Shown here piece after piece: positions 1 through 64,000 of a DNA stretch of 64,000 nt (positions are counted from its first letter, which is position 1; the number at the start of each line of letters is the position of its first letter). Below the pieces are notes generated by a model that was given only the letters and a program-made list of their open reading frames with translations, made no database searches and had not been told where the DNA came from. This DNA is from Oceanicaulis sp. HTCC2633 (lineage in GTDB: Bacteria; Pseudomonadota; Alphaproteobacteria; Caulobacterales; Maricaulaceae), in assembly GCF_000152745.1 (NCBI RefSeq), contig NZ_CH672428.1:1629251-1693250 (forward strand), read 5' to 3'. The translations under genes were made by a program, and so were the position numbers.

Positions 1-1639
1 TCGGCAACCGATCCGCTACCGCCGCTCGCACGCCAGCCCAGCCCTCTTGCAGGCGATCAAGCTCAACCGGTCCGCCCGGCGCCGTACGGGCCAGCTGCCG
101 GAGGGCGATTTCCGCATCCTCCAGCAGGCCGGCATCGGCGCCCTTTTCATGGGTCGCCCCGATCATCAGCCGCCCGTCCAGACGCGCGGCGTATCCGCCC
201 CAGGCGGCTGGCGCCCGCAGATCAAAACCGCTCTCGAACAGCCCCACCTGTCCCGCGGTGGGTTCGAGGGTCAGCCCCCGCCCGGACAGAAGGGCATGCT
301 GGGCCCATCCGCCTGCGAAGATCACCCCGGCATAAGGGCCAAAGCGCTCGCCGGTTCCGGCCTGAAGACGCCAGCCATCGTCTCTCCGCGCCAGAAGCTC
401 CACGCGGACATCGTGTGCGGTAGCATTGCGCGCCAGCGCCGGGACCAGCCGCTCGGGCCGGATCTGCCCGGCGCTCGCCATCCACAGCGCCCCCGCCTCA
501 CCGCCGAGGCCGCAACGCCGCGCCGCGTCGGAAGGCGACAGAAACTCAAAGCCGTCATCAAGCGCCTGCGCCAGGGAAAACAGACGCTCGGCGCCTTTGG
601 CGTCAGGAGCGAGACGCGCAACCCCGGTGGGTTCAAAGCCATCCAGATCGCGATAGAGCGTGCGGGCATAGTCAAACGCCGCCAGCAAGGCGCGGTTATG
701 GGGTCGATCCCCCAGCTCCAGCCGTGGCGTCAGAAGACCACGCGGCGCACCGGACGCGCCTGAAGCCCAGCCGCCCTCGGCGAAGACATCGACGCTGCGT
801 CCCCTCAGGGCGAAGGCGTGAACAAGGCTGGCCGCGGCGATGCCGCCGCCGATGATCGCGATGGGGCCCTCAAGCGGTTGCGCTGACGGAAAGGGCGTTG
901 GCGACTCCTCGGCCGGCGCTCCTTCATAGATCGCCTCAAGCCGTTCGCGCTTGCGCCCGAAGCCGGGCTTCTTCTCGACCTTGAAGCCCGCCGCTGCGAG
1001 ACCGCGCCTAACCGCGCCCGCCACCGTGAAGGTGACCGCCGGAGCGCCGGGCGCGCTCAAGCGCGCCAGCTCCGTGAAGACATTCGTGTCCCACATGTCG
1101 GGGTTCCTGGCGGGGGCGAAACCATCAAGGAACCAGGCGTCCGCCTTGAAATCCATGTTCGGCAGCGCGCTCTCTGCCAGATCATGAAAGACGGTCAGCA
1201 TGACCCGTCCGCCCTCGAAAACACGCCGGTGCGGACCTTTGTGAGGGCTCGGCCACACCTCTGTCAGTTGCGCGCTCAAAGCCGCAAGCTCGGGGAAAGC
1301 CGACAGCGCCCGTTCCGCATCCGCTTGCCGGAGCGGGAAGCCTTCAATGCTGACGAAATGAAGCTGCGCATCAGACGGCGCGGTCTTGAGGAACAGATCC
1401 CACAGCGCCAGAAAGTTCAGCCCGGTGCCAAAGCCCAGCTCGGCCACCACGGTCGGGCGGCCCCTGGCGAAGCGCTCAGGGAAGTTGGCAGCCTTGAGAA
1501 AGACCGAGCGGGTTTCCGCCAGGCCATCCTCGGCGGAGAAATAGACATCGCCCGCATCCAGAGCGACCGGGCCGGTTGCGGTCCAGTCAATCCGGGCATG
1601 GGGGCGCTTCAGGGCGTAAGGATCAGGGTGTTCAGACAT
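1..1639 (-). CDS. mnmC: bifunctional tRNA mnm5s2U biosynthesis protein MnmC (3' end outside window)
   Basis: The frame opens at an ATG at 1639 and runs off the left edge, so about 546 residues are visible and the C-terminus is missing. The N-terminal methyltransferase domain has the SAM motif GFGTGLNF at about residues 69-76. The C-terminal FAD oxidase domain starts with the dinucleotide motif IGGGIAAA at about residue 260. In the known family the oxidase removes the carboxymethyl group from cmnm5(s2)U34 of tRNA and the methyltransferase then makes mnm5(s2)U. Both domains in one chain match the fused enterobacterial form. It lies downstream of motA with 69 bp between them. No frame break is visible in the part present. 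Confidence 0.9.
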   Translation of the reverse strand, partial: MSEHPDPYALKRPHARIDWTATGPVALDAGDVYFSAEDGLAETRSVFLKAANFPERFARGRPTVVAELGFGTGLNFLALWDLFLKTAPSDAQLHFVSIEGFPLRQADAERALSAFPELAALSAQLTEVWPSPHKGPHRRVFEGGRVMLTVFHDLAESALPNMDFKADAWFLDGFAPARNPDMWDTNVFTELARLSAPGAPAVTFTVAGAVRRGLAAAGFKVEKKPGFGRKRERLEAIYEGAPAEESPTPFPSAQPLEGPIAIIGGGIAAASLVHAFALRGRSVDVFAEGGWASGASGAPRGLLTPRLELGDRPHNRALLAAFDYARTLYRDLDGFEPTGVARLAPDAKGAERLFSLAQALDDGFEFLSPSDAARRCGLGGEAGALWMASAGQIRPERLVPALARNATAHDVRVELLARRDDGWRLQAGTGERFGPYAGVIFAGGWAQHALLSGRGLTLEPTAGQVGLFESGFDLRAPAAWGGYAARLDGRLMIGATHEKGADAGLLEDAEIALRQLARTAPGGPVELDRLQEGWAGVRAAVADRLP

Positions 1640-1708
1640 GACAGCGCCCGCCTTGGCCAAAGACCAGGGCGGGCGCAAGGGGAAATGTCAAATGCGCTGC
1701 GCGAGCGA

Positions 1709-2575
1709 TTAGATCGTCGGCGCGTTGGAGCTGGCCTCTTCAAGCTCGGCGAAGCTCGGCTGGAAGCTGCTCGGCACATTGCCGCGGCCGATCTCGACGG
1801 AGATCTGGGCGGCGTTGCCATGCAGGTGCGCCACGAGCACAGCCTGGATGATCTTGTAGAAGGCGCCCTCTTCTTCGTAGATCTCGTTCAGGCGCGCCGC
1901 GAACGGGCCCACCAGGCCATAGGCCAGGAACACGCCGAGGAAGGTCCCCACCAGAGCCGAGCCGATCTTGGCGCCGAGCACGGTCGGCGGCGAGTCGATC
2001 GCGCCCATGGTCTTGATGATCCCCAGCACCGCGGCCACGATCCCCAGCGCGGGCAGGGCGTCGGCCATGCTCTGCAGGGCATGCGCGGGCGTGGCGGCCT
2101 CGTGATGGTGCTTCTCGATCTGCTTTTCCATCGCGTCCTCGACCTGATGCGGGTCCTCGAGGTTCATCGTCATCATCCGCAGCGTGTCGCAGATGAAGTC
2201 GATGGCGAAATGGTCCTTCATGATCTTCGGATAGGCGGAGAAGATCGAACTGTCGTGCGGGTTCTCGATATGAGATTCCAGCGCGATCACGCCCTTGGTC
2301 TTCATCGTCTTGGTCAGCTGGAACAGGAGGGTCAGCAGGTCCATGTAATCCTGCTTGCCCCATTTGGGCCCCGAGATCAGCTTGGCGAAGTCGCCGGCCG
2401 TCTTGGTGATCGTGCCCAGCGAGTTACTGATCAGGAAGGCGCCGATCGCGGCGCCGCCGATCATCATGAGTTCGAACGGCAAGGCCGCGACAATGATGTC
2501 GAAGTGCCCCCCGGCGAGCGTGAAGCCGCCGAACACCATGCCGAACAGGACAACAATCCCGATAATCTGAAACAT
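1709..2575 (-). CDS. motA: flagellar motor stator protein MotA
   Basis: This 288-residue protein has four hydrophobic segments (about residues 3-22, 30-50, 155-180 and 190-215). A large cytoplasmic loop lies between the second and third, which is the MotA arrangement. MotA forms the inner-membrane proton channel of the flagellar stator with MotB and pushes on the rotor protein FliG. I chose the ATG at 2575, which follows a purine-rich GGTGGTGGGA. A GTG three codons upstream (2584) is possible. No motB lies beside it; the two genes are also unlinked in Caulobacter, so this is not odd. The length and the N-terminus are typical of the alphaproteobacterial family. Confidence 0.92.
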   Translation of the reverse strand: MFQIIGIVVLFGMVFGGFTLAGGHFDIIVAALPFELMMIGGAAIGAFLISNSLGTITKTAGDFAKLISGPKWGKQDYMDLLTLLFQLTKTMKTKGVIALESHIENPHDSSIFSAYPKIMKDHFAIDFICDTLRMMTMNLEDPHQVEDAMEKQIEKHHHEAATPAHALQSMADALPALGIVAAVLGIIKTMGAIDSPPTVLGAKIGSALVGTFLGVFLAYGLVGPFAARLNEIYEEEGAFYKIIQAVLVAHLHGNAAQISVEIGRGNVPSSFQPSFAELEEASSNAPTI

Positions 2576-2793
2576 TCCCACCACCCGTTCTAGGCGACAT
2601 CCGAAGACCCGGCGGCTCCTGCCGCTCTGTCGCCTTCAGCGTCCGATTTCGGGACGGTTATACGCGCTGATGCTTAAGGCCCGGTTTGCGACGCGTTAGG
2701 AGCTGGGAAAGACTCTGCGTCCGACTCACGCATAGCCGCCCTGCTCTCATAAACATGGACGGCGCGGGCGGGCGGGCCTATGTCTGTAAGCCT

Positions 2794-4080
2794 ATGAACC
2801 CGCCCTATGATCCCGCCAATCCGTCGAGCCCTGATGTGCGCCGCCGCGCATTCCGGCTCCTGTTCCTGTGCCTGATCGCGACCTCCATCGGCAATTCCAT
2901 GCTGTTCGCGATCCTGCCGCCGCTGGCGCGGGAGCTGCAGGTGGACGAGATCTTCGTCGGGGCGATCTACACGCTTTCCGCCCTCCTCTTCCTGATCATG
3001 AGCCCGGTCTGGGGCGCCTTGTCGGACCGGTATGGCCGTCGCCCGCTGATCGTGTTCGGATTGTCGGCCTTTGCAGGCTCCTGCCTGGTCTTCGCCGCAG
3101 GCGCCTGGGCCGGTCAGGTGGGCCTCCTGCCGCCCATGGCCGCGATCATCGCCATGGCGCTGGCGCGCTCGATCTTTGGCGGGCTGGGCTCGGCCACCAA
3201 CCCCTCCGCCCAGGCCTATGTGGCGGACCGCACCGAGCCGTCCCAGCGCACCCGCGCGCTGTCGAGCCTGACGGCGGCGTTCGGGCTTGGGACCGTGATC
3301 GGTCCGGCTTTGGCGGGCTTTTTCTCCCACCGCATCGGCATTTCCACCTTCATGGTGCTGGTCGCCATCATGGTGGGCATTGCGGCGGTCTGCGTGCGCC
3401 TGTTCCTGCCTGAACAGACCCCGCCCCAGAAAAAGGGCCGCCCGATCAATCCGCTGGTGCAATTCAGATTCGCCGGAGATCCGCGCCTGACCGCCTTCAT
3501 GATCTATGGCTGCGCGATGTGGATGGCCCAGGCGGCGAGCCTGCAATCACTCAGCTTTTACATCATGGACCGTCTGGGCATGGACGCGGCGGGAGGTCTG
3601 CAACTGGGCTCCATCGCGCTGACCATGGGCGCGGCGGGGCTGATCTTCGCCCAGCTTGTCGTGATCCCCGTGCTGAACACCTCGCCTCGCGTCCTCATGA
3701 TCATCGGCGCTGTGATGGTGGTTCTGGGCAACGCCACGATGATCTTCGCGCCCAATTATGTGGTCATCGTGATCGGCTACATGTTCAACAGTTTCGGCTT
3801 CGGGCTCGCGCGCTCGGGCTTCACTGCGGGCGCCTCGCTGGCGGTCGAGCCCGAGGAACAGGGCCGGGCGGCGGGTCTGACCACCGCCACGGCGGGCGTG
3901 GGCTTCATGATCGCGCCCATCACCGGGCTGTGGCTCTATCAGAGCGTGGCGCCGGCCGCGCCCTTCGAGCTCAACGCCAGCCTCGCCGTGATCGGCTGCG
4001 CGCTGGCGCTGCTGCATCCGCGGGTGCGGGAGACGACGGCGGCGCTGGTCCCCAATGTCGAGGACACGCCGCCCGCCTAA
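2794..4080 (+). CDS. MFS transporter, DHA1 (TetA-like) family
   Basis: This protein of about 428 residues has twelve predicted membrane segments. The loop between segments 2 and 3 carries the MFS motif A variant GALSDRYGRRPL (about residues 74-85). The family members are proton-driven efflux pumps for drugs or metabolites in the inner membrane; the substrate cannot be read from the sequence. I chose the ATG at 2794, just before the conserved hydrophobic start. The frame stays open upstream to 2686, so a longer N-terminus cannot be excluded. It is transcribed away from motA and runs tail to tail into the transglycosylase gene with only 7 bp between the stops. Confidence 0.85.
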   Translation: MNPPYDPANPSSPDVRRRAFRLLFLCLIATSIGNSMLFAILPPLARELQVDEIFVGAIYTLSALLFLIMSPVWGALSDRYGRRPLIVFGLSAFAGSCLVFAAGAWAGQVGLLPPMAAIIAMALARSIFGGLGSATNPSAQAYVADRTEPSQRTRALSSLTAAFGLGTVIGPALAGFFSHRIGISTFMVLVAIMVGIAAVCVRLFLPEQTPPQKKGRPINPLVQFRFAGDPRLTAFMIYGCAMWMAQAASLQSLSFYIMDRLGMDAAGGLQLGSIALTMGAAGLIFAQLVVIPVLNTSPRVLMIIGAVMVVLGNATMIFAPNYVVIVIGYMFNSFGFGLARSGFTAGASLAVEPEEQGRAAGLTTATAGVGFMIAPITGLWLYQSVAPAAPFELNASLAVIGCALALLHPRVRETTAALVPNVEDTPPA

Positions 4081-4087
4081 GCGAGGC

Positions 4088-5293
4088 TTACTGCGCCCGC
4101 GCCATCACCGCCTCATACGCGAGACGCCCGGCATAGCCATCCGGCGTGAGCCCGTTGGCGGCCTGGAAGGATTTGAGCGCCGCGCGGCTATTGGCCCCGA
4201 AAATGCCGTCCACGCCCCGCGTGTCATGACCGAGATCGGTCAGGGTCTGCTGCAGTTCGCGCGCCTGGGACCGGGTGATCGGGGGATTGTCTTGCGGCCA
4301 GTCCCCCGGCAGGGCGTCGAGACCCGACAGGCGCTTGGCCAGATAGCTGACCCCCAGCGCGTAGGCGGTGGAATTGTTATAGCGCATGATGACGTCGAAA
4401 TTGGTGAAGGCCATGAAGGCCGGACCTGACGCGCCCGCAGGCAGCAGGATGCGGGCGGGGCGATAGAGATCATCCGGGCTCCATTCCCCGCTCACCGGCC
4501 GCACGCCATCCATGGCCCAGGCGGAGACGGCGCGTCGGTCGCGCTCTTCCCAGCCCGCAAAGTCAAACCCTTCCGGCAAAGTGACCTCTGTGACGACGGG
4601 GGCGCCGGTCTGCCAGCCCGCCCGCGCCAGAAGGTTCGCCGCAGACCCCAGCGCATCGGCTTCGGTCGTCCAGATGTCGCGATGCCCGTCACCATGAATA
4701 TCGACGGCCCGCTCCATATAGGTGGTCGGTATGAACTGGGTCTGGCCCATGGCGCCCGCCCAGCTGCCCTTGAGCTGGTCCCGGTCGGCATAGCCGCGCT
4801 CGATCATGTCGGCGACCGCGAAGAGCTGGTTTTCGGCGAACTGACGGCGGCGACCTTCCCAGGCGAGAGTCGCCAGCGAGCGGACAATGTCGAAATCGCC
4901 CTGAATGACGCCATAGGCGCTCTCGAGCCCCCAGATCGCGGTCAGGATATCGGCGTCCACGCCGAACTGGGATTCGACCGTTTCCAGCGCCTCGCCATGA
5001 GTCGCCTGGGCGGACAGGCCGTTCTGGGTGCGAGCGTCAGAGGCGGCGCCCTCAAGATACTGCCAGACCGGACGTACGAATTCAGGCTGGGAGCGGTCGC
5101 GATCGATGATGCGGGAATCAGGCTCCAGCCCGTCCATCATCAGAGCAATGGTCGCAGGCTCGGCGCCATGTTCGGCGAGGCGGTCCCGGAAGCCGCTGGC
5201 CCAGTCCTCGAAGCTGGTCTCCTGCGCGCCCGCGGCGGCTGAAACCAGCACAGCCACGGCCAGAGCCGCGCTTTTGAACAGTGTGCGTACCAT
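4088..5293 (-). CDS. lytic murein transglycosylase, MltB/SLT_2 family, with peptidoglycan-binding domain
   Basis: This 401-residue protein has a signal peptide ending near the AGA-Q at residue 23. An SLT_2 catalytic domain follows with the motif WGLESAYG, in which Glu124 is the likely acid. A C-terminal PG_binding_1 domain covers about residues 340-395. The family cleaves the MurNAc-GlcNAc bond to give 1,6-anhydro-MurNAc ends, acting in the periplasm during wall growth or insertion of machines. Two adjacent ATGs (5296 and 5293) follow an AGGAA; the second has the better spacing of 7. There is no lipobox, so it is probably soluble or secreted, unlike E. coli MltB. Confidence 0.92.
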   Translation of the reverse strand: MVRTLFKSAALAVAVLVSAAAGAQETSFEDWASGFRDRLAEHGAEPATIALMMDGLEPDSRIIDRDRSQPEFVRPVWQYLEGAASDARTQNGLSAQATHGEALETVESQFGVDADILTAIWGLESAYGVIQGDFDIVRSLATLAWEGRRRQFAENQLFAVADMIERGYADRDQLKGSWAGAMGQTQFIPTTYMERAVDIHGDGHRDIWTTEADALGSAANLLARAGWQTGAPVVTEVTLPEGFDFAGWEERDRRAVSAWAMDGVRPVSGEWSPDDLYRPARILLPAGASGPAFMAFTNFDVIMRYNNSTAYALGVSYLAKRLSGLDALPGDWPQDNPPITRSQARELQQTLTDLGHDTRGVDGIFGANSRAALKSFQAANGLTPDGYAGRLAYEAVMARAQ

Positions 5294-5471
5294 CATGATG
5301 TTCCTGAACTCGCCTTTGCGCCCCTCGCCGAAGCAGATGATAACGCTGCTCGCACACACTTGCGAGGCGCCAGAAGCGTTGACTCTGCGCTGAGGGTTGA
5401 GTAAATCGCGCCCTCTTGAATTTTCCGGGGGCCGTAATGTCCTCCACCCGCATTTAGCTAGGGCGACGACC

Positions 5472-5597
5472 ATGAAAGTGCGCAGCTCCCTGAAGTCCTT
5501 GAAGAACCGCCACCGCGACTGTCAGGTCGTGCGCCGCCGCGGCAAGGTCTACGTGATCAACAAAACCGACCCGCGCTTCAAAGCCCGCGCCGGCTAG
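5472..5597 (+). CDS. rpmJ: 50S ribosomal protein L36 (cysteine-poor form)
   Basis: This 41-residue basic protein begins [11 protein letters not shown] and contains the conserved [15 protein letters not shown] end. It is a component of the large ribosomal subunit. It has a single cysteine (residue 17), so it is the zinc-free C-minus form common in alphaproteobacteria rather than the zinc-ribbon form. It stands apart from the main ribosomal protein operons, between the divergent transglycosylase gene and a HAD phosphatase that starts 6 bp after its stop. Confidence 0.95.
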
Positions 5598-5603
5598 ACA
5601 GCC

Positions 5604-6209
5604 GTGTCGCGCGCGGTTCTCTGGGACCTGGGTCATACCCTGGTCGACTGGGACCCGCGCCGGGTCTACAGATCCCTGTTATCTGACGACGCCGCCGTGG
5701 AGCAATTCCTCGGCGGTGTTTGTACTATGGCATGGCACACCGAGCATGACCGCGGCGTGCCCATGGCCGAGAACCGCAAGCCCCTGATTGACGCCCATCC
5801 CGACAAGGCCGACCTCATCACGGCCTGGGACACGCGCTGGCCGGACATGTTCGATGGCTGGATCACGGGCATGGAAGCGGTGGTTGACCGCCTGAGCGCC
5901 CTGGGCGTGGCGCAATACGCCCTGACCAATCTTCCGGCCGAGAAATGGTCTCATATCGAGCAGACCTATCCCAAGATCGCCGCGTTCGATGCGGTGGTGG
6001 TCTCCGGCGCGGAAAAAATGGTCAAACCCGATCCCCGCCTCTATCAGCTGACCATCGAGCGGATCGGCCACGCGCCCGAGGACGTGCTGTTCATCGATGA
6101 CCGCGAGGACAATATCCGCGCCGGGGTCGAAGCAGGCTTCAAGGGGCATGTCTTCCGCGGCGCAGAAGGCGCGGTTCAGGCCCTTCGCGATCATGGGATC
6201 GCGCTCTAA
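5604..6209 (+). CDS. HAD-superfamily hydrolase (YihX-like phosphatase)
   Basis: This 201-residue protein carries the HAD motifs in order: motif I WDLGHTLVDW with nucleophile Asp8, motif II LTNLP, motif III lysine in KMVKPDPR, and motif IV FIDDREDN. The second acidic residue of the usual DxD is replaced by Gly, as in the FDLGN type of alpha-D-glucose-1-phosphatase YihX. A helical cap lies between motifs I and II. Small phosphorylated metabolites are the usual substrates; the exact one is unknown. The GTG start at 5604 lies 6 bp after rpmJ, so the two are probably cotranscribed. Confidence 0.85.
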   Translation: MSRAVLWDLGHTLVDWDPRRVYRSLLSDDAAVEQFLGGVCTMAWHTEHDRGVPMAENRKPLIDAHPDKADLITAWDTRWPDMFDGWITGMEAVVDRLSALGVAQYALTNLPAEKWSHIEQTYPKIAAFDAVVVSGAEKMVKPDPRLYQLTIERIGHAPEDVLFIDDREDNIRAGVEAGFKGHVFRGAEGAVQALRDHGIAL

Positions 6210-6270
6210 GCGCAAGGGTTGCACATCTTCCCCACACAGGCGATGATACTGGCCCGTGGGAGTCTGCTTC

Positions 6271-6462
6271 ATGTTCAACCTGAAGAAACATGCGCTTTAT
6301 TTTGCAGCGTTCATCACCGCCTTCATGGTGTTGAGCGTGGCGTTACCGGCCCTGAACCTGAACTGGCCGCCAGTCTTGCAAGTTTTCCTCAAGGGGTTTC
6401 TGTCGGGTCTGATCGCCATGCCGCTGCATCCCCGATTCAGGCAGCGCCAGACTACAGACTGA
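6271..6462 (+). CDS. DUF2798-like small membrane protein
   Basis: This 63-residue protein has two hydrophobic stretches (about residues 7-30 and 35-56) and ends MPLHPRFRQRQTTD. It resembles the DUF2798 family of tiny two-helix membrane proteins with no known function. I chose the ATG at 6271; a GTG at 6256 would add five residues. The purine-rich GTGGGAG lies 13 bp upstream. It stands between the HAD gene and a TPR gene, all in the same direction. Confidence 0.6.
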   Translation: MFNLKKHALYFAAFITAFMVLSVALPALNLNWPPVLQVFLKGFLSGLIAMPLHPRFRQRQTTD

Positions 6463-6499
6463 GCTTGCCCGGATCAGCGTCTGGCTTATCCTTCCTTCC

Positions 6500-7075
6500 A
6501 TGATGGTGCTCTGCCTCCTGGCCGCCTTTCAGGCGACGCCGCTCGATCTGAGTCCGACTCTGGATGTGGCGGAGCCGCGCGAACATCGCTCCGTCTCCGA
6601 GCATCTCGATGACCGCCTGCAAACCCTGGCCAGTCTGACTGATGAGGAGCGCGCCGCCGCCGTTGCGGACGAAGTGCGCTCCTTGTGGCGGCAGCAGGCC
6701 GGGGCAACCGCTGACCTTTTGCTTCAGCGGGGCGCCGAGGCGCGCGAGCGCGGCGACATCGACACCGCCTGGCGCAGCTATGACCATCTGCGCGCGCTGG
6801 AACCCGACTATGCCGAAGGCTGGGTGGTCTCCGCCGAGCTGGCCATGCAGGCATCGGACTGGGAGTTCGCACTGGAAGCGCTCAACCAGGCCGTGACCCT
6901 CGATGAGCGCCGGTTTGACGCCTGGGCGCTTCTGGGCCGGGCGCTGGAACAGGCGCAGGCGCGTGAGGCGGCGATGGAGGCCTATCGCGAAGCAGTATTG
7001 CTTTACCCCCTGCATCCGGCGGCCGGGCCCGCCCTCGCCCGGCTCGAACGTGAGCTCGCGGGACGCGCGCTCTAG
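6500..7075 (+). CDS. tetratricopeptide repeat protein
   Basis: This 191-residue protein has a short hydrophobic N-terminus (MMVLCLLAAFQA) that may be a signal peptide. A charged region follows, then about three TPR units (residues 80-185) with the usual A-x-x-x-A-x-x-x-A spacing, for example in FDAWALLGRALEQAQ. Such repeats bind partner proteins. No enzyme motif is seen. It precedes an alpha/beta hydrolase by 21 bp in the same direction and may share its transcript. The partner and role are unknown. Confidence 0.7.
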   Translation: MMVLCLLAAFQATPLDLSPTLDVAEPREHRSVSEHLDDRLQTLASLTDEERAAAVADEVRSLWRQQAGATADLLLQRGAEARERGDIDTAWRSYDHLRALEPDYAEGWVVSAELAMQASDWEFALEALNQAVTLDERRFDAWALLGRALEQAQAREAAMEAYREAVLLYPLHPAAGPALARLERELAGRAL

Positions 7076-7096
7076 GCGCGGAGTAGGGGCTGACGC

Positions 7097-7936
7097 ATGA
7101 CAGGCGAGTTCATCGAACTGGGCGGCGTCAGACTTCATCATCTCATGACAGGCCCCGAGGCCGCGCCAACGCTTCTGGTCCTGCACGGCGCTTCCACCTC
7201 GCTGTATGAACCCTATATGGCGCTCTCGAACGCGCTGGAAGCCTATCGGGTGATCTGGCTTGACCGCCCTGGTCTGGGGTGGAGCGAACGCCCCTCAGGC
7301 CCTTGGTCGCCCCAACGGGAAGCCGAGCTGATCGCGCATTTCCTGACCGCGCTTGGCGTGCCTCGCGTGGTCGTTCTGGGGCATTCCTGGGGGGCGGCGA
7401 TCGCGCTCCGGCTTCTGATGGATCGCCCCGATCATGTCAGCGGCGGCGTGCTGATCAGTCCCGCCGCCCGCGCCTGGGTGGGCGAGGCGGCGAGCTATAA
7501 CAAGATGACAGGCTGGCCCGTCATCGGCCCGCTGATCAGCCATGTGATCGCGCCCCTGATCGGCCCGCGGGAACTGCACAAGGGCGTGGCAAGCGCCTTT
7601 CATCCCGAGCCGGTCCCGACGGGCTATATCGAAACGGCGCGACTGGACCGCTTGTTCAAGCCGTCCGTATGGAAGGCCAATGCGCAGGACATGGCGCAGG
7701 TCAACGCGCATCTGGCCAATCAGGAAACGCGTTATGGCGAGATCACCCAGCCCGTGGTGATTCTGGCGGGGCCGAAGGACACGGTGGTCCGCACCAGTCG
7801 GCACGCCGAACCTGTGGCGAAAACGCTGCCCCATGGTGAGATGCGGCTCTTTCCCAAGGCGGGACATAACCTGCACCACGCCTATTCCCATGAAGTCACG
7901 AAGGCTGTCGCGGACGTGCTGGCGCGCAGACGCTGA
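7097..7936 (+). CDS. alpha/beta hydrolase
   Basis: This 279-residue protein has an alpha/beta hydrolase fold. The oxyanion motif LHGAS lies at about residue 29, the nucleophile elbow GHSWG has Ser97, a likely acid sits in LAGPKDTVV, and the catalytic His lies in KAGHNLHHAY near the C-terminus. The N-terminal part resembles small-molecule esterases and haloperoxidase-like hydrolases. The substrate is unknown. The ATG at 7097 follows GAGTAGGGGCTGACGC. The next gene converges on it with 23 bp between the stops. Confidence 0.85.
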   Translation: MTGEFIELGGVRLHHLMTGPEAAPTLLVLHGASTSLYEPYMALSNALEAYRVIWLDRPGLGWSERPSGPWSPQREAELIAHFLTALGVPRVVVLGHSWGAAIALRLLMDRPDHVSGGVLISPAARAWVGEAASYNKMTGWPVIGPLISHVIAPLIGPRELHKGVASAFHPEPVPTGYIETARLDRLFKPSVWKANAQDMAQVNAHLANQETRYGEITQPVVILAGPKDTVVRTSRHAEPVAKTLPHGEMRLFPKAGHNLHHAYSHEVTKAVADVLARRR

Positions 7937-7959
7937 ACCTCCGTCCCGGAGCGGGAAAC

Positions 7960-8520
7960 TTACTCCGCCACCCGACGGTACACCCCGTCCACGCGCAGCT
8001 GGCCATTCGCGGCTTCATAGACGCCACGCATGATCGCTTCGAGCTGATCGAGGTCCTGGATCGGGCAATAGCCCTCGGCGTCCCGGCTCACATCCGCTGT
8101 CTCGAGCACCGCATCGGCGACATCCGAGCAGGACGGCTGATGATAGCTGACGACTCGGCCCTCCTCATAAACGAAGGCGAGCCCGTAGCCGACCCCATCC
8201 TCTCGGGGGGACTGAACGATGTAGACATCGTCAAACAGTTCATGAAAGCGGGCGCCCTGGTGAGGAAAGTTCGGCGCATCAGAGACATAGCGTCTCTGTT
8301 CGAGCGTGATTTCGCCGGTCCAGGTGGGGCGGTCCCATTCACGGCCGTCCGGATGCGTCGGAGTATGGGCGTAGACGCCTTCAGACACAGGCCGATCCGC
8401 GCCCCAATATCCCACCAGCTCTTCTTCACTCGCGAAACAGGCGGTCAGCCCCAATGCAAAAGCGAGCCCGGCGCACACGCGCAGGCTCGCTTTCACAACT
8501 GCCAGAGCGACAGCGTTCAT
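7960..8520 (-). CDS. putative lipoprotein, function unknown
   Basis: This 186-residue protein has a signal peptide with the lipobox LTAC (Cys28), so it is probably membrane-anchored. The mature part is acidic with two further cysteines (in QPSCSD and EGYCPI) that could form a disulfide in the periplasm. I do not recognise a family. Its ATG overlaps the stop codon of the upstream aminopeptidase P gene in the sequence ATGA, so the two are probably translationally coupled. Confidence 0.65.
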   Translation of the reverse strand: MNAVALAVVKASLRVCAGLAFALGLTACFASEEELVGYWGADRPVSEGVYAHTPTHPDGREWDRPTWTGEITLEQRRYVSDAPNFPHQGARFHELFDDVYIVQSPREDGVGYGLAFVYEEGRVVSYHQPSCSDVADAVLETADVSRDAEGYCPIQDLDQLEAIMRGVYEAANGQLRVDGVYRRVAE

Positions 8521-10355
8521 CAGGGCGTGGCGCCCAGGAAGGGTTCGCAGGCTTTCACCAGCCAGTTCGCCGCCTCGCCATCGAGCAGCGGCAGCACCTT
8601 CTTGCGCACATCGGCGTGATAGGCGTCGAGCCAGACGAGCTCGTCCTTGTCGAGCAGGGACACGTCCACCAGCGCGCGATGCATCGGCGCCATGGTCAGG
8701 GTCTCAAACCCGTGCATGGAGCGATTGCCGCCCGGCACCGGTTCCGCCGGCGTGACCACCTGCAGGTTCTCGATGCGGATGCCGTAATCGCCGACCTGGT
8801 AATAGCCCGGTTCGTTGGAGACGATCATGCCGGTTTCAAGCGCGATGGCGTTCGGCGCCTTGGAGATGCGCTGCGGGCCTTCATGGACGCCCAGATAGCT
8901 GCCCACGCCATGTCCGGTCCCATGGTCGTAATCGAGCCCGGCCATCCACAAGGGCTGACGCGCCAGCGCATCCAGCGCATGGCCCGACGTGCCCTCGGGG
9001 AAGCGGATGCGCGACAGGGCGATATGGCCCTTCAGGACAAGCGTGAAGTGACGACGCATCTGCGCGGTCGGCTCGCCAATGGGCACGGTCCGGGTGATGT
9101 CCGTCGTGCCGTCCGGATACTGGCCACCCGAATCCACCAGAAACAGCGAGCCCTGCTTCAGCTTGCGATTGGAGTCCGTATTGACCCGATAGTGCGGGAA
9201 GGCGCCGTTCGGGCCCGCCGCCGAAATCGTTTCGAAGGAGATGTCCTTGAGCTGGGGCGACATGTGCCGGAACTCTTCCAGCTTCATCGCCGCACGGATC
9301 TCGTCCATCTCGCCAGACTGGGCCTCGGTGTCGAGCCAGTGCAGGAAGCGCACGATGGCCGCGCCGTCGCGGATATGCGCCTGACGGCTGCCTTCCACTT
9401 CGACCGGATTCTTGCACGCCTTGGGCAGGGCGACCGGGTCGGGCTTGCGCTGGACCTTCGCGTCCGCGCCTTCAAGCTGCTGGACGACCCAGACCGACGC
9501 GGTAGCGGGATCGACGCGGACCGTCTTGCCGGACAGGGCCTTCAGGCCATCTGCGAACTCGGTCTCCGGGCGGATCGCGACTTCATTGCCCAGATGGCTG
9601 CGGGTGGCGTCCGTCAGCTTGGCCTCGTTGATGAACAAGGTCGCCTGACCGGACGGCTCGATAATGGCCGAGGACAGCGGCAGAGGCGTGCAGGCCACAT
9701 CGCCGCCGCGAATATTGAACAGCCAGGCGATGGAGGCCGGATCGGTGATCACTGCGGCGTCCGCGCCGTCTTCCTTCACATCCGCGCCAATTCGCTTGCG
9801 TTTGTCGCCATGGGCCTCGCCCGCCACATCCAGCGGCTGGGGATGCACGGCCGCCATCGGGGCGGCCGGGCGATCGTCCCAGGCGGCGTCGATGGGATTG
9901 GTCTCCACCGCGACGAGCTTGGCGCCGGTCTTGTCGGCGGCTTCCTGCAGCCTGGTCAGCGCATCGGGTGAATGCAGGCGCGGATCATAGCCGATGGTCT
10001 GGCCGGACTTGGCCGTCTTGCGGATCCAGCCCGCCATGCCGGTCTTCACCAGGTCTTCGTAGTCAAACAGGCTGTTATCGACCTGGGATTTGACCTGCTC
10101 GGTATAGCGACCGTCCACAAAGACCGCCGCCGTGTCACCAAGCACCGCCGCAGCGCCGGCGGACCCGGTGAAACCGGTGGCCCAGGCCAGACGTTCGGCG
10201 TTCGCGGGCAAGTACTCGTTATTGTACTCGTCCTCGTGCGGGATCAGGAAACCGTCCAGACCGGCCTGAGCCAGGCTGGCGCGGAGCTTGGGAAGGTTCT
10301 CGCGCCCGTATTGGGGCCCGCCCTTCACATGAAATTGCTGGATCTGATGGGTCAT
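8520..10355 (-). CDS. pepP: Xaa-Pro aminopeptidase (aminopeptidase P, M24B)
   Basis: This protein of 611 residues has the three-domain layout of the long, eukaryote-like aminopeptidase P. Two creatinase N-terminal domains are followed by a C-terminal pita-bread domain. The five metal ligands are visible: two Asp in LVDSGGQYPDGTTDITR, His in GHGVGSYLGVHEG, Glu in VSNEPGYY and Glu in IRIENL. It removes the N-terminal residue from peptides with proline in position 2 using two metal ions. The start is the ATG at 10355; a GTG two codons upstream is also in frame. The following lipoprotein gene overlaps its stop. Confidence 0.93.
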   Translation of the reverse strand: MTHQIQQFHVKGGPQYGRENLPKLRASLAQAGLDGFLIPHEDEYNNEYLPANAERLAWATGFTGSAGAAAVLGDTAAVFVDGRYTEQVKSQVDNSLFDYEDLVKTGMAGWIRKTAKSGQTIGYDPRLHSPDALTRLQEAADKTGAKLVAVETNPIDAAWDDRPAAPMAAVHPQPLDVAGEAHGDKRKRIGADVKEDGADAAVITDPASIAWLFNIRGGDVACTPLPLSSAIIEPSGQATLFINEAKLTDATRSHLGNEVAIRPETEFADGLKALSGKTVRVDPATASVWVVQQLEGADAKVQRKPDPVALPKACKNPVEVEGSRQAHIRDGAAIVRFLHWLDTEAQSGEMDEIRAAMKLEEFRHMSPQLKDISFETISAAGPNGAFPHYRVNTDSNRKLKQGSLFLVDSGGQYPDGTTDITRTVPIGEPTAQMRRHFTLVLKGHIALSRIRFPEGTSGHALDALARQPLWMAGLDYDHGTGHGVGSYLGVHEGPQRISKAPNAIALETGMIVSNEPGYYQVGDYGIRIENLQVVTPAEPVPGGNRSMHGFETLTMAPMHRALVDVSLLDKDELVWLDAYHADVRKKVLPLLDGEAANWLVKACEPFLGATP

Positions 10356-10423
10356 GCGCACAAGCTAGGCCCGCGCCCGGACCTTATCAATCTCATCTCT
10401 GCGACAGTGCGCAGCGAGAAGGG

Positions 10424-10494
10424 CCGCCTTGCAGAAACGCAAGGCGGACCTGCGCAATTGGATATGGCTAATCAAATCTTACAAGCCCATATCC
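10424..10494 (+). promoter_or_regulatory. two hairpins upstream of the small gene at 10531
   Basis: A perfect 9-bp stem, CCGCCTTGC/GCAAGGCGG with a 6-base loop, lies at 10424-10447. A second 8-bp stem, GGATATGG/CCATATCC, lies at 10460-10494. The 3' arm of the second could instead pair as GCCC/GGGC with 10495-10498. Neither has a U-tract. They lie 36-107 bp before the start of the small gene and could form a structured leader. No known riboswitch class is recognised. Confidence 0.4.
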
Positions 10495-10530
10495 GGGCTC
10501 ACGAAATTCATGCCTATCGGGAGCTCCGCC

Positions 10531-10689
10531 ATGTTCCACCATGACGCTCATCTTCGCCTGAACGCCTGCGACGGCCTGCGCTCCGTGCGCCGCGCCGAGG
10601 CGGCCGGCGTGCGCGCTCGTCCGCGCAATACCGACGCCAACTCGCTGTTCGAGAAAATCGGCCTGGCCGATCGCGTCCGCAAACTCTAA
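10531..10689 (+). CDS. small basic protein, function unknown
   Basis: This 52-residue Arg- and His-containing protein starts MFHHDAHLRL and ends EKIGLADRVRKL. I do not recognise it. Three things support it as a gene: a GGGAG ribosome-binding site 7 bp before the ATG, its isolation in an intergenic space with hairpins upstream, and tandem terminator hairpins directly after the stop. An in-frame ATG at 10510 could add seven residues but lacks a good ribosome-binding site. No membrane segment or signal is seen. Confidence 0.6.
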   Translation: MFHHDAHLRLNACDGLRSVRRAEAAGVRARPRNTDANSLFEKIGLADRVRKL

Positions 10690-10751
10690 GCCGATCTCTC
10701 TCCGGCTTATTTAAAAGCGCGCCAGGCCTCACAGCTGGCGCGCTTTTTCTT
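10687..10751 (+). terminator. tandem terminator hairpins
   Basis: The first hairpin (TAAGCCG/CGGCTTA, 10687-10709) includes the stop codon of the small gene. The second (AAGCGCGCCAG/CTGGCGCGCTT, 10715-10745) is followed by TTTCTTT and is a good rho-independent terminator. It may also serve the converging prmA transcript. Confidence 0.85.
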
Positions 10752-10758
10752 TATGCGG

Positions 10759-11634
10759 CTAGGCCTTGCTGGCGTACACCAGCGTCGCCCAGCCATCGAG
10801 AATGGCCTTGTCAATCAGCGACAGGCCCTCGGCGTCATAGGCCGCCTCGACCTTGTCGGACTGCTCCTCGAGAAGCCCGGACAGGATGATCCGGCCGCCC
10901 GCCTCGAGACGGGCCGCGATCTCCGGCGCCAGGGTGATCAGCGGACCCGCCAGAATGTTGGCGAAGATCAGCTCGAACTTGGCGCCCTCGAACACCGGGT
11001 GATGGAAGCCGTCCGCCGTCACCGCCTCGATCCGGGGCTTCACGCCGTTCTTGGCCGTATTCTCCACCGTCTCGATGACGGATTCTTCATCGATATCCGT
11101 GGCGAGGATCTCGCAATCAGACCAGATTTTCGCCGCCGCGATGGCCAGCAGCCCGGTCCCGGTCCCCAGATCCAGGACGGTTTTCGGGTGAAAGCCGGAC
11201 TGGTCGAGCTTGTCGAGCGCCTCGAGGCAGCCCTTGGTGGTGCCGTGATGGCCCGTGCCGAACGCCGGGCCCGCCTCGATCCACAAGCCGATCTGGCCCT
11301 CGGTCAGATCCGACGAGGTATGCTCGCCATAGACAAGGAACCGACCCGCCTCGACGCTCGGCAGGCCTTCCAGAGACAGGGCGATCCAGTCTTCCTCGGG
11401 CAGCGGGCCGAAATTGATCTCGACGGCGTCGTGCTCGAGACCGGCCTCGCTGGCAAACGCCTCGGCGTCCGGTTGGTGATCAAACAGGATGTCGATGCGG
11501 CCCGCCTCGGGAGAACCATCCTCGAACATGGACCAGCTGACAGGCAGGGGTTCCAGCGCTGCGTCCAGCCGATCGTTGGCTGCGCGAATGAGCGGCATCG
11601 GGCCGCGCGCTTCAAGGCGCCAGAGCGTGGTCAT
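10759..11634 (-). CDS. prmA: ribosomal protein L11 methyltransferase
   Basis: This 291-residue protein has an N-terminal substrate-recognition part and a C-terminal SAM methyltransferase domain. Visible motifs are GPAFGTGHHGTT, VLDLGTGTGLLAIAAAK (motif I) and the NILAGPL motif that places the target amino group. PrmA trimethylates lysines and the N-terminus of ribosomal protein L11 in the cytoplasm. The length is normal for the family. It stands alone, transcribed leftward, away from gapR. The 170 bp between it and gapR must carry both promoters. Confidence 0.93.
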   Translation of the reverse strand: MTTLWRLEARGPMPLIRAANDRLDAALEPLPVSWSMFEDGSPEAGRIDILFDHQPDAEAFASEAGLEHDAVEINFGPLPEEDWIALSLEGLPSVEAGRFLVYGEHTSSDLTEGQIGLWIEAGPAFGTGHHGTTKGCLEALDKLDQSGFHPKTVLDLGTGTGLLAIAAAKIWSDCEILATDIDEESVIETVENTAKNGVKPRIEAVTADGFHHPVFEGAKFELIFANILAGPLITLAPEIAARLEAGGRIILSGLLEEQSDKVEAAYDAEGLSLIDKAILDGWATLVYASKA

Positions 11635-11804
11635 GGTGTTCTCCTGTATAGTGCTGGAAGGGCTCTAAAGACTCTTCAGACGGAAGGAAAGCATGCAGCG
11701 CGTCTGCATCAGATCGGCTTTGCGCGTCACGACCGGCTTGCCCCGCCCCGCCCCCCTCGCCTATCGAAGAGGGCAAGATCGTAAATCCTCGCCAGGAGAC
11801 CCTC

Positions 11805-12089
11805 ATGGCCGACTTTGCCGCCTCGACCCCCGAGAAAGACGAATCCGACGCCATCGGCGCCGCCGCCCGTGATCAGCTGCGCGCCCTGGTGGCCCGCATC
11901 GAGCGCCTGGAAGAAGACAAGGCCGGCGTCGCCGCCGACATCAAGGAAGTCTACGCCGAAGCCAAATCCATGGGCTATGACACCAAGGTGCTGCGCAAGG
12001 TGATCTCCCTGCGCAAACAGGACGCCCATGAGCGCCAGGAAATGGAAGCGCTGCTGGAGCTCTATCTGGGCGCGGTCGGCGAACACTAG
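11805..12089 (+). CDS. gapR: nucleoid-associated protein GapR (DUF2312/UPF0335)
   Basis: This 94-residue protein is mostly helical with a coiled-coil centre (residues 20-50) and a conserved basic segment [18 protein letters not shown]. These are hallmarks of the UPF0335 family to which Caulobacter GapR belongs. GapR encircles overtwisted DNA ahead of moving polymerases and aids topoisomerases during replication and chromosome segregation. The ATG at 11805 follows CAGGAGACCCTC. It heads a three-gene run with the unknown gene at 12098 (8 bp later) and an ASCH gene. Confidence 0.93.
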
Positions 12090-12097
12090 GACCGATC

Positions 12098-12703
12098 ATG
12101 GCGCGTGAGGTTGATGACAAGTCGACCCGCAAGGCCCTGGCCCGCATTCGCCGGGCCAAGGCCGCCGTCGAGCGCGCCATCGCCAAGGCCGAGGAGGATG
12201 ATCCCGACGCCGCCGAAGCCGCCCGGATCGAGCTGACCGACTGGGAGGACGAGTTCATGAGCTCCATCGAGGAGCGCCTGAACACGTTCGGCTCGGCCTA
12301 TGCCGATCCCTCGCTGGGCGCCGAGGGCGAGGCGCTCTCCACGCTCCAGCTCGCCAAGCTCAAGGAGATCGAGAAGAAGGCCAGGGGCAAAGCGCCCAAG
12401 GGCTTCTCCCGCGGCGGCGGGTCGAGCTTCAAGACCAAGGGCTCGGGCTTCAAGCGCAAGGGCCCCGAGCGCCGCGCCCGCGAACGCGACATCAACGAGG
12501 ACGTCATCGCCCCCATCGAGGACACGGCGCCGGATCCCGTGTCCGAACTGCGCAAGTCCGGCCTCGTGCGCAAGGGTTTCACGCCTGAGGTAATCGAGAC
12601 GCCAGTGGAGCCTGAGGATGCGCCTTCACCGGACGAGGCGCCGTCAGAACCGCCGGTCCCGCCGCGGCGCGGCTTCCGGGTGATCGAGGGCGGTAAGGAC
12701 TAG
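12098..12703 (+). CDS. conserved hypothetical protein downstream of gapR
   Basis: This 201-residue protein has no recognised domain. It shows three zones. The first is a charged helical N-terminus (residues 1-95) rich in Lys/Arg/Glu, with SIEERLNTFGSAY in it. The second is a strongly basic Gly/Ser/Lys/Arg linker (about 95-135). The third is an acidic, proline-rich tail ending RRGFRVIEGGKD. The linker suggests nucleic-acid or acidic-partner binding, but this is inference. Spacing of 8 bp from gapR and 3 bp to the next gene indicates one operon. There is no signal peptide or membrane segment. Confidence 0.7.
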   Translation: MAREVDDKSTRKALARIRRAKAAVERAIAKAEEDDPDAAEAARIELTDWEDEFMSSIEERLNTFGSAYADPSLGAEGEALSTLQLAKLKEIEKKARGKAPKGFSRGGGSSFKTKGSGFKRKGPERRARERDINEDVIAPIEDTAPDPVSELRKSGLVRKGFTPEVIETPVEPEDAPSPDEAPSEPPVPPRRGFRVIEGGKD

Positions 12704-12706
12704 ACT

Positions 12707-13186
12707 GTGACCGCAAACCTGTCAGACGCGGACCGGGCCTTCTGGACCCGCTTTCAGCTCGCCACTGGCGAGACCGCCCGGCCGCGCGGCGTGGACGCCT
12801 TTGGCGACAGCCCGGAGATGATGGATGAGCTGCTCGCTCTGGTGCTCAGCCGGACCAAACAGGCGACGGCCAGTCTGGCGCGCTGGTACGTGGACGATCC
12901 GGAAGGTCTGCCCAAACCCGGCGATCTGTGGCTGATCACAGACGGACGCGGCGTCCCCGCCTGCGTTACAAGAACCACCCGGGTGGATGTCATGCCGATC
13001 CGCGAGGTGGATGCGCAATTTGCGTGGGATGAGGGCGAAGGCGACCGCTCGTACGATTACTGGATCACCGAGCACCGCAAATTCTGGCGCCGCGAAGCCG
13101 CGCGTGAAGGCTTTGAATACTCCGACGACCTTGATGTGGTCTGTGAGCGCTTCGAGCTCGTCTGGAAACCCGCCCCGTCCGAATAG
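12707..13186 (+). CDS. ASCH domain-containing protein
   Basis: This 159-residue protein resembles the YhfF/ASCH family, a PUA-like fold. The features are a helical N-terminus, the segment PKPGDLWLITDGRGVPACV, and VDAQFAWDEGEGDRSYDYW, which carries the family's D-x-x-x-A-x-x-E-G-x-G pattern. Members bind RNA or hydrolyse modified nucleosides; the activity of this one is unknown. The GTG start at 12707 follows AAGGA, and the gene begins 3 bp after the preceding stop, so it is the last gene of the gapR operon. A terminator-like hairpin follows. Confidence 0.85.
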   Translation: MTANLSDADRAFWTRFQLATGETARPRGVDAFGDSPEMMDELLALVLSRTKQATASLARWYVDDPEGLPKPGDLWLITDGRGVPACVTRTTRVDVMPIREVDAQFAWDEGEGDRSYDYWITEHRKFWRREAAREGFEYSDDLDVVCERFELVWKPAPSE

Positions 13187-13188
13187 AA

Positions 13189-13212
13189 AGAGGCGGGCTT
13201 TCACCCGCCTCT
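13189..13212. terminator. bidirectional terminator-like hairpin
   Basis: A 9-bp stem AGAGGCGGG/CCCGCCTCT with a 6-base loop lies between the converging ASCH and VOC genes. There is no long U-tract on either strand, so it may act with rho or as an mRNA end stabiliser. Confidence 0.6.
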
Positions 13213-13219
13213 CCTGAAA

Positions 13220-13615
13220 TCATCCCTCAACGCGATGAATGGCGCAGAGCTTGTTGCCATCGGGATCACGCACATAGGCGAGATTGATCGCTCCCAGCGA
13301 TCCCTGGCGCAGGCCGGGCGGGTCCTCGATGGACTTGCCGCCATGGGCGACCGCCACATCGTGGAACTGCTTGAGCTGATCGAACGAGTTGCACTTGAAG
13401 CCGAAGGTCGAGCCATTGCCAGCGGTCGCCGCTTGTCCGTCAATCGGTTCACTGACGCAGAAGACGCTCCCATCATGGATGTAGAACAGGCGCACATGAC
13501 CGGTCGGCGCTTCATTGCGCACTGGCTCTCCCGCGCCCAGAACGCCCAGCACGGCGTCGTAGAAGCGCTTGGACCGCTCGATATCGTTCGAGCCGACCAT
13601 GATGTGATTGAACAT
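13220..13615 (-). CDS. VOC family protein (glyoxalase/bleomycin resistance fold)
   Basis: This 131-residue protein has the two beta-alpha-beta-beta-beta modules of the vicinal oxygen chelate fold. It starts MFNHIMVGSNDIERSKRFYD and ends YVRDPDGNKLCAIH, which holds the usual D-P-D-G-N motif near the last metal ligand position. Family members include glyoxalases, dioxygenases and resistance proteins; the substrate cannot be deduced. The ATG at 13615 follows GGAGGACTGA. It is a single leftward gene. Confidence 0.87.
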   Translation of the reverse strand: MFNHIMVGSNDIERSKRFYDAVLGVLGAGEPVRNEAPTGHVRLFYIHDGSVFCVSEPIDGQAATAGNGSTFGFKCNSFDQLKQFHDVAVAHGGKSIEDPPGLRQGSLGAINLAYVRDPDGNKLCAIHRVEG

Positions 13616-13837
13616 TCAGTCCTCCATCTGCGAGGGCCCAAACGGCCCGCAAGTCGAGCGCATTGTCACCGAGGATGCAGCCAAGTCCATGCGCTAGCGC
13701 AAATTTTCCAGGACTACATGAGCCAGCAATGGCGGCCCGCATCCGACAACAAATCGCGGCCCAGGCCGACCGCCTGAACCGCGATGAAGTCTTGGCTCAA
13801 AACCTGGACGCCGTGCTGGACGTCCAAGACTGATCAA

Positions 13838-15334
13838 TCAGCCCGCTTCGCGGAAATTGTCCACGTCGAGATCGTATTCGCGAACCTTGCGATACAGCGT
13901 GGAGCGGCCCACGCCCAGACGCCTGGCGACCTCGGCCATACGGCCTGAATAGGTCTCGATGGCGAACGCGATGAGATCGCGTTCAATGCTCTCGAGCGAG
14001 CGCAGATGTCCGCCCTCATCGAGAATATCGACCGGGAAATGCTCCTCTTCGGCGCCATTCGGCGCCGCGCCCTCGAACTGCTCGGCCGGCAGGGCCGGGA
14101 CCGCGTTGGCTGCGGGCTGAGCCGGGGCGGCAGACTGGATCGGCGCATCCCGCAAGGTCGGGGCGAGACCCGAAATCTGCGGGAAATCCTCTTCGGTCAG
14201 ATAATCGCTGTCTGACAGCACCACCGCGCGGAACACCGCATTCTCGAGCTGGCGCACATTGCCCTTCCAGTCATGGTTGGCGAGCATGTGCATGGTCTCC
14301 GCCGTGGCGTCGAGCACCGACTTGCCTTCCTGGGCGTTGAAGCGCGCAATGAAGTGCCGCACCAGAGCCGGAATATCCTCGGTCCGCTCGCGCAGGGACG
14401 GCACCTCGATGGGGAACACGTTCAGGCGATAGAACAGGTCCTCGCGGAAGGCGCCGGTCTTCACCTGTTCGGCGAGATCGCGGTTGGTCGCCGACACGAT
14501 GCGCACATCCACTTTCACCGGACGCTTGGAGCCCACCGGATCCACTTCGCCTTCCTGAAGCGCGCGCAGCAGCTTGACCTGCATGTCGAGCGGCAGTTCA
14601 CCGATCTCATCGAGGAACAGCGTGCCGCCATCAGCTTCCTGGAATTTGCCCAGATGCTTGGCCACAGCGCCCGTGAACGAGCCTTTTTCGTGACCGAACA
14701 GGGTGGATTCCACCAGATTTTCCGGGATCGCGCCGCAGTTCACCGCCACGAAGGGACGGCCTGCGCGGTCGGATCCCGCCGCGATGGCGCGCGCCACCAG
14801 TTCCTTGCCCACGCCGCTTTCGCCCGTGATCAGGATCGGGATGTTGGACTTGGCCGCCCGTTCGCCAAGACGCACCACCTGACGCATGGCCGGCGCTCCG
14901 GCGATCATGTCGGAAAAGCCCAGGGCGCCCGTCGTGCGCTTCTTGAGACGCGTCACCTCGCCCGACAGATCCTTGACTTTCAAGGCATTGCGGATCGACA
15001 CCGCAATCCGCTCCGGACTGGCGGGCTTCACGAAGAAGTCCACGGCGCCGGCGCGCATCGCCTTCACCACGGTTTCAATGCCCCCATGAGCGGTCAGCAC
15101 GATCACCGGCAGATCGGGATTGCGGGCCTTGATCGCTTCCAGCGTCTCAATGCCGTCCATGCCCGGCATGACCATGTCGAGCATGACCACGTCCACCCCG
15201 CCGCGCTTGACGCGCTCGAGGCCGGCCTCCCCATCCTCGGCGGTCTCCGCCAGATGCCCCTGCTTTTCCAGAACCGCCTGCATCAGGCGACGCTGGGTCG
15301 GATCGTCATCGACGATCAATACGGTCTTGGCCAT
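13838..15334 (-). CDS. sigma-54-dependent response regulator (NtrC/TacA-like)
   Basis: This 498-residue protein has a receiver domain (residues 1-120, phosphoacceptor Asp53 in [10 protein letters not shown]). The sigma-54 AAA+ domain (about 140-380) carries Walker A GESGVGKE, the sigma-54 contact loop GSFTGA and Walker [11 protein letters not shown] Fis-type helix-turn-helix sits at the C-terminus ([16 protein letters not shown]). When phosphorylated, such proteins form rings on upstream DNA and open sigma-54 promoters. The N-terminus [17 protein letters not shown] resembles Caulobacter TacA, but orthology is not proven. No kinase is adjacent. The ATG at 15334 is preferred to a GTG at 15343. 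A proline-rich spacer precedes the DNA-binding part. Confidence 0.9.
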
Positions 15335-15383
15335 CACACCCACGCCTTTTCGGTCGCTTATCTATTCGGGGCGATCCTTTGAG

Positions 15384-15416
15384 CGGACCGACCGGGGTTT
15401 TCCCCGTGCCGGTCCG
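15384..15416 (-). repeat. interrupted 12-bp hairpin upstream of the sigma-54 regulator
   Basis: CGGACCG (15384-15390) pairs with CGGTCCG (15410-15416), and CGGGG (15393-15397) pairs with CCCCG (15402-15406) around a TTTT loop. It lies about 50 bp before the regulator's start. No U-tract follows it on either strand. It may be a leader hairpin or a protein-binding palindrome. Confidence 0.5.
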
Positions 15417-15526
15417 AACCGCCCTCCCACCTGTTGTGTGACCCTTTATGGGACACCCGGCGTAAAGATGAGGTGTAGAGACGACTCAGAAATTGTTAGG
15501 GTAAATAGAGAGTTAGCCTGGCCTTA

Positions 15527-15586
15527 AGCTTCAGGTGAGACTCCTGCGTTTGACGGGTCGGCCACAGCCGGTCTACCCCTGAAGCT
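15527..15586. repeat. 9-bp inverted repeat upstream of the hydrolase at 15616
   Basis: AGCTTCAGG (15527-15535) and its exact reverse complement CCTGAAGCT (15578-15586) are separated by 42 bp and lie 30-89 bp before the hydrolase start. They could be paired operator half-sites or a long-range hairpin. Confidence 0.4.
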
Positions 15587-15615
15587 CCTAAGTATAAGAG
15601 TCCCAAGGTCCCATC

Positions 15616-16551
15616 ATGACCAAAGCCGACCGCATGCCTCCGCCCCTCGCGCCCTTCAAGGGCGAGCCTGTCTCCGCTCCCGACTGGTTCAGGACCGCCC
15701 AGACTGAAGCCGTCGATACCGGTTTCGCCGAACGCGACGGAACAAGGCTCGCCTGGAAGGCCTGGGGCGAGCGCGGCAAGCCGGGCCTTCTGCTGGTGCA
15801 TGGCGGCACCGCCCATAAAGGATGGTGGGACGCATTGGGCCCCTATCTGGCGCGCGAAGGGGGCGGTCGCCGGGTCGTCGCCGCTGATCTCGCCGGGATG
15901 GGCGAAAGCGGCTGGCGCGAGGTCTACACCATGGATGACCACGCCGCGGACATGCTGGTCGCGGCGGAAGCCGGCGGCGCCTTTGACGCCGGCAAACCCA
16001 TCATGGTCGGGCATTCCTTCGGCGGCTTCGTCACGCTGCAGGCCTCGACCGTCATGGGGGACCAGCTTGAAGCCGCGATCATCCTCGACAGCCCGATTCG
16101 AAAACCCGAAAAGCAGCGCGAGGGCAGCCCGCCGCGCCGGGGCGGACGCATCTATGCCGATCTGCCTGCGGCGCTCGAACGCTTTCGTCTGCTGCCCGAG
16201 CAGCATTGCGAGAACCTGTGGATCATTGATCACATCGCCCGCGGCTCTCTCAAAGCAGTCGAGGACGGGTATACTTGGCTGTTTGATCCCGACCTGTGGG
16301 CCAAGCTGACCTATCAGCGCCGCGACCCGGAAGCAGCGGCGGCGAACCTCAAATGTCCGCTGGCCTTTATCCGCGGGGAGCATTCGGTGCTGATGAAGGC
16401 GGAGACCTGGGACTACATGAAGTCCGTGTTCACCCGTTCGCCCTTCGTCAGCATACCGAACACCCAGCATCATCTGATCCTGGATGATCCGATCGCTGTC
16501 ACGGCGGCGCTGGACGCCCTGATCGAAGGCTGGGCCCGAAGACCAGTCTAG
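15616..16551 (+). CDS. alpha/beta hydrolase
   Basis: This 311-residue alpha/beta hydrolase has the oxyanion motif VHGGTAHKGWW (about residue 61). The conserved DLAGMGESG resembles epoxide-hydrolase-like enzymes. The nucleophile elbow GHSFGG has Ser134, a likely acid lies in FIRGEHSVL, and the catalytic His lies in NTQHHLILDDP. There is no signal peptide. The ATG at 15616 follows an AAGG. The substrate is unknown. It stands alone downstream of 270 bp that hold two inverted repeats. Confidence 0.85.
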   Translation: MTKADRMPPPLAPFKGEPVSAPDWFRTAQTEAVDTGFAERDGTRLAWKAWGERGKPGLLLVHGGTAHKGWWDALGPYLAREGGGRRVVAADLAGMGESGWREVYTMDDHAADMLVAAEAGGAFDAGKPIMVGHSFGGFVTLQASTVMGDQLEAAIILDSPIRKPEKQREGSPPRRGGRIYADLPAALERFRLLPEQHCENLWIIDHIARGSLKAVEDGYTWLFDPDLWAKLTYQRRDPEAAAANLKCPLAFIRGEHSVLMKAETWDYMKSVFTRSPFVSIPNTQHHLILDDPIAVTAALDALIEGWARRPV

Positions 16552-16632
16552 CCGAGCACAGCGTCTTGGCGGATGGCGAGGAGCGTGATATGTGCCGCCC
16601 TCAGAAGACTTCTTTTTCAGATGAGGACGATC

Positions 16633-16923
16633 ATGGCTGAAGAATACATCCGCGGAGACATGGACATCTCCGAGCATAAAGCCTCCTTTGACGGCTTTAT
16701 CGGCGTGTCGGTGTATTCCACTCTGGTCATCGTCACCACGCTGCTGTGCGTGATCCTCGTCTTCGGCGCGCATTTCCATTGGCTCACCGCCATGTTCGTC
16801 TCCGCCATTGTCGGAGGCCTGGGCGGCTTCTTCCTCAAGCAGGGCGCTGGCTACTGGGCGACTCTCGTTGTGCTCGCCATCATCGGCTTCATCATTGGCG
16901 GCCTGGTCAGCCTTCTGGCCTAA
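16633..16923 (+). CDS. aa3-type cytochrome c oxidase subunit IV
   Basis: This 96-residue protein begins MAEEYIRGDMDISEHKASFD, the conserved start of the alphaproteobacterial aa3 oxidase subunit IV. About three hydrophobic helices follow. In Paracoccus the homologue is a single helix packed beside subunits I and III and is not essential for activity; this one has an extra C-terminal membrane region. The ATG at 16633 follows GAGGACGATC. It precedes the transhydrogenase operon by 142 bp, which groups two respiratory-membrane functions. Confidence 0.88.
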   Translation: MAEEYIRGDMDISEHKASFDGFIGVSVYSTLVIVTTLLCVILVFGAHFHWLTAMFVSAIVGGLGGFFLKQGAGYWATLVVLAIIGFIIGGLVSLLA

Positions 16924-16938
16924 GCCCTTAAAACAGCG

Positions 16939-16972
16939 GGCTCACAGCGCGCTCACCGCCTATTGAGCCCGA
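16939..16972 (+). other. inverted repeat between cox subunit IV and pntAA
   Basis: GGGCTCA (16939-16945) and TGAGCCC (16966-16972) form a possible 7-bp stem with a 20-base loop in the 142-bp gap. There is no U-tract after it, so it is a weak terminator candidate at best. The rest of the gap shows nothing that I recognise. Confidence 0.3.
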
Positions 16973-17065
16973 ATCTGTCCGTACAAGCCAGATTACCCCT
17001 TTCCGGCGTTAGACGTTTGTCGCAGACTGCGCGCAACGTTAACGACCGGAAGACGGGGTTTCCGA

Positions 17066-18196
17066 ATGCATATCGCCGTACTCGCCGAAACCCGGGATGG
17101 AGAATCCCGGGTCGCAGCCACGCCTGACAGCGTCAAGGCGCTGATCAAGGCCGGAGCCGAGATCACGGTTCAGAAGGGCGCAGGCGAGCGCGCCGCCTAT
17201 ACCGACGCCGCCTACGAGGCCGCGGGCGCCAAGCTCGCCACCCGCGCCAACGCCGTCAAAGGGGCCGATGCGCTGTTCTGCGTGCGGCGCCCCGATGACG
17301 AGACGCTCAAGCGCCTGAAAGACGGCGCGGTGGTGATCGGGCTTCTGGAGCCGCATGGCGCGACGGAGTTCGCCCAGGCCTGCGCCGACGCCAAGGTCAA
17401 CGCGCTGGCGATGGAATATACGCCGCGAATCACCCGCGCGCAGGCCATGGACGCCCTGTCGAGCCAGTCGAACCTGTCGGGCTATCGCGCCGTCATCGAG
17501 GCGGCCGAGCTCTATGGCCGCGCCTTTCCCATGATGATGACCGCTGCAGGCACCATCGCCCCGGCGAAAGCCTTCGTGATGGGCGCCGGGGTTGCGGGCC
17601 TGCAGGCCATCGCCACGGCGCGCCGTCTGGGCGCGGTCGTCTCTGCGACCGACGTGCGTCCCGCCGCCAAGGAACAGGTGGGGTCTCTGGGCGCCAAGTT
17701 CGTCGCCGTCGAGGATGACGAGTTCAAGGAAGCCGAGACCGCGGGCGGCTACGCCAAGGAGATGAGCGACGACTACAAGGCCAAGCAGGCCGAGCTGGTC
17801 GCCAGCCACATCGCCAAGCAGGACATCGTCATCACAACCGCCCTCATCCCGGGGCGTCCGGCGCCGCGCCTGATCACCACGGCCATGGTCGAAAGCATGA
17901 AGCCGGGGTCCGTGATCATCGACATCGCCGCCGCCAATGGCGGCAATTGCGAGCTGACCGAAGCGGACAAGGTGGTCGAGCATAACGGGGTGAAGATCGC
18001 CGGTTTCACCAATCTGCCCGCCCGCCTGGCGGCCGATTCCAGCCAGCTTCTGGCCAAGAACCTCGTCAATCTCTTCCCACTCCTGGTGGGTGAGGATGCG
18101 GCGTTCGCCCCGCACTGGGATGACGAGGTCATCAAGGGCATGGCCCTGACCAGGGATGGCGCGATCATCCACCCCAGCCTGACGGGTGATGCGTAA
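17066..18196 (+). CDS. pntAA: NAD(P) transhydrogenase subunit alpha part 1
   Basis: This 376-residue soluble subunit has an alanine-dehydrogenase-like fold. Its N-terminus is typical (IAVLAETRDGESRVAATPDS) and the NAD(H)-binding motif GAGVAGLQAI lies near residue 172. It binds NAD(H) and, with PntAB and PntB, couples proton entry to hydride transfer from NADH to NADP+. The three-gene split is the Rhodospirillum/Rickettsia form rather than the two-gene E. coli form. It is the first gene of the operon; pntAB starts 60 bp later. Confidence 0.95.
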   Translation: MHIAVLAETRDGESRVAATPDSVKALIKAGAEITVQKGAGERAAYTDAAYEAAGAKLATRANAVKGADALFCVRRPDDETLKRLKDGAVVIGLLEPHGATEFAQACADAKVNALAMEYTPRITRAQAMDALSSQSNLSGYRAVIEAAELYGRAFPMMMTAAGTIAPAKAFVMGAGVAGLQAIATARRLGAVVSATDVRPAAKEQVGSLGAKFVAVEDDEFKEAETAGGYAKEMSDDYKAKQAELVASHIAKQDIVITTALIPGRPAPRLITTAMVESMKPGSVIIDIAAANGGNCELTEADKVVEHNGVKIAGFTNLPARLAADSSQLLAKNLVNLFPLLVGEDAAFAPHWDDEVIKGMALTRDGAIIHPSLTGDA

Positions 18197-18256
18197 TGGT
18201 TTGTCCCGCAAACCGCACTCACCACTTTCTGACCGCCCCCGCATACGGAGCCTCAC

Positions 18257-18589
18257 ATGGAAGCCGTTGATCCGATTATCTTTCGCCTGGCGATCTTCGT
18301 CCTCGCCGTTTTCGTGGGCTATTATGTCGTCTGGTCGGTGACCCCGGCCCTGCACACGCCCTTGATGAGCGTGACCAACGCCATCTCCTCGGTGATCATT
18401 GTCGGCGCGCTGATCGCCGCGGGCGCCACCGCGCTTGATCAGGCCGGGCAGTTCTCCAAGGGCGTCGGCGTGCTTGCGGTGATCCTCGCCAGCATCAACA
18501 TCTTTGGCGGCTTCATGGTCACCCAGCGCATGCTGGCGATGTACAAGAAAAAAGAAAAGCCGGCGGCCAAGCCGAAGGCGGAGGGCTAA
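18257..18589 (+). CDS. pntAB: NAD(P) transhydrogenase subunit alpha part 2
   Basis: This 110-residue membrane protein has three to four hydrophobic helices and a short, lysine-rich C-terminal tail. The pattern [17 protein letters not shown] is the conserved signature of the membrane part of the alpha subunit. It supplies part of the proton channel. It sits between pntAA and pntB; pntB starts 3 bp after its stop. Confidence 0.95.
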
Positions 18590-18592
18590 GAC

Positions 18593-19999
18593 ATGTCAGC
18601 CAATCTCGCCGCAATCCTCTACATGGTCTCGGGCATCTTGTTCATCATGGCGCTTCGGGGCCTGTCGAGCCCGGAAACCTCCCGCCAGGGCAATTATCTG
18701 GGCATGGCCGGCATGGCCATCGCCGTGGGCACGACCCTGTTCTATGTCGAACTCGACGGGCTGGGCCTGCTGCTGATCCTGGGCGCGGTCGCCATTGGCG
18801 GCGGCATCGGCGCGGTCATCGCCCGGCGCATCCCCATGACGGACATGCCCCAGCTGGTCGCGGGCTTCCACTCGCTGGTGGGTCTGTGCGCCGTGCTGGT
18901 CGCCGCCGCCGCGCTCTATGAGCCGCACGCCTTCCACATCGCCACCGCCACCGGCAAGCTCAAGGGCCTGTCGCTCGTCGAGCTGTCGCTGGGAGTCGCC
19001 ATTGGCGCGATCACCTTCTCGGGCTCTGTGATCGCCTTCATGAAGCTGCAGGGCCTGATGAGCGGCGCGCCGATCGTCTTCAAGGGCCAGCACTGGCTGA
19101 ACCTCGCCATCGGCGTTGCGATCTTCGTCTTCATCACCTTCCTCACCGCCTCGGGCGGGGACGCCAAGATCGCGTTCTGGATCATCACGCTGCTGGCGCT
19201 GGTGCTGGGCGTGCTCCTGATCATCCCCATCGGCGGCGCGGACATGCCGGTCGTGGTGTCCATGCTCAACTCCTATTCGGGTTGGGCGGCTGCAGCGCTC
19301 GGCTTCACGCTTGAGAACACGGCGCTGCTGATCACCGGCGCGCTGGTGGGCAGCTCGGGCGCGATCCTGTCCTACATCATGTGCAAGGGCATGAACCGCT
19401 CCTTCATCTCGGTGATCCTGGGCGGCTTCGGCGCTGACCCGGCCTCCGCCGGCGCTGCGGCGGATGTGGACCGCACGGTCAAGCAGGGCTCGGCCGATGA
19501 CGCGGCCTTCATCATGAAGAACGCCGGCAAGGTCATCATCGTCCCCGGTTACGGCATGGCGGTGGCGCAGGCCCAGCACGCGCTCAAGGAGATGGCCGAC
19601 ACCCTCAAGGAAGAGGGCGTGGACGTGAGCTACGCCATCCACCCGGTGGCGGGGCGGATGCCCGGGCATATGAACGTGCTCCTGGCCGAAGCCCAGGTGC
19701 CCTATGACGAGGTGTTCGAGCTTGAGGACATCAATTCCGAATTCGCGACCGCCGACGTGGCCTTCGTGATCGGGGCCAATGACGTCACCAACCCCGCCGC
19801 CGAGGAAGATCCGGCCAGCCCGATCTATGGCATGCCGGTGCTGCAGGTGTGGAAGGCGAAGACGGTCTTCTTCGTCAAGCGCTCGCTCGGTTCCGGCTAT
19901 GCCGGCATCGAGAACCCGCTCTTCTTCCGGGACAACACCATGATGTTGCTGGGCGACGCCAAGAAGATGAGCGAAAGCATCGTCAAGGCGCTCGACTAG
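18593..19999 (+). CDS. pntB: NAD(P) transhydrogenase subunit beta
   Basis: This 468-residue protein has an N-terminal half of about nine membrane helices and a C-terminal NADP(H)-binding domain (about residues 290-468). That domain contains VIIVPGYGMAVAQAQ and the later GANDVTNPAAEEDP and RSLGSGYAGI motifs, which bind the NADP phosphate and ribose. It completes the proton-pumping transhydrogenase that supplies NADPH. The length is typical. A strong terminator follows 20 bp after the stop. Confidence 0.96.
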   Translation: MSANLAAILYMVSGILFIMALRGLSSPETSRQGNYLGMAGMAIAVGTTLFYVELDGLGLLLILGAVAIGGGIGAVIARRIPMTDMPQLVAGFHSLVGLCAVLVAAAALYEPHAFHIATATGKLKGLSLVELSLGVAIGAITFSGSVIAFMKLQGLMSGAPIVFKGQHWLNLAIGVAIFVFITFLTASGGDAKIAFWIITLLALVLGVLLIIPIGGADMPVVVSMLNSYSGWAAAALGFTLENTALLITGALVGSSGAILSYIMCKGMNRSFISVILGGFGADPASAGAAADVDRTVKQGSADDAAFIMKNAGKVIIVPGYGMAVAQAQHALKEMADTLKEEGVDVSYAIHPVAGRMPGHMNVLLAEAQVPYDEVFELEDINSEFATADVAFVIGANDVTNPAAEEDPASPIYGMPVLQVWKAKTVFFVKRSLGSGYAGIENPLFFRDNTMMLLGDAKKMSESIVKALD

Positions 20000-20018
20000 A
20001 GCCCGACAGACAATTGAG

Positions 20019-20055
20019 CGCCCCGCCCGGATCTCCGCGGCGGGGCGTTTTCTTT
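20019..20055 (+). terminator. rho-independent terminator of the pnt operon
   Basis: A 9-bp GC stem CGCCCCGCC/GGCGGGGCG (20019-20027 with 20039-20047) is followed directly by TTTTCTTT. It lies between the converging pntB and DMT transporter genes. Confidence 0.88.
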
Positions 20056-20930
20056 CAGGCCTTCACACTGACCGGCGCCTGAGCCGGTTTGCCCGAGCCG
20101 CCGCCCAGGGCGACACAGCCCATGACGATCAGTGCGCCCAGAATCTGAAGCGGGCTGAGCGCCTGGCCCAGCACGACCCAGCCCAGCAGCACTGCAGTGA
20201 GCGGGCTGAGAAAGCCCAGGGGCGTGATCGCCGCCGGCCCCAGTCGGGCAATGCCCCGGAACCATAGACAATAGGTCAAGGCGGCCCCCACCAGACCCAG
20301 CCAGACAAAGCCCGCCGCATGCGCCAGCGTGAGCGGCGGCAGAGCCGGCTCAACGAAAAGGGCCACCGGGAGTAGAAGCACGCCGCCTGCGGTCAACTGC
20401 CAGCCGGCAAAGGTCAGGGCTGAAACAGGCGGCTGCCAGCGGCGCGTCAGCACGGAGCCCATCGCCATCGCGACGGCGCCTACAAGCGCCGCAACAACGC
20501 CCACGCCATCAAGCTGGGCTTCCGGTCCCAGAACCAGCAGGGCGACGCCGCCAATTCCCGCGACCGCCGCGGTCAGATTGCGCGCGGTCAGCGACGTGCT
20601 GAGCAACAGGCTGGACAAATAGAGCACGATCAGCGGCTGGATCGCCCCCAGGGTCGCCGCAACGCCGCCCGGCAGGCGATAGGCGGCGATGAAAAGCGCG
20701 CTCCAGAACACGGAAAAATTCAGACCGCCCAGCACGAAAAGCCGCCCCAGCCAGCGGACGGGCGGGAGGCTGCGCGTCATCAGCATCAGGAGCAGGCCGG
20801 CCGGCAGGGCCCGCAACACTGCCGCTGTGAGCGGATACCCGTCGGGAAGCAGGTTCGTGGTGACCAGATAGCTGGTGCCCCAGATCATTGGCGCGCTGGC
20901 GGTAAGGGCGAGATCGAGCGAGCGGGACAT
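20055..20930 (-). CDS. EamA/DMT-family transporter
   Basis: This 291-residue protein has ten predicted membrane helices in two EamA repeats. It begins with LTASAPMIWGTSYLVTTNLL, typical of RhtA/YdcZ-like exporters. Family members move amino acids, nucleosides or drugs out of the cell; the substrate is not evident. The ATG at 20930 follows AGGAGGCGGTC. It is divergent from a marR gene, with two palindromic operators in the 77-bp gap. This strongly suggests that the MarR protein represses it and that a compound sensed by MarR is its substrate. Confidence 0.88.
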   Translation of the reverse strand: MSRSLDLALTASAPMIWGTSYLVTTNLLPDGYPLTAAVLRALPAGLLLMLMTRSLPPVRWLGRLFVLGGLNFSVFWSALFIAAYRLPGGVAATLGAIQPLIVLYLSSLLLSTSLTARNLTAAVAGIGGVALLVLGPEAQLDGVGVVAALVGAVAMAMGSVLTRRWQPPVSALTFAGWQLTAGGVLLLPVALFVEPALPPLTLAHAAGFVWLGLVGAALTYCLWFRGIARLGPAAITPLGFLSPLTAVLLGWVVLGQALSPLQILGALIVMGCVALGGGSGKPAQAPVSVKA

Positions 20931-20944
20931 GACCGCCTCCTGTT

Positions 20945-20989
20945 TATCTTGACGTCGAGATAGTTGCTCGCTGTCTTGACGTCAAGATA
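20945..20989. promoter_or_regulatory. two MarR-type palindromic operators and divergent promoters
   Basis: Two near-identical palindromes, TATCTTGACGTCGAGATA (20945-20962) and TGTCTTGACGTCAAGATA (20972-20989), are centred 27 bp apart. On the minus strand a TTGACG in the right site is 17 bp from a TATCTC in the left site. On the plus strand a TTGACG in the left site is 17 bp from TGTCTT in the right site. Each operator would therefore cover one promoter element in both directions. The promoter assignment is inference from spacing. Confidence 0.7.
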
Positions 20990-21007
20990 GATGGCTCTAG
21001 TTCTTCG

Positions 21008-21511
21008 ATGATGGATCAAGTCGACCGCATTCTCGCCCAATGGCATGCCGAACGTCCCGATCTCGATGTGGGGCCGATGGGCGTGTTCGGGCGGCTCAAG
21101 CGCCTCGCAGACCATCTGCAGGCCGAGATCGGCAGGGTCTATGCCGAGAACGGGCTGACCTTCGCAGCGTTTGACGTGCTCGCGACCCTGCGCCGGGCCG
21201 GTCCGCCCTATGCCCTCAGCCCGTCCGATCTCGTGAACTGGACGATGGTCACATCCGGCACGATGACGAACCGCATTGATCGTCTGGAGGAACAGGGCCT
21301 GATCGCGCGTCGCCCCAACCCTGAGGATGGCCGCAGCAATGTCGTTGCGCTCACCGATCAGGGCTTCGCGCTGATTGACCGCGTCATCGACGCTCATGTC
21401 GCCAACCAGCATCGCCTCATCGCTCAACTCCCAGAGGACTTGCGTGACGGACTTGAAGACGGTCTGCGCGCCTGGCTCGCGAGTTTCGAAACATCCCCTG
21501 GGCCGGAGTGA
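21008..21511 (+). CDS. MarR-family transcriptional regulator
   Basis: This 167-residue protein has a winged-helix domain in the centre. It includes SPSDLVNWTMVTSGTMTNRIDRLEEQG (helix-turn-helix, about residues 75-102) and the wing IARRPNPEDGRSNVVALT. MarR dimers bind palindromes and leave DNA when they bind phenolic or other small ligands. Two adjacent ATGs (21008, 21011) are possible starts. The divergent exporter gene and the operators between them make autoregulation and control of the exporter likely. Confidence 0.9.
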   Translation: MMDQVDRILAQWHAERPDLDVGPMGVFGRLKRLADHLQAEIGRVYAENGLTFAAFDVLATLRRAGPPYALSPSDLVNWTMVTSGTMTNRIDRLEEQGLIARRPNPEDGRSNVVALTDQGFALIDRVIDAHVANQHRLIAQLPEDLRDGLEDGLRAWLASFETSPGPE

Positions 21512-21622
21512 GGCTTTAGCGCCGCACCCGGCATTCTTTCCCGACCTGTCATAGGGCTTGTTGCTGGACTCTGCCCGCCCGCTCCGCCTTTCTGTCACAA
21601 ACGCCATAGGGGACACGGCGTG

Positions 21623-22621
21623 ATGGGGATGCAAGCAGGGATGGATCGCGCCGCGAGCTGGGGCGAAGCCGTCTGGCGCGTCTGGGAGGATGCGCCGGAA
21701 CCTGTGAGATATGGGGCCCTGTGTATCATCGCGATCTACGCAATCTGGCTGGTGCTGTTCTTCACCCAGCGCCGCATCCTCTATTTCACCGATCCGACCC
21801 GGATCCATCCGTCTGATTGCGAGCTGGACCGCACCGAGGAAACGGAACTCGGAACGCCGGACGGCCACACCCTGATCGTTTGGCGGGCGGATGCGAAGGA
21901 CGACGCCCTGCCCCACATCCTCTATCTGCATGGCAATCGGCGGGCCTTGTGGCGCCGGGCCCGGTTCTTTCGCCTGTTCATCGCGTCGGGCTGGGGTCTG
22001 AGCGCGCTCGCCCATCGCGGCTTTAACGGCTCGACGGGACGGCCCAGCGAACCGGCCAATGTGGCCGACGCCATTCTCGCCTTTGATGCGCTGGTCGCAG
22101 AGGGGATCAGGCCCGGGCGGATCGTGGTCTATGGCGAAAGCCTGGGGTCGGGCACGGCGGTGCAGCTGGCCGCAGCGCGCCCTGTGGGCGGGCTGATCCT
22201 GCACGCCCCCTATGACAGCTTTCGCGACATTGTCCGCTCGCGCACCGCCTGGCTGCTGCCGCGCGCCATCTTCCGGGAGAGGTACGACTCCATCCGCCAG
22301 ATCGGACAGGTGAAAGCCCCAGTCCTGTGGCTGCATGGGGACAAGGATCGCATCATTCCGCAGGGGCGCGGACGGCGGCTCTATGACGCCGCCCTGTCGA
22401 CGAAATACGCGGCCCTTGTGAAGGGGGCGAACCATTTCGGCATCTACACCCAGGCGGTCTTCAACCAGCATGTCCGCTTCTTCGCCGAAGCCTGCGCCAG
22501 CCTGAACGGGCAGGGTCGCCCTGGGCCCGAGATGAGCGTCATAGACCCCGTCCTGCCGAAAGAGGACGCCCACCCCGAACTGTCAAAGGGGCGCGTTCCC
22601 CTGGCTGGGAAACGGCGCTAG
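21623..22621 (+). CDS. membrane-anchored alpha/beta hydrolase (ABHD13/BEM46-like)
   Basis: This protein of about 332 residues has one N-terminal membrane helix (about residues 28-48, GALCIIAIYAIWLVLFF). A serine hydrolase domain follows with LHGNRRALWRRA, the nucleophile motif YGESLGSGTA, an acid in LHGDKDRIIP and the catalytic His in GANHFGIY. This is the layout of BEM46/ABHD13-type hydrolases, whose substrates are unknown. ATG 21623 has AGGGGA 9 bp upstream; a GTG at 21620 is equally in frame. The next gene follows within 9 bp. Confidence 0.85.
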   Translation: MGMQAGMDRAASWGEAVWRVWEDAPEPVRYGALCIIAIYAIWLVLFFTQRRILYFTDPTRIHPSDCELDRTEETELGTPDGHTLIVWRADAKDDALPHILYLHGNRRALWRRARFFRLFIASGWGLSALAHRGFNGSTGRPSEPANVADAILAFDALVAEGIRPGRIVVYGESLGSGTAVQLAAARPVGGLILHAPYDSFRDIVRSRTAWLLPRAIFRERYDSIRQIGQVKAPVLWLHGDKDRIIPQGRGRRLYDAALSTKYAALVKGANHFGIYTQAVFNQHVRFFAEACASLNGQGRPGPEMSVIDPVLPKEDAHPELSKGRVPLAGKRR

Positions 22622-22630
22622 CCTGATCTT

Positions 22631-23251
22631 ATGTCGTTTTACGAAACCCATATCCTGCCCCATCTGATCGGCTGCGCCTGCGGCGCGCCCCAGATCATGA
22701 AACAGCGCTCGCTTCTCGTGCCCAAGGCAGAAGGCCGGGTTCTGGAAGTGGGCTTCGGCGCCGGCCCCAATCTCAGCTTCTATGATCCCTCCAGGGTCAG
22801 CCGCGTCTTCGCGCTGGAACCGTCCGAAGGCATGCGGCGCAAGGCGCAGAAAGCAATCGCGGACTGTCCTGTGGCTGTCGAGCTGATGGACCTGCCTGGC
22901 GAGGCCATCCCGCTCGACGATGACAGCGTGGATACGGTGGTGCTGACCTATACCGCCTGCACCATTCCCGATGTGAACGCCGCCCTGGCCCAGATGCGCC
23001 GTGTCCTGAAACCCGGGGGACGCCTCCTGTTTTCCGAGCATGGCCTTGCGCCGGATACCGGCGTCCAACGCTGGCAGAAGATCATCGAACCGGTCTGGAA
23101 ACCCATTGGCGGCGGCTGTCATCTGACGCGACAACCGGACAAGCTCATCGAGGCGGCCGGTTTTTCCATCGCCGAGATGACAGCGGACTATCTGCCCAAG
23201 AGCCCGAAATTTGCGAGCTTCAACTATGCGGGCGTCGCCCTCATACGATAG
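22631..23251 (+). CDS. class I SAM-dependent methyltransferase
   Basis: This 206-residue protein has SAM motif I VLEVGFGAGPNLSFY (about residues 37-51), an acidic loop ALEPSEGM, the central TVVLTYTACTIPD, and RRVLKPGGRLLFSEHGL. This set matches the Methyltransf_11 family and the METTL7-like group in particular. The substrate is unknown. It starts 9 bp after the hydrolase and has only a weak ribosome-binding site, so coupled translation is possible. Confidence 0.87.
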   Translation: MSFYETHILPHLIGCACGAPQIMKQRSLLVPKAEGRVLEVGFGAGPNLSFYDPSRVSRVFALEPSEGMRRKAQKAIADCPVAVELMDLPGEAIPLDDDSVDTVVLTYTACTIPDVNAALAQMRRVLKPGGRLLFSEHGLAPDTGVQRWQKIIEPVWKPIGGGCHLTRQPDKLIEAAGFSIAEMTADYLPKSPKFASFNYAGVALIR

Positions 23252-23271
23252 GCGGGGGTGTCCGCCGCCTT
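23250..23271 (+). terminator. weak terminator-like hairpin after the methyltransferase
   Basis: AGGCGG (23250-23255) pairs with CCGCCT (23265-23270), followed by TTACAGTTTT. It overlaps the stop codon region. The 152 bp to the next gene show no other feature that I recognise. Confidence 0.35.
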
Positions 23272-23403
23272 TACAGTTTTATCTTCGGTCAATAACAGGG
23301 TGATACGCCTCTGAGGCGTCTGCCGGGCTGGCTCTGCGCCAGACCGGACGTCTACAATGATCCGTGCGCCCGTCTGGTCCGGCGTCTGAATGAGTGATGA
23401 CAC

Positions 23404-23910
23404 ATGGCGATGCTCTACAGCCACCCGTCCCGCATGGCGGCCTATAACACCTGGGCGAATGCACGCCTTTACGATGCGGCCACGGCGCTGACCGATTTCG
23501 AGCGCAAGCGGGATGTGAAAGCGTATTTCACCAGCCTGCACGGTACGCTCAATCATCTTCTCACGGCGGACCGGATCTGGCTCAAGCGCCTGACCGGCGA
23601 AGGCGAGGCGCCGGCCAAGCTCGACACGGTGCTGTTCGAGCAGTTCTCGGACCTGCGAGAGGCCCGCGAGGTCGAGGACAAGCGGCTGATGGACTATGCC
23701 GCGACGGTGAAACCCGAGCAGCTGGACGATATTCTTGAGTATGTGAACACGCGCGGCGAGGCCAAGGCCCTGCCGCTCGGCGTGGTCCTGACCCATGTGT
23801 TCAATCACCAGACCCACCATCGCGGTCAGGCGACCCATATCCTGCGCCAGCTGGGCGTGGCCGAGCCGCCCTCCCTCGACCTGCTGTATTTCGCCCTGCC
23901 GACGGCCTAG
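23404..23910 (+). CDS. DinB family protein
   Basis: This 168-residue four-helix-bundle protein has the metal-binding histidines of the DinB/YfiT family. One lies in SLHGTLNHLLTADRIW (about residues 43-58) and a pair in HVFNHQTHHRGQ near residue 140. Members are often thiol-dependent transferases or proteins of unknown role; some are induced by DNA damage. The start MLYSHPSRMAAYNTWAN is typical. Its stop overlaps that of the converging DUF1499 gene by 4 bp. Confidence 0.88.
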   Translation: MAMLYSHPSRMAAYNTWANARLYDAATALTDFERKRDVKAYFTSLHGTLNHLLTADRIWLKRLTGEGEAPAKLDTVLFEQFSDLREAREVEDKRLMDYAATVKPEQLDDILEYVNTRGEAKALPLGVVLTHVFNHQTHHRGQATHILRQLGVAEPPSLDLLYFALPTA

Positions 23911-24308
23911 CCGAGCTGCGCGCTCAGCGCGTCGAGCCAGGCCATGATGCGCTTTCGGTTCACGCCGATATCGGAATAGCCGATCACCGCCCGCGAATAG
24001 ATCGCCAGCGCCGAGCCGCCATCCGTCTCCATGGCCTCGGCCGTGATGTAGTCGGGGAACCGGAACAGTCTTGAGCGCTGCACCAGCTCGACCTGCCCCT
24101 CCGTCTCACGCACCAGCGTCACCCGGGGCTGTTCCAGCGCCAGCGCCTTGAAGCGCACCAGCAGGACCTCCGGCTTCACCTTGAAATGCGGGCTGATCTG
24201 ATCAGGCTGCGCGGAGGCGTCAAAGCCTTCTGGCAGGACCAGCCATCGACGCGGCCGCGCATCCGGTGCGAGTGTCGCAAAATCCAGCGGGAAGGGTCTG
24301 TCAGCCAT
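23907..24308 (-). CDS. DUF1499 family protein
   Basis: This 133-residue protein contains the DUF1499 pattern PRVTLVRETEGQVELVQRSRLFRFPDYI and ends with a region reading YSDIGVNRKRIMAWL, both conserved in this family of unknown function. I chose the ATG at 24308 because a strong AGGAGG lies 9 bp upstream; the frame stays open to 24359. No signal peptide is seen in this version. It is divergent from the ABC exporter genes. Confidence 0.82.
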   Translation of the reverse strand: MADRPFPLDFATLAPDARPRRWLVLPEGFDASAQPDQISPHFKVKPEVLLVRFKALALEQPRVTLVRETEGQVELVQRSRLFRFPDYITAEAMETDGGSALAIYSRAVIGYSDIGVNRKRIMAWLDALSAQLG

Positions 24309-24427
24309 GGCGGTTTTCCTCCTGCGCGATCCCGTCGCGCGCGATTCACCTGACCCCATTCGTAACTGGATTACACGCTCGCATCACCCTAAAGATGAAC
24401 CAAAGAGTTCGGGGAGCATCCAATCTC

Positions 24428-25375
24428 ATGACTGAGTACGCGCTTGAGGTCGAAGGCCTGAGCAAGACGTTCGGCGGCAAACCGGCCGTACAGGACGTGT
24501 CTTTCCAGGCCCGCAAGGGCGAGCTGACGGGCTTTCTGGGCCCGAACGGCGCCGGCAAGACCACAACCCTGCGCATGTCGCTGGGCGTGATCGTTCCAGA
24601 TAGCGGCGCCGTGAAGCTGTTCGGCCAGGCGCCCAACACGAAGAGCATGGACCGCGTGGGCTTCCTGCCCGAAGAGCGCGGCGTCTATCGCAAGATGACC
24701 GCCGAGGCCGTGATCGTGTTCTTCGCCCGGCTGAAGGGCCTGTCTGCGGGCGAGGCCCGCCGCCGGGCGCTGGTCTATCTTGAACGCTTCGGCCTCAAGG
24801 AAGCGGCGACCAAGAAGATCAAGGAACTCTCCAAGGGCATGGCCCAGAAGATCCAGATCATCTCCGCCATCATTCACGAGCCGGACTTCATCATCCTCGA
24901 CGAGCCGTTCTCCGGTCTGGACCCGGTCAACCAGGCCATGCTCGAGCAGGTGATCCGCGAGCAGGCCCAGGCGGGCCGCACCGTGCTGTTCTCCACCCAT
25001 GTGATGGAGCATGCCGAGCGCCTGTGCGATCGCATTGTGCTGATGGCGCGCGGCCGGAAGGTGTTTGACGGGCGCGTGGACGAAGCGCTGGCGCGCGTGC
25101 CCCGGCAAGTCACCCTGGGCGCGTCGGCCGGGTCAAACCTCGCCGAGGTCGTCTCGCCCATGGGCGAGATCGAGACGCTCGCGCCCGACGAGGATGGTTC
25201 AGCGAACCTGCTGCTCACGCTCAAGCCGGGCGTGGACGCCCAGGACGTGCTGCGCGCCTGTGTGCAGGCCGGCGTTCCCCTGACCCGCTTCGAGCCCCGC
25301 CGTCCCCATCTTCACGACGCCTTTGTCGCCCTTGTGGGCGAGGATGCGGTCGAAACACTCCGTCAGGAGGCCTGA
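24428..25375 (+). CDS. ABC transporter ATP-binding protein (NatA-type)
   Basis: This 315-residue ATPase has Walker A GPNGAGKTT (about residue 38), signature LSKGMAQK, Walker B FIILDEPFSGLDP and switch His in STHVMEH. A C-terminal domain of about 80 residues follows, as in sodium or drug exporters such as NatA. The signature deviates from LSGGQ but matches this subfamily. The ATG at 24428 follows GGGAGCATCC at some distance. The permease starts 2 bp after its stop, so the two form one exporter. Confidence 0.92.
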   Translation: MTEYALEVEGLSKTFGGKPAVQDVSFQARKGELTGFLGPNGAGKTTTLRMSLGVIVPDSGAVKLFGQAPNTKSMDRVGFLPEERGVYRKMTAEAVIVFFARLKGLSAGEARRRALVYLERFGLKEAATKKIKELSKGMAQKIQIISAIIHEPDFIILDEPFSGLDPVNQAMLEQVIREQAQAGRTVLFSTHVMEHAERLCDRIVLMARGRKVFDGRVDEALARVPRQVTLGASAGSNLAEVVSPMGEIETLAPDEDGSANLLLTLKPGVDAQDVLRACVQAGVPLTRFEPRRPHLHDAFVALVGEDAVETLRQEA

Positions 25376-25377
25376 TC

Positions 25378-26847
25378 ATGCGCGCCGCCTATCTGATCGC
25401 TCGCCGCGAATACCTCTCCTATGTCGCCACCTGGGGCTTCTGGCTCTCGCTGCTGGCCGTACCGATCTTCGCCACGATTGGCGGGGTGACGCCCGCCCTC
25501 ATCCAGTCCAGCCAGCCGGTGCGCTATTTCAGCGTGATCGACGAGACCGGGCAGCGGCTCGACCAGCTGGTCGAGCAGGCCCGCATCGAAGAACGTCGCG
25601 CCCAGGTCCGCGGGGCCATCGAGATGATGGCCCAGGGCGTGGGCGGGGATGAGGCCGCAGAGCGCGCCCTCGCCATCTTTGACGAAGACCCTGACGGGGT
25701 CAGCCAGACCGAGGCCGCCTTGCAGTCCGTGGGCCTGTCTGACGCCGCCAGCGCGCTTGAAGCCGGTCGCACCAAGGCCGTCCAGGTCGAACCGCCAGCC
25801 CGGACCGCGGACGCATTGCGTCCCTATCTCTCAGGCGATCAGACCATCGAGACCCCTGAAGGCCCCAAACCGCTCTTTGCCGCCTTCTTCATTCGCGAGC
25901 ATGCCGAAAACGGGCTGGAGGTCGTCTATCTGTCGACCAATCTGACCAATTCCGACCTCCGCGGCGATGTGCGCGACATCATCCGCGCGCACATGCGTGA
26001 GCAGGCCCTTGTGAGCGAAGGCCTCGACCCGGACGAGATCGACGCCATTCTCGACATCCGTCCGCTTGTCACCAGCCTGGATGCGCGCAGCGAAGCGGGC
26101 GTGGAAGAGGAAGTGACCTTCGCCGACCGCGCCCCCTTCTTCGTGGCGCTCGGCCTGGCGTTCATCCTGTGGATGGCGGTGTTCTCGGTGGCGAACATGC
26201 TGCTGACCTCCATGATCGAGGAGAAGGGCGGCAAGATCATCGAGCTGCTGCTGTCCACCGCCCGCCTCGAGGACATCCTGATCGGCAAGCTTCTGGGCGT
26301 GGCGGGCGTGTCCGTCACCCTGTTCGCCGTCTGGGGCGGGGTCGGGGTGCTGCTGAGCACGCTGGGCGGCTCGGCCATCGCGGCGCTCGATCCGGACCTT
26401 CTGGAGCTCCTCACCTCGGTCTTTGATCCGGGCCTCCTGCTGGCCGGCCTGTTCTTCTTCACCTGCGGCTATCTGATGTATGGCGCGATCTTCCTCGCCA
26501 TGGGCTCGCTGTGCGACACCCTGCAGGACGCCCAGACGCTGATGGGACCGGTGATCTGGATCCTGATGCTGCCCATGCTGATCATCGTGTTCTCGATCGA
26601 TGCGCTCGACTCGATGGTCATCCAGATCGGCTCCTGGGTGCCGCTGTGGACGCCTTTCGTGATGATGGCGCGCCTGCCCACCGATCCGCCCCTGTGGGAG
26701 CTGCTGAGCGCCTGTGCGCTGATGGTGGTGACCACCCTCATCGTCCTGTGGGGAGCGGCCGCGGTGTTCCGTCAGGGCGCCCTGCGTCAGGCCAATGCGG
26801 ATTCCGTTCGCAAGCTTCTGAAGATGGGCGGCAAGAAAAAGGCCTGA
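25378..26847 (+). CDS. ABC-2 type exporter permease (NatB-like)
   Basis: This 489-residue membrane protein has one helix at the N-terminus (residues 18-38), a large extracytoplasmic domain (about 40-250) and five to six helices in the C-terminal half. This is the ABC-2 layout of NatB/YhaP permeases. The motif EEKGGKIIELLLST lies at the usual place in the cytoplasmic coupling region. It follows AGGAGGCCTGATC and is coupled to the ATPase. The transported compound is unknown. Its stop codon is inside a 28-bp perfect palindrome. Confidence 0.92.
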   Translation: MRAAYLIARREYLSYVATWGFWLSLLAVPIFATIGGVTPALIQSSQPVRYFSVIDETGQRLDQLVEQARIEERRAQVRGAIEMMAQGVGGDEAAERALAIFDEDPDGVSQTEAALQSVGLSDAASALEAGRTKAVQVEPPARTADALRPYLSGDQTIETPEGPKPLFAAFFIREHAENGLEVVYLSTNLTNSDLRGDVRDIIRAHMREQALVSEGLDPDEIDAILDIRPLVTSLDARSEAGVEEEVTFADRAPFFVALGLAFILWMAVFSVANMLLTSMIEEKGGKIIELLLSTARLEDILIGKLLGVAGVSVTLFAVWGGVGVLLSTLGGSAIAALDPDLLELLTSVFDPGLLLAGLFFFTCGYLMYGAIFLAMGSLCDTLQDAQTLMGPVIWILMLPMLIIVFSIDALDSMVIQIGSWVPLWTPFVMMARLPTDPPLWELLSACALMVVTTLIVLWGAAAVFRQGALRQANADSVRKLLKMGGKKKA

Positions 26848-26866
26848 GGCGATCGCCTCAGGCCTT
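26839..26866. repeat. 28-bp perfect palindrome spanning the permease stop codon
   Basis: Each 14-base half reads AAGGCCTGAGGCGA and its reverse complement. The TGA stop of the permease lies in the left arm. In RNA this gives a strong hairpin with a tiny loop and no U-tract. It is followed 37 bp later by a regular terminator. Confidence 0.85.
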
Positions 26867-26902
26867 GAGCCTCGCCTACCGCCCGGCCAGGGCCGACACA
26901 GC

Positions 26903-26935
26903 AAAACCCCGTACGCTGGGCGTACGGGGTTTTTC
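26903..26935. terminator. bidirectional rho-independent terminator
   Basis: The 13-bp stem AAAACCCCGTACG/CGTACGGGGTTTT with a 5-base loop has A-rich and T-rich flanks, so it can work for the ABC operon on the plus strand and for rpsU on the minus strand. Confidence 0.92.
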
Positions 26936-26972
26936 GTGTCTGCTTAGGAGCGGTTAAGCCCGGCGCAGCGTT

Positions 26973-27206
26973 CTAGCGGCGACCACCGCCGCGTTTCGGC
27001 AGCAGGCCCTCGCGCTGAGCGCGCTTGCGAGCCAGTTTGCGGGCGCGGCGGATCGCCTCGGCCTTCTGGCGCGCTTTCTTTTCAGACGGCTTTTCGTAAT
27101 GGTTGCGGCGCTTCATCTCGCGGAAAGTGCCTTCCCGCTGCATCTTTTTCTTCAACGCCTTGAGCGCTTGCTCAACGTTGTTATCGCGCACGACGATCTG
27201 GACGAT
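26973..27206 (-). CDS. rpsU: 30S ribosomal protein S21 (start codon unusual)
   Basis: The protein contains the full S21 sequence: [19 protein letters not shown], then the basic [20 protein letters not shown] and an Arg/Lys-rich tail. The codon at the conserved start position (27204-27206) is ATC, not ATG. A very good ribosome-binding sequence AAGGGAGAG lies 6 bp before it. The nearest regular in-frame starts are a TTG at 27236 with GGAG 8 bp upstream and a GTG at 27296, which would add 10 or 30 residues. S21 helps the small subunit select mRNA. I give the homology-based start, giving 77 residues; the gene itself is certain. Confidence 0.85.
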
Positions 27207-27419
27207 GGTAATCTCTCCCTTCGAATAGGTGGTCAAGGCCCGCTCCGGAACTTTGACCGTATAGCTCACGCGAACCAAAGAGCCGCGTGGCTCCACCGTC
27301 CGCGCCGGATCGCTTCCAACAGAGGCGGGCGATATACCGGGTCTGGGAGCCCCTGTCCAGCGTAGAGCGCGGCGAAACGCCCCGTGACGTCAGGCCCAGA
27401 GCGCACTAAATATACAGCC

Positions 27420-28094
27420 ATGACCGCAAAAGCACAAAACACCGCCCCCTCTCGCGCCCAGCGCGCCCGTGACGCGCTGGTGGACGCCGCCCTGCCCAAC
27501 GCCGCCTTCGACGGCTGGAGCGAGACCACGCTGACCCGCGCCGCCCAGGACGCCGGACTGAGCGAGGGGGAGGTGCAACTGTATTGCCCTGCAGGGATTC
27601 TCGACGTCATCGAGACCTGGACGCGGCGCTGTGACGCCAATGCCCGCGCCGAGATCGAGGCCAATCCCGCCAACCGGATTCGCGACAAGGTCAGCCAGGC
27701 GGTGCTGATCCGTCTGGCGCAGTATGAGGGTCATGAAGAGGCCGCCGCCCGCGCCCGGGCGCGACTGCTTTTGCCAGATGGTCTGGATCGCGGCGCCCGG
27801 CTCGTCTGGGCCACATCACACATGATCTGGAGCGCGATCGGGGACACAAGCACCGACGCGAACTTCTATTCCAAGCGGGCGATTCTGTCGGGCGTCTACG
27901 CCTCAACCTTTGCGATCTGGCTCGAGGACGACAGCGAGGACCGGACGAAGACCGCCGAATTCCTTGATCGCCGCATCGACAATGTCATGCAGTTCGAGAA
28001 GGTGAAGGGTCAGGTCAACAAGCTGGCGAAAAACCTGCCCGACCTGCCCGGCTTGATGGGTGATCTGCGTTATGGGTTCAGACGGGCGCGCTAG
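27420..28094 (+). CDS. COQ9 family protein (ubiquinone biosynthesis)
   Basis: This 224-residue protein has an N-terminal TetR-like helical region and the COQ9 C-terminal domain, with ANFYSKRAILSGVYAST and WLEDDSEDRTKTAEFLDRRIDNV. The latter is the conserved core of the family. COQ9 binds lipids and assists Coq7-type hydroxylation in ubiquinone synthesis in mitochondria and alphaproteobacteria. The ATG at 27420 has no strong ribosome-binding site; the frame is open upstream to 27384. It is divergent from rpsU and converges on purK. Confidence 0.88.
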   Translation: MTAKAQNTAPSRAQRARDALVDAALPNAAFDGWSETTLTRAAQDAGLSEGEVQLYCPAGILDVIETWTRRCDANARAEIEANPANRIRDKVSQAVLIRLAQYEGHEEAAARARARLLLPDGLDRGARLVWATSHMIWSAIGDTSTDANFYSKRAILSGVYASTFAIWLEDDSEDRTKTAEFLDRRIDNVMQFEKVKGQVNKLAKNLPDLPGLMGDLRYGFRRAR

Positions 28095-28100
28095 GCGGCT

Positions 28101-29174
28101 CTAGAGCGGCCCCAGCACGTTCACATGGCCCATCTTGCGGCCCTCGCGAGTCTCGCGCTTGCCGTAAAGATGCAGCACCGCATTCGGGGTTTTCAGCCAG
28201 TCTTCCCAGGCGTCCGCGTCATGGCCGATGAGATTGACCATGCGGGCCGAGGCATGCGGGGCGGGATCGCCCAGCGGCCAGCCTGCGACTGCGCGGATAT
28301 GCTGCTCGAACTGGCAGACCGTGCAGGCGTCCTGCGTCCAGTGACCGGTATTATGAACCCGCGGCGCGATCTCGTTCACAAGCAATGAGCCGTCCTTGAG
28401 CGCAAACAGCTCCATTCCCATCACGCCCACATAATCGAGGGCATCCAGAACCCGCGTCGCCATGCCGAGCGCGGTCGCCCGCGTCTCGTCGCTGACTTGG
28501 GCCGGGGCGAGGCTTTCACGCAGGATGCCGTCCGAATGCCGGTTCTCTGACAGCGGGTAGGCGCGCACCGCCCCATCCAGCCCGCGCGCGGCCACGATGG
28601 ACAGCTCATGGGTGAAGTCGGCGAAGGCTTCGAGGATGGCCGGCTGGCCCTTCATGGCGGCGAGTGCGTCCTCGGCGTCCGCCATCTCGCGGATCACCGC
28701 CTGCCCCTTGCCGTCATAGCCGAAGCGGCGGGTTTTCAGGATGGCGGGCAGACCCAGCTCCGAAATCGCGGTCTGCAGTTCCTGAAGCGTGCTTACAGGC
28801 CGGAACGCCACCGTCGCAGCGTCATGATCATTGAGGAAGGTCTTTTCGGTCAGACGATCCTGAGCGACGTCCAGCGCCATGGCGCCTGGGCGCAGCGGGG
28901 CGTGTTTCGCCGCGGCGGCGGCGGTTTCAGCCGGAACGTTCTCGAACTCATAGGTGACCGCATCCACGCTGGCGGCGAATGTCGCCACAGCGTCGAGATC
29001 CTCATAGGCGGCGGTGACGGTCTCGGCGGCGACACGGCTCGCAGGGCAGTCAGGCTCGGGATCGAAGATCACCACATCAAGCCCCATCCGGGCCGCCGAC
29101 AGGGCCAGCATGCGGCCGAGCTGGCCGCCGCCCAGAATGCCGATCCGCGAGGTCGGCGCCAGCGCTTGGGTCAT
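28101..29174 (-). CDS. purK: 5-(carboxyamino)imidazole ribonucleotide synthase
   Basis: This 357-residue ATP-grasp enzyme begins with IGILGGGQLGRMLALSAARM. It has the central KTRRFGYDGKGQ nucleotide-binding loop, a metal-binding ELFALKDGSLLVNEIAPR and RVHNTGHWT, all diagnostic of PurK. It makes N5-CAIR from AIR, ATP and bicarbonate in purine synthesis. It follows purE by 3 bp, forming the purEK operon. The length is typical. Confidence 0.95.
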   Translation of the reverse strand: MTQALAPTSRIGILGGGQLGRMLALSAARMGLDVVIFDPEPDCPASRVAAETVTAAYEDLDAVATFAASVDAVTYEFENVPAETAAAAAKHAPLRPGAMALDVAQDRLTEKTFLNDHDAATVAFRPVSTLQELQTAISELGLPAILKTRRFGYDGKGQAVIREMADAEDALAAMKGQPAILEAFADFTHELSIVAARGLDGAVRAYPLSENRHSDGILRESLAPAQVSDETRATALGMATRVLDALDYVGVMGMELFALKDGSLLVNEIAPRVHNTGHWTQDACTVCQFEQHIRAVAGWPLGDPAPHASARMVNLIGHDADAWEDWLKTPNAVLHLYGKRETREGRKMGHVNVLGPL

Positions 29175-29177
29175 GGA

Positions 29178-29687
29178 TCAGTCCTCGACCGTTTCCGCCA
29201 CCGACTCCGTCAGTGACGCCCGATAGGCTTTCAGGCGCTCCATCAGCGCATCGTCAGACAGGCCCACAATGGACGCGGCCATGATGGCGGCGTTCTTCGC
29301 GCCCGCCTCGCCGATCGCCAGCGTGCCCACCGGCACGCCGCCGGGCATCTGGACAATGGACAGAAGCGAGTCGAGCCCGGACAGGGCGCGCGATTGCACC
29401 GGAACGCCCAGCACCGGCAGATGCGTCATGGACGCCACCATGCCCGGCAGGTGCGCTGCGCCGCCCGCGCCGGCGATGATCACCTGCACGCCGCGATCAG
29501 CGGCGGACTTGGAGAACGCCACCAGACGGTCAGGCGTGCGGTGCGCAGAGACAACCTTGGTCTCATAGGATGCGCCCAGCTGATCGAGCAGATCGGCGCC
29601 GGCCTTCATCGTCGGCCAGTCCGACCGTGAACCCATGATGATGGAGATGGGAGCAGCTTTGGCGCCGCCCGAAATGCTTTCGCTCAT
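29178..29687 (-). CDS. purE: N5-carboxyaminoimidazole ribonucleotide mutase
   Basis: This 169-residue protein has the PurE motifs [22 protein letters not shown] (catalytic His) and [13 protein letters not shown]. It converts N5-CAIR, the product of PurK, to CAIR. The ATG at 29687 was chosen by homology; the frame is open to 29720. It is the first gene of purEK, with a short 88-bp gap to arsH upstream in the same direction. Confidence 0.95.
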
Positions 29688-29775
29688 AATAGCCTTGCCT
29701 GACAGGCGATTGGAAAGCACGTCAACTTAACCGCGGCGCGCTTTCGGTCAAGCAAAACCCATGACTGCACTGTAT

Positions 29776-30501
29776 TCAGAGCGAACGCTGGTTCACCCGC
29801 GCCATCAATTCCTCTGCGCTTTCCTTGCGTTCGGAATACCGGTCCACGAGATAGTCCGCCTGCTCACGGGTCATCAGGGTGAACTTCACCAGCTCTTCCA
29901 TGACATCGACGATGCGGTCATAGAGCCCGGACGGCTTCATCCGTCCCGCCTCGTCAAACTCCAGAAACGCCTTGGGAATGGAGGACTGGTTAGGGATGGT
30001 GATCATGCGCATCCACCGCCCCAGAACCCGCATCTGGTTGAGCGCATTGAAGCTTTGCGAACCGCCCGAGACCTGCATCAGCGCCAGCGTCTTGCCCTGG
30101 GTCGGACGCACGGCGCCCATCGCCAGCGGAATCCAGTCGATCTGCGCCTTGAGCACCGCCGTCATCGCGCCATGACGTTCGGGGCTGCACCAGACCATGC
30201 CTTCCGACCAGGTCACCAGATCGCGCAGCTCGGCCACCTTCGGGTGGTCCGCCTCGGAGTCATCGGGCAGGGGCAGGCCGTTCGCGTGAAAGATGCGGGT
30301 CTCGGCGCCGAACATCTCCAAGAGACGCGCGGCTTCCAGCGCCGCAAACCGTGAGAAGGAGCGCTCGCGCAAGGAGCCGTAGAGCAGCAGGATGCGCGGC
30401 TTGTGCGTCATCCGTCGCAAGGGGGCGAGCGCGTCCTGGTTGATCGGCGCAACATGCTCCACGACCAGATTGGGCATGAATGTTTCAGAACGGTCTGACA
30501 C
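29776..30501 (-). CDS. arsH: ArsH-type NADPH-dependent FMN reductase
   Basis: This protein of about 241 residues has the flavodoxin-like ArsH signature: [36 protein letters not shown], and [21 protein letters not shown]. ArsH proteins reduce or oxidise organoarsenicals, azo dyes and quinones using NADPH and FMN. No other ars gene is near, so arsenic resistance is not certain. I chose the GTG at 30501, which has GGAGAG 4 bp upstream; ATG starts at 30477 and 30552 are alternatives. Confidence 0.9.
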
Positions 30502-30705
30502 AGGGCTCTCCAAGGATCGCAGCCAACCCTCATCGAGCCGACATGTCCTCATAATGACCAGGGACGCCCTCATTTCAATAATTCATGACTGCCTGAAATC
30601 ACAACCCGCCCGTTCAGGCAGACGTCCACCTGGCGAGAATGAACGTTTTTTTTACCACAACCACCGAGGCTTAACGGGCGAGACCAGTCTCATGGAGCCC
30701 GCGAC

Positions 30706-31437
30706 ATGCGAATTCGATCCGGCGGCCCGCTCGCTGGCGCCGGCCCGGTGGGTCGTCGTGAGGAGACCCCGCGCACGTCTGCTGCGCCCAAGGGGACGAG
30801 TGCGCCCACCGATAGCGCGTCCATCATGGGCGTGCCCGAAGCCGAGCTGACCCCGAATGTGCAGCGCGCCCTCCTGTCCCTGATGGGCGAAGTGGACCAG
30901 CTGCGACGCGAGACCGAAGCCTTGCGCGGCCGCATTCGTGATCTGGAGAGTCTCGCGGACCGGGACGCCCTGCTTCCGGTCTTCAACCGCCGCGCCTTCT
31001 TGCGGGAAGTCTCAAAAGCGCTGGCGTTGGCGGAGCGTCATGGCGCGCCGTCGAGCCTGATCTATATTGATCTCAACGGCTTCAAACAGATCAATGATGA
31101 GCATGGCCATGCCGCAGGCGACGCCGCGCTCGAGCAGGTGGCCAACCTGATCACCGATCATGTGCGGGAAACCGATGCGGTCGGCCGGCTGGGCGGGGAT
31201 GAATTCGGCATCGTGCTGACCCTGACGCCGGAAAGCGCAGCGCGCCAGAAGGCCAACGACCTGTCAAAGGCGATCTCCGACGCCTCGATCACGCATAACG
31301 GCAAACCACTCAAGCTCGGCGCCGCATGGGGCGTGCATGCGCTGTCGCATGGCGTTGCGCCTGAAGATGCGCTGGCCGCCGCAGACGCCGCCATGTATGC
31401 GCACAAACAGGCCAGCAAGACCCGCGCGACAGGCTAG
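30706..31437 (+). CDS. diguanylate cyclase (GGDEF)
   Basis: This 243-residue protein has a disordered N-terminus (residues 1-48), a short coiled coil (about 50-85) and a GGDEF domain. The active-site motif RLGGDEFG is intact, and the product-inhibition I-site RETD lies five residues before it. Active enzymes of this type make cyclic di-GMP from two GTP. No sensor domain or membrane segment is seen, so it may be controlled through its coiled coil or expression level. GGAG lies 8 bp before the ATG. Confidence 0.9.
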   Translation: MRIRSGGPLAGAGPVGRREETPRTSAAPKGTSAPTDSASIMGVPEAELTPNVQRALLSLMGEVDQLRRETEALRGRIRDLESLADRDALLPVFNRRAFLREVSKALALAERHGAPSSLIYIDLNGFKQINDEHGHAAGDAALEQVANLITDHVRETDAVGRLGGDEFGIVLTLTPESAARQKANDLSKAISDASITHNGKPLKLGAAWGVHALSHGVAPEDALAAADAAMYAHKQASKTRATG

Positions 31438-31447
31438 ATCGTCTCGC

Positions 31448-31657
31448 CTAGGCGATGATGTCGGGGTTCAGAATGTCTTCCAGACGATAGATCTCGTCCT
31501 TCAGCGCCAGCTTGCGGCGCTTGAGACGCACGAGCTTGAGCTGGTCGGACACGCCGCACGCCGCCAGAGCCGACACCTCTTCATCCAGGGTGCGGTGTTC
31601 GATCTGCAGATCTTCGAGCCTGCGCTTGAGCGCGGTTTCGTCGAACTCGCCGTCCAT
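31448..31657 (-). CDS. DUF465/YdcH family protein
   Basis: This 69-residue, almost fully helical protein has the DUF465 core HRTLDEEVSALA and KLVRLKRRKLALKDEIYRLE. The family's function is unknown. The ATG at 31657 follows AAGAGGTCGGTCACGGCA; a TTG seven codons upstream is possible. It converges on the diguanylate cyclase. A second member of the same family lies at 32973. Confidence 0.85.
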   Translation of the reverse strand: MDGEFDETALKRRLEDLQIEHRTLDEEVSALAACGVSDQLKLVRLKRRKLALKDEIYRLEDILNPDIIA

Positions 31658-31778
31658 TGCCGTGACCGACCTCTTCAATCAGACGCAAGCCGGACCCATC
31701 CGGCTGAGTGGATTGTCGAAAAAACCTCGGGCGCCAGAGCGTAACGCTTGCGCTCACTTCGTTTCGAGGAGACCCATA

Positions 31779-32264
31779 TTACACATTTTTGGTCGCCTCG
31801 AAAACGTTTTCCACAAACGCCCCTGCGCTCGCCGCACTCGAACCGAGCCGGGCGGCGTAATCCTGCAGCCGTTTCAGAGCCAGATCGCGCCGGTCAGAAA
31901 CGTCTGTTTCCGGGCAGGCATGGGTCAACGCCTCAAGCCCGTGCTGCTCGAGTTTTTCCGCTTCGAGCTCGGCGGCGAGCACGCTCTTGCGCAAGCTCAG
32001 GGCGGCCTCTGCATTCACGCCCGCCATCGGATGCTTGAGATGGTCCCGCGCGCTTCGCAGCGGTTTGACCACCTGTGCGCTCCACAGGGCGGACAGCTCC
32101 ACCGCCTGCCCGAGCGCCGGTCCCGGATCGCGTCCGTTCACACAGGCCCAGATGATCCACAAACCGACATTCACGTCCATGCCGGCCGCCTGCAAGGACA
32201 GGCAGGCGGGCTTCACGCCCGCCTGGGCGTACAGCCGGACCGAGAAATTCCAGAAGGCGCTCAC
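31779..32264 (-). CDS. TIGR02444 family protein
   Basis: This 161-residue helical protein starts MSAFWNFSVRLYAQAGVKPA and has LQAAGMDVNVGLWIIWACVNG, the conserved start of the TIGR02444 family of unknown function. It has a long helical C-terminal half. Its ATG overlaps the stop of ubiX by 4 bp, so it is translationally coupled to ubiX and may serve the same pathway or protein complex; this is inference. Confidence 0.82.
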   Translation of the reverse strand: MSAFWNFSVRLYAQAGVKPACLSLQAAGMDVNVGLWIIWACVNGRDPGPALGQAVELSALWSAQVVKPLRSARDHLKHPMAGVNAEAALSLRKSVLAAELEAEKLEQHGLEALTHACPETDVSDRRDLALKRLQDYAARLGSSAASAGAFVENVFEATKNV

Positions 32265-32875
32265 CGGTTCGTCCGCGCCTGGGGACGGCGGCCCTGTTCG
32301 AGATCCTCACCCCAGCGCCTGGTCGCGTCCCAATCGAGTCCGAACAGATCCAGCGCCCGGCCGACGGACTGGTTGACGATGTCATCCACGCTTTTGGGGT
32401 GGGCATAGAACGCGGGCAAGGGAGGCAGGATCACGGCCCCCATCTCGGTCAGCTGGGTCATGGTGCGCAAATGGCCCAGATGAAACGGCGTCTCTCGCAC
32501 CATCAGCACCAGCAGACGCCGCTCCTTGAGCACCACATCGGCCGCCCGGGTCAGCAGCGAGGACGTGACCCCGGTGGCGATCTCGCTCATCGTGCGCACC
32601 GAGCAGGGCGCAATCAGCATGCCGCGGGTCTTGAAGGACCCCGAAGCGATCGAAGCGCCCACATCGGCCTGCTTGTACAGATAATTCGCCCGATCGCGCA
32701 GGATCGAGGGCTTCTCTCCCAGCTCGTAGGACAAGGTCATTTCGGCCGCCTTGGAGGCCACCACATGACTTTCCACACCTAATTGCCGGAGCGCCTCGAG
32801 AGCGCGCATGGCGTAAATCACGCCCGAAGCGCCAGAAATTCCAACCACGAGCCGATCAGGCGTCACATCCGTCAC
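32261..32875 (-). CDS. ubiX: flavin prenyltransferase UbiX
   Basis: This 204-residue protein has the UbiX motifs GISGASGVIYAMRALEAL, ASGSFKTRGMLIAPCSVRT and ERRLLVLMVRETPF. UbiX joins dimethylallyl phosphate to FMN, making the prenylated flavin cofactor used by UbiD decarboxylases in ubiquinone synthesis. No ubiD is in this window. The start is a GTG at 32875 with GGAG 10 bp upstream. The downstream TIGR02444 gene overlaps its stop. Confidence 0.94.
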   Translation of the reverse strand: MTDVTPDRLVVGISGASGVIYAMRALEALRQLGVESHVVASKAAEMTLSYELGEKPSILRDRANYLYKQADVGASIASGSFKTRGMLIAPCSVRTMSEIATGVTSSLLTRAADVVLKERRLLVLMVRETPFHLGHLRTMTQLTEMGAVILPPLPAFYAHPKSVDDIVNQSVGRALDLFGLDWDATRRWGEDLEQGRRPQARTNR

Positions 32876-32972
32876 TGCGAGTTAACTCCGTTAAAATGTC
32901 GCAATCGAATTTGAATTGTCAGACCGCGCTATCAAATGGTTCAATGTACGTCCTACAGCAAGGGAGGCATTG

Positions 32973-33143
32973 ATGGCCACTGACGCGCGTATTCGTGAAC
33001 TGGACGCCCGCCACGACAAACTGGACCACCTGATTGTCGAAGAAATGAAACGCCCTTCCACCGACACCCTGCAGATCGCCTCCCTTAAAAAACAGAAACT
33101 TAAACTTAAAGAAGAGATCGAAGCGCTCAGACGACGACAATAA
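32973..33143 (+). CDS. DUF465/YdcH family protein (second copy)
   Basis: This 56-residue helical protein contains ELDARHDKLDHLIVEEMKRP and SLKKQKLKLKEEIEALRRR, the DUF465 core. A very strong AGGGAGG lies 6 bp before the ATG at 32973, which fixes the start. It is followed by a rho-independent terminator, so it is a single-gene transcript, likely highly expressed. Function unknown. Confidence 0.88.
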   Translation: MATDARIRELDARHDKLDHLIVEEMKRPSTDTLQIASLKKQKLKLKEEIEALRRRQ

Positions 33144-33168
33144 CGGCGCGAGCTGCTAGCCTGATTGC

Positions 33169-33200
33169 AAAGGGCGGACATTACGTCCGCCCTTTTCTTT
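33169..33200 (+). terminator. rho-independent terminator
   Basis: The stem GGGCGGAC/GTCCGCCC (33172-33179 with 33185-33192) has a 5-base loop, AAA before it and TTTTCTTTT after it. It ends the DUF465 gene at 32973. Confidence 0.9.
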
Positions 33201-33227
33201 TGACCCCTGCCGAGATCGAATCCGACC

Positions 33228-34094
33228 GTGCTTCAACCTGTCCGCCTTCTGACGATTCTTGCAGCAGTCTGCCTGTCCATGGCCGCTGCTGAGGCCCAGT
33301 CTCGCGAAGAGATCTGCCCCGACGGTTATGCCGCCCTCTCCGCCAATGACGCCGAAGCGGCCATTGAGGCCTTTGAAGCCTGTCTGGCGGACCAGTTCTA
33401 TGACTGGCCGCAAGAAGCGGAATTGCGCGCGCGCCTGGGCGCCGCCTACCTGGCCGCGACCCGCTCCGAAGAGGCGCTGATCGCCTACAACCAGATCTTC
33501 GCGCTGGTCGAAGCCAATGACGGGGATGTCGACAATCCGCTGATCCGCCGCAATCGCGCCGCCGCCTATCTGCAGCTTGACCGCCCCGAGGACGCGATCA
33601 CCGATCTCGAGATCGCCCTGGCGCGCATTCCGGAAGACGGTTTCACCGCCGTGCTGGCGGGCTCGGCCTATCTTGATCTTCATCGCCCCGAAGAGGCCGT
33701 CGCCGCCTTTGACGCCGCCGTGCGCGCCGAACCCGATTATGCGTCGGCCTGGATCGGGCGCTCGGCCGCCTTCGTCGAGATGGCGCTCACTGAAATGGCG
33801 GTCGAGGATGCCCGCGAAGCTGTCGCGCTCGCCCCCGAGGATCCGGGTGCGCTCAATGCGCTGTGCTGGGCGCTGGTGAAGGATGGTCGCGCTGCGGACG
33901 GGTTGTCCACCTGCCGGGCCGCGTCCGAGGCTGCGCCCGAGGAAGGCTCGATCACCCATTCGCTCGCTTCTGCGCTCGAGCAGATCGGGGAGACCGAAGA
34001 GGCGCGCCGCCTCTTCGCCCTCGCTCACGAGCAGGCCCCGGATGATCCTGAAGTGACCGCTGATTATGAGCGGGTTTTCAACAACACGCCCTGA
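33228..34094 (+). CDS. secreted tetratricopeptide repeat protein
   Basis: This 288-residue protein has a signal peptide (residues 1-22, cleavage near AEAQ). About six TPR units cover residues 40-285, for example AVAAFDAAVRAEPDYASAW and AVEDAREAVALAPEDPGAL. It is thus a periplasmic scaffold. The start is a GTG at 33228 with a weak ribosome-binding site. The pattern SxxEEICPDGYAAL suggests one cysteine at the mature N-terminal part. Partner unknown. Confidence 0.8.
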   Translation: MLQPVRLLTILAAVCLSMAAAEAQSREEICPDGYAALSANDAEAAIEAFEACLADQFYDWPQEAELRARLGAAYLAATRSEEALIAYNQIFALVEANDGDVDNPLIRRNRAAAYLQLDRPEDAITDLEIALARIPEDGFTAVLAGSAYLDLHRPEEAVAAFDAAVRAEPDYASAWIGRSAAFVEMALTEMAVEDAREAVALAPEDPGALNALCWALVKDGRAADGLSTCRAASEAAPEEGSITHSLASALEQIGETEEARRLFALAHEQAPDDPEVTADYERVFNNTP

Positions 34095-34136
34095 GCCCTG
34101 TCGATGGTGACTGACTGAGCGGTTTACAGAACCGTC

Positions 34137-34164
34137 CGGCGGCTGTTTGATCGCCGCCGATTTT
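34137..34164 (+). terminator. possible terminator before the SDR gene
   Basis: CGGCGGC (34137-34143) pairs with GCCGCCG (34153-34159), followed by ATTTTG. It is upstream of the SDR start, and a small CGGTT/AACCG hairpin precedes it. It may end the TPR gene transcript. Confidence 0.45.
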
Positions 34165-34182
34165 GGGAAGTGGAGATCTCTC

Positions 34183-35001
34183 ATGGCCGTATCTGATCGC
34201 GTGGCCATCATCACCGGCGGCGCCAAGGGCATTGGCGCCGCCTGCGCCCGACGCTTCGTCGAGGAAGGCCTGCGCGTCGTGGTCGCCGATATTGATGATG
34301 AGGCGGGCGAAGCGCTGGTGGAGACCCTGAACGCCGGCAAGGAGCGCGCGCTCTTCGTCAGCTGTGATGTCTCCGACAAGCTGGCCGTCGCCAACCTCAT
34401 GGCCGAGACCCGTTCGGCTTTTGACCGGGTGGACATCCTGATCAACAACGCCGCCACCCTGGCCAAGGGCGATGTGCTGGATCTGTCCTTTGACGACTTC
34501 AATGCCGTGATGGACGTCAATCTGCGCGGCGCCTTCCTAGTGGCCAAGGCCGCGTCCAAGCAGATGATCGAGCAGATCGAGGACGAACAGACCCGCGCCG
34601 AGGACTGCCGCAAGCGCTACGCCATCATCAATATGAGCTCGGTGAACGCCGTGGTCTCCCTGCCCGACCAGCTTGCCTACACGATGAGCAAGGGCGCGCT
34701 GAACCAGATGACCAAGTCCATGGCCTTGGCGCTGGCGCCCTGGGGCGTGCGGGTGAACGCCATCGGGCCGGGCTCGATCAACACCGACATTCTCAAGGCG
34801 GTCGCGGATGACCGCGAGGCCATGCAGCGCATCCTGTCGCGCACACCGCTCAACCGTCTCGGCGATCCCGACGAAATCGCAGGCGTCGCCTGGTTCCTCG
34901 CCAACAAGGATGCGAGCTACATCACCGGCGAATGCATCTACGCCGATGGCGGGCGTCTGGCGCTCAATTACACGATGAAGCCCGAGGACTACGAGGACTA
35001 G
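34183..35001 (+). CDS. SDR family oxidoreductase
   Basis: This 272-residue classical short-chain dehydrogenase has the cofactor motif TGGAKGIG, Asp in VVADIDDEAG (which favours NAD), NNAA, the catalytic Ser in INMSSVNAV and Y-x-x-x-K in AYTMSKGAL. A 15-residue insertion (EDEQTRAEDCRKRY) before the catalytic Ser strand is a feature of this subgroup. The substrate is unknown. The ATG at 34183 follows GTGGAGATCTCTC. It converges on the small membrane gene of the iron cluster. Confidence 0.88.
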   Translation: MAVSDRVAIITGGAKGIGAACARRFVEEGLRVVVADIDDEAGEALVETLNAGKERALFVSCDVSDKLAVANLMAETRSAFDRVDILINNAATLAKGDVLDLSFDDFNAVMDVNLRGAFLVAKAASKQMIEQIEDEQTRAEDCRKRYAIINMSSVNAVVSLPDQLAYTMSKGALNQMTKSMALALAPWGVRVNAIGPGSINTDILKAVADDREAMQRILSRTPLNRLGDPDEIAGVAWFLANKDASYITGECIYADGGRLALNYTMKPEDYED

Positions 35002-35177
35002 GTCCTTGAGCGCGCGCGGACAAAGCGCGCCCAGACCAGGATGGCGAGCGGGCTGAACAGGCCGACCCAGCCCGCCGCATCCCAGACGCCATTTCCGATC
35101 AGGGAGAGGACCAGCCCGGCCAGGCTGATCCCGAGGATGACCAGCGGCCAGCCGAAGACGCGCCAGAACCGGCTCAT
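34998..35177 (-). CDS. small two-helix membrane protein
   Basis: This 59-residue protein has two hydrophobic helices (about residues 8-28 and 35-50). Its ATG overlaps the stop of the PepSY gene in ATGA, so it is the third gene of the iron-uptake operon and coupled to it. I do not recognise a family. A role with the PepSY protein in the inner membrane is inferred from position only. Confidence 0.6.
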   Translation of the reverse strand: MSRFWRVFGWPLVILGISLAGLVLSLIGNGVWDAAGWVGLFSPLAILVWARFVRARSRT

Positions 35178-36307
35178 GCCGGAACCTCTGCAGAGCTGCG
35201 GCGGGCGCCCCTGAGATAGCCCTTGCGTACGGCCCACAGATACAGCCCGCTGATCAGCACCACGATGGTCAGAAGGTCGAGCAGGGCCCAGAGGATCTTC
35301 AGCGGCAGGCCGGCGTAATCGCCAAAATGCAAGGGTTGAGACAGCGCCAGCGCCTTGGCGTACCAGGGCATTTCGCGCAGGCCTGCAACCTCGCCTGTCA
35401 CCGCATCCACCAGCACCGGCGCAATCAGGTGCTCGGTCAGCGGCGTGTCGCCATGCAGGAAGATGGCGTAGTGGAAGTCCGTCGAGAAGGTCCCGCCCGG
35501 AAACGCCACAAACTGCAAGGTCATGTTCGGTGCGGCCTCGATCGCGGCGGTCACCGCCTGATCGAGCGACGCCATCTCATCCGGCGACGGGACAGCGCGA
35601 TCAGGATACTCGGCGATCAGATCCGCAAGCGCGGCGTCGCGCCAATAGCCGTAGATGACATCGTCGAGAGTGTTGATCACTCCGGTGCCGCCCACAACCA
35701 TCACCCAGCCCAGCGTGATCACGCCGAGAAGGTTGTGATAGTCGAGCCAGCGGGTGCGCGCGGACCGCTCCAGCCGCAGCATGCCGAACCGGTGTTTGCG
35801 CATGAACGGCCAGTAGAGCACCACGCCCGAAAGAACGGCGAGCAGGAAGCTGAGCCCCATGGCGCCCAGAAACAGCTTGCCGGGCAGCCCCAGGAACATG
35901 TCGGTATGCAGCTGGACCAGGAAATCCATGATCCCGCCCGCGTCGGCGGGAGCCGCGACGATGGAGCCGTCCGTCTGGTCAAACCGCTCGAACCACATCG
36001 CCCCGCCCGGCGCATCCGGCGTCGGCCCGGTGGTGACGTTCACCACGGGGCGGTCGATGTCAAAGCTCATGAAGAGCGGGACTTCGCCCGGTCGGTTTTC
36101 CAGCGAGCGATCCAGGATCTGATCGAGATCCAGCATTGGGCCGTCGGGATTGCCCGGCGTGAATTCGGACGGGTTCAGCGCCGCCTCGAACTCGTCATGG
36201 AAGATGATCGGCAATCCGGTCACGCACAGCATGAGCAGGAAGAGCGTGCACACCAGGGACGTCCAGGTGTGAATGCCGCTCCAGATCCGGATCGCCGATC
36301 GGGACAT
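35174..36307 (-). CDS. PepSY-associated TM protein (iron-linked)
   Basis: This 377-residue membrane protein has four hydrophobic helices (near residues 15, 145, 195 and 340) and the conserved start IRIWSGIHTWTSLVCTLFLL. This is the PepSY_TM family seen beside TonB-dependent siderophore receptors, where some members act as ferric-siderophore reductases such as FoxB. Conserved histidines (HTWT, FHDEF, LHTDMF, DYHNLLG) could bind heme. It follows the receptor gene by 10 bp and overlaps the next gene by 4 bp. Confidence 0.88.
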   Translation of the reverse strand: MSRSAIRIWSGIHTWTSLVCTLFLLMLCVTGLPIIFHDEFEAALNPSEFTPGNPDGPMLDLDQILDRSLENRPGEVPLFMSFDIDRPVVNVTTGPTPDAPGGAMWFERFDQTDGSIVAAPADAGGIMDFLVQLHTDMFLGLPGKLFLGAMGLSFLLAVLSGVVLYWPFMRKHRFGMLRLERSARTRWLDYHNLLGVITLGWVMVVGGTGVINTLDDVIYGYWRDAALADLIAEYPDRAVPSPDEMASLDQAVTAAIEAAPNMTLQFVAFPGGTFSTDFHYAIFLHGDTPLTEHLIAPVLVDAVTGEVAGLREMPWYAKALALSQPLHFGDYAGLPLKILWALLDLLTIVVLISGLYLWAVRKGYLRGARRSSAEVPA

Positions 36308-36317
36308 CTCGCCTCGC

Positions 36318-38474
36318 CTAGAAGTCGGTGCTCACCGACACGCGAACGGTGCGCGGCTCGCCCTGCACCAGATAGTTCGCGCCCGGATAACCGCCGGTCG
36401 AGGCCCAATAGTCGTCATCGAGCAGGTTCTCCACCCGCGCGCGCAGGGCAACCGGATGACCTTGCGCCTCGAAGCTGTAACGCACGCCGGCGTCAAAGCG
36501 CGCCCAGGCGGGGATTTCCAGCGTATTGTCCGCGCTGGCGTACTGCTCGCCGGTATAGATCACGCGCCCTTCGAGAACGAGACCCGGCAGGAAGCTGGCG
36601 TCCCATTCCGCGTTGAAGCTGGCCTGGAATTCCGGCACGCCCACAGCCGCATTGCCTTCATTGAGACCGCCCTGGGTTCTGGCCTGCTCGGACTCAAGCC
36701 AGGTCGCGCCACCGATCAGGCGCAGGCCTTCGACCGGTTCGCCGAACACCGTCAGCTCGGCGCCGCGGGTGCGCTGCTCGCCATCATCGGTGAAGCGGTC
36801 GCCCACCACGATGGCGTTCGGCTGGGTCAGCTCGAACAGGTTCGCAGTGACGCCGTAATTGCCGCCGTCATACTTGATGCCCGCTTCCATCTGCTCGCCG
36901 CGGAAGGGAGAGAGCACCTCGCCGGCGTTGACGATCACGACGCCGCCCGAGCTTGCGGGCGCGATCTGGCCCGGCTGCAGGCTTTCGGCATAGTTGGCGT
37001 AGAGCGAGACGGCGTCAGAGGCGCGATAGACCACGCCAAGGGCCGGGGTGATCGCATCATCATCATACGCGCTCAGCTCGGCTCCGGTGTTGTAGTCAAA
37101 GCTCGCCGTGTCGATGGTCTGCCAGCGCAGCCCCAGGGTCGCGAGCACCCGGCCGTCCAGAAGGCTCATCGTGTCGGCGAGGGCGAAACTCGAATTGGTC
37201 ACTTCTTCCGTCTTGCCCGGATCATCGAGATCGCCCCCGACAAAGAAGTCCGCCGCCGGTTGGGGCGCGGCGAAGGGATCGTTCAGATCGCCCGCAAAGC
37301 CCGCAAAATTGGAGAACGCGTAGGCATTGTCGGACTCGCTGTGAATGCCGGAGACAGACGCCACCAGACGGTGACCGATCTCGCCGGTCCAGACATCGGC
37401 GCGCAGGCCGGCATCGGCGCTGATCACCTGATCCACGCGCGCATTGTCAAAGCGATAGGCCGAAGTGACGCCGGACGCCCCCGCACTCGGATTGGCGAGC
37501 ACGTTTTCCTCTTCCCCGTCGCGGGCGCCCACGGCCAGCCAGCCCGTGACGACATCGCTGAAATCCATCTCGGCCCGCACGACGCCGAACAGCTGCTGCT
37601 CGTCGGTATAGGTCCAGGGTTGGGCGTAGTTCACATCCGCATCCGGCACGGACGGAATGGCGCCCAGCGGGGTCACTTGCGGACGCGGCGCGTCAATATG
37701 GTGGTCCTGCCAGCCTAGGTCCGCAGACAGGCGGATGCGATCGGTTTCATAGCTCAGCCCCAGCGTGAAGAGGTTCAGGGAGCGGTCCTGATCCTCGATG
37801 GCGGTCTCGCCATCACGCAGCGCGCCGTTGAAACGCACGCCCAGCTCGTCCTGAGCGCCGAACCGGCGGCTCAGATCGAGCGCGGCATAGCCATGGGAGC
37901 GGCCTTCAAAGCCCAGCGTGACGCGCGTGAGATCGTCTTCACCGGCGCGCTTGGGCACCAGGTTGAACGCCCCGCCCACGCCGGAGCCGCCCGGGGCCGC
38001 GCCATTCAGGAACGCATTCGCGCCAGAGAACACTTCAACGCGCTCGACCAGTTCAGCCGCCACATACTGGCGCGGCAGGATGCCGTAGACGCCGTTCAGC
38101 GTCATGTCATCGGAATAGACCGGGAAGCCGCGGACGACATAGAGCTCCTGGAAGTTCCCGAAGCCCTTGGCCAGACGCACTTGCGGATTGTTGGCGAGGA
38201 CGTCGCCAATGCCCCGCGCCTGCTGGTTCTCGATCAGCTCAGCGGTGTAGGCGGTGGTGGTGAAAGGGGAGTCCAGGAAATCGACATTGCCCAGCAGACC
38301 GTTGCGGGCGCCGCGCGCCACCTGACCGCCCTCGAACACCTGATTGAGCTCCACCTGAGAGCCGGTGACGATGATGACGTCCTGTGCATCATCGGCAGTC
38401 TGGGCGGAGGCGGGAGCGCAGAGCACAAGCGCAGACAGCGCGACGCCGCCCATCAGGGCATGGAGCTTGAACAT
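36318..38474 (-). CDS. TonB-dependent siderophore receptor
   Basis: This 718-residue outer-membrane receptor has a signal peptide (cleavage near SAQ-T, residue 25) and a plug domain (about 50-200, with TLNGVYGILPRQ and RVEVFSGANAFLNG). A 22-strand barrel follows, ending with the terminal aromatic in VRVSVSTDF as needed for BAM assembly. It takes up ferric siderophores using the TonB system; the ligand is unknown. A Fur-like box lies 28-46 bp upstream. It heads the operon with the PepSY protein. Confidence 0.93.
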   Translation of the reverse strand: MFKLHALMGGVALSALVLCAPASAQTADDAQDVIIVTGSQVELNQVFEGGQVARGARNGLLGNVDFLDSPFTTTAYTAELIENQQARGIGDVLANNPQVRLAKGFGNFQELYVVRGFPVYSDDMTLNGVYGILPRQYVAAELVERVEVFSGANAFLNGAAPGGSGVGGAFNLVPKRAGEDDLTRVTLGFEGRSHGYAALDLSRRFGAQDELGVRFNGALRDGETAIEDQDRSLNLFTLGLSYETDRIRLSADLGWQDHHIDAPRPQVTPLGAIPSVPDADVNYAQPWTYTDEQQLFGVVRAEMDFSDVVTGWLAVGARDGEEENVLANPSAGASGVTSAYRFDNARVDQVISADAGLRADVWTGEIGHRLVASVSGIHSESDNAYAFSNFAGFAGDLNDPFAAPQPAADFFVGGDLDDPGKTEEVTNSSFALADTMSLLDGRVLATLGLRWQTIDTASFDYNTGAELSAYDDDAITPALGVVYRASDAVSLYANYAESLQPGQIAPASSGGVVIVNAGEVLSPFRGEQMEAGIKYDGGNYGVTANLFELTQPNAIVVGDRFTDDGEQRTRGAELTVFGEPVEGLRLIGGATWLESEQARTQGGLNEGNAAVGVPEFQASFNAEWDASFLPGLVLEGRVIYTGEQYASADNTLEIPAWARFDAGVRYSFEAQGHPVALRARVENLLDDDYWASTGGYPGANYLVQGEPRTVRVSVSTDF

Positions 38475-38501
38475 GGGAAGACCCTTCGCAGGCTTGATTG
38501 A

Positions 38502-38520
38502 TTTTGAGAGTGATTATCAA
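38502..38520 (-). promoter_or_regulatory. Fur-like box upstream of the siderophore receptor
   Basis: On the minus strand the 19-mer TTGATAATCACTCTCAAAA resembles the classical Fur box pattern GATAATnATTCTCA and lies 28 bp before the receptor start. It would allow repression when iron is plentiful. Some alphaproteobacteria use RirA or Irr instead, so the regulator is an inference. Confidence 0.65.
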
Positions 38521-38572
38521 TCAAAGAAGAGCGGGTCAATTCTTCTGCACGGCTGCGCCTGCCGCAAACAGG

Positions 38573-38599
38573 AAAGCCCGGCCTGAACAGCCGGGCTTT
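38573..38599 (-). terminator. terminator after trcR
   Basis: The stem AAAGCCCGGC/GCCGGGCTTT (38573-38582 with 38590-38599) has a 7-base loop. It lies 24 bp downstream of the trcR stop on the minus strand and is followed by CCTGTTTG. It separates trcR from the iron operon. Confidence 0.8.
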
Positions 38600-38623
38600 C
38601 GAAACTTCAGGGTGATGCAAGGT

Positions 38624-39283
38624 CTATTCGTTGTCGCCCTTGGGCTTGCCGAACAGCTCGTCGAGCGTCGTCGGCGCATTGGCTGAATCCATGTCCTGAT
38701 CATCGGCCGGCTTGAGGGTGTCCTCCTCGATGATGACCTGGCCATCCTCTTCCATCTGCTTGCGACGTGCGGACGCCTTGGAGACCTGAGCATCCAGATC
38801 GATCTGGGTGCACAGCCCCAGCGTCACCGGGTCGGTCGGCTTGATGTTGGGCGAATTCCAGTGCGTGCGCTCGCGCACCGCCTCGATGGTCGTCTTGGTG
38901 GTGCCGATCAGCTTGGAGATCTGAGCATCGGTCAGCTCGGGGTGATTGCGCACCAGCCAGGCGATGGCGTCCGGACGGTTCTGGCGGCGCGACAGCGGGG
39001 TGTAGCGCGGGCCTTTCTTGCGTTCCTGAAGCTCGGCGTATTTCGGCTTGGAGGCCGTCATCCGGTAGGCCGGGTCCGCTTCCGCCTTGTCCAGTTCAGC
39101 GCGATCGAGCTGGCCGGATGCGACCGGGTCGGAACCGCGCACGCCAGCCGCCACATCGCCATCCGCAATGCCCTTGATCTCAAGATGGTGCAGCCCGGTG
39201 AAATCAGCGATCTGTTCAAAGCTCAGCGCGGTGTTGTCCACCAGCCAGACCGCCGTCGCCTTGGGCATGAGAATCTCGGCCAT
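38624..39283 (-). CDS. trcR: cell cycle transcriptional regulator TrcR (DUF1013)
   Basis: This 219-residue protein matches DUF1013. The start is MAEILMPKATAVWLVDNTAL, and two helix-turn-helix-like parts read LSFEQIADFTGLH and LTDAQISKLIGTTKTTIEAV. PLSRRQNRPDAIAWLVRNHP lies between them. In Caulobacter this family is a conserved cell-cycle factor that works with RNA polymerase. The acidic C-terminus (about residues 180-219) is variable. The ATG at 39283 follows GAGGACTGAC. It has its own upstream space and a terminator on each side. Confidence 0.9.
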   Translation of the reverse strand: MAEILMPKATAVWLVDNTALSFEQIADFTGLHHLEIKGIADGDVAAGVRGSDPVASGQLDRAELDKAEADPAYRMTASKPKYAELQERKKGPRYTPLSRRQNRPDAIAWLVRNHPELTDAQISKLIGTTKTTIEAVRERTHWNSPNIKPTDPVTLGLCTQIDLDAQVSKASARRKQMEEDGQVIIEEDTLKPADDQDMDSANAPTTLDELFGKPKGDNE

Positions 39284-39300
39284 GTCAGTCCTCGTACACG

Positions 39301-39334
39301 AAACAAAAGAAAACCCGGCGCGGACCGCCGGGTT
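39301..39334 (-). terminator. rho-independent terminator after the quinone oxidoreductase
   Basis: The stem AACCCGGC/GCCGGGTT (39312-39319 with 39327-39334) is followed on the minus strand by TTTTCTTTTGTTT. It lies between the oxidoreductase gene and trcR. Confidence 0.88.
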
Positions 39335-39434
39335 GTTTCCGTCGACCGCCCCTCATCTCGTACTCACGATGAAGAGGGAGAGTGTGACCCTCCTTATAGC
39401 GCGCTTGTCACGCGCTGGAAACACCCCTGTCACG

Positions 39435-40418
39435 CTAGGGAATCAGCAGGATCTTGCCCGCATGGCCGCCCGCATCCATCCGCGCATGCGCCTTGGCGAC
39501 GTCATCAAGAGCAAAGGTGGAATCGATCAGAGGACGCACCTTGCCCGCCTCGATCCAGGGCCAGACATGCGTTAGAACCGCTTGGGCGATATCGGCCTTC
39601 TCCTCATCAGAGCGTGAGCGAAGGGTCGAGCCCGTCAGGGTCTGGCGCTTGAGCATCAATCCCATCAGATCCAGCTCGACCCGGCTGCCCTTGAGGAAGG
39701 CGATCATGACGATGCGCCCGAACCGGTTCAGGCAATTGAGGTTCTTCTGCACATAGTCGCCGCCGACCATGTCGAGGATCACATCGGCGCCGCCTTCCGC
39801 CCTGATCGCAGCGGACCAGTCCTCGGCGTGATAGTCGAACGCCCGGTCCGCGCCGAGATCGAGACAGGCCTGCGCCCGGTCCGGACCGCCGGCGGTGGCG
39901 ATCACATAAGCGCCCTGGGCCTTGGCCATCTGGATGGCGGTGGAGCCGATGCCGCTGACCCCGCCATGAACAAGCAGGCGTTCGCCGGGCTTGAGCGCGC
40001 CGGCGTCAAAGACATTGGTCCAGACCGTAAAGACGGTTTCAGGCAGCCCCGCGGCCTCGACCAGGTCGACGCCCTTCGGCGCCGGCAGGACGCTGCCCGC
40101 CTTCGCCCGCGCGACATCGGCGTAGCCGCCGCCTGACACCAGCGCCACCACCGGATCGCCCGCCTTGTAGCGAGTGACCCCGTCACCCACAGCGCGCACC
40201 GTGCCCGACACCTCAAGGCCCAGTCCTTCAGGCGCGCCGTCCGGCGCCGGATAGAACCCCATCCGTTCGAACACGTCAGGCCGGTTGATCCCGCTCGCCG
40301 CCACATCGATCAGCACTTCACCGGCAGCCGGCGGCGCCAGTTCGACCTGTTTGACCACCAGCTTTTCGGGACCGCCGGGTTCCGGCGCCGTGACGATGCG
40401 TGATGAAATCGGATTCAT
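39435..40418 (-). CDS. NAD(P)H quinone oxidoreductase (PIG3/QOR family)
   Basis: This 327-residue protein is a zinc-free medium-chain dehydrogenase. It shows the start VTAPEPGGPEKLVVKQVELA, GINRPDVFERMG, the NADPH motif VHGGVSGIGSTAIQMAKAQG (about residues 145-164) and YHAEDW. It matches the TP53I3/PIG3 type quinone oxidoreductases, which reduce quinones with NADPH. The zinc-ligand cysteines of alcohol dehydrogenases are absent. It is a single leftward gene divergent from the DUF1192 gene. Confidence 0.9.
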   Translation of the reverse strand: MNPISSRIVTAPEPGGPEKLVVKQVELAPPAAGEVLIDVAASGINRPDVFERMGFYPAPDGAPEGLGLEVSGTVRAVGDGVTRYKAGDPVVALVSGGGYADVARAKAGSVLPAPKGVDLVEAAGLPETVFTVWTNVFDAGALKPGERLLVHGGVSGIGSTAIQMAKAQGAYVIATAGGPDRAQACLDLGADRAFDYHAEDWSAAIRAEGGADVILDMVGGDYVQKNLNCLNRFGRIVMIAFLKGSRVELDLMGLMLKRQTLTGSTLRSRSDEEKADIAQAVLTHVWPWIEAGKVRPLIDSTFALDDVAKAHARMDAGGHAGKILLIP

Positions 40419-40486
40419 GAACGGGACTCCCGAGGGTTAATGCACTAGTATCTGTCGTCCTGTCCGCCAATGAGGAGAGCGACGCC

Positions 40487-40687
40487 ATGTTTCACGATGA
40501 ACCGCTGACCTCCCGCAATGAAGCGCTGGTCCCCGGCGAGGATCTGAGCGAACTGGGTGTCGAACAGCTCACCGAACGGCTTGAAGTCTTACGTCAGGAA
40601 ATGGGACGGACCGAAGCGGCGATCAAGCAGAAGAAGGCCGGCCTCTCAGCAGCGGAAGCCTTTTTCAAGACCCCAGGCGGAGACTAG
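40487..40687 (+). CDS. DUF1192 family protein
   Basis: This 66-residue protein has the DUF1192 core LGVEQLTERLEVLRQEMGRTEAAIKQK, a short coiled coil, and ends AEAFFKTPGGD. The family is small, alphaproteobacterial and of unknown function. It lies 82 bp before rcdA in the same direction, and the two may share a transcript. Confidence 0.85.
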   Translation: MFHDEPLTSRNEALVPGEDLSELGVEQLTERLEVLRQEMGRTEAAIKQKKAGLSAAEAFFKTPGGD

Positions 40688-40769
40688 CGGGCGAGACTGG
40701 CCCCAGCCTTGCTTAAGAGTTCGTACACACTCTTGAGATGACGCGTAACGAGACAGAACGGATACTGCC

Positions 40770-41282
40770 ATGACCCCGGTCACGCCTCACGCCGCCAGCA
40801 CCGCCGCTCGGGTTTCCGATTTTGCGGATTCCGAAATGTTCCGCCGTCTGTTCCGTGACGGCATGGATCTGGTGGAGGAAACTGCGGCCTATCTGGATGG
40901 CCCCGGCCGGGATGACGCCAAGCGTCTGGGCCGCTCGGGCGCGTTGGCATATGCGTCTGAATCCATGGGGCTGACCACCCAGCTGATGCAATGCGCGTCC
41001 TGGCTCCTGACCCAGCGCGCCGTCGCCGAGGGCGATATGAGCCCGCGCGAAGCCGCCGAGGAGCGCTATCGCCTCTCGCCCAACAAGTTCAGCCCGCCGA
41101 CCTGGCCGGCCGGGGATGATCCCTGTCCGCCGCGCCTCGGGGATCTGGCGCTGCGCGCGCGCGAATTGCATGAACGTCTGATGCGCCTGGACGACTCGCT
41201 GTTCGAGGCCGAGCTCAAGCCGGTCGAGAACCCGGTCGCCAACCAGCTCTCCCAGCTCTCGGCCGCCTTCAGCGATAGCTAG
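40770..41282 (+). CDS. rcdA: DUF1465 family protein, RcdA-type protease adaptor
   Basis: This 170-residue helical protein has the DUF1465 core FRRLFRDGMDLVEETAAYLDG, YASESMGLTTQLMQCASWLL and ALRARELHERLMRLDDSLFE, with a disordered C-terminal tail. Caulobacter RcdA belongs to this family and, with CpdR and PopA, delivers CtrA and other proteins to ClpXP at the swarmer-to-stalked transition. The tail is the known site of cargo control. The assignment as RcdA relies on family membership and the lineage. Confidence 0.85.
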   Translation: MTPVTPHAASTAARVSDFADSEMFRRLFRDGMDLVEETAAYLDGPGRDDAKRLGRSGALAYASESMGLTTQLMQCASWLLTQRAVAEGDMSPREAAEERYRLSPNKFSPPTWPAGDDPCPPRLGDLALRARELHERLMRLDDSLFEAELKPVENPVANQLSQLSAAFSDS

Positions 41283-41344
41283 AAACGAGTACAGCGAACA
41301 CAGAAAAGGCAGAACCCCCTCGAACGGAACGTCAAAGAAGGCGA

Positions 41345-41381
41345 GAAAAACGCCCGCAGCCGAGGGGAGACTGCGGGCGTT
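41345..41381 (-). terminator. rho-independent terminator of rpmE
   Basis: The stem AACGCCCGCAG/CTGCGGGCGTT (41349-41359 with 41371-41381) is followed on the minus strand by TTTCTCG. It lies 55 bp after the rpmE stop and also faces the rcdA transcript. Confidence 0.88.
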
Positions 41382-41435
41382 CCTCGAAAGACTTCAACGG
41401 AGCCAAGCTCTGCCCGATCGAGGGGGGATTGGGCC

Positions 41436-41657
41436 TTAAACGCCGAAGCCTTTGAACTTGTCTTTGAACTTGGACACGCGACCCGCACGATCCAGCAGGG
41501 TCTGGTTGCCGCCAGTCCAGGCCGGGTGCGTGGACGGATCAATGTCCAGTTGCAGCACAGCGCCTTCTTTACCATAGGTAGAACGGGTCTTAAAGCGCGA
41601 ACCGTTCGGGAGCACCACTTCGATGAAGTGATAGTCGGGGTGGGTGTCCTGTTTCAT
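41436..41657 (-). CDS. rpmE: 50S ribosomal protein L31 (cysteine-free form)
   Basis: This 73-residue protein begins [19 protein letters not shown] and holds [26 protein letters not shown], the L31 signature. It has no cysteine, so it cannot bind zinc in the way E. coli L31 does, as usual in alphaproteobacteria. The start at 41657 is set by homology; the frame is open upstream. It is a single gene with its own terminator. Confidence 0.95.
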
Positions 41658-41850
41658 CGTGCCGCTCCGGCCCTCTTTACGCTCGCGGGCGGCCGTTGAA
41701 GCCGCCCGCAAGTGGAAATCTGCATGAATTGAGGCGCGGTGTATACACCCCGAATTACGCTGTTTCAAGCGCCCTGAGTCATATGGCGGAAATACAAGGA
41801 CTTACTCAAAGATTAAGCCGGGCCGACTTGAGATTATGGCTAACAGAATC

Positions 41851-42867
41851 CTAACGCGAGGTCAGTTTCAGTTCGATCCGCCGGTTGCGGGCATAGGCCT
41901 CCTGGGTCCGCCCCTCGGCAATGGGATAATGCTCGCCAAAGCCCGCTGCCAGCAGGCGACGCGGCGGCACGCCGCGGCTTTCGAAATAGGCGATCACCGA
42001 CAGCGACCGCGCCGTCGACAGCTCCCAGTTGGACTCAAACGGCGCGTTGGGCCCCAGCGGCACGCGGTCTGTATGCCCGTCCACGCGCAACACCCAGTCA
42101 AGATCATCCGGGATTTCATCTGTGAGCTGGATGATGGCGTCTGCGATGGGAGCAAGCGAGCGCCGCCCCTCCTCGCTCAGCTCGGCCGAGCCCGATGCGA
42201 AAAGCACGTCGGTTTCAAACACGAACCGGTCGCCCACCACGCGAACACCGGACCGATCGCCCAGGACCTCGATCAAACGGCCGAAGAATTCGGAGCGATA
42301 GCGCGCCAGCCGAGCCACTTCGCTCGCCAGGGCCGCATTGAGGCGACGGCCCAGATTGACCACTTCGGCCTCAAGCTCGGCCTCGCGCGCCTCGGAGGCG
42401 TTGAGCGCCTCATTGAGACGCGCCAGCTCTTCGCGCAGGGCCGCCATCTGATTGTTCAGAAGCGCAACAGTGGCCTGCGCCTCTTCATTGAGCGCCTCTT
42501 CCTCCGCCAGGCTGGAACGGGCGGCCGCGAGCCCCTCCTGCAGACCGGCGATCTGACTGGTCAGGCCGGCATTGGTTTCCGCCAAGGCGCCATTTTCCTG
42601 AGTCAGGGTGCTGACCCGCAGGCTGAGACGTTCATTCTCGCTCTGGGCCAGGTTCAGCTCTTCAGCCAGGGTCGCCAGACGTCCGTTGAGCTCGGCGAGC
42701 TGTTCGTCGCGGCCGGTCAGCGCCTGGGACAGCGCGAACTGGCCCGCCGTGAACACCGCCAGCAAGAAGACGATGACCAGAAGCAGCGTCGCCAGCGCAT
42801 CCACGAAGCCCGGCCAGTAATCGCCGGAGTCGGCCTGTCCGCTCTGCAGGTGCCGGGGGAGCGCCAT
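41851..42867 (-). CDS. MotB-like OmpA-domain protein with long coiled coil
   Basis: This 338-residue protein has one N-terminal membrane helix (about residues 22-45) with an Asp at its start (FVDALATLLLVIVFLL), as in MotB-type proton channels. A long coiled coil follows (about 50-190), then an OmpA/MotB peptidoglycan-binding domain (about 205-338, with LRVDGHTDRVPLG and RNRRIEL). It pairs with the MotA/TolQ-like protein upstream, with 3 bp between the genes. The coiled coil is much longer than in MotB. It is probably a non-flagellar stator complex of unknown task. Confidence 0.88.
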   Translation of the reverse strand: MALPRHLQSGQADSGDYWPGFVDALATLLLVIVFLLAVFTAGQFALSQALTGRDEQLAELNGRLATLAEELNLAQSENERLSLRVSTLTQENGALAETNAGLTSQIAGLQEGLAAARSSLAEEEALNEEAQATVALLNNQMAALREELARLNEALNASEAREAELEAEVVNLGRRLNAALASEVARLARYRSEFFGRLIEVLGDRSGVRVVGDRFVFETDVLFASGSAELSEEGRRSLAPIADAIIQLTDEIPDDLDWVLRVDGHTDRVPLGPNAPFESNWELSTARSLSVIAYFESRGVPPRRLLAAGFGEHYPIAEGRTQEAYARNRRIELKLTSR

Positions 42868-42870
42868 GGC

Positions 42871-43884
42871 TTACTCGTTCCGATCCGAACCGCGATCCCG
42901 GTTCAGGCGCGCCTGCGCCTCAAGCGCGCGCACCAGAACCTTGATCTCATCGCGCAGAAGCCGCGCGCTTTCGCGCTGGCTTTCCGCCGCATCATCCGCA
43001 AATCGAGCCATGATGGTTTCCAGCTGGCGCGTATGACGCTCCAGCGTGTGGGTCAGCCGGTCCAGCGCATCCGCGCTCTGCTCCAGAAGCGCGCCCACAT
43101 AGGCGCCCGAGCCGCCGCCCTCATCCGGGCTGGCGCCTTGCGGGCCGGCGTTGGCGAGGCGGGAAATCGAGGAGAGCCATTCCTCCACCTCGTTGTAGAA
43201 GCGGTTCTGCGCCCGGCTGGCCTGCAGCTCGAGAAAGCCGATGATCAAGGAGCCGGCCAGACCGAAGAGCGATGACGCGAACGCCGTGCCCATGCCCGCA
43301 ATGGGCTCCTCGATCGCGCTCATCAGGGCCATGGCGTCCGTTTCCCCGGCGCCGGTGGAGCTGGCGGACACCGCGCGCACGGCGTCGCCCACATTGCCCA
43401 CCACCTGCAACAGGCCCCAGAACGTGCCCAGCAGACCGAGAAAGATCAGCAGGCGCCCGAAATACCGGGTGAAGGCCCCGCTTTCCGCCATGCGGGCGGC
43501 GACCGAGTCCAGCACCACGCGAGCCGACGCCGCCGACAGGCGGGACCGGCCATCGGCCGCATCGGTGATCAGCGCCGCCATGGGGGCGATCATGGCGGGC
43601 GGGCTGGGCAGCTGGTCGGGGTGATCCGCCTCGTTCAGGCGCACCAGCCAGCGCGCGCTCGGCCCGATGGCGAGCGCCTGCTGGAAGGTGTAGAGGATGC
43701 CGATGAACAGCACGCCCAGGATCAGGCCATTAATGGCGGGGTTCGCCTCGAACGCCAGGATCAGCGGCTGGTTCAGGAGCGCGGCCAGCAGCACCACGAC
43801 CGCCAGGAACACGATCATCCAGAGAATGTAATTCCCGGGCCCGGTGAACCGGGCCTTGCGGCGCGAAGCTTTCGGATCAGCCAT
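42871..43884 (-). CDS. MotA/TolQ/ExbB-like proton channel protein
   Basis: This 337-residue membrane protein has helices near residues 20-40, 50-70, 148-170 and 200-220. The third and fourth hold FGRLLIFLGLLGTFWGLLQVV and GMGTAFASSLFGLAGSLIIG, the MotA_ExbB signature. A cytoplasmic loop lies between them and a helical tail of about 110 residues follows. With the OmpA-domain partner it should form a proton-driven stator-type channel. It is unlike the flagellar MotA at 1709. The pair is conserved in many alphaproteobacteria with no known function. Confidence 0.88.
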   Translation of the reverse strand: MADPKASRRKARFTGPGNYILWMIVFLAVVVLLAALLNQPLILAFEANPAINGLILGVLFIGILYTFQQALAIGPSARWLVRLNEADHPDQLPSPPAMIAPMAALITDAADGRSRLSAASARVVLDSVAARMAESGAFTRYFGRLLIFLGLLGTFWGLLQVVGNVGDAVRAVSASSTGAGETDAMALMSAIEEPIAGMGTAFASSLFGLAGSLIIGFLELQASRAQNRFYNEVEEWLSSISRLANAGPQGASPDEGGGSGAYVGALLEQSADALDRLTHTLERHTRQLETIMARFADDAAESQRESARLLRDEIKVLVRALEAQARLNRDRGSDRNE

Positions 43885-44105
43885 TCAGCGCAGCTCCCTC
43901 ATCTGGCGCGTCAGCACTTCTGCAGGCTTGGCCTACCCCGCCATCAAACGCAAGGGTCTTGGCGGGAATGAGGCAAGGATGCGGCTCAAGCCCGACCCAC
44001 ACTCAAATTTCTTTTCCCCGCTGGCGAACGGTTTGCCTTGCCTGAAACCTTAAGCGGCGTTAACCCTATTCAGAGCAATGTTGCATCGCAGCACCAGGAT
44101 CCGCC

Positions 44106-44468
44106 ATGCCGCTCAGACTGAAGCGTTGGACATACCGGATCAACCAGCACGACATCGTGCTGGAGTGCGGCTTCACATTGTGGGGCTGGGCGCAGGCGCG
44201 GCTTGTTGTGGACGGCGCCGAACTGGCGCACCGCAAAGGGTGCCGGTTCTGGCCGCTATCGCTTGAAACGCGGGTCGATGCTGCGCAGCCGGCCATGCCG
44301 ATCCGCGCCGTGATTACGCCCGGGCTTTTCAGTGTGCATAACGAGTTCTGGGCCCATGGCGTTCCGGCGGCCGCGCCGGACCGAGCCTTCAAGGGCTGGC
44401 TGGACGCGCCGCGCGGGAGCTGGCCTGACGCCGGACCCGCACGACGTTCCGCACAAGAACGCGCCTAG
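44106..44468 (+). CDS. hypothetical protein
   Basis: This 120-residue protein starts MPLRLKRWTYRINQHDIVLE and has about 100 residues of mixed beta character, with several Trp, then a Pro/Arg-rich tail. An AGGA lies 6 bp before the ATG. I do not recognise a family. It is a single rightward gene between two leftward runs, and its last 4 bp overlap the stop of the inositol phosphatase gene. Confidence 0.55.
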   Translation: MPLRLKRWTYRINQHDIVLECGFTLWGWAQARLVVDGAELAHRKGCRFWPLSLETRVDAAQPAMPIRAVITPGLFSVHNEFWAHGVPAAAPDRAFKGWLDAPRGSWPDAGPARRSAQERA

Positions 44469-45262
44469 CTGGCGGCTTTCGCCAGCATCTCGCGCAACTC
44501 CTTGATCACCCTCTCATTGCCGGCGGCGATATGGCCGGTCTCGAGCACATCGGTGCCAGGATCAATGGCGCCGGCGAAGCCGCCCGCCTCACGCACGAGC
44601 ACCAGGCCGGCGGCGATATCCCAGGATTTCAGATTGCGTTCCCAGAAGCCGTCAAACCGGCCCGCCGCCGTCCAGGCCAGATCGAGCGACGCTGCGCCAT
44701 AGCGGCGCACGCCGGCCGTCATCGGCATGATCTGGTGCAATTCCTTGAGGAACTGGGCGTGCCCCTTCTTGCCGAAGAACGGCATGCCGGTGGCGATGAC
44801 GCAGTCATGCAGGTCGCGGCGCTCGGCCACGCGCAGACGGCGGTCATTCATATAGGCGCCCCGGCCCTTCTCGGCGTGGAACAGCTCGTCGGTCGCGGGG
44901 TTGTAGACTACGCCCGCCACAATCTCGCCCTCGCGCTCCAGCGCCACCGAGATGGCGAAGTGCGGCTGGGCGTGCATGAAGTTCAGCGTGCCGTCCAGCG
45001 GATCAATGATCCAGCGGTGGGAGCGGTCGGTGCCTTCAACAACGCCGCGCTCTTCCATCAGGAAGCCATAGCCCGGACGCGCCTTGGACAGGACCTCAAA
45101 CAGGATCTCTTCAGACTTCATGTCGGACGCGGTGACGAAGTCCGCCGGGCCCTTCTTGGAGACCTGAAGGTTCTCGATTTCACCAAAGTCACGCGCCAGA
45201 CGGCGGCCCGCTTTGCGGACCGCGTCGGTCATGACCTGCATCAGTGCGGATACCTGAGCCAA
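44465..45262 (-). CDS. suhB: inositol monophosphatase family protein (SuhB-like)
   Basis: This 265-residue protein has the metal-binding motifs EERG, IIDPLDGTLNFMH (family signature, about residues 84-96) and KSWDIAAGLVLVREAGG near the C-terminus. These enzymes dephosphorylate inositol-1-phosphate with magnesium; E. coli SuhB also takes part in ribosomal RNA antitermination. The start is a TTG at 45262 with GGAG 6 bp upstream, overlapping the end of efp, which lies 3 bp away. The two form an operon. Confidence 0.92.
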   Translation of the reverse strand: MAQVSALMQVMTDAVRKAGRRLARDFGEIENLQVSKKGPADFVTASDMKSEEILFEVLSKARPGYGFLMEERGVVEGTDRSHRWIIDPLDGTLNFMHAQPHFAISVALEREGEIVAGVVYNPATDELFHAEKGRGAYMNDRRLRVAERRDLHDCVIATGMPFFGKKGHAQFLKELHQIMPMTAGVRRYGAASLDLAWTAAGRFDGFWERNLKSWDIAAGLVLVREAGGFAGAIDPGTDVLETGHIAAGNERVIKELREMLAKAAS

Positions 45263-45265
45263 GAT

Positions 45266-45832
45266 CTACTCCGCGCGACGGACGTAGGAACCGTCCTCGG
45301 TGGCCACCACGATGCGCTCGCCCACGCCCACGAAAGGCGGAACCGCGGTGCGCACATTGCCGGTCAGGATGGCGGGCTTGAACGAGTTCGCCGCCGTCTG
45401 GCCCTTGACCACCGGCTCGGTCTCAATGACTTCGAGCTCCACATGCTTGGGCAGCTCGATGCCGATCGGCTTCTCTTCGTAGATTTCCAGAACGACCATC
45501 ATGCCGTCGGTCAGATAGGCCGCACGGTCCTCGCCCACGAAATCGATGGGCAGATTGGTCTGCTCATAGGTCTCGGTGTCCATGAAAACCAGCATCTCGC
45601 CCTCGGGATAGAGGAACTGGTGGTCTTTCTGCTCGAGGCGCACGCGCTCGACCTTGTCCGCAGAGCGGAAGCGTTCATTGAGCTTGCGACCGTCGAGCAG
45701 GTTCTTCAGTTCGACCTGGGCGAACGCGCCGCCCTTGCCCGGTTTCACGTGATCCGCTTTCACCGCCACCCACAGGGTGTCCTGGTGCTTGATCACGTTG
45801 CCGGGCTTGATTTCATTGCCGTTGATTTTCAT
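45266..45832 (-). CDS. efp: elongation factor P
   Basis: This 188-residue protein has the three beta-barrel domains of EF-P. Residues 28-36 read HVKPGKGGA, with Lys33 at the position that is modified in many bacteria. EF-P enters ribosomes stalled at polyproline stretches and restarts peptide bond formation. The start at 45832 is fixed by homology; the frame is open to 45868. No epmA, epmB or earP gene is in the window, so any modification is unknown. suhB follows directly. Confidence 0.95.
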
Positions 45833-45962
45833 CGGAAGGTCCGTTCCTGGAACGGGCGCGCCGCACAAACCACCAGCGCCGCCCTGTAATTCAGCCGCGC
45901 TCGTTTAACAGGGAGACCCCTGACGGGCAAGCTGTGCGTCAGAATCCGCCCCGTCGCACACT

Positions 45963-47135
45963 CTAGAAGGGGCTCGATTCCACTGCTGCTTCGACCCGCA
46001 CCCGCTCCAGAACCGCCTCCGGCAGGGCGTTTTCCAGGCTCGCCTCCAGACGATCGCGATCAAAGTCTTCCGGCGTGCGTCCGCCCCGCGGAGCGGCTGC
46101 GCGGAGCACCCAGTAATAGGCGCGCTCGAGATCCCGCGGCGCGCCATCCCCCGTCGCCAGTGCGTAGGCCAGAAGGAACTGGCTGTCGGGATCATTCGCC
46201 TCGGCGCCCTGTCGCGCCCAGTCCACAGCTTCCGAGGGATTGGGGGCGCGGTCCGCCACGCCCTGATAGAGCAGAAGCGCATGCTGGCCCATGGCGGCGG
46301 GGAGGCCATATTCGGCGGCCATCCGGATCATCCGGGCGCCTGCGGCTTCATCCGCCTCGCCGCCTTCACCCTCCATCAGCATCAGTCCGGCGATCAGCGC
46401 GGAGCTGGGATCGCCCGCCTCGCCCGCTCGCACATACCAGACTCGCGCCGCCTCGAGATCATGCGGACCATGGTCCCAGTCCGCGAGCGCAAAGGCGTAA
46501 TCGCCATACGCCTCGAAGCGCCCGCTTTCCGCAGCCAGCTGCAGCCAGTTCAGCGCTTCGCTCGCCGCGCCCGGATCACCTCGCTCCATCAGGTACAGGC
46601 CATACTCATGGGCGGCGCGCGCATCGCCTGCTTCCGCCGCCTGCGCCAGAAATTCGCGCGACTGCCAGGCCTGGAGGCCGCCACGGCCCTCGCTGGCGAG
46701 GCGCGACAGGATGATCAGGGCGTCCGGCTCACCCAGTTCCGCCGCGCGACGGAACCAGCGCACGGCGTCTTCATCACTCGCTTCCCCGGTCAGGCCATGA
46801 AGCCGGATATGGCCCGCCAGCGTCGCGCCGCGCGCTTCACCGCCCGCCGCCGCACGCTGAGCATGAATGAGCGCGCCCTGGAAATCACCGACCAGATAGG
46901 CTGCAGAGGCGCTCGCCATGGCCGAATTGGTCTGGGAGCGCCCTTCGACGGCATCGCCGCTGGCGTCACGGGCGAAGTCCTCCGCCAGGCCTTCCGGCAG
47001 GGGCGGCAAGTCGGCCTGAGACGGGACGCCGTCCTCAACCTGTTCAGCGGTCGGAACCGTGGGCGCGTCTTCCTGCGCCCAGGCGGCGCCGCCGAGCGCG
47101 AGGATCAATCCAAGAGTTGAGACAAGCCGGCGCAT
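45963..47135 (-). CDS. secreted SEL1-repeat protein
   Basis: This 390-residue protein has a signal peptide (residues 1-20, cleavage near AWAQ). About eight SEL1-type repeats follow, for example AVRWFRRAAELGEPDALIIL and EALNWLQLAAESGRFEAYGD. Such repeats form helical scaffolds for partner proteins, often in the periplasm. The ATG at 47135 follows GGAGGCCGC. Its first 31 bp overlap the end of thiE, so the two are cotranscribed. Confidence 0.85.
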   Translation of the reverse strand: MRRLVSTLGLILALGGAAWAQEDAPTVPTAEQVEDGVPSQADLPPLPEGLAEDFARDASGDAVEGRSQTNSAMASASAAYLVGDFQGALIHAQRAAAGGEARGATLAGHIRLHGLTGEASDEDAVRWFRRAAELGEPDALIILSRLASEGRGGLQAWQSREFLAQAAEAGDARAAHEYGLYLMERGDPGAASEALNWLQLAAESGRFEAYGDYAFALADWDHGPHDLEAARVWYVRAGEAGDPSSALIAGLMLMEGEGGEADEAAGARMIRMAAEYGLPAAMGQHALLLYQGVADRAPNPSEAVDWARQGAEANDPDSQFLLAYALATGDGAPRDLERAYYWVLRAAAPRGGRTPEDFDRDRLEASLENALPEAVLERVRVEAAVESSPF

Positions 47136-47716
47136 GCGGCCTCCGGTCCTTCGGGGTGCGACCAGACCCCGCCGCACACTGCAATATAATCGGCCCCGGC
47201 CGCGATCACCTCGGAGGCGTTCTCCAGGGTTATTCCCCCGATCGCGACGCAGGGCAGTTCGAAAAGCTCGGTCCACCAGACCAGGATGTCCAGATCAGCG
47301 CGGGTCTTGGGCGATTTCGTGGCGGTGTCGAAAAAAGCGCCGAACGCGACGTAATCAGCGCCCTGCTCGCCCGCCAGCATGGCCAGATGGCGACTGTCAT
47401 GACAGGTGACGCCGACAATGCCCTTTGGCCCCACCGCCGCGCGCGCCTGCTTGATCGAGCCATCCTCCTGACCGATATGGACGCCGTCACACCCCAGCTT
47501 CGCCGCCAGAACGGGATCATCATTCATGATCACGGAAACTCCGCGCTGGTGCGCGATCTCGATCAGCCTGGGCGCAAGCGCCTCGATCTCGTCCTGACCC
47601 TGGTCTTTCAAGCGAAGCTGCAGCGCCGAGACGCGACCGGCGTCCAGCGTGCGCGCCAGCACATCCGCGAAATCAGCGTCAATCTTGGGCGGGGTGAGGA
47701 GATACAGTTCGGCCAT
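47105..47716 (-). CDS. thiE: thiamine phosphate synthase
   Basis: This 203-residue TIM-barrel protein has the ThiE features ALQLRLKDQ, VIMNDDP, CDGVHIGQEDG, YVAFGAFFDTATKS and CVAIGGITLENA. It joins HMP-pyrophosphate and the thiazole phosphate to make thiamine phosphate. The ATG at 47716 follows AGGAGAGGGCT. It overlaps its neighbours on both sides, the C40 peptidase by 38 bp and the SEL1 gene by 31 bp. No other thiamine gene is in the window. Confidence 0.9.
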   Translation of the reverse strand: MAELYLLTPPKIDADFADVLARTLDAGRVSALQLRLKDQGQDEIEALAPRLIEIAHQRGVSVIMNDDPVLAAKLGCDGVHIGQEDGSIKQARAAVGPKGIVGVTCHDSRHLAMLAGEQGADYVAFGAFFDTATKSPKTRADLDILVWWTELFELPCVAIGGITLENASEVIAAGADYIAVCGGVWSHPEGPEAACAGLSQLLD

Positions 47717-48209
47717 AGCCCTCTCCTAACCCGGCGCAACGCGAAAAGGAACGGCCTGAATCCGCACCCTGCAGAACCGCAGGGGGTTCGGCCCTGACGG
47801 GCAGGCCCGCAAGGTCCCAGACCCGTCCCCGCCCCCTGGCCCTGACAACGCCATAGCGCTGGCCTCGCGCCTCGACCGTGCCGCCCTGCCCGTCAGAGAT
47901 CGCCACATGGCCCGACCCGTAATGATGCGGACGGCGCACGAGGATCGCTCCGGGCGTGTCATAAGCGGCTTCAAGATCAATGGCGTTCGCCGGGTCCTCC
48001 GCCCATCTGATCCAGGCGCCGGAATAGGGATGCCCGGCCACAGTCAGCCCCAGCTTCAGCCCGTGGGTCTGATACACGCACCAGCTGACGAAGTCGGCGC
48101 AATCCCAGGGCCCGGCATAGTCCGGGTCTTCCAGATCGGCGGCCGCGCCCAGTTGATAGGCTTGCCCCAGATGCGCGGATGCGCGCCGCACCAGTTCCTG
48201 ACCCGTCAT
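47679..48209 (-). CDS. NlpC/P60 or CHAP-like cysteine peptidase
   Basis: This 176-residue protein has the cysteine-peptidase pattern GPWDCADFVSWCVY, with Cys37 as likely nucleophile, and GSGHVAISDG with the catalytic His near residue 100. Gly-rich strands follow. This family cleaves peptides in the cell wall. No signal peptide is visible, so it may act in the cytoplasm or be exported in another way. The last 30 residues look unstructured and overlap the start of thiE by 38 bp. Confidence 0.8.
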   Translation of the reverse strand: MTGQELVRRASAHLGQAYQLGAAADLEDPDYAGPWDCADFVSWCVYQTHGLKLGLTVAGHPYSGAWIRWAEDPANAIDLEAAYDTPGAILVRRPHHYGSGHVAISDGQGGTVEARGQRYGVVRARGRGRVWDLAGLPVRAEPPAVLQGADSGRSFSRCAGLGEGYGRTVSPHPAQD

Positions 48210-48265
48210 GGTTCACCCCTTTGCTGACAGACTGTCAGTATGGGGTCGCCGCGCGCCGCTGCGGA

Positions 48266-49015
48266 TTAGTTGCGGACAGGCTTGTGGACAAACCCGGCGC
48301 GGATCGTGATCGGCCATCGCACCCGGATCTCGCCCTCGCCCCAGGCCTTGCGCGCCTTGTCCAGATACCCGTTGATCATTTCGTCTTCACCGTCCGCCCG
48401 CGCAGCGCGCAGGGCAGACCAGCTTTCCAGATAGGCGCGCATTTCCTCGAAGGTCCAGTCATGGATGATCGCCCCGCCCTTGGCCGGGATTGCATCAAAC
48501 GGGAAGTCGAACCGCGCATAGGCGGTCTCCACATCCTCGCGCTCGGGGCGCCACCAGGGATCCAGCGCCTGGTAGAGCTGGCCTATGGGTTTCATCGCTT
48601 CGGTATCGGCTTCGGCGTTGTTATAGGTGATCAGCGCCAGAACCGCGCCCGGCGCTGCAATGCGGCGCACCTCGGCGTAAAAGCGCGGCCTGTCAAACCA
48701 GTGCGCCGCCTGCGCGGCGGTGATGAGATTTGCGCTTCCGCTGGCGATCGGCAGCGCCTCGGCCGGGGCCCTGGCGTAACTGACCCGGGGATGAGGCCGG
48801 GCGTGGGCAAGCTGGCTTTCGCTGGGATCAAAGGCGCGCACGGATTTGAAATGCTCCGCCAGAAGAACGGATAACTGACCCGTGCCGCAGCCCACATCGA
48901 CCGCCAGGGTATGGTTGCTGACGAGCCCCTCCAGCGTGAAGGCGAGTTTGCCAGGATAGACCGGGCGTCCGGCGGCGTAGCGCGCGCCGCCCTGCTCAAA
49001 CGGGTTCGGGCTCAT
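48266..49015 (-). CDS. class I SAM-dependent methyltransferase
   Basis: This 249-residue protein resembles trans-aconitate methyltransferase-like Methyltransf_11 enzymes. It has FEQGGARYAAGRPVYPGKL, motif I LAVDVGCGTGQLSVLLAEH, AAQAAHWFDRPRFYAEVRRI and a C-terminal region of unknown use. The substrate cannot be named. The second ATG (49015) has GGAGA 6 bp upstream and is preferred to the one at 49021. It lies 54 bp after nadR in the same direction. Confidence 0.85.
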   Translation of the reverse strand: MSPNPFEQGGARYAAGRPVYPGKLAFTLEGLVSNHTLAVDVGCGTGQLSVLLAEHFKSVRAFDPSESQLAHARPHPRVSYARAPAEALPIASGSANLITAAQAAHWFDRPRFYAEVRRIAAPGAVLALITYNNAEADTEAMKPIGQLYQALDPWWRPEREDVETAYARFDFPFDAIPAKGGAIIHDWTFEEMRAYLESWSALRAARADGEDEMINGYLDKARKAWGEGEIRVRWPITIRAGFVHKPVRN

Positions 49016-49069
49016 TGTCATTCTCCGGTCTGCGTCAGACGTGTCACGATACCGCGACACCGCAAAAGG

Positions 49070-50059
49070 TCACGCCTGACGGATCAGATGCGGAAACCGG
49101 CGGGAAATTGCGTCCAGCGCGACGACGCGCCTGTGCTCCCAGCTCCCCGACAGGCGGACATAGTCCACACCCTGACGCTCAAGCGCTTCAACCGACAGTG
49201 CAAAAAAGCGCTCGCGATCGGCCGGATCGGAATAGACCCGCGTCCCGTCGTCCACGAAGGGCTGATCGATATCGGTGAGAAGATAGAGGTCACCCTCCGG
49301 CTCGGGGGACGGATCGAAGACAGAAGCGCCGAGCATCATTTGCGACCAGACCTCGGTCAGCAGCCCGTCCGTGTCCGAAATCACGAACCCGTCCGCCGTC
49401 CGGCGAGCGGCCTGGATCGCGGCTGCCTGCCCGGCTGCGATATTGCGCAGATCCTCTGCGCTGCAATCGGTCCCGTACAGCTCACACCAGGTGCGACCGA
49501 ATTCGGGCGCATACGCCCCGCCCAAAGCTCGCGCCAGGTCCTGGCCGAGCATGGACTTGCCCGTGCTTTCAGGACCATGAAGAACAATGGTCCGTGTGAA
49601 ATACGGTCGGGCCGGAGGCGCGATCATCGACCAGTGCGCCATCGGGGCCTGACGGATCTGCGTGCCGCTGACCGGGCGGCAGGCGCGCTCCGGATCCGCG
49701 GGCCAGAACTCGGCGCCCAGCTCCTGCGCCAGCCTCAGGCCGTAATCCTCGGACGCGAACACGCGATGGATCGGTTCGGGATGAACGCTGCGCACCAGTT
49801 CGCGCCAGATATCCCAGAAGTCCGGGCTCTCGGACGGCTCTTGCGGAACGTCGCGATCGAAATGCAGCACACGCGCGTCCGGATAGAGCGCGGACATCCA
49901 TTCATGGCGCAGCTTGCCTGGGATGGGTTCGCGCTCGAGCGAACAGACCAGTATGGTCAGCTGATCACACAGGCCGGCGGCGAAATCGCACAGATACATG
50001 TGCCCGGCATGGGGCGGCATGAACTTGCCCAGAACGAAGCCATGGACCGGGGTCGTCAT
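49070..50059 (-). CDS. nadR: NadR-type NMN adenylyltransferase / nicotinamide riboside kinase
   Basis: This 329-residue two-domain protein has an N-terminal nucleotidyltransferase domain with GKFMPPHAGHMYL (the HxGH motif) and FASEDYG. The C-terminal kinase domain carries the P-loop GPESTGKS (about residue 163). In known NadR proteins the kinase makes NMN from nicotinamide riboside and the first domain makes NAD. There is no DNA-binding domain, unlike the enterobacterial form. Its start overlaps the stop of pnuC in ATGA, which supports a riboside uptake and NAD salvage pathway. Confidence 0.92.
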   Translation of the reverse strand: MTTPVHGFVLGKFMPPHAGHMYLCDFAAGLCDQLTILVCSLEREPIPGKLRHEWMSALYPDARVLHFDRDVPQEPSESPDFWDIWRELVRSVHPEPIHRVFASEDYGLRLAQELGAEFWPADPERACRPVSGTQIRQAPMAHWSMIAPPARPYFTRTIVLHGPESTGKSMLGQDLARALGGAYAPEFGRTWCELYGTDCSAEDLRNIAAGQAAAIQAARRTADGFVISDTDGLLTEVWSQMMLGASVFDPSPEPEGDLYLLTDIDQPFVDDGTRVYSDPADRERFFALSVEALERQGVDYVRLSGSWEHRRVVALDAISRRFPHLIRQA

Positions 50060-50646
50060 TGCGCCGGCGCCGCCTCTGGCTCGACGGCGGAATCACGTCG
50101 CCACTGCCAGAAGCCCCAGACGCACATCAGCAGGAAGAGCGCATAGAGCCCGCTGGTGAGCATCAGCCCCTTATAGGCATAGACCCCGATGGCGACGACA
50201 TCCACGCCGATCCAGACCAGCCAGTTTTCCAGATATTTGCGCGCCAGCATGAACTGGGCGACCAGGCTGAAGCTCGTGGTCATCGCGTCCCAATAGGGCA
50301 GGTCCGCATCGGTGAAGCGGTCCATGACCAGCCCCAGCGCCAAAGCGCCGACAGCGCCAACCGCCAGCCAGGGCAAAAGCTTCTGAAACCCCAGCCAGAT
50401 CACCGGCGCCTGGCTGTTCGCCTCGGCCCTGTCGCGATGGCTCAGCCAGAACCACCACCCATAGGCCTGCAGCACGCAGAAGATCAGTTGCAGCCCGAAA
50501 TCGGAATACAGCCGCACATCAAAGAAGATGATGGCGTAAAGGCCGGTCATGGCGATGCCGACCGGCCAGGCCCACATGCTTTGCCGGATCAGGAAGAAGA
50601 GGCAAAGCACGCCGAGCCCGGCGGCGGTCGGTTCAAGCCATGACAT
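50056..50646 (-). CDS. pnuC: nicotinamide riboside transporter PnuC
   Basis: This 196-residue membrane protein has about seven helices and the PnuC features RQSMWAWPVGIAMTGLYAIIF, YGWWFWLS and SFSLVAQFMLARKYLENWLVWIGVD. PnuC lets nicotinamide riboside diffuse into the cell, where NadR traps it by phosphorylation. It starts 9 bp after the stop of the aldolase gene and overlaps nadR. Confidence 0.93.
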   Translation of the reverse strand: MSWLEPTAAGLGVLCLFFLIRQSMWAWPVGIAMTGLYAIIFFDVRLYSDFGLQLIFCVLQAYGWWFWLSHRDRAEANSQAPVIWLGFQKLLPWLAVGAVGALALGLVMDRFTDADLPYWDAMTTSFSLVAQFMLARKYLENWLVWIGVDVVAIGVYAYKGLMLTSGLYALFLLMCVWGFWQWRRDSAVEPEAAPAQ

Positions 50647-50655
50647 GAGCGAGGC

Positions 50656-51675
50656 TTAGCCTTCGCTTTCCAGGCCTTCATTCCACTCGCCCAGCGCGGC
50701 GAGGCCGTTCATGCGGGCGCGGTGGTTGAACGCTTTTTGGCCGGCTTCGACATTGGAGCCGCCCCAGGCTTTCAGAGGCGCCGCCTGCAGCGCGCGACCA
50801 TAGGAGAAGGTCAGCGGCCACGGCAGGTCAAAGCCTTCATTCATGATGTTCAGGTGCGCGGTGGCGTCTTCATCAGACTGACCGCCCGACAGGAAGGCGA
50901 TGCCCGGAACCGCCGCCGGGACGGTGTTCAGAAGGCACTGGACCGTCATCTCGGCCACTTCCTCGCGGCTGGCCTGATCGGCACATTTCTTGCCGGCGAT
51001 GACCATGTTGGGCTTGAGCACCGTGCCTTCCAGGATCACGCCCTGGTCAAACAGCTCGGCATAGAGGCGCTTGAGGGTGAACTCGGTCACTTCATAGCAA
51101 CGCTCGATGGAGTGATCGCCGTCCATCAGGACTTCGGGCTCCACGATCGGCACGATGTTGGCTTCCTGGCAGAGCGCGGCGTAGCGGGCCAGCGCGTGCA
51201 CGTTCACATCGACTGCGTACTGGGACGGAATGTCCTCGCCATTGACGTCGATGACTGCGCGCCACTTCGCGAAACGCGCGCCCAGCTCGTAATACTCCGC
51301 CAGACGCTCGCGCAGGCCGTCCAGCCCCTCGGTGACGGTCTCGCCTTCCGCGCCCGCCAGCGCTTTCGCGCCCGCATCCACCTTGATGCCCGGCACGGCG
51401 CCGGCGTCGGTGATGAGCTTGACCAGCGGCGTGCCGTCGGCGGCCTTCTGGCGGATCGTCTCGTCAAACAGGATGACGCCGGAGACGTGATCCGTCATTG
51501 CAGGCGTGGTGCGGAACAGCATCTCGCGCCAGTTGCGTCGGTTCTCCTCGGTGTTCTCAAGGCCGATGCCGTCAAAGCGCTTGCCGATGGTGCGCGTGGA
51601 TTCGTCGGCGGCCAGAATGCCCTTGCCCGGCGCCGTCATGCGGATCGCGATTTCGTTAAGCTGATCGATGTCCAT
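50656..51675 (-). CDS. class I fructose-bisphosphate aldolase
   Basis: This 339-residue protein has the class I aldolase features GKGILAADESTRTIGKR, RAVIDVNGEDIPSQ, IVPIVEPEVLMDGDHSIERC and the Schiff-base lysine in TVLKPNMVIAGKKC. FLSGGQSDEDATAHLN and the end of the barrel follow. It cleaves fructose-1,6-bisphosphate to DHAP and GAP without metal. The type is the eukaryote-like one found in many alphaproteobacteria. The ATG at 51675 follows AAGGGGGACGACGGTC. It lies between pgk and pnuC. Confidence 0.95.
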   Translation of the reverse strand: MDIDQLNEIAIRMTAPGKGILAADESTRTIGKRFDGIGLENTEENRRNWREMLFRTTPAMTDHVSGVILFDETIRQKAADGTPLVKLITDAGAVPGIKVDAGAKALAGAEGETVTEGLDGLRERLAEYYELGARFAKWRAVIDVNGEDIPSQYAVDVNVHALARYAALCQEANIVPIVEPEVLMDGDHSIERCYEVTEFTLKRLYAELFDQGVILEGTVLKPNMVIAGKKCADQASREEVAEMTVQCLLNTVPAAVPGIAFLSGGQSDEDATAHLNIMNEGFDLPWPLTFSYGRALQAAPLKAWGGSNVEAGQKAFNHRARMNGLAALGEWNEGLESEG

Positions 51676-51729
51676 GACCGTCGTCCCCCTTGAAAGAAAG
51701 TGTGGCGAGCCTCGCCGGATTGAGTGTGT

Positions 51730-51748
51730 TTCGCCCCGAGCGGGCGAA
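51730..51748 (-). other. hairpin after pgk
   Basis: TTCGCCC/GGGCGAA with a 5-base loop lies in the 83-bp gap between pgk and the aldolase gene. It has no U-tract. It may be an attenuator or an mRNA processing and stability element that allows different pgk and aldolase levels. Confidence 0.4.
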
Positions 51749-51758
51749 GGGTCAAGCT

Positions 51759-52946
51759 TTAGTCCTTGAGCGCTTCCACGCCCGGCAGGGCCTTGCCCTC
51801 AAGCCATTCCAGGAACGCCCCGCCTGCGGTCGAGACAAAGGTGAAATCGTCCGACACGCCCGCCTGATTGAGCGCTGCGACCGTATCGCCGCCGCCCGCA
51901 ACAGCCGTCAGTCCGTGTTCCTTGCAACGGCTTGCAGCATAGCGCGCCGCTTCCACGGTGGCGGTGTCAAAGGGCGGCGTCTCAAACGCGCCCAGCGGGC
52001 CGTTCCAGACCAGCGTGCGCGACGCGGCGATGGCGTCGGCCAGCTGGTCCACAGTCTCGGGTCCGCAATCAAGGATCATCTCGGTCGCCTGGATGTCATC
52101 CACCTCGGCGACACGGCGATCCGCGTGCGCCTTGAACTCTTTCGCCACAACCGCATCCGTCGGCAGCAGGATCTGGCATTGCGCCTCGCCCGCCGCGTCC
52201 TCGATGGCCTTGGCGGTGTCGATCAGGTCGCGCTCGTACAGGCTGCCGCCCACATCATGGCCGCGCGCCGCCAGGAAGGTGTTCGCCATGGCGCCGCCCA
52301 CGAACAGGCGGTCCACCTTTTTGACGAGGTTTTTCAGAAGCTCGATCTTGGTGGAGACCTTCGCCCCGCCCACGACCGCCAGAACCGGACGGTTGGGGTT
52401 CTCGAGCGCAGCGGTCACATGATCGATCTCACGCTGAAGCGCCAGACCGGCATAGGCCGGCAGCAGACGCGCCACGCCTTCGGTGGAGGCATGCGCCCGG
52501 TGCGCCGCAGAGAAGGCGTCATTGACATAGACGTCCGCCAGTTCGGCCAGTTGTGCGGCGAACGCGGGATCGTTCTTTTCCTCGCCTTCGTGAAAGCGGG
52601 TGTTTTCCAGCAAGAGCACATCGCCCGCCTTCATCAGCGAGATCGCGCCCTTGGGGTCGCTGCCTACGCAATCAGAAACGAACTTCACTGGATGACCGAT
52701 CAGCTCCGCCAGCGGGGTCGCGACCGGGGCCAGGCTCATCTCGGGATTGCGCTGGCCCTTGGGACGGCCGAAATGCGCCATCAGGATCACTTTCGCCCCC
52801 GCCTCGCGCAAATGCTCGATGGTGGGCAGGGCCGCACGCAGCCGGGTGTCGTCGCTGACGCTCCCGTTTTGCATGGGTACATTGAAATCCACGCGCACAA
52901 GCACGCGTTTCCCAGCGATGTCGGCGTCTTCGATACGACGGATCAT
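51759..52946 (-). CDS. pgk: phosphoglycerate kinase
   Basis: This 395-residue protein shows the pgk features VLVRVDFNVPMQNG, LMAHFGRPKGQRN, LLLENTRFHEGEEKNDP, VNDAFSAAHRAHAS, VVGGAKVSTKIELL, WNGPLGAFE and AVAGGGDTVAAL. It makes ATP from 1,3-bisphosphoglycerate in glycolysis and runs in reverse in gluconeogenesis. The ATG at 52946 is set by homology (an AGGGA 9 bp before). gap lies 28 bp upstream. Confidence 0.96.
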   Translation of the reverse strand: MIRRIEDADIAGKRVLVRVDFNVPMQNGSVSDDTRLRAALPTIEHLREAGAKVILMAHFGRPKGQRNPEMSLAPVATPLAELIGHPVKFVSDCVGSDPKGAISLMKAGDVLLLENTRFHEGEEKNDPAFAAQLAELADVYVNDAFSAAHRAHASTEGVARLLPAYAGLALQREIDHVTAALENPNRPVLAVVGGAKVSTKIELLKNLVKKVDRLFVGGAMANTFLAARGHDVGGSLYERDLIDTAKAIEDAAGEAQCQILLPTDAVVAKEFKAHADRRVAEVDDIQATEMILDCGPETVDQLADAIAASRTLVWNGPLGAFETPPFDTATVEAARYAASRCKEHGLTAVAGGGDTVAALNQAGVSDDFTFVSTAGGAFLEWLEGKALPGVEALKD

Positions 52947-52974
52947 TGTCGGCGTCCCTTGAAGGTCAGTCGGC

Positions 52975-53985
52975 TTAGAGGAAGCGGCCCATCGCCTTGG
53001 CGGTGTCGAGCATGCGGCAGGCGAAGCCCCATTCGTTGTCATACCAGGTCATGACGCGGACCAGGCGCTCGTCGATCACGGCGATCTTGTCGAGCGCGAC
53101 CACGGACGAGCGGCTGTCATGGTTATAGTCGATGGAGACCAGCGGCGCGGTGTCATAGCCCAGCACGCCCTTCAGCGGGCCATCGGCGGCCGCCTTGATG
53201 GCGTTCGCAATCTCTTCAACGCTGGTGGCCTTGCCCGGCGTGAACACAAGATCGATCACCGACACGTTCGGGGTCGGCACGCGCACCGCTGAGCCATCGA
53301 GCTTGCCCGCCAGTTCCGGCAGCACCAGGCCGACCGCCTTGGCCGCGCCGGTGGAGGTCGGGATCATGGACAGGGCCGCCGCGCGGGCGCGGTGCAGGTC
53401 CTTGTGGTTCCGGTCCAGCGTCGGCTGGTCGCCGGTATAGGCGTGGATGGTGGTCATGTGACCGCGTTCGATGCCGACCGCATCATTGAGCACCTTGGCC
53501 ACCGGCGCGAGGCCGTTGGTGGTGCAGGACGCGTTGGAGACCACAATGTCTTCCGCGGTCAGCTGGTCATGGTTGACGCCATAGACGATCGTCTTGTCGG
53601 CGTTCTTGGCCGGGGCCGAGCACAGCACGCGTTTCGCGCCCGCCTCGATATGGGCCATCGCCTTGGCCTTGTCGTTGAAGGCGCCGGTGCATTCAAGAAC
53701 AATGTCGATGCCCATCGCCGCCCAGGGCAGCTTGGACGGGTCGCGCTCATTGACCTTGGTGATCTTGCCGAAGCCCAGATCCATCCAGTCCTCGCCCGTG
53801 GTCAGCTCGCCGCGATAGCGGCCATGCACGCTGTCGAACGCGAACAGGTGAGCGATGGCTTCGGCGGTGCCGGAATTGTTGATCGCCACAACCTCGAACT
53901 CGTCCGTCCGCTCGTGCTCCATGAGGGCACGCAGAGCCAGACGGCCGATCCGGCCAAACCCGTTGATCGCCACACGCAGCGCCAT
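52975..53985 (-). CDS. gap: glyceraldehyde-3-phosphate dehydrogenase
   Basis: This 336-residue enzyme has the Rossmann motif NGFGRIGR, the catalytic SNASCTTN (Cys154), HAYTGDQ and WYDNEWG. It oxidises GAP to 1,3-bisphosphoglycerate. The usual acidic residue after the second strand (IND) is Asn here (AINN, residue 37), which could loosen the preference for NAD over NADP. The ATG at 53985 follows AAAGGAGCAGATC. It is the first gene of the gap-pgk-aldolase-pnuC-nadR run, opposite sqdB. Confidence 0.96.
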   Translation of the reverse strand: MALRVAINGFGRIGRLALRALMEHERTDEFEVVAINNSGTAEAIAHLFAFDSVHGRYRGELTTGEDWMDLGFGKITKVNERDPSKLPWAAMGIDIVLECTGAFNDKAKAMAHIEAGAKRVLCSAPAKNADKTIVYGVNHDQLTAEDIVVSNASCTTNGLAPVAKVLNDAVGIERGHMTTIHAYTGDQPTLDRNHKDLHRARAAALSMIPTSTGAAKAVGLVLPELAGKLDGSAVRVPTPNVSVIDLVFTPGKATSVEEIANAIKAAADGPLKGVLGYDTAPLVSIDYNHDSRSSVVALDKIAVIDERLVRVMTWYDNEWGFACRMLDTAKAMGRFL

Positions 53986-54192
53986 GATCTGCTCCTTTGA
54001 TCTTGCTGGACCGGGCGTGGTTGCACGCTGTCGGCCTTGAGACATGTCGCGCGCGGTTTAGACGCTTCCCGCGCGTCCGTCCATATCCGGGGGGGCGCCG
54101 GGACCGCGTCCCGGCCTTGCATCCCAACGCACGAACTGCAAGAAACCTGTTCAAAATTCTGACAGGGTCAGGACAGTCTTTTGGGGATTGAG

Positions 54193-55383
54193 ATGAAAGT
54201 ACTCGTGCTCGGCGGTGACGGTTTCTGCGGCTGGCCGTCTGCGCTCCACCTCTCTGCGCGCGGCCATGATGTTGTAATCGTGGACAATCTGTCTCGTCGC
54301 AAGATCGATATCGAGCTGGAAGTGGACTCCCTGACGCCGATCCGCCCCATGGGCGAGCGTCTGGCGGCCTGGAAAGAGGTCTCCGGCAAGGAGATTCGCT
54401 TCAGGGACCTGACCATCGGCAAGGACTATCAGGAACTCGTCGACCTGATCCTTGAAGAAAAACCTGATGCGATCATCCACTTCGCCGAACAGCGCGCCGC
54501 GCCCTATTCGATGAAGTCCGCCCGTCACAAGCGCTATACGGTCGACAACAACCTCAACGCCACCAATGACGTGCTGGCCGCCATCGTCGAGACCGGTCTG
54601 GACATTCACCTCGTCCACCTGGGCACCATGGGCGTCTACGGCTATGGCACCGCGGGCATGAAAATCCCCGAGGGCTATCTGAAGGTGAAGGTGGAGACCC
54701 AGGAAGGCCTGAAGGATCAGGAGATCCTCTATCCGGCCAATCCGGGCTCAATCTATCACATGACCAAGACCCAGGATCAGTTGTTCTTCCACTTCTACAA
54801 CAAGAACGACAAGGTGAAGATCACCGACCTTCACCAGGGCATCGTCTGGGGCACCCAGACCGAGGAAACCAAGAAGGACGAGCGCCTGATCAACCGGTTC
54901 GACTATGACGGCGACTATGGCACCGTTCTGAACCGCTTCCTGATGCAAGCCGCCATCGACTTCCCGATGACCGTGCACGGCACGGGCGGTCAGACCCGCG
55001 CCTTCATCCATATCCAGGACACGGTCCGCTGCATCCAGCTGGCGGTCGAGAACCCGCCCGAGCATGGCGAGCGCACCCGCATCATGAACCAGATGACCGA
55101 AACCCACCGGGTGCGCGAACTGGCCGAGATGATCGCCGGCATGACCAAGACCGAGGTCGCCTATCTGCCGAACCCGCGCAATGAAGCCGATGAGAACGAG
55201 CTTCACGTGGAGAACGACACCTTCCTGTCCATGGGCCTGAAGCCCATCACCCTCGCCGAAGGGCTGATGGAGGAAGTGACCGAGATCGCGAAGAAATATG
55301 CCGATCGCTGCGACCGCTCCAAGGTCAAGTCGGTCTCCTACTGGAACAAGGACCGCGAAGCGGCCCAGAACGCGACCCGCTAG
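54193..55383 (+). CDS. sqdB: UDP-sulfoquinovose synthase (SqdB/SQD1)
   Basis: This 396-residue extended SDR protein has the start VLVLGGDGFCGWPSALHLS, VDNLSRRKIDIELEV, HFAEQRAAPYSMKSARHKRY, VHLGTMGVYGYGTAG and the catalytic YHMTK. These match plant SQD1 and bacterial SqdB very closely. The enzyme makes UDP-sulfoquinovose from UDP-glucose and sulfite, the head-group donor of sulfolipid (SQDG). The ATG at 54193 was chosen over an in-frame TTG at 54181. It has its own promoter space (207 bp opposite gap) and a terminator. No glycosyltransferase for SQDG is in the window. Confidence 0.95.
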   Translation: MKVLVLGGDGFCGWPSALHLSARGHDVVIVDNLSRRKIDIELEVDSLTPIRPMGERLAAWKEVSGKEIRFRDLTIGKDYQELVDLILEEKPDAIIHFAEQRAAPYSMKSARHKRYTVDNNLNATNDVLAAIVETGLDIHLVHLGTMGVYGYGTAGMKIPEGYLKVKVETQEGLKDQEILYPANPGSIYHMTKTQDQLFFHFYNKNDKVKITDLHQGIVWGTQTEETKKDERLINRFDYDGDYGTVLNRFLMQAAIDFPMTVHGTGGQTRAFIHIQDTVRCIQLAVENPPEHGERTRIMNQMTETHRVRELAEMIAGMTKTEVAYLPNPRNEADENELHVENDTFLSMGLKPITLAEGLMEEVTEIAKKYADRCDRSKVKSVSYWNKDREAAQNATR

Positions 55384-55406
55384 TCTGTGGTTCGCGCCAG
55401 ATGATG

Positions 55407-55437
55407 AAAGGCCGGATCCTCGCATCCGGCCTTTTTT
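55407..55437 (+). terminator. rho-independent terminator of sqdB
   Basis: AAAGGCCGGAT pairs with ATCCGGCCTTT around a 6-base loop (55407-55434) and is followed by more T. It separates sqdB from cysH. Confidence 0.92.
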
Positions 55438-55514
55438 CTCAGCCCCTGTCCCACCCCGCTCTTGATGCGCCGCACACAAATGCTCACGCTGGTCCCAGCG
55501 ACGACAGGTGACCC

Positions 55515-56264
55515 ATGGCTCCGCTGAAATCAGAATACCGGCTGGCGCTCGAGGCGGGCGCGCAGGCGCTGGATGCGGCGCTTGCAGGCCTCGATGCAGC
55601 CGGAGCAGTCCGCCGGGTGCTGGCCGACATCTATCCTGGCGAATCCTGCGTGGTGTCATCCTATGGCGCGGAAAGCGCCGTGATCCTGCACCTGGTCGCG
55701 CAGGCCAAACCGGATACCCCCGTGCTGTTCATGGACACGGGGCAGCTCTTTGACGAGACCCTGGCCTATCGTGACGCCCTGTCTGAAAGACTGGGCCTGA
55801 CCGACGTGCGCACCTTGCAGCCCAATCCCGATCACGTGAAAGCGGATGATCCGGACGGCGTGCTGCACAAGACCAACCCCGATCTGTGCTGCCATATCCG
55901 CAAGACCCTGCCCCTGATCAGCGCCCTGCGCCCCTTCAAGGTCTGGATCTCGGGTCGCAAGCGCCATCATGGCGGCGAACGCGCCGCCCTGCCCCGGGTC
56001 GAGATCCAGGACGGCAAGCTCAAACTCAATCCGCTCTTTGACTGGTCTCGCGACGCGATCAACGCCTATTTCGAAACCCATGACCTGCCGCCCCATCCCA
56101 TGGTGGCGGAGGGGTATCCCTCGATCGGCTGCCTGCCCTGCACCAGTCAGGTGAAAGATCCGACCGATGATCCGCGCGCCGGTCGCTGGGCCGGTCAGGA
56201 CAAGACCGAGTGCGGCATCCATATCGCAGAGGACGGCACGATCACCCGCACGGGCGGAAGCTAA
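55515..56264 (+). CDS. cysH: phosphoadenylyl/adenylyl-sulfate reductase
   Basis: This 249-residue protein has the PAPS reductase fold with SSYGAESAVIL and MDTGQLFDET. Cysteine pairs lie at 125-126 (DLCCHIRK) and 206/209 (GCLPCTS), which bind a [4Fe-4S] cluster in APS-type reductases. The catalytic Cys233 lies in TECGIH. It reduces APS (or PAPS) to sulfite with thioredoxin. The cluster ligands favour the assimilatory APS-reductase type. It follows sqdB, whose enzyme uses sulfite. Confidence 0.93.
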   Translation: MAPLKSEYRLALEAGAQALDAALAGLDAAGAVRRVLADIYPGESCVVSSYGAESAVILHLVAQAKPDTPVLFMDTGQLFDETLAYRDALSERLGLTDVRTLQPNPDHVKADDPDGVLHKTNPDLCCHIRKTLPLISALRPFKVWISGRKRHHGGERAALPRVEIQDGKLKLNPLFDWSRDAINAYFETHDLPPHPMVAEGYPSIGCLPCTSQVKDPTDDPRAGRWAGQDKTECGIHIAEDGTITRTGGS

Positions 56265-56271
56265 GCCCGAC

Positions 56272-57420
56272 CTAGGCGCTCAGGCGCTGTTCAAGCTTGT
56301 CGAGAAATCGCATGCAGGCGTCGAGTTCGCTGATGGCGACAAACTCATCAGGCTGGTGCGCCTGGGTGATCGAGCCAGGGCCACAGATGACAGTCGAGAA
56401 ACCGGCTTCCTGGAACTGTCCGCCCTCGGTGCCATACGCAACGACGCGCGGGCTGTTATCGCCGGTCAGAGCACGGGCGAGGGTTTCCGCCTCCCCCATG
56501 TCTTCAGGCCGCAAGGGCGGGACATTGGAGCGGACTTCGACCTCTATTCGCGCCTCGGGCGCATACTGACGCATCTCCGCCTCGAGCCGGGCCGCCTCTG
56601 CCATCAGTCTCCGGCCCAGACCGGGGCCGTCATCCCAGGGCGCCGGGCGCATCAGGGATATGAACCAGGCCGATTTCGCCAGGATATTGGCGGCCGTTCC
56701 GCCGCCCATCTGTCCGATGGTCAGCGTGCCATAGGGCGGGTTGAACGGACTGTCAGCCGGCGCCGCCGCCTTGAGCGCGTCCGATTGCTCAACCATCCAG
56801 TTCATGAGGCGCACGGCGTAGGTCACGGCGCAGGCGCCGTCCTCCACCAGCGAGGAATGCGCTTCCTTCCCCGTCACCTCGACCCGGACCGAAAAGAGCC
56901 CCTTGTGGCCGGTCACGACCGCCATTTCAGTGGGCTCGCCCACGATGACGCAGGACGGGCGCGGGGCGTGGCCCGCCATCTGTCGGATCATGTCCGGCGC
57001 CCCGAGACAGCCGATCTCCTCGTCATAGGAAAAGGCGAAATGGACCGGACGTTTCAGCGCGGCCTTTGCAAAACTCGGCGCCTTGGCCAGCGCGCAGGCG
57101 ATAAACCCTTTCATGTCGCACGAGCCACGCCCGTAAAGCTTGCCGTCGCGCTCTGTCAGGGTGAACGGGTCCGTGCTCCAGTCCTGGCCATCCACCGGCA
57201 CAACATCGGTATGGCCCGACAGAACCACGCCGCCATCCACATGCGGCCCGAGGACCGCATGCAGATTGGCTTTCGTCCCGTCAGGACTTTCGATGCGATG
57301 ACACTCCGCGCCCAACTCGGCGAGATAGGACTCGACCCGGTCGATCAGGGCGAGATTGGAATTGCGCGAGGTGGTGTCAAAAGACACCAGCTCGGCCAGC
57401 CAGTCAGACGCGGTGCGCAT
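56272..57420 (-). CDS. argE: acetylornithine deacetylase
   Basis: This 382-residue M20 metallopeptidase has the two-metal ligands in LSGHTDVVPV, GRGSCDMKGF, SYDEEIGCLG and VGEPTEMAV, and the final His in TQAHQPDEF. Its dimerisation domain lies about residues 170-290. It best matches the alphaproteobacterial ArgE type, which removes acetate from N-acetylornithine in arginine synthesis; related M20 enzymes cannot be fully excluded. It begins 4 bp after the FKBP gene. Confidence 0.9.
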   Translation of the reverse strand: MRTASDWLAELVSFDTTSRNSNLALIDRVESYLAELGAECHRIESPDGTKANLHAVLGPHVDGGVVLSGHTDVVPVDGQDWSTDPFTLTERDGKLYGRGSCDMKGFIACALAKAPSFAKAALKRPVHFAFSYDEEIGCLGAPDMIRQMAGHAPRPSCVIVGEPTEMAVVTGHKGLFSVRVEVTGKEAHSSLVEDGACAVTYAVRLMNWMVEQSDALKAAAPADSPFNPPYGTLTIGQMGGGTAANILAKSAWFISLMRPAPWDDGPGLGRRLMAEAARLEAEMRQYAPEARIEVEVRSNVPPLRPEDMGEAETLARALTGDNSPRVVAYGTEGGQFQEAGFSTVICGPGSITQAHQPDEFVAISELDACMRFLDKLEQRLSA

Positions 57421-57424
57421 GCGC

Positions 57425-58117
57425 CTATTGCTCGTCGATCGGACGGTTGGGCAGGCTGATCAGCTCGAGACGGAAGATCAGCGTCTCGTTCGGACCGATC
57501 GGACCGCCCTGGGTGCCGGTGGGCCCGTAAGCCAGGTCGGACGGGATGAACAGCGTCCATTCCTCGCCCACATTCATCAGTGGCAGAGCCTCGACCCAGC
57601 CGCGGATCAGGCGGTTGGACGGGAAGGTGGCGGACTGACCCCGGGCATAGGAGCTGTCAAACACCTCACCATTGATCAGCGTGCCTTCATAATTGACCTC
57701 GACCAGCTCGCCGCGCGGATCCGGAGACGCGCCGTCACGGGCGCGGTCCACCCGGAACTGCAGACCGGACGGCAGCGTGAAGACGCAGGCGCTCTGAGCG
57801 TTCTGGGCAAGGTAGGCCTCGCCTACAGCCGCATTGAAATCAGCGAGCGCCTGATCCTCGCCCCGTTCGGGCAGGTCATACTCGCCGGCATCGCCTTCGG
57901 CCGTGCAACGACGCGCTTCAGCGACAATCCGCTCTTCCTCGGAGGCCTCGGCGGTGTCCGCCATGGCTTCAAGAATGTCGTTGACCTGGGCTTCGGTCTC
58001 GCTGAGCTCCTGTTCGCCGGACGCAGCGGCGTCGGACTCTTCAGCCTGCGGAGCGCCGCACGCAGCGAGGCCGAGGCTGACAAGAGCGGCGGTGGTCAAC
58101 AGCGCAAAACGGTTCAT
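57425..58117 (-). CDS. lipoprotein FKBP-type peptidyl-prolyl isomerase
   Basis: This 230-residue protein has a lipobox LAAC (Cys20), an acidic linker and a helical part (about 40-120). A C-terminal FKBP domain (about 130-222, VEVNYEGTLINGEVFDSSYARG and the ALPLMNVGEEWTLFIPSDLAYG motif) resembles the FklB/FkpA group. It probably speeds up proline isomerisation and aids protein folding in the periplasm. GGGGGAG lies 5 bp before the ATG at 58117. It is cotranscribed with argE. Confidence 0.9.
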   Translation of the reverse strand: MNRFALLTTAALVSLGLAACGAPQAEESDAAASGEQELSETEAQVNDILEAMADTAEASEEERIVAEARRCTAEGDAGEYDLPERGEDQALADFNAAVGEAYLAQNAQSACVFTLPSGLQFRVDRARDGASPDPRGELVEVNYEGTLINGEVFDSSYARGQSATFPSNRLIRGWVEALPLMNVGEEWTLFIPSDLAYGPTGTQGGPIGPNETLIFRLELISLPNRPIDEQ

Positions 58118-58243
58118 GCGAACTCCCCCTTGGGCATGAGCGCCCGAACAGTCCGGACGCTTTGGCGGGAGAGTATCAGGACTGCCCAGAAGGTCGAGAG
58201 CCCAGACGCGGCCAGGCGCATCGCCTGACCGCATCTGTTTTGA

Positions 58244-61174
58244 CTATTCCGCTTCGGTCGCGGCGCTCTGCGGCAGGATGGTGACGCGGTAGGCTTCATC
58301 GGGCCGCAGGGACTGCTCGGCCAGCGCGACCAGCTCGTCCACGGTCACGTCGCGATAGTCGGACTGGATGGACCGGATCTGCTCCAGATCCTCGGGATGG
58401 GTCTGGATCCGCGACAGGGCGTTCACCCAGAATGGATTGCGCTCGAAATTCTCTTCAAGGCTTTCCATGATCGGGTTGCGGGCGCGCCGCAGCTCGTCCT
58501 CGGAAATATCGCCATTGGCCATGGCCAGCGCGATCTCGTCGGCGATGTCGTACATCCGGTCGATGTCGGCGACATTCACGTCCAGGCCAACCCACATGAA
58601 GCCATAGCCTTCCGAGACCCGCGATTGCTGGCTCGAAACGATGGCGGAGTAGGTGGCGCCTTCCTGCTCGCGAAAACGGTCAATGGCCTTGAGATTGTAG
58701 ACCGCGCGCAGAAGGTCATAAGCGCGGCGCTCGCGCGCATTGATCCCGTCCGTGGTCGGGTAATAGACATTCGCCATGCCCTGATAATCCTGACCGTTGA
58801 AGGTCACGATCACCGGCTCTTCGGTCGGCGCCGGGAATTCGATCGCGGCGTTGTCTTGATAGGCAGGCCAGCTCTCGTCGCGATCCGCCAGCGCGCCGAA
58901 AGTTTCAGCGACCACCTCGATGGCGCGTTCAGTCGACACATCTCCCGTAATGGTGATCTCGATCGGAGCGTTCTGAAGCGCCGGCTCGAGCATGGTGCGG
59001 GCATGCTCCATCGTGAAGGCGTTGACTTCCTCGGCCGTGGGGAAGCCCCAGCGCGGATCGCCCGAGCGCAGCATGCGTCCCACCCGGTTCACCGCCACCT
59101 GGACCGCCTGGGCGTTCTGGCCGCGACGGATTTCCTCGGCGATGGCGCGGAACTGGTTCAGCCCGTCTTCACGCCAGCCCGGCGCGGTCATGAAAGCGGC
59201 GAGGACCTGCATCTGCAGCTCGAAATCGGTCGGGGTGGTGGCGTTCGCGAAGGCAAAGCTGTCCGGGCCCACATTCAGGCCATAGCCCACGGAGCGACCG
59301 GCGAGCAGACGTTGCAGCTCATCGCGATCATGGGCTTCAAGACCGCCGCCGCCAAACACGGCGCCCAGAATGGTGCCAGCCGCAGCGGTCGGTTGCGGGG
59401 TCAGATCGCCGGCGCCGAAATCCACGCGCACACGGATGACATTGTCCTCGAAATCGGTGGTCTTGACGTTGAGCATGACGCCATTGTCGAACACGACTTG
59501 GTCCACGCCCAGATCCTCGATCCGGTTGGTGCTGACCACCTCGCCCGGCGTTCCGAAGTCAGTATAGGCGAACTCGACCACGCCCGCGTCCACGACAGGG
59601 TCCACCGGTTCCGCGGAAGAGGCGAGCCAGGCTTCGCGCACTGCTGCGTCGCCATCGGTCACGTCCTGGTTCAGCGCCACCATCACCTTGGGCGGAGACG
59701 CCGTCCAGATACGGTTGAAGGCGTCTTCCACCGCTTCCACCGTGATCTGGTCCTCAAGCGCTTCGAAGCGCGCCATGACATCTGTCGGGGATGAGAAGAC
59801 CTCCCCCTCGATCCAGCTCGACCACAGCCCGTCAGCCAGATCGCCGCTCTGACGCGTATCCGCCTGGTCGACGGCGTTGCGCAGGCTGGTGCGCACATTG
59901 GCGAGCTGTTCGTTGAGCTCGGCTTGGGTGAAGCCGTATTCCTGGGCGCGGCGCAGCTCCTGTTCCAGCGTGGCGACGCCTTCGCGCCAGCGCTCCGGGC
60001 TGGACACCGCGAACAGGCCCGCCTTGTTCACCAGATCAAATTCATTGCCATAGGACAGGCTGGCCTGGACCAGCGGCGACGCCCCGCGATTGATGTCGCT
60101 CTGCAGGCGGCGCTGAACGATGCCATTACCCAGCTGACGCAGCAGGTCCTCAAACCGGGCCTCCTGCGTATCATAGGGCGCCGCGCCGGGTTCGATCACG
60201 TCCACCGTGATGAGCGTGAACACGTCCGGATCATAGAAGAAGCCGAATTCGGGCTCCTGGGGATCCGCCACCGTGCCGATATCGGGATCCGGCGCCGCCG
60301 GGGTCGGTTGCTCCCAGCTGGCGAAGCTCGACACATGCTCCACATCCAGCCCCTCAAGGCTGATGTCGAAGCCGTCGCGGATCTTCGCCTCAATCATGTC
60401 GGCGTCCACATCGCCGACCACGACCAGCATGCCGCGTTCAGGCGTGTAGTAATCGTTGTAATAGGCGATCAGGCGTTCGGCCGGCGCATTCTCGATCACC
60501 TCGACCGTGCCGATGGAGTCGCGCTCGGTGATGATCGTGTCCGGGTAGAGGAAGGTGTAATAGGCGTTGAAGAAGCGGCGGATCGGCGTGTTGCGGTAGC
60601 GCTCCTCGCCCAGAATGACCCCGCGCTCGCGATCGATCGCATCGCTGTCAAAGGTCAGCTCCGATGCGGTCTCGCGCATCAGGAACAGGCCGACATTCAG
60701 CATCTGGTCGGAATTGCTCGGAAGGTCGAGCTGGTAACCGACCACCTCACGTCCCGTGAAGGCGTTGGTATCCGCCCCGAAGGCCAGCCCATACCGCTCC
60801 AGCAGGGCGACCATCTCGCCCTCGGGCACGTGAGTCGTTCCGTTGAACGCCATGTGTTCGATGAAATGGGCCAGACCGCGCTGGTCTTCCTCTTCCGCCA
60901 GAGAACCGACATCGAACACCATGCGCAGAGCGGCCGTGCCCGTCGGCGTGTCATTCTCCAGAATGGCGTAGCGCAGACCATTGTCGAGCACGCCGTAACG
61001 GACGGCCGGATCTGCGGCGATATCGCTGGCTTCATGCGGGAAGCTGGCGCTTTCAAAGGCGGCGGCCAGATCATTTCCAGGATCAGCATCCTGCTGATCC
61101 GAACAAGCCCAGAGCATCATCGCAGCGAGCGGCGACAGGCAGCATGCGGCGATGCGGGAATTGAGCTTGACCAT
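58244..61174 (-). CDS. M16 family metallopeptidase, lipoprotein
   Basis: This 976-residue protein is a two-half M16 zinc peptidase. It has a lipobox (LWAC, Cys24) and the inverted zinc motif HFIEH (His103, Glu106, His107), with a distal Glu in GEERYR. A second, inactive-type M16 half follows (about 500-960). These membrane-anchored enzymes degrade peptides in the periplasm. The ATG at 61174 follows GAGGTGAACGATC. It lies 126 bp upstream of the FKBP gene, which may be a partner. Confidence 0.92.
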   Translation of the reverse strand: MVKLNSRIAACCLSPLAAMMLWACSDQQDADPGNDLAAAFESASFPHEASDIAADPAVRYGVLDNGLRYAILENDTPTGTAALRMVFDVGSLAEEEDQRGLAHFIEHMAFNGTTHVPEGEMVALLERYGLAFGADTNAFTGREVVGYQLDLPSNSDQMLNVGLFLMRETASELTFDSDAIDRERGVILGEERYRNTPIRRFFNAYYTFLYPDTIITERDSIGTVEVIENAPAERLIAYYNDYYTPERGMLVVVGDVDADMIEAKIRDGFDISLEGLDVEHVSSFASWEQPTPAAPDPDIGTVADPQEPEFGFFYDPDVFTLITVDVIEPGAAPYDTQEARFEDLLRQLGNGIVQRRLQSDINRGASPLVQASLSYGNEFDLVNKAGLFAVSSPERWREGVATLEQELRRAQEYGFTQAELNEQLANVRTSLRNAVDQADTRQSGDLADGLWSSWIEGEVFSSPTDVMARFEALEDQITVEAVEDAFNRIWTASPPKVMVALNQDVTDGDAAVREAWLASSAEPVDPVVDAGVVEFAYTDFGTPGEVVSTNRIEDLGVDQVVFDNGVMLNVKTTDFEDNVIRVRVDFGAGDLTPQPTAAAGTILGAVFGGGGLEAHDRDELQRLLAGRSVGYGLNVGPDSFAFANATTPTDFELQMQVLAAFMTAPGWREDGLNQFRAIAEEIRRGQNAQAVQVAVNRVGRMLRSGDPRWGFPTAEEVNAFTMEHARTMLEPALQNAPIEITITGDVSTERAIEVVAETFGALADRDESWPAYQDNAAIEFPAPTEEPVIVTFNGQDYQGMANVYYPTTDGINARERRAYDLLRAVYNLKAIDRFREQEGATYSAIVSSQQSRVSEGYGFMWVGLDVNVADIDRMYDIADEIALAMANGDISEDELRRARNPIMESLEENFERNPFWVNALSRIQTHPEDLEQIRSIQSDYRDVTVDELVALAEQSLRPDEAYRVTILPQSAATEAE

Positions 61175-61288
61175 GATCGTTCACCTCAGTTTTCGGATTT
61201 CTCCAACTATGGCGAAAATAAGGACATACCCTGCAGAGGCAAATGAATTCCCATTTAACCGGCTGGCGAGCGCAGCTCAGACGGCCAG

Positions 61289-63118
61289 TTAATCAATAGG
61301 ATCATGCTCGGCGACCCAGTGCCCCGGCGACACCTCGAGCAATTGCGGCCGGTACTGTTCCGCATCGGGATCATCGATCAGCTTGGACTTCATGAAGCGC
61401 AGCTGGGCGCGGCTGTCGAGCGGGCTGGGAAGATCCCCCGTCAGCTTCAGGCGCTCCCTCGTCTTCTCGATCTCGGGATCGGGGATGGGCACGGCGCTGA
61501 TCAGCGCCTTGGTGTAGGGATGGCGCGCATCGGTGTAGATCGCCTCGCGGTCGGCCAGCTCCACAATGCGGCCCAGATACAGCACCATGACCCGGTGGGA
61601 CACTTCGCGCACCACGGACAGGTCGTGTGAGATGAACATCATCGACAGGCCGAAATCCTTCTGCAGACCGATCAGCAGTTCGATGATCTGGGCCTGGATG
61701 GACACGTCGAGCGCTGACACCGCCTCGTCGCAGATCACCAGCTTCGGTTTGAGGATCATGGCGCGGGCAATACCGACGCGCTGGTTCTGACCACCCGACA
61801 GCTCATGCGGATAGCGGTTGATCATGTTCGGATCGAGCCCGACCCGCTCCATCATCGCCTTGACCTCGGCCTCACGCTCCTTGGACGACATGGTCTTGCG
61901 GAAGGTCAGCATGGGTTCGGCGATCGATGCGCCGATGGTCATGCGCGGATTAAGCGAGGCCAGCGGATCCTGGAAGACGATCTGCAGATCCTCGCGGACC
62001 TCTTCCAGCGCGCGCGGCTTCATGGACAGAAGGTCCTTGCCGATCCAGCTCACTGCGCCCGCGCTCGCCGGCACAAGGCGCAGGACGGCGCGCGCCAGCG
62101 TGGACTTGCCGCAGCCGGATTCGCCCACGATCCCGAGCGTCTCGCCTTCCTTGAGCTCGAAGCTGACGCCATCGACGGCCTTCAGCGGCTTGGTCTTTGG
62201 AAACAGGCCGCCACCCACCACGACCGGGAAGTGCACCTTCACGTCATCGGCCACCAGAAGCGGCTTGTCCTCGCCGATCGCTTCACGCGGCGGCAAGGCT
62301 TCGTGACCCGGCTTGTCAGGCTGGTCAATGCGCGGCATCGCATCCAGAAGCATCTGGGTATATTCGTGCTTGGGAGACCGGAAGATGTCATAGACATCGC
62401 CGCCTTCCACGTATTCGCCGTGCTTCATCACCTGCACGCGGTCAGCCATGCGCGCCACAACGCCCATATCGTGCGTGATCAGGGCGATGGCGGCGCCGGT
62501 TTCAGCCTTCAGCTCGTCCATGATGTCGAGCACCTGGGCCTGAACGGTCACATCAAGCGCCGTGGTCGGCTCGTCCGCAATGAGCAGGTCAGGCTCACAC
62601 AGCATCGCCATGGCGATCATGACGCGCTGGCGCATGCCGCCGGACAGCTCGTGCGGGAACTGCTTCAGGCGACGCGCCGCTTCAGGAATGCGGACACGCT
62701 CCAGCCAGTCCAGACACCGCTTGGTGGCCGCCTCGCCGCGCAGATCGGTGTGGATCTTCAGCACTTCCTCAAGCTGGGCGCCCACCCGCATGTGCGGCGT
62801 CAGCGAGGTCAGCGGATCCTGGAAGATCATCGTCATGGACTTGCCGCGCACCGCGTTCAGCTTGGACGGCGGCAGATTCAGGATTTCCTGACCGGAATAC
62901 CTGATCGAGCCTTCCGCCTTGCCGTTTGACGCCAGCAACCCCATGGCGGCGAGAAAGGTCTGGCTCTTGCCGGATCCGGACTCGCCCACCACGGCCAGGC
63001 ATTCGCCCGGCGAGATTTCCAGATTGACCCCGCGAACGGCGTGAACTTCTCCATCCGGCGTATCAAAACGCACATTGAGATCGGAGACCTGAAAGATCGG
63101 CGCAGTGGTGGCGGACAA
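61289..63118 (-). CDS. fused two-ATPase ABC protein (peptide/nickel family)
   Basis: This 609-residue protein holds two complete ATPase units. Unit one has Walker A GESGSGKS, signature LSGGMRQR and Walker B LLIADEP. Unit two has [16 protein letters not shown] and LVICDEA. The order equals OppD plus OppF fused, as in YejF-type importers, with C-terminal oligopeptide-type tails. No permease or binding protein is next to it in the window. The start is a TTG at 63118 with GGAG 8 bp upstream; no ATG fits. Confidence 0.9.
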
Positions 63119-63235
63119 GACTATGGCTCCAGAGGCAGAGACTTCGATGGAAAGTCATGCACAATAGCTATCGTGCGCTTCAACGCCAGCGCGCTCGGCG
63201 CCGTCTGTTCAGGGCGGGCACACCCGGGAGCTTAC

Positions 63236-64000
63236 ATGCCGCCTCGCAGTTTTCCCTCAGGTCTCTCCACACAAACGCTTTTTGATGCGCTGCCGGACCC
63301 CTGCATTCTGCTGAACGCGACCAGCGAAATCGCAGGCTGGAATGCTGCGTTCGAGCAGGAGCGCTCACGCTGTCCGGACCTGCCCAGGCTTTGCGAAGCA
63401 GCCATGCCAGCCAAGCCCGGCCCGTCATTGACCGTGCAGGCGGATGATGGTTCGACCTATCAGGCTGAACTGGCCCCCCTGGGCGCTGACGGCCTGAGAT
63501 TGCTGCGTTTGCAACGCGTCGATCCGGGCGCTCGCCAGATCGAATTCCTGCGCCGCTTCGGCGCCAGCGCCGGGCATGATCTGCAGGAACCTGTGCGCAA
63601 GATGCTCGCTTTCTCGAGCCTCCTGTCAAAGCGCTATGCTGAAGCGCTTGATGCAGACGGCGTCCAGAGTCTGGACTTCATCTCTGACGCCGCCCAGCGC
63701 ATGCGCACCCTCATTCAGGCCTGTCTTGCCTATCTCGAGGTCGCGACACGCCCTCTGAAACACGAGACGGTCGCACTCGACGTGCTTCTGGCGGAGGTCC
63801 TTGAGGCGCAGTCAGACCTCATCAGGACGGCCGAGGCGCATCTGACGGCTGCCTCGCTGCCTGTAGTGAGCGGGGACCCGGCGCTGCTCAAGCCAGTGCT
63901 TGAAGCGCTCATCGACAATGCCCTGAAATTCCGACGTGGGCCCGGCGTGCAGATCGCCATCCACGCAAAGCGTGAAGGCCACCACCACCGGATCGAGGTG
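63236..64000 (+). CDS. sensor histidine kinase, 5' part (cut by window end)
   Basis: The frame is open from the ATG at 63236 (GGGAG 5 bp upstream) to the last base, giving 255 residues. An N-terminal PAS-like part (about 1-95) is followed by a HisKA dimerisation domain with the phosphoacceptor His114 in SAGHDLQEPVRKML, and the start of the ATPase domain with the N-box LIDNALKF. The HDLQEP form is typical of phytochrome-like kinases. No membrane segment is seen, so it is likely cytoplasmic. It is divergent from the ABC gene. Confidence 0.88.
   Translation, partial: MPPRSFPSGLSTQTLFDALPDPCILLNATSEIAGWNAAFEQERSRCPDLPRLCEAAMPAKPGPSLTVQADDGSTYQAELAPLGADGLRLLRLQRVDPGARQIEFLRRFGASAGHDLQEPVRKMLAFSSLLSKRYAEALDADGVQSLDFISDAAQRMRTLIQACLAYLEVATRPLKHETVALDVLLAEVLEAQSDLIRTAEAHLTAASLPVVSGDPALLKPVLEALIDNALKFRRGPGVQIAIHAKREGHHHRIEV

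What the first reader, a model, noticed from the sequence alone, without database searches (positions are those of the whole stretch)
41851..43884. Non-flagellar stator-like pair (MotA/TolQ-like plus MotB/OmpA-like with a long coiled coil)
The window holds a normal motA at 1.7 kb and, separately, a tight two-gene unit in which a MotA/ExbB-fold protein precedes a protein with one membrane helix, a channel-type Asp, a coiled coil of about 140 residues and an OmpA peptidoglycan-binding domain. The parts are clear from sequence; the proton-driven mechanical role is inferred. The coiled coil is far longer than in MotB, so the complex could reach into or sense something at a distance. No flagellar, Tol-Pal, ExbD or Zorya partner lies next to it.
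Basis: partly seen in the sequence, partly recalled or inferred. Interest (0 to 1): 0.6.

Follow-up and report, generated by a model that had tools for sequence, protein, structure and literature searches.

The report
Cell-wall-anchored non-flagellar ion motor pair
Two neighbouring genes most likely make an ion-driven motor in the inner membrane, tied to the cell wall by a long stiff rod; it is widespread in one large class of bacteria, is not part of the flagellum although it has been labelled so in print, and what it does is not known.

Summary
The pair is real, at the stated coordinates. A (42871-43884, -) is a four-helix MotA/TolQ/ExbB-type subunit. B (41851-42867, -) has one membrane helix with an Asp, a rod-like helix and an OmpA peptidoglycan-binding domain; NCBIfam already holds B as PRK09039 "peptidoglycan-binding protein".
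A and B occur together in 182 of 289 alphaproteobacterial genomes (A alone 6, B alone 3), with or without FliG, including nine genomes of 0.7-1.0 Mb, and mostly inside a conserved housekeeping block (efp-suhB-A-B-rpmE).
A forms its own clade, outside flagellar MotA and TolQ. Its nearest profiles are type III Zorya ZorA and a gammaproteobacterial pair, but the deep order is unresolved.
New here: the rod of B varies from 149 to 825 residues, yet 100 of 141 non-redundant proteins share one length class modulo 7 (20 expected), and 32 more sit at +3 or +4. The rod is thus a continuous, register-locked coiled coil.
By gene order the Brucella abortus orthologues are BAB1_1725/1726, called flagellar "MotA" and "COG1360" in print and listed as BvrR targets.
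Best reading: a housekeeping, wall-anchored, ion-driven 5:2 stator. Its job is unknown. A new variant of a known kind.

The parts
42871..43884 (-). A subunit: MotA/TolQ/ExbB-type protein, 337 aa, four membrane helices, only two short cytoplasmic helices between TM2 and TM3, helical C-terminal tail of about 80 residues
   Evidence: Thr154 (TM3) and Ser205 (TM4) invariant in 22 of 22
41851..42867 (-). B subunit: membrane helix with Asp23, coiled-coil rod (about residues 43-202), OmpA peptidoglycan-binding domain (about 208-338); NCBIfam NF006543 (PRK09039), 388 bits, cut-off 305
42799..42801 (-). Codon of Asp23 of B, the presumed ion-binding residue (position computed from the ORF start at 42867)
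   Evidence: Invariant in 21 of 21 and 32 of 32
42262..42741 (-). Rod of B, about residues 43-202, heptad periodic
44465..45262 (-). Upstream neighbour: inositol monophosphatase (suhB-like); conserved neighbour, not part of the motor
   Evidence: (58 of 80 loci)
45266..45868 (-). Upstream neighbour: elongation factor P-like ORF (name given from the sequence by recall, no family call made); conserved neighbour
   Evidence: 53 of 80 loci
41436..41768 (-). Downstream neighbour: rpmE (ribosomal protein L31)
   Evidence: (19 of 80 loci)
40770..41282 (+). Downstream neighbour: RcdA / DUF1465
   Evidence: (15 of 80 loci)

Best explanation
The pair is a housekeeping, non-flagellar, ion-driven stator-type motor, most likely five A and two B. 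Shown by sequence and comparison: close partnership, conserved Asp and polar residues, a register-locked coiled-coil rod, an OmpA domain with the usual peptidoglycan-contact residues, and independence of the flagellum. Inferred: ions pass between A and Asp23 of B and turn the A ring around the B pair; the stiff B rod ties the pair to the cell wall; so the moving part is the A ring with its helical cytoplasmic tail, by analogy with ZorAB, and the load is an unidentified cytoplasmic partner or the wall itself. The most likely role is energising or monitoring the cell envelope, perhaps under the BvrR/ChvI type of envelope regulator.
For: Co-occurrence: 182 both, 6 A only, 3 B only, 98 neither of 289 genomes. 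Of 77 named loci with both, 73 have them within -4 to +67 bp. In G103, G209 and G254 the single B found has no A beside it and A lies on another contig with no B beside it, so the partnership outlives adjacency. Asp invariant; Thr154/Ser205 invariant in 22 of 22 and, numbered one lower, 40 of 40. Own clade outside MotA and TolQ. No link with FliG: 114/74/56/45, Fisher p 0.45. Rod heptad lock: 100 of 141 in one class mod 7; 12 of 44 nearest pairs differ, by multiples of 7 (7) or by 3 or 4 mod 7 (5). Housekeeping synteny. Both kept in nine genomes of 0.7-1.0 Mb. BAB1_1725/1726 listed as BvrR-P targets (PMC9491525, passages).
Against: No experiment on the complex was found. Stoichiometry, ion flow and rotation are inferred from relatives; no multimer could be modelled. 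Six of 188 A-bearing genomes lack a B at E<1e-15 (G089, G094 and G204 have weak A matches; G074 is 67% complete; G006 and G237 are unexplained). The nine same-order genomes sampled have no A, though Maricaulis and other near kin do, so it is dispensable in some kin. Rods up to 825 residues exceed the periplasm if straight, so a simple upright shaft cannot hold for all members. The A tail is not heptad-locked like B, and the window's tail is shorter than most.
Confidence: 0.62

Rival explanations
1. A wall-state sensor: the pair is mainly a gated ion channel or transmitter in which pull on the rod by peptidoglycan opens the channel or moves the A tail, signalling to the cytoplasm, with little mechanical output.
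For: Stiff register-locked rod ending in a wall-binding domain; helical A tail with two conserved islands (a loose tip motif in 100 of 140); the Brucella genes are listed as targets of BvrR, an envelope-response regulator (recalled).
Against: No recurrent cytoplasmic partner seen nearby; tip motif absent in the S. meliloti A; rod length is free by whole heptads, which does not suggest a length-calibrated gauge.
Confidence: 0.2
2. A stand-alone antiphage device, a Zorya relative without the usual effector genes.
For: Closest profile to A is type III ZorA (hhalign 96.9, over only 74 columns), with A+ZorA3 at SH-aLRT 91; PADLOC matches to ZorA (4.6e-13) and ZorB (2.1e-24).
Against: Mostly one housekeeping location, presence in about two thirds of class genomes, retention in genomes of 0.7-1.0 Mb, no ZorC/D/E/F/G recognised among the neighbours, no DUF2894 in the own genome, short tail. 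The DUF3348 search rang in no control genome and shows nothing.
Confidence: 0.08
3. A second or accessory flagellar stator, as the Brucella gene name motA implies.
For: Annotated as flagellar MotA / COG1360 in Brucella; a clade of A with MotA is not rejected (p-AU 0.519).
Against: 74 of 188 A-bearing genomes show no FliG (completeness not factored in); separate clade; only two short cytoplasmic helices; separate flagellar motA in this window.
Confidence: 0.04
4. A Tol- or Ton-like energiser that drives an outer-membrane process through an unlinked third protein.
For: Short cytoplasmic part as in ExbB/TolQ-type subunits; best structural matches are TolQ (Z 12.5 and 12.2), though helical background can reach that.
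Against: B has an OmpA domain, not a TolR/ExbD domain; a separate TolQ-type gene exists in the genome; no TolA/TonB-like gene recognised among the neighbours.
Confidence: 0.06

Closest known systems
Zorya ZorAB (type III ZorA with DUF802, plus ZorB; types I and II)
   Same: Two-gene motor core; OmpA-type wall anchor; Asp in the B helix; helical cytoplasmic tail on A; best profile-profile score (96.9, 74 columns) and the sister group in the tree (SH-aLRT 91)
   Different: No ZorC/D/E/F/G recognised nearby; A tail about 80-160 residues instead of a several-hundred-residue rod; the long rod is in B, not in A; mostly a fixed housekeeping locus
Flagellar MotAB / PomAB stator
   Same: Fold, channel Asp, OmpA-type peptidoglycan domain
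   Different: Separate clade; lacks the four- or five-helix torque interface; present without FliG; rod instead of plug plus flexible linker (interface, plug and linker as described in PMC12505986, abstract and passages seen)
TolQR / ExbBD
   Same: Fold of A; short cytoplasmic part; polar residues in TM3 and TM4
   Different: Separate clade; B carries OmpA instead of the TolR/ExbD domain; no third component recognised nearby
PRK09039 / NF006543 family ('peptidoglycan -binding protein')
   Same: B is a member above the curated cut-off
   Different: The entry names only B and gives no function
Gammaproteobacterial two-gene family (code f172: about 330-350 aa plus about 260-276 aa)
   Same: A-type subunit followed by a one-helix B; hhalign score 90.7 over 232 columns
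   Different: B not found by the profile of this family at E<=0.001; different gene neighbours

Membership tests
Flagellar stator (MotAB, FIT class) | A subunit inside the MotA clade | tested here: not met
   A and MotA each one side of a branch, SH-aLRT 99. A clade joining the two is not rejected.
Flagellar stator (MotAB, FIT class) | Torque-generating interface of four or five cytoplasmic helices (PMC12505986, abstract and passages) | tested here: not met
   only helices 72-84 and 96-109 (model numbering, gene minus 1) between TM2 and TM3; one monomer model, mean pLDDT 87.4.
Flagellar stator (MotAB, FIT class) | Occurs with a flagellum | tested here: not met
   74 of 188 A-bearing genomes without a FliG_C match; no association (p 0.45).
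Flagellar stator (MotAB, FIT class) | B with channel Asp and OmpA domain | tested here: met
TolQR / ExbBD | A subunit inside the TolQ/ExbB clade | tested here: not met
   28 TolQ/ExbB rows one side of a branch at 94 (not starred); the AU test for A+TolQ did not finish.
TolQR / ExbBD | B with a TolR/ExbD periplasmic domain | tested here: not met
   OmpA domain, no ExbD family listed.
Zorya | ZorA-ZorB-type core with channel Asp and OmpA-type domain | tested here: met
Zorya | A groups with ZorA | tested here: inconclusive
   A+ZorA3 at 91, not starred; one search does not reject an A+MotA clade; favours ZorA3.
Zorya | Type-specific partners (ZorC/D, ZorE or ZorF/G) next to the core | tested here: not met
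   housekeeping neighbours; no DUF2894 in the own genome. The DUF3348 search was uninformative; flanks were not scanned with PADLOC beyond RcdA.
Zorya | Antiphage activity | not testable with these tools
   Needs plating assays.
PRK09039 (NF006543) | Score above the curated cut-off | tested here: met
   388.2 bits, cut-off 305.

The most novel reading that the evidence does not exclude
Alphaproteobacteria carry an ancestral, vertically inherited cell-wall motor: an ion-driven A ring that turns its cytoplasmic tail against a peptidoglycan-anchored shaft whose length evolves mainly in whole coiled-coil turns, so that the angular phase between membrane and wall ends is preserved. Zorya would then be a defence offshoot of such housekeeping wall motors, and the Brucella 'motA' infection phenotype would belong to this motor rather than to the flagellum.
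Probability: 0.25. Interest if true: 0.85.

Novelty: new variant of a known kind. Interest (0 to 1): 0.6.

Why it matters
182 of 289 sampled alphaproteobacterial genomes carry this pair (a rhizobium was checked by name), and I found no assigned function; in Brucella it is counted as flagellar. If it is a wall-anchored ion motor it adds a housekeeping member to a short list (MotAB, TolQR, ExbBD, Zorya and gliding motors), is an exception to the published generalisation that non-flagellar homologues lack an OmpA-type domain, and offers a natural series of rod lengths for testing how such motors couple to the wall.

Tried and rejected
Rejected: flagellar accessory; Tol/Ton member; standard Zorya system. 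The DUF3348 search rang in no control genome and is not used as evidence of absence.

Withdrawn on checking: I first took G131 as a case of A and B far apart; one search shows a B directly beside its A (L367) and a second B elsewhere (L366), so it is not one. The odds did not need to change.

Led nowhere: PDB sequence search with A alone (0 hits) and with its profile (one match at E 0.33 to an unrelated protein). Foldseek on the A model gave no match at E<=0.001; VIA Z of 12.5 for TolQ, 11.4 for ZorA and 10.6 for MotA is within the tool's stated background for helical bundles, so it fits the fold class but does not choose the family. Search for a partner by neighbourhood: no gene beyond the housekeeping block recurs beside the pair. 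Heptad test on the A tail: no pattern like that of B; lengths cluster near 140-147, and the mod-7 spread (p 0.0013) reflects that clustering. AU tests: one unfinished (A+TolQ), two not begun (A with other Zorya-like, A with f172). Guessed S. meliloti tags SMc03992-03994 could not be tied to the pair and are not used. Only one curated-cut-off ZorA turned up in 299 genomes, so Zorya I/II is thinly sampled in the tree. Of the 11 rows called ZorA3 in the tree, only three were scanned with PADLOC; the others were taken by length, by their match to the A profile and by a B beside them.

Dropped before counts: L099 (second copy of L095); 10 of 208 B proteins without a usable anchor, then 198 reduced to 141 clusters at 70% identity; five wrong early anchors (superseded); 122 rows thinned to 99 (98 different) for the tree.

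Full report
What is there. Two ORFs on the minus strand, 43884-42871 (A, 337 aa) and 42867-41851 (B, 338 aa), are 3 bp apart. A alone is a weak PF01618 match (18.9 bits, cut-off 22.9), yet 20 of the 22 members of its alignment match PF01618 at E<=0.01. B has an OmpA domain and scores 388 bits against NF006543 (PRK09039, "peptidoglycan -binding protein", cut-off 305). The flanks are rpmE and rcdA on one side and suhB and an efp-like ORF on the other. No sigma-70-type promoter match was found around the pair; the scan proves nothing either way.

Anatomy. The A model (mean pLDDT 87.4; numbering is gene minus 1 because the first codon was left out of the alignment) has a TM1-TM2 hairpin, two short cytoplasmic helices (72-84, 96-109), long TM3 and TM4 helices and a C-terminal helix 258-335. 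The B model (mean pLDDT 79.9, the first 21 residues under 50) is a single helix 22-202 followed by the OmpA fold. Asp23 of B is invariant in 21 of 21 and 32 of 32. Of 77 named loci, 73 match the motif with Asp, three more keep it by eye, and in L087 the frame start was misread; all 198 B proteins measured for rod length have Asp there (they were selected by a motif that also allows Glu). Thr154 in TM3 and Ser205 in TM4 of A are invariant in 22 of 22. That these positions correspond to the polar ring of TolQ/ExbB/PomA, and that Asp267 and Arg287 of B correspond to the wall-contact pair of OmpA, is recalled knowledge; both B residues are invariant in 32 of 32.

The pair goes together, is old and is not flagellar. 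In 289 class genomes, A was found at E<=0.001 in 188. Taking B at E<1e-15, 182 genomes have both, 6 A only, 3 B only and 98 neither. Of the 188, 74 have no FliG_C match; the table is 114/74/56/45, Fisher p 0.45 (genome completeness was not factored in). Nine genomes of 0.7-1.0 Mb have both. Ten small genomes with A were searched for PF01618; nine have a further strong match besides A, not classified further. In G103, G209 and G254 only one B was found; the stretch around it holds no A, and the stretch around A, on another contig, holds no B. So the partnership can survive loss of adjacency. G131, which looked like another case, is not one: a B lies beside its A and a second B elsewhere. Against a universal role, the nine same-order genomes sampled have no A, although Maricaulis and other near kin do. 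Outside the class, strong matches came from five genomes of three families (f189, f201, f214).

Neighbourhood. Among 80 loci (79 named plus the window; many cut by contig ends), ORF clusters near A were B (78), suhB (58), efp (53), thiE (32), gap (27), an ABC transporter (21), rpmE (19), fba (19), RcdA (15) and pgk (13) (gene names for clusters not scanned were read from the sequences or from the annotated record). Of 77 named loci with both, 73 have A and B within -4 to +67 bp. A Sinorhizobium meliloti record shows the same order with annotation: thiamine phosphate synthase, sel1, inositol monophosphatase, "MotA/TolQ/ExbB proton channel family protein", "peptidoglycan -binding protein", ABC protein, rpmE, DUF1465. 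No recurrent functional partner appears.

Relatives. A tree of 99 rows put A (30 rows) on its own branch (SH-aLRT 99), next to type III ZorA (11 rows; joint branch 91), with MotA (11 rows, 99) and TolQ/ExbB (28 rows, 94) separate. Long branches meet in this tree, and holding A together with MotA is not rejected (p-AU 0.519), so the deep order is not settled. Profile-profile scores of A were ZorA3 96.9 (74 columns), gammaproteobacterial f172 family 90.7 (232 columns), TolQ 53.8, ExbB 51.5, other Zorya-like 41.9 and 40.5, MotA 34.1, second MotA 30.6. The ZorA3 label comes from PADLOC (815-1113 bits for the three of 11 scanned), and PMC8565338 (passages seen) describes type III as ZorAB with ZorF (DUF3348) and ZorG (DUF2894). 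The window's own genome has no DUF2894 match; the DUF3348 search was uninformative. PMC12505986 (abstract and passages seen) divides homologues into flagellar ones with an OmpA-type domain and a torque interface, and generic ones without either; this pair has the OmpA domain but not the interface. Zorya ZorB too has a peptidoglycan-binding domain (PMC11890865, passages seen).

The rod. Residues 46-195 of B have a hydrophobic period of 3.53 residues; 1 of 2000 shuffles was as strong. Rod length was measured between the Asp motif and the first conserved OmpA-side motif in 198 of 208 B proteins, reduced to 141 clusters at 70% identity. It ranges from 149 to 825 residues (188 in the window by this measure). 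Modulo 7, relative to the window, the counts for classes 0 to 6 are 100, 3, 0, 19, 13, 3, 3 (chi-square p about 1e-79); moduli 5, 6, 8, 9, 10 and 11 give nothing at p<0.05. Shared ancestry inflates that p-value, so reciprocal nearest pairs by the OmpA domain were compared: 12 of 44 differ in length, 7 by multiples of 7 and 5 by 3 or 4 modulo 7, none otherwise. Steps of 7, and shifts of 3 or 4, are those a continuous coiled coil tolerates (general knowledge). The rod is therefore best read as one uninterrupted coiled coil whose length drifts but whose register is held. About 160 periplasmic residues would span roughly 24 nm if straight (0.1485 nm per residue, recalled); much longer members cannot stand upright in an ordinary periplasm, so tilting or bending must be allowed for. 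The A tail shows no such pattern but has two conserved islands, the second of which is missing in S. meliloti.

Published traces. In Brucella abortus the tags run thiE BAB1_1719, efp 1722 and rpmE 1728 (PMC2877026, passages), inositol phosphatase 1723 (PMC5587712, passage), then 1725 "Flagellar motor protein MotA, important for virulence" and 1726 "COG1360 Flagellar Motor Protein", both in the list of BvrR-P targets (PMC9491525, passages and part of the reference list). The cited infection study (Tian et al. 2019) is not held and was not read. BAB1_1726 is also listed in a table of serodiagnostic antigens (PMC2864264, passage) and as a predicted vaccine target labelled hypothetical, filed under cell motility (PMC2946783, passage). 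The identity with this pair rests on gene order, not on sequence compared here. The flagellar motB of that species is listed separately as BAB2_1103. That BvrR corresponds to ChvI is recalled. None of the ten paper searches showed me a study of this pair as a complex; one of them found 720 papers of which 30 were listed, and the library holds only open-licence papers.

How it probably works. Shown: two partners, ion-path residues, a wall-binding domain by homology, a register-locked rod; predicted by model: membrane topology. Inferred: A5B2 assembly, ion-driven rotation of A around B, a stationary wall-anchored rod and a moving cytoplasmic tail. The load is unknown. Envelope maintenance or monitoring is favoured because the pair is housekeeping, occurs without flagella and is a target of an envelope regulator in Brucella. 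Confidence 0.62 for the motor reading as stated; a sensor reading keeps 0.2.

Verdict. A real, widely conserved system that is named only in part, apparently mislabelled as flagellar in Brucella, and mechanically distinctive because of its register-locked rod. New variant of a known kind; interest 0.6.

Noticed in passing
L216-L219, L223, L224 (for example L217:4123-5904, minus strand; L223:4963-6875, plus strand): A further two-gene family in gammaproteobacteria (code f172): an A-type protein of about 330-350 aa followed, in the three loci whose ORFs I listed, by a one-helix B of about 260-276 aa; no NCBIfam match at E<=1e-6 for the one pair tested.
   Followed up: partly
Phylum sample (for example G374, G320, G317, G296; open frames of 1000-2865 aa): Some lineages of the phylum carry several very large ZorA-like proteins per genome, below the Zorya cut-off; only 1 of 299 genomes had a curated-level ZorA.
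   Followed up: no
L205-L215: DUF802 (ZorA3) plus PRK09040-type pairs. Whether each has ZorF/ZorG beside it was not checked, so it is open whether some type III cores stand alone.
   Followed up: partly
L366 and L367 (G131); also G233 and G015: Some genomes carry a second B: in G131 one B lies beside A and another about 785 kb away; G233 and G015 each list two strong B matches.
   Followed up: partly
window 44106-44468 (+): A 120-aa ORF on the opposite strand between suhB and A; no family searched.
   Followed up: no
B. abortus BAB1_1725/BAB1_1726 (PMC9491525, PMC2864264): Genes matching this pair by gene order are counted as flagellar in the Brucella literature; virulence attributed to a flagellar motor may belong to this system.
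   Followed up: partly
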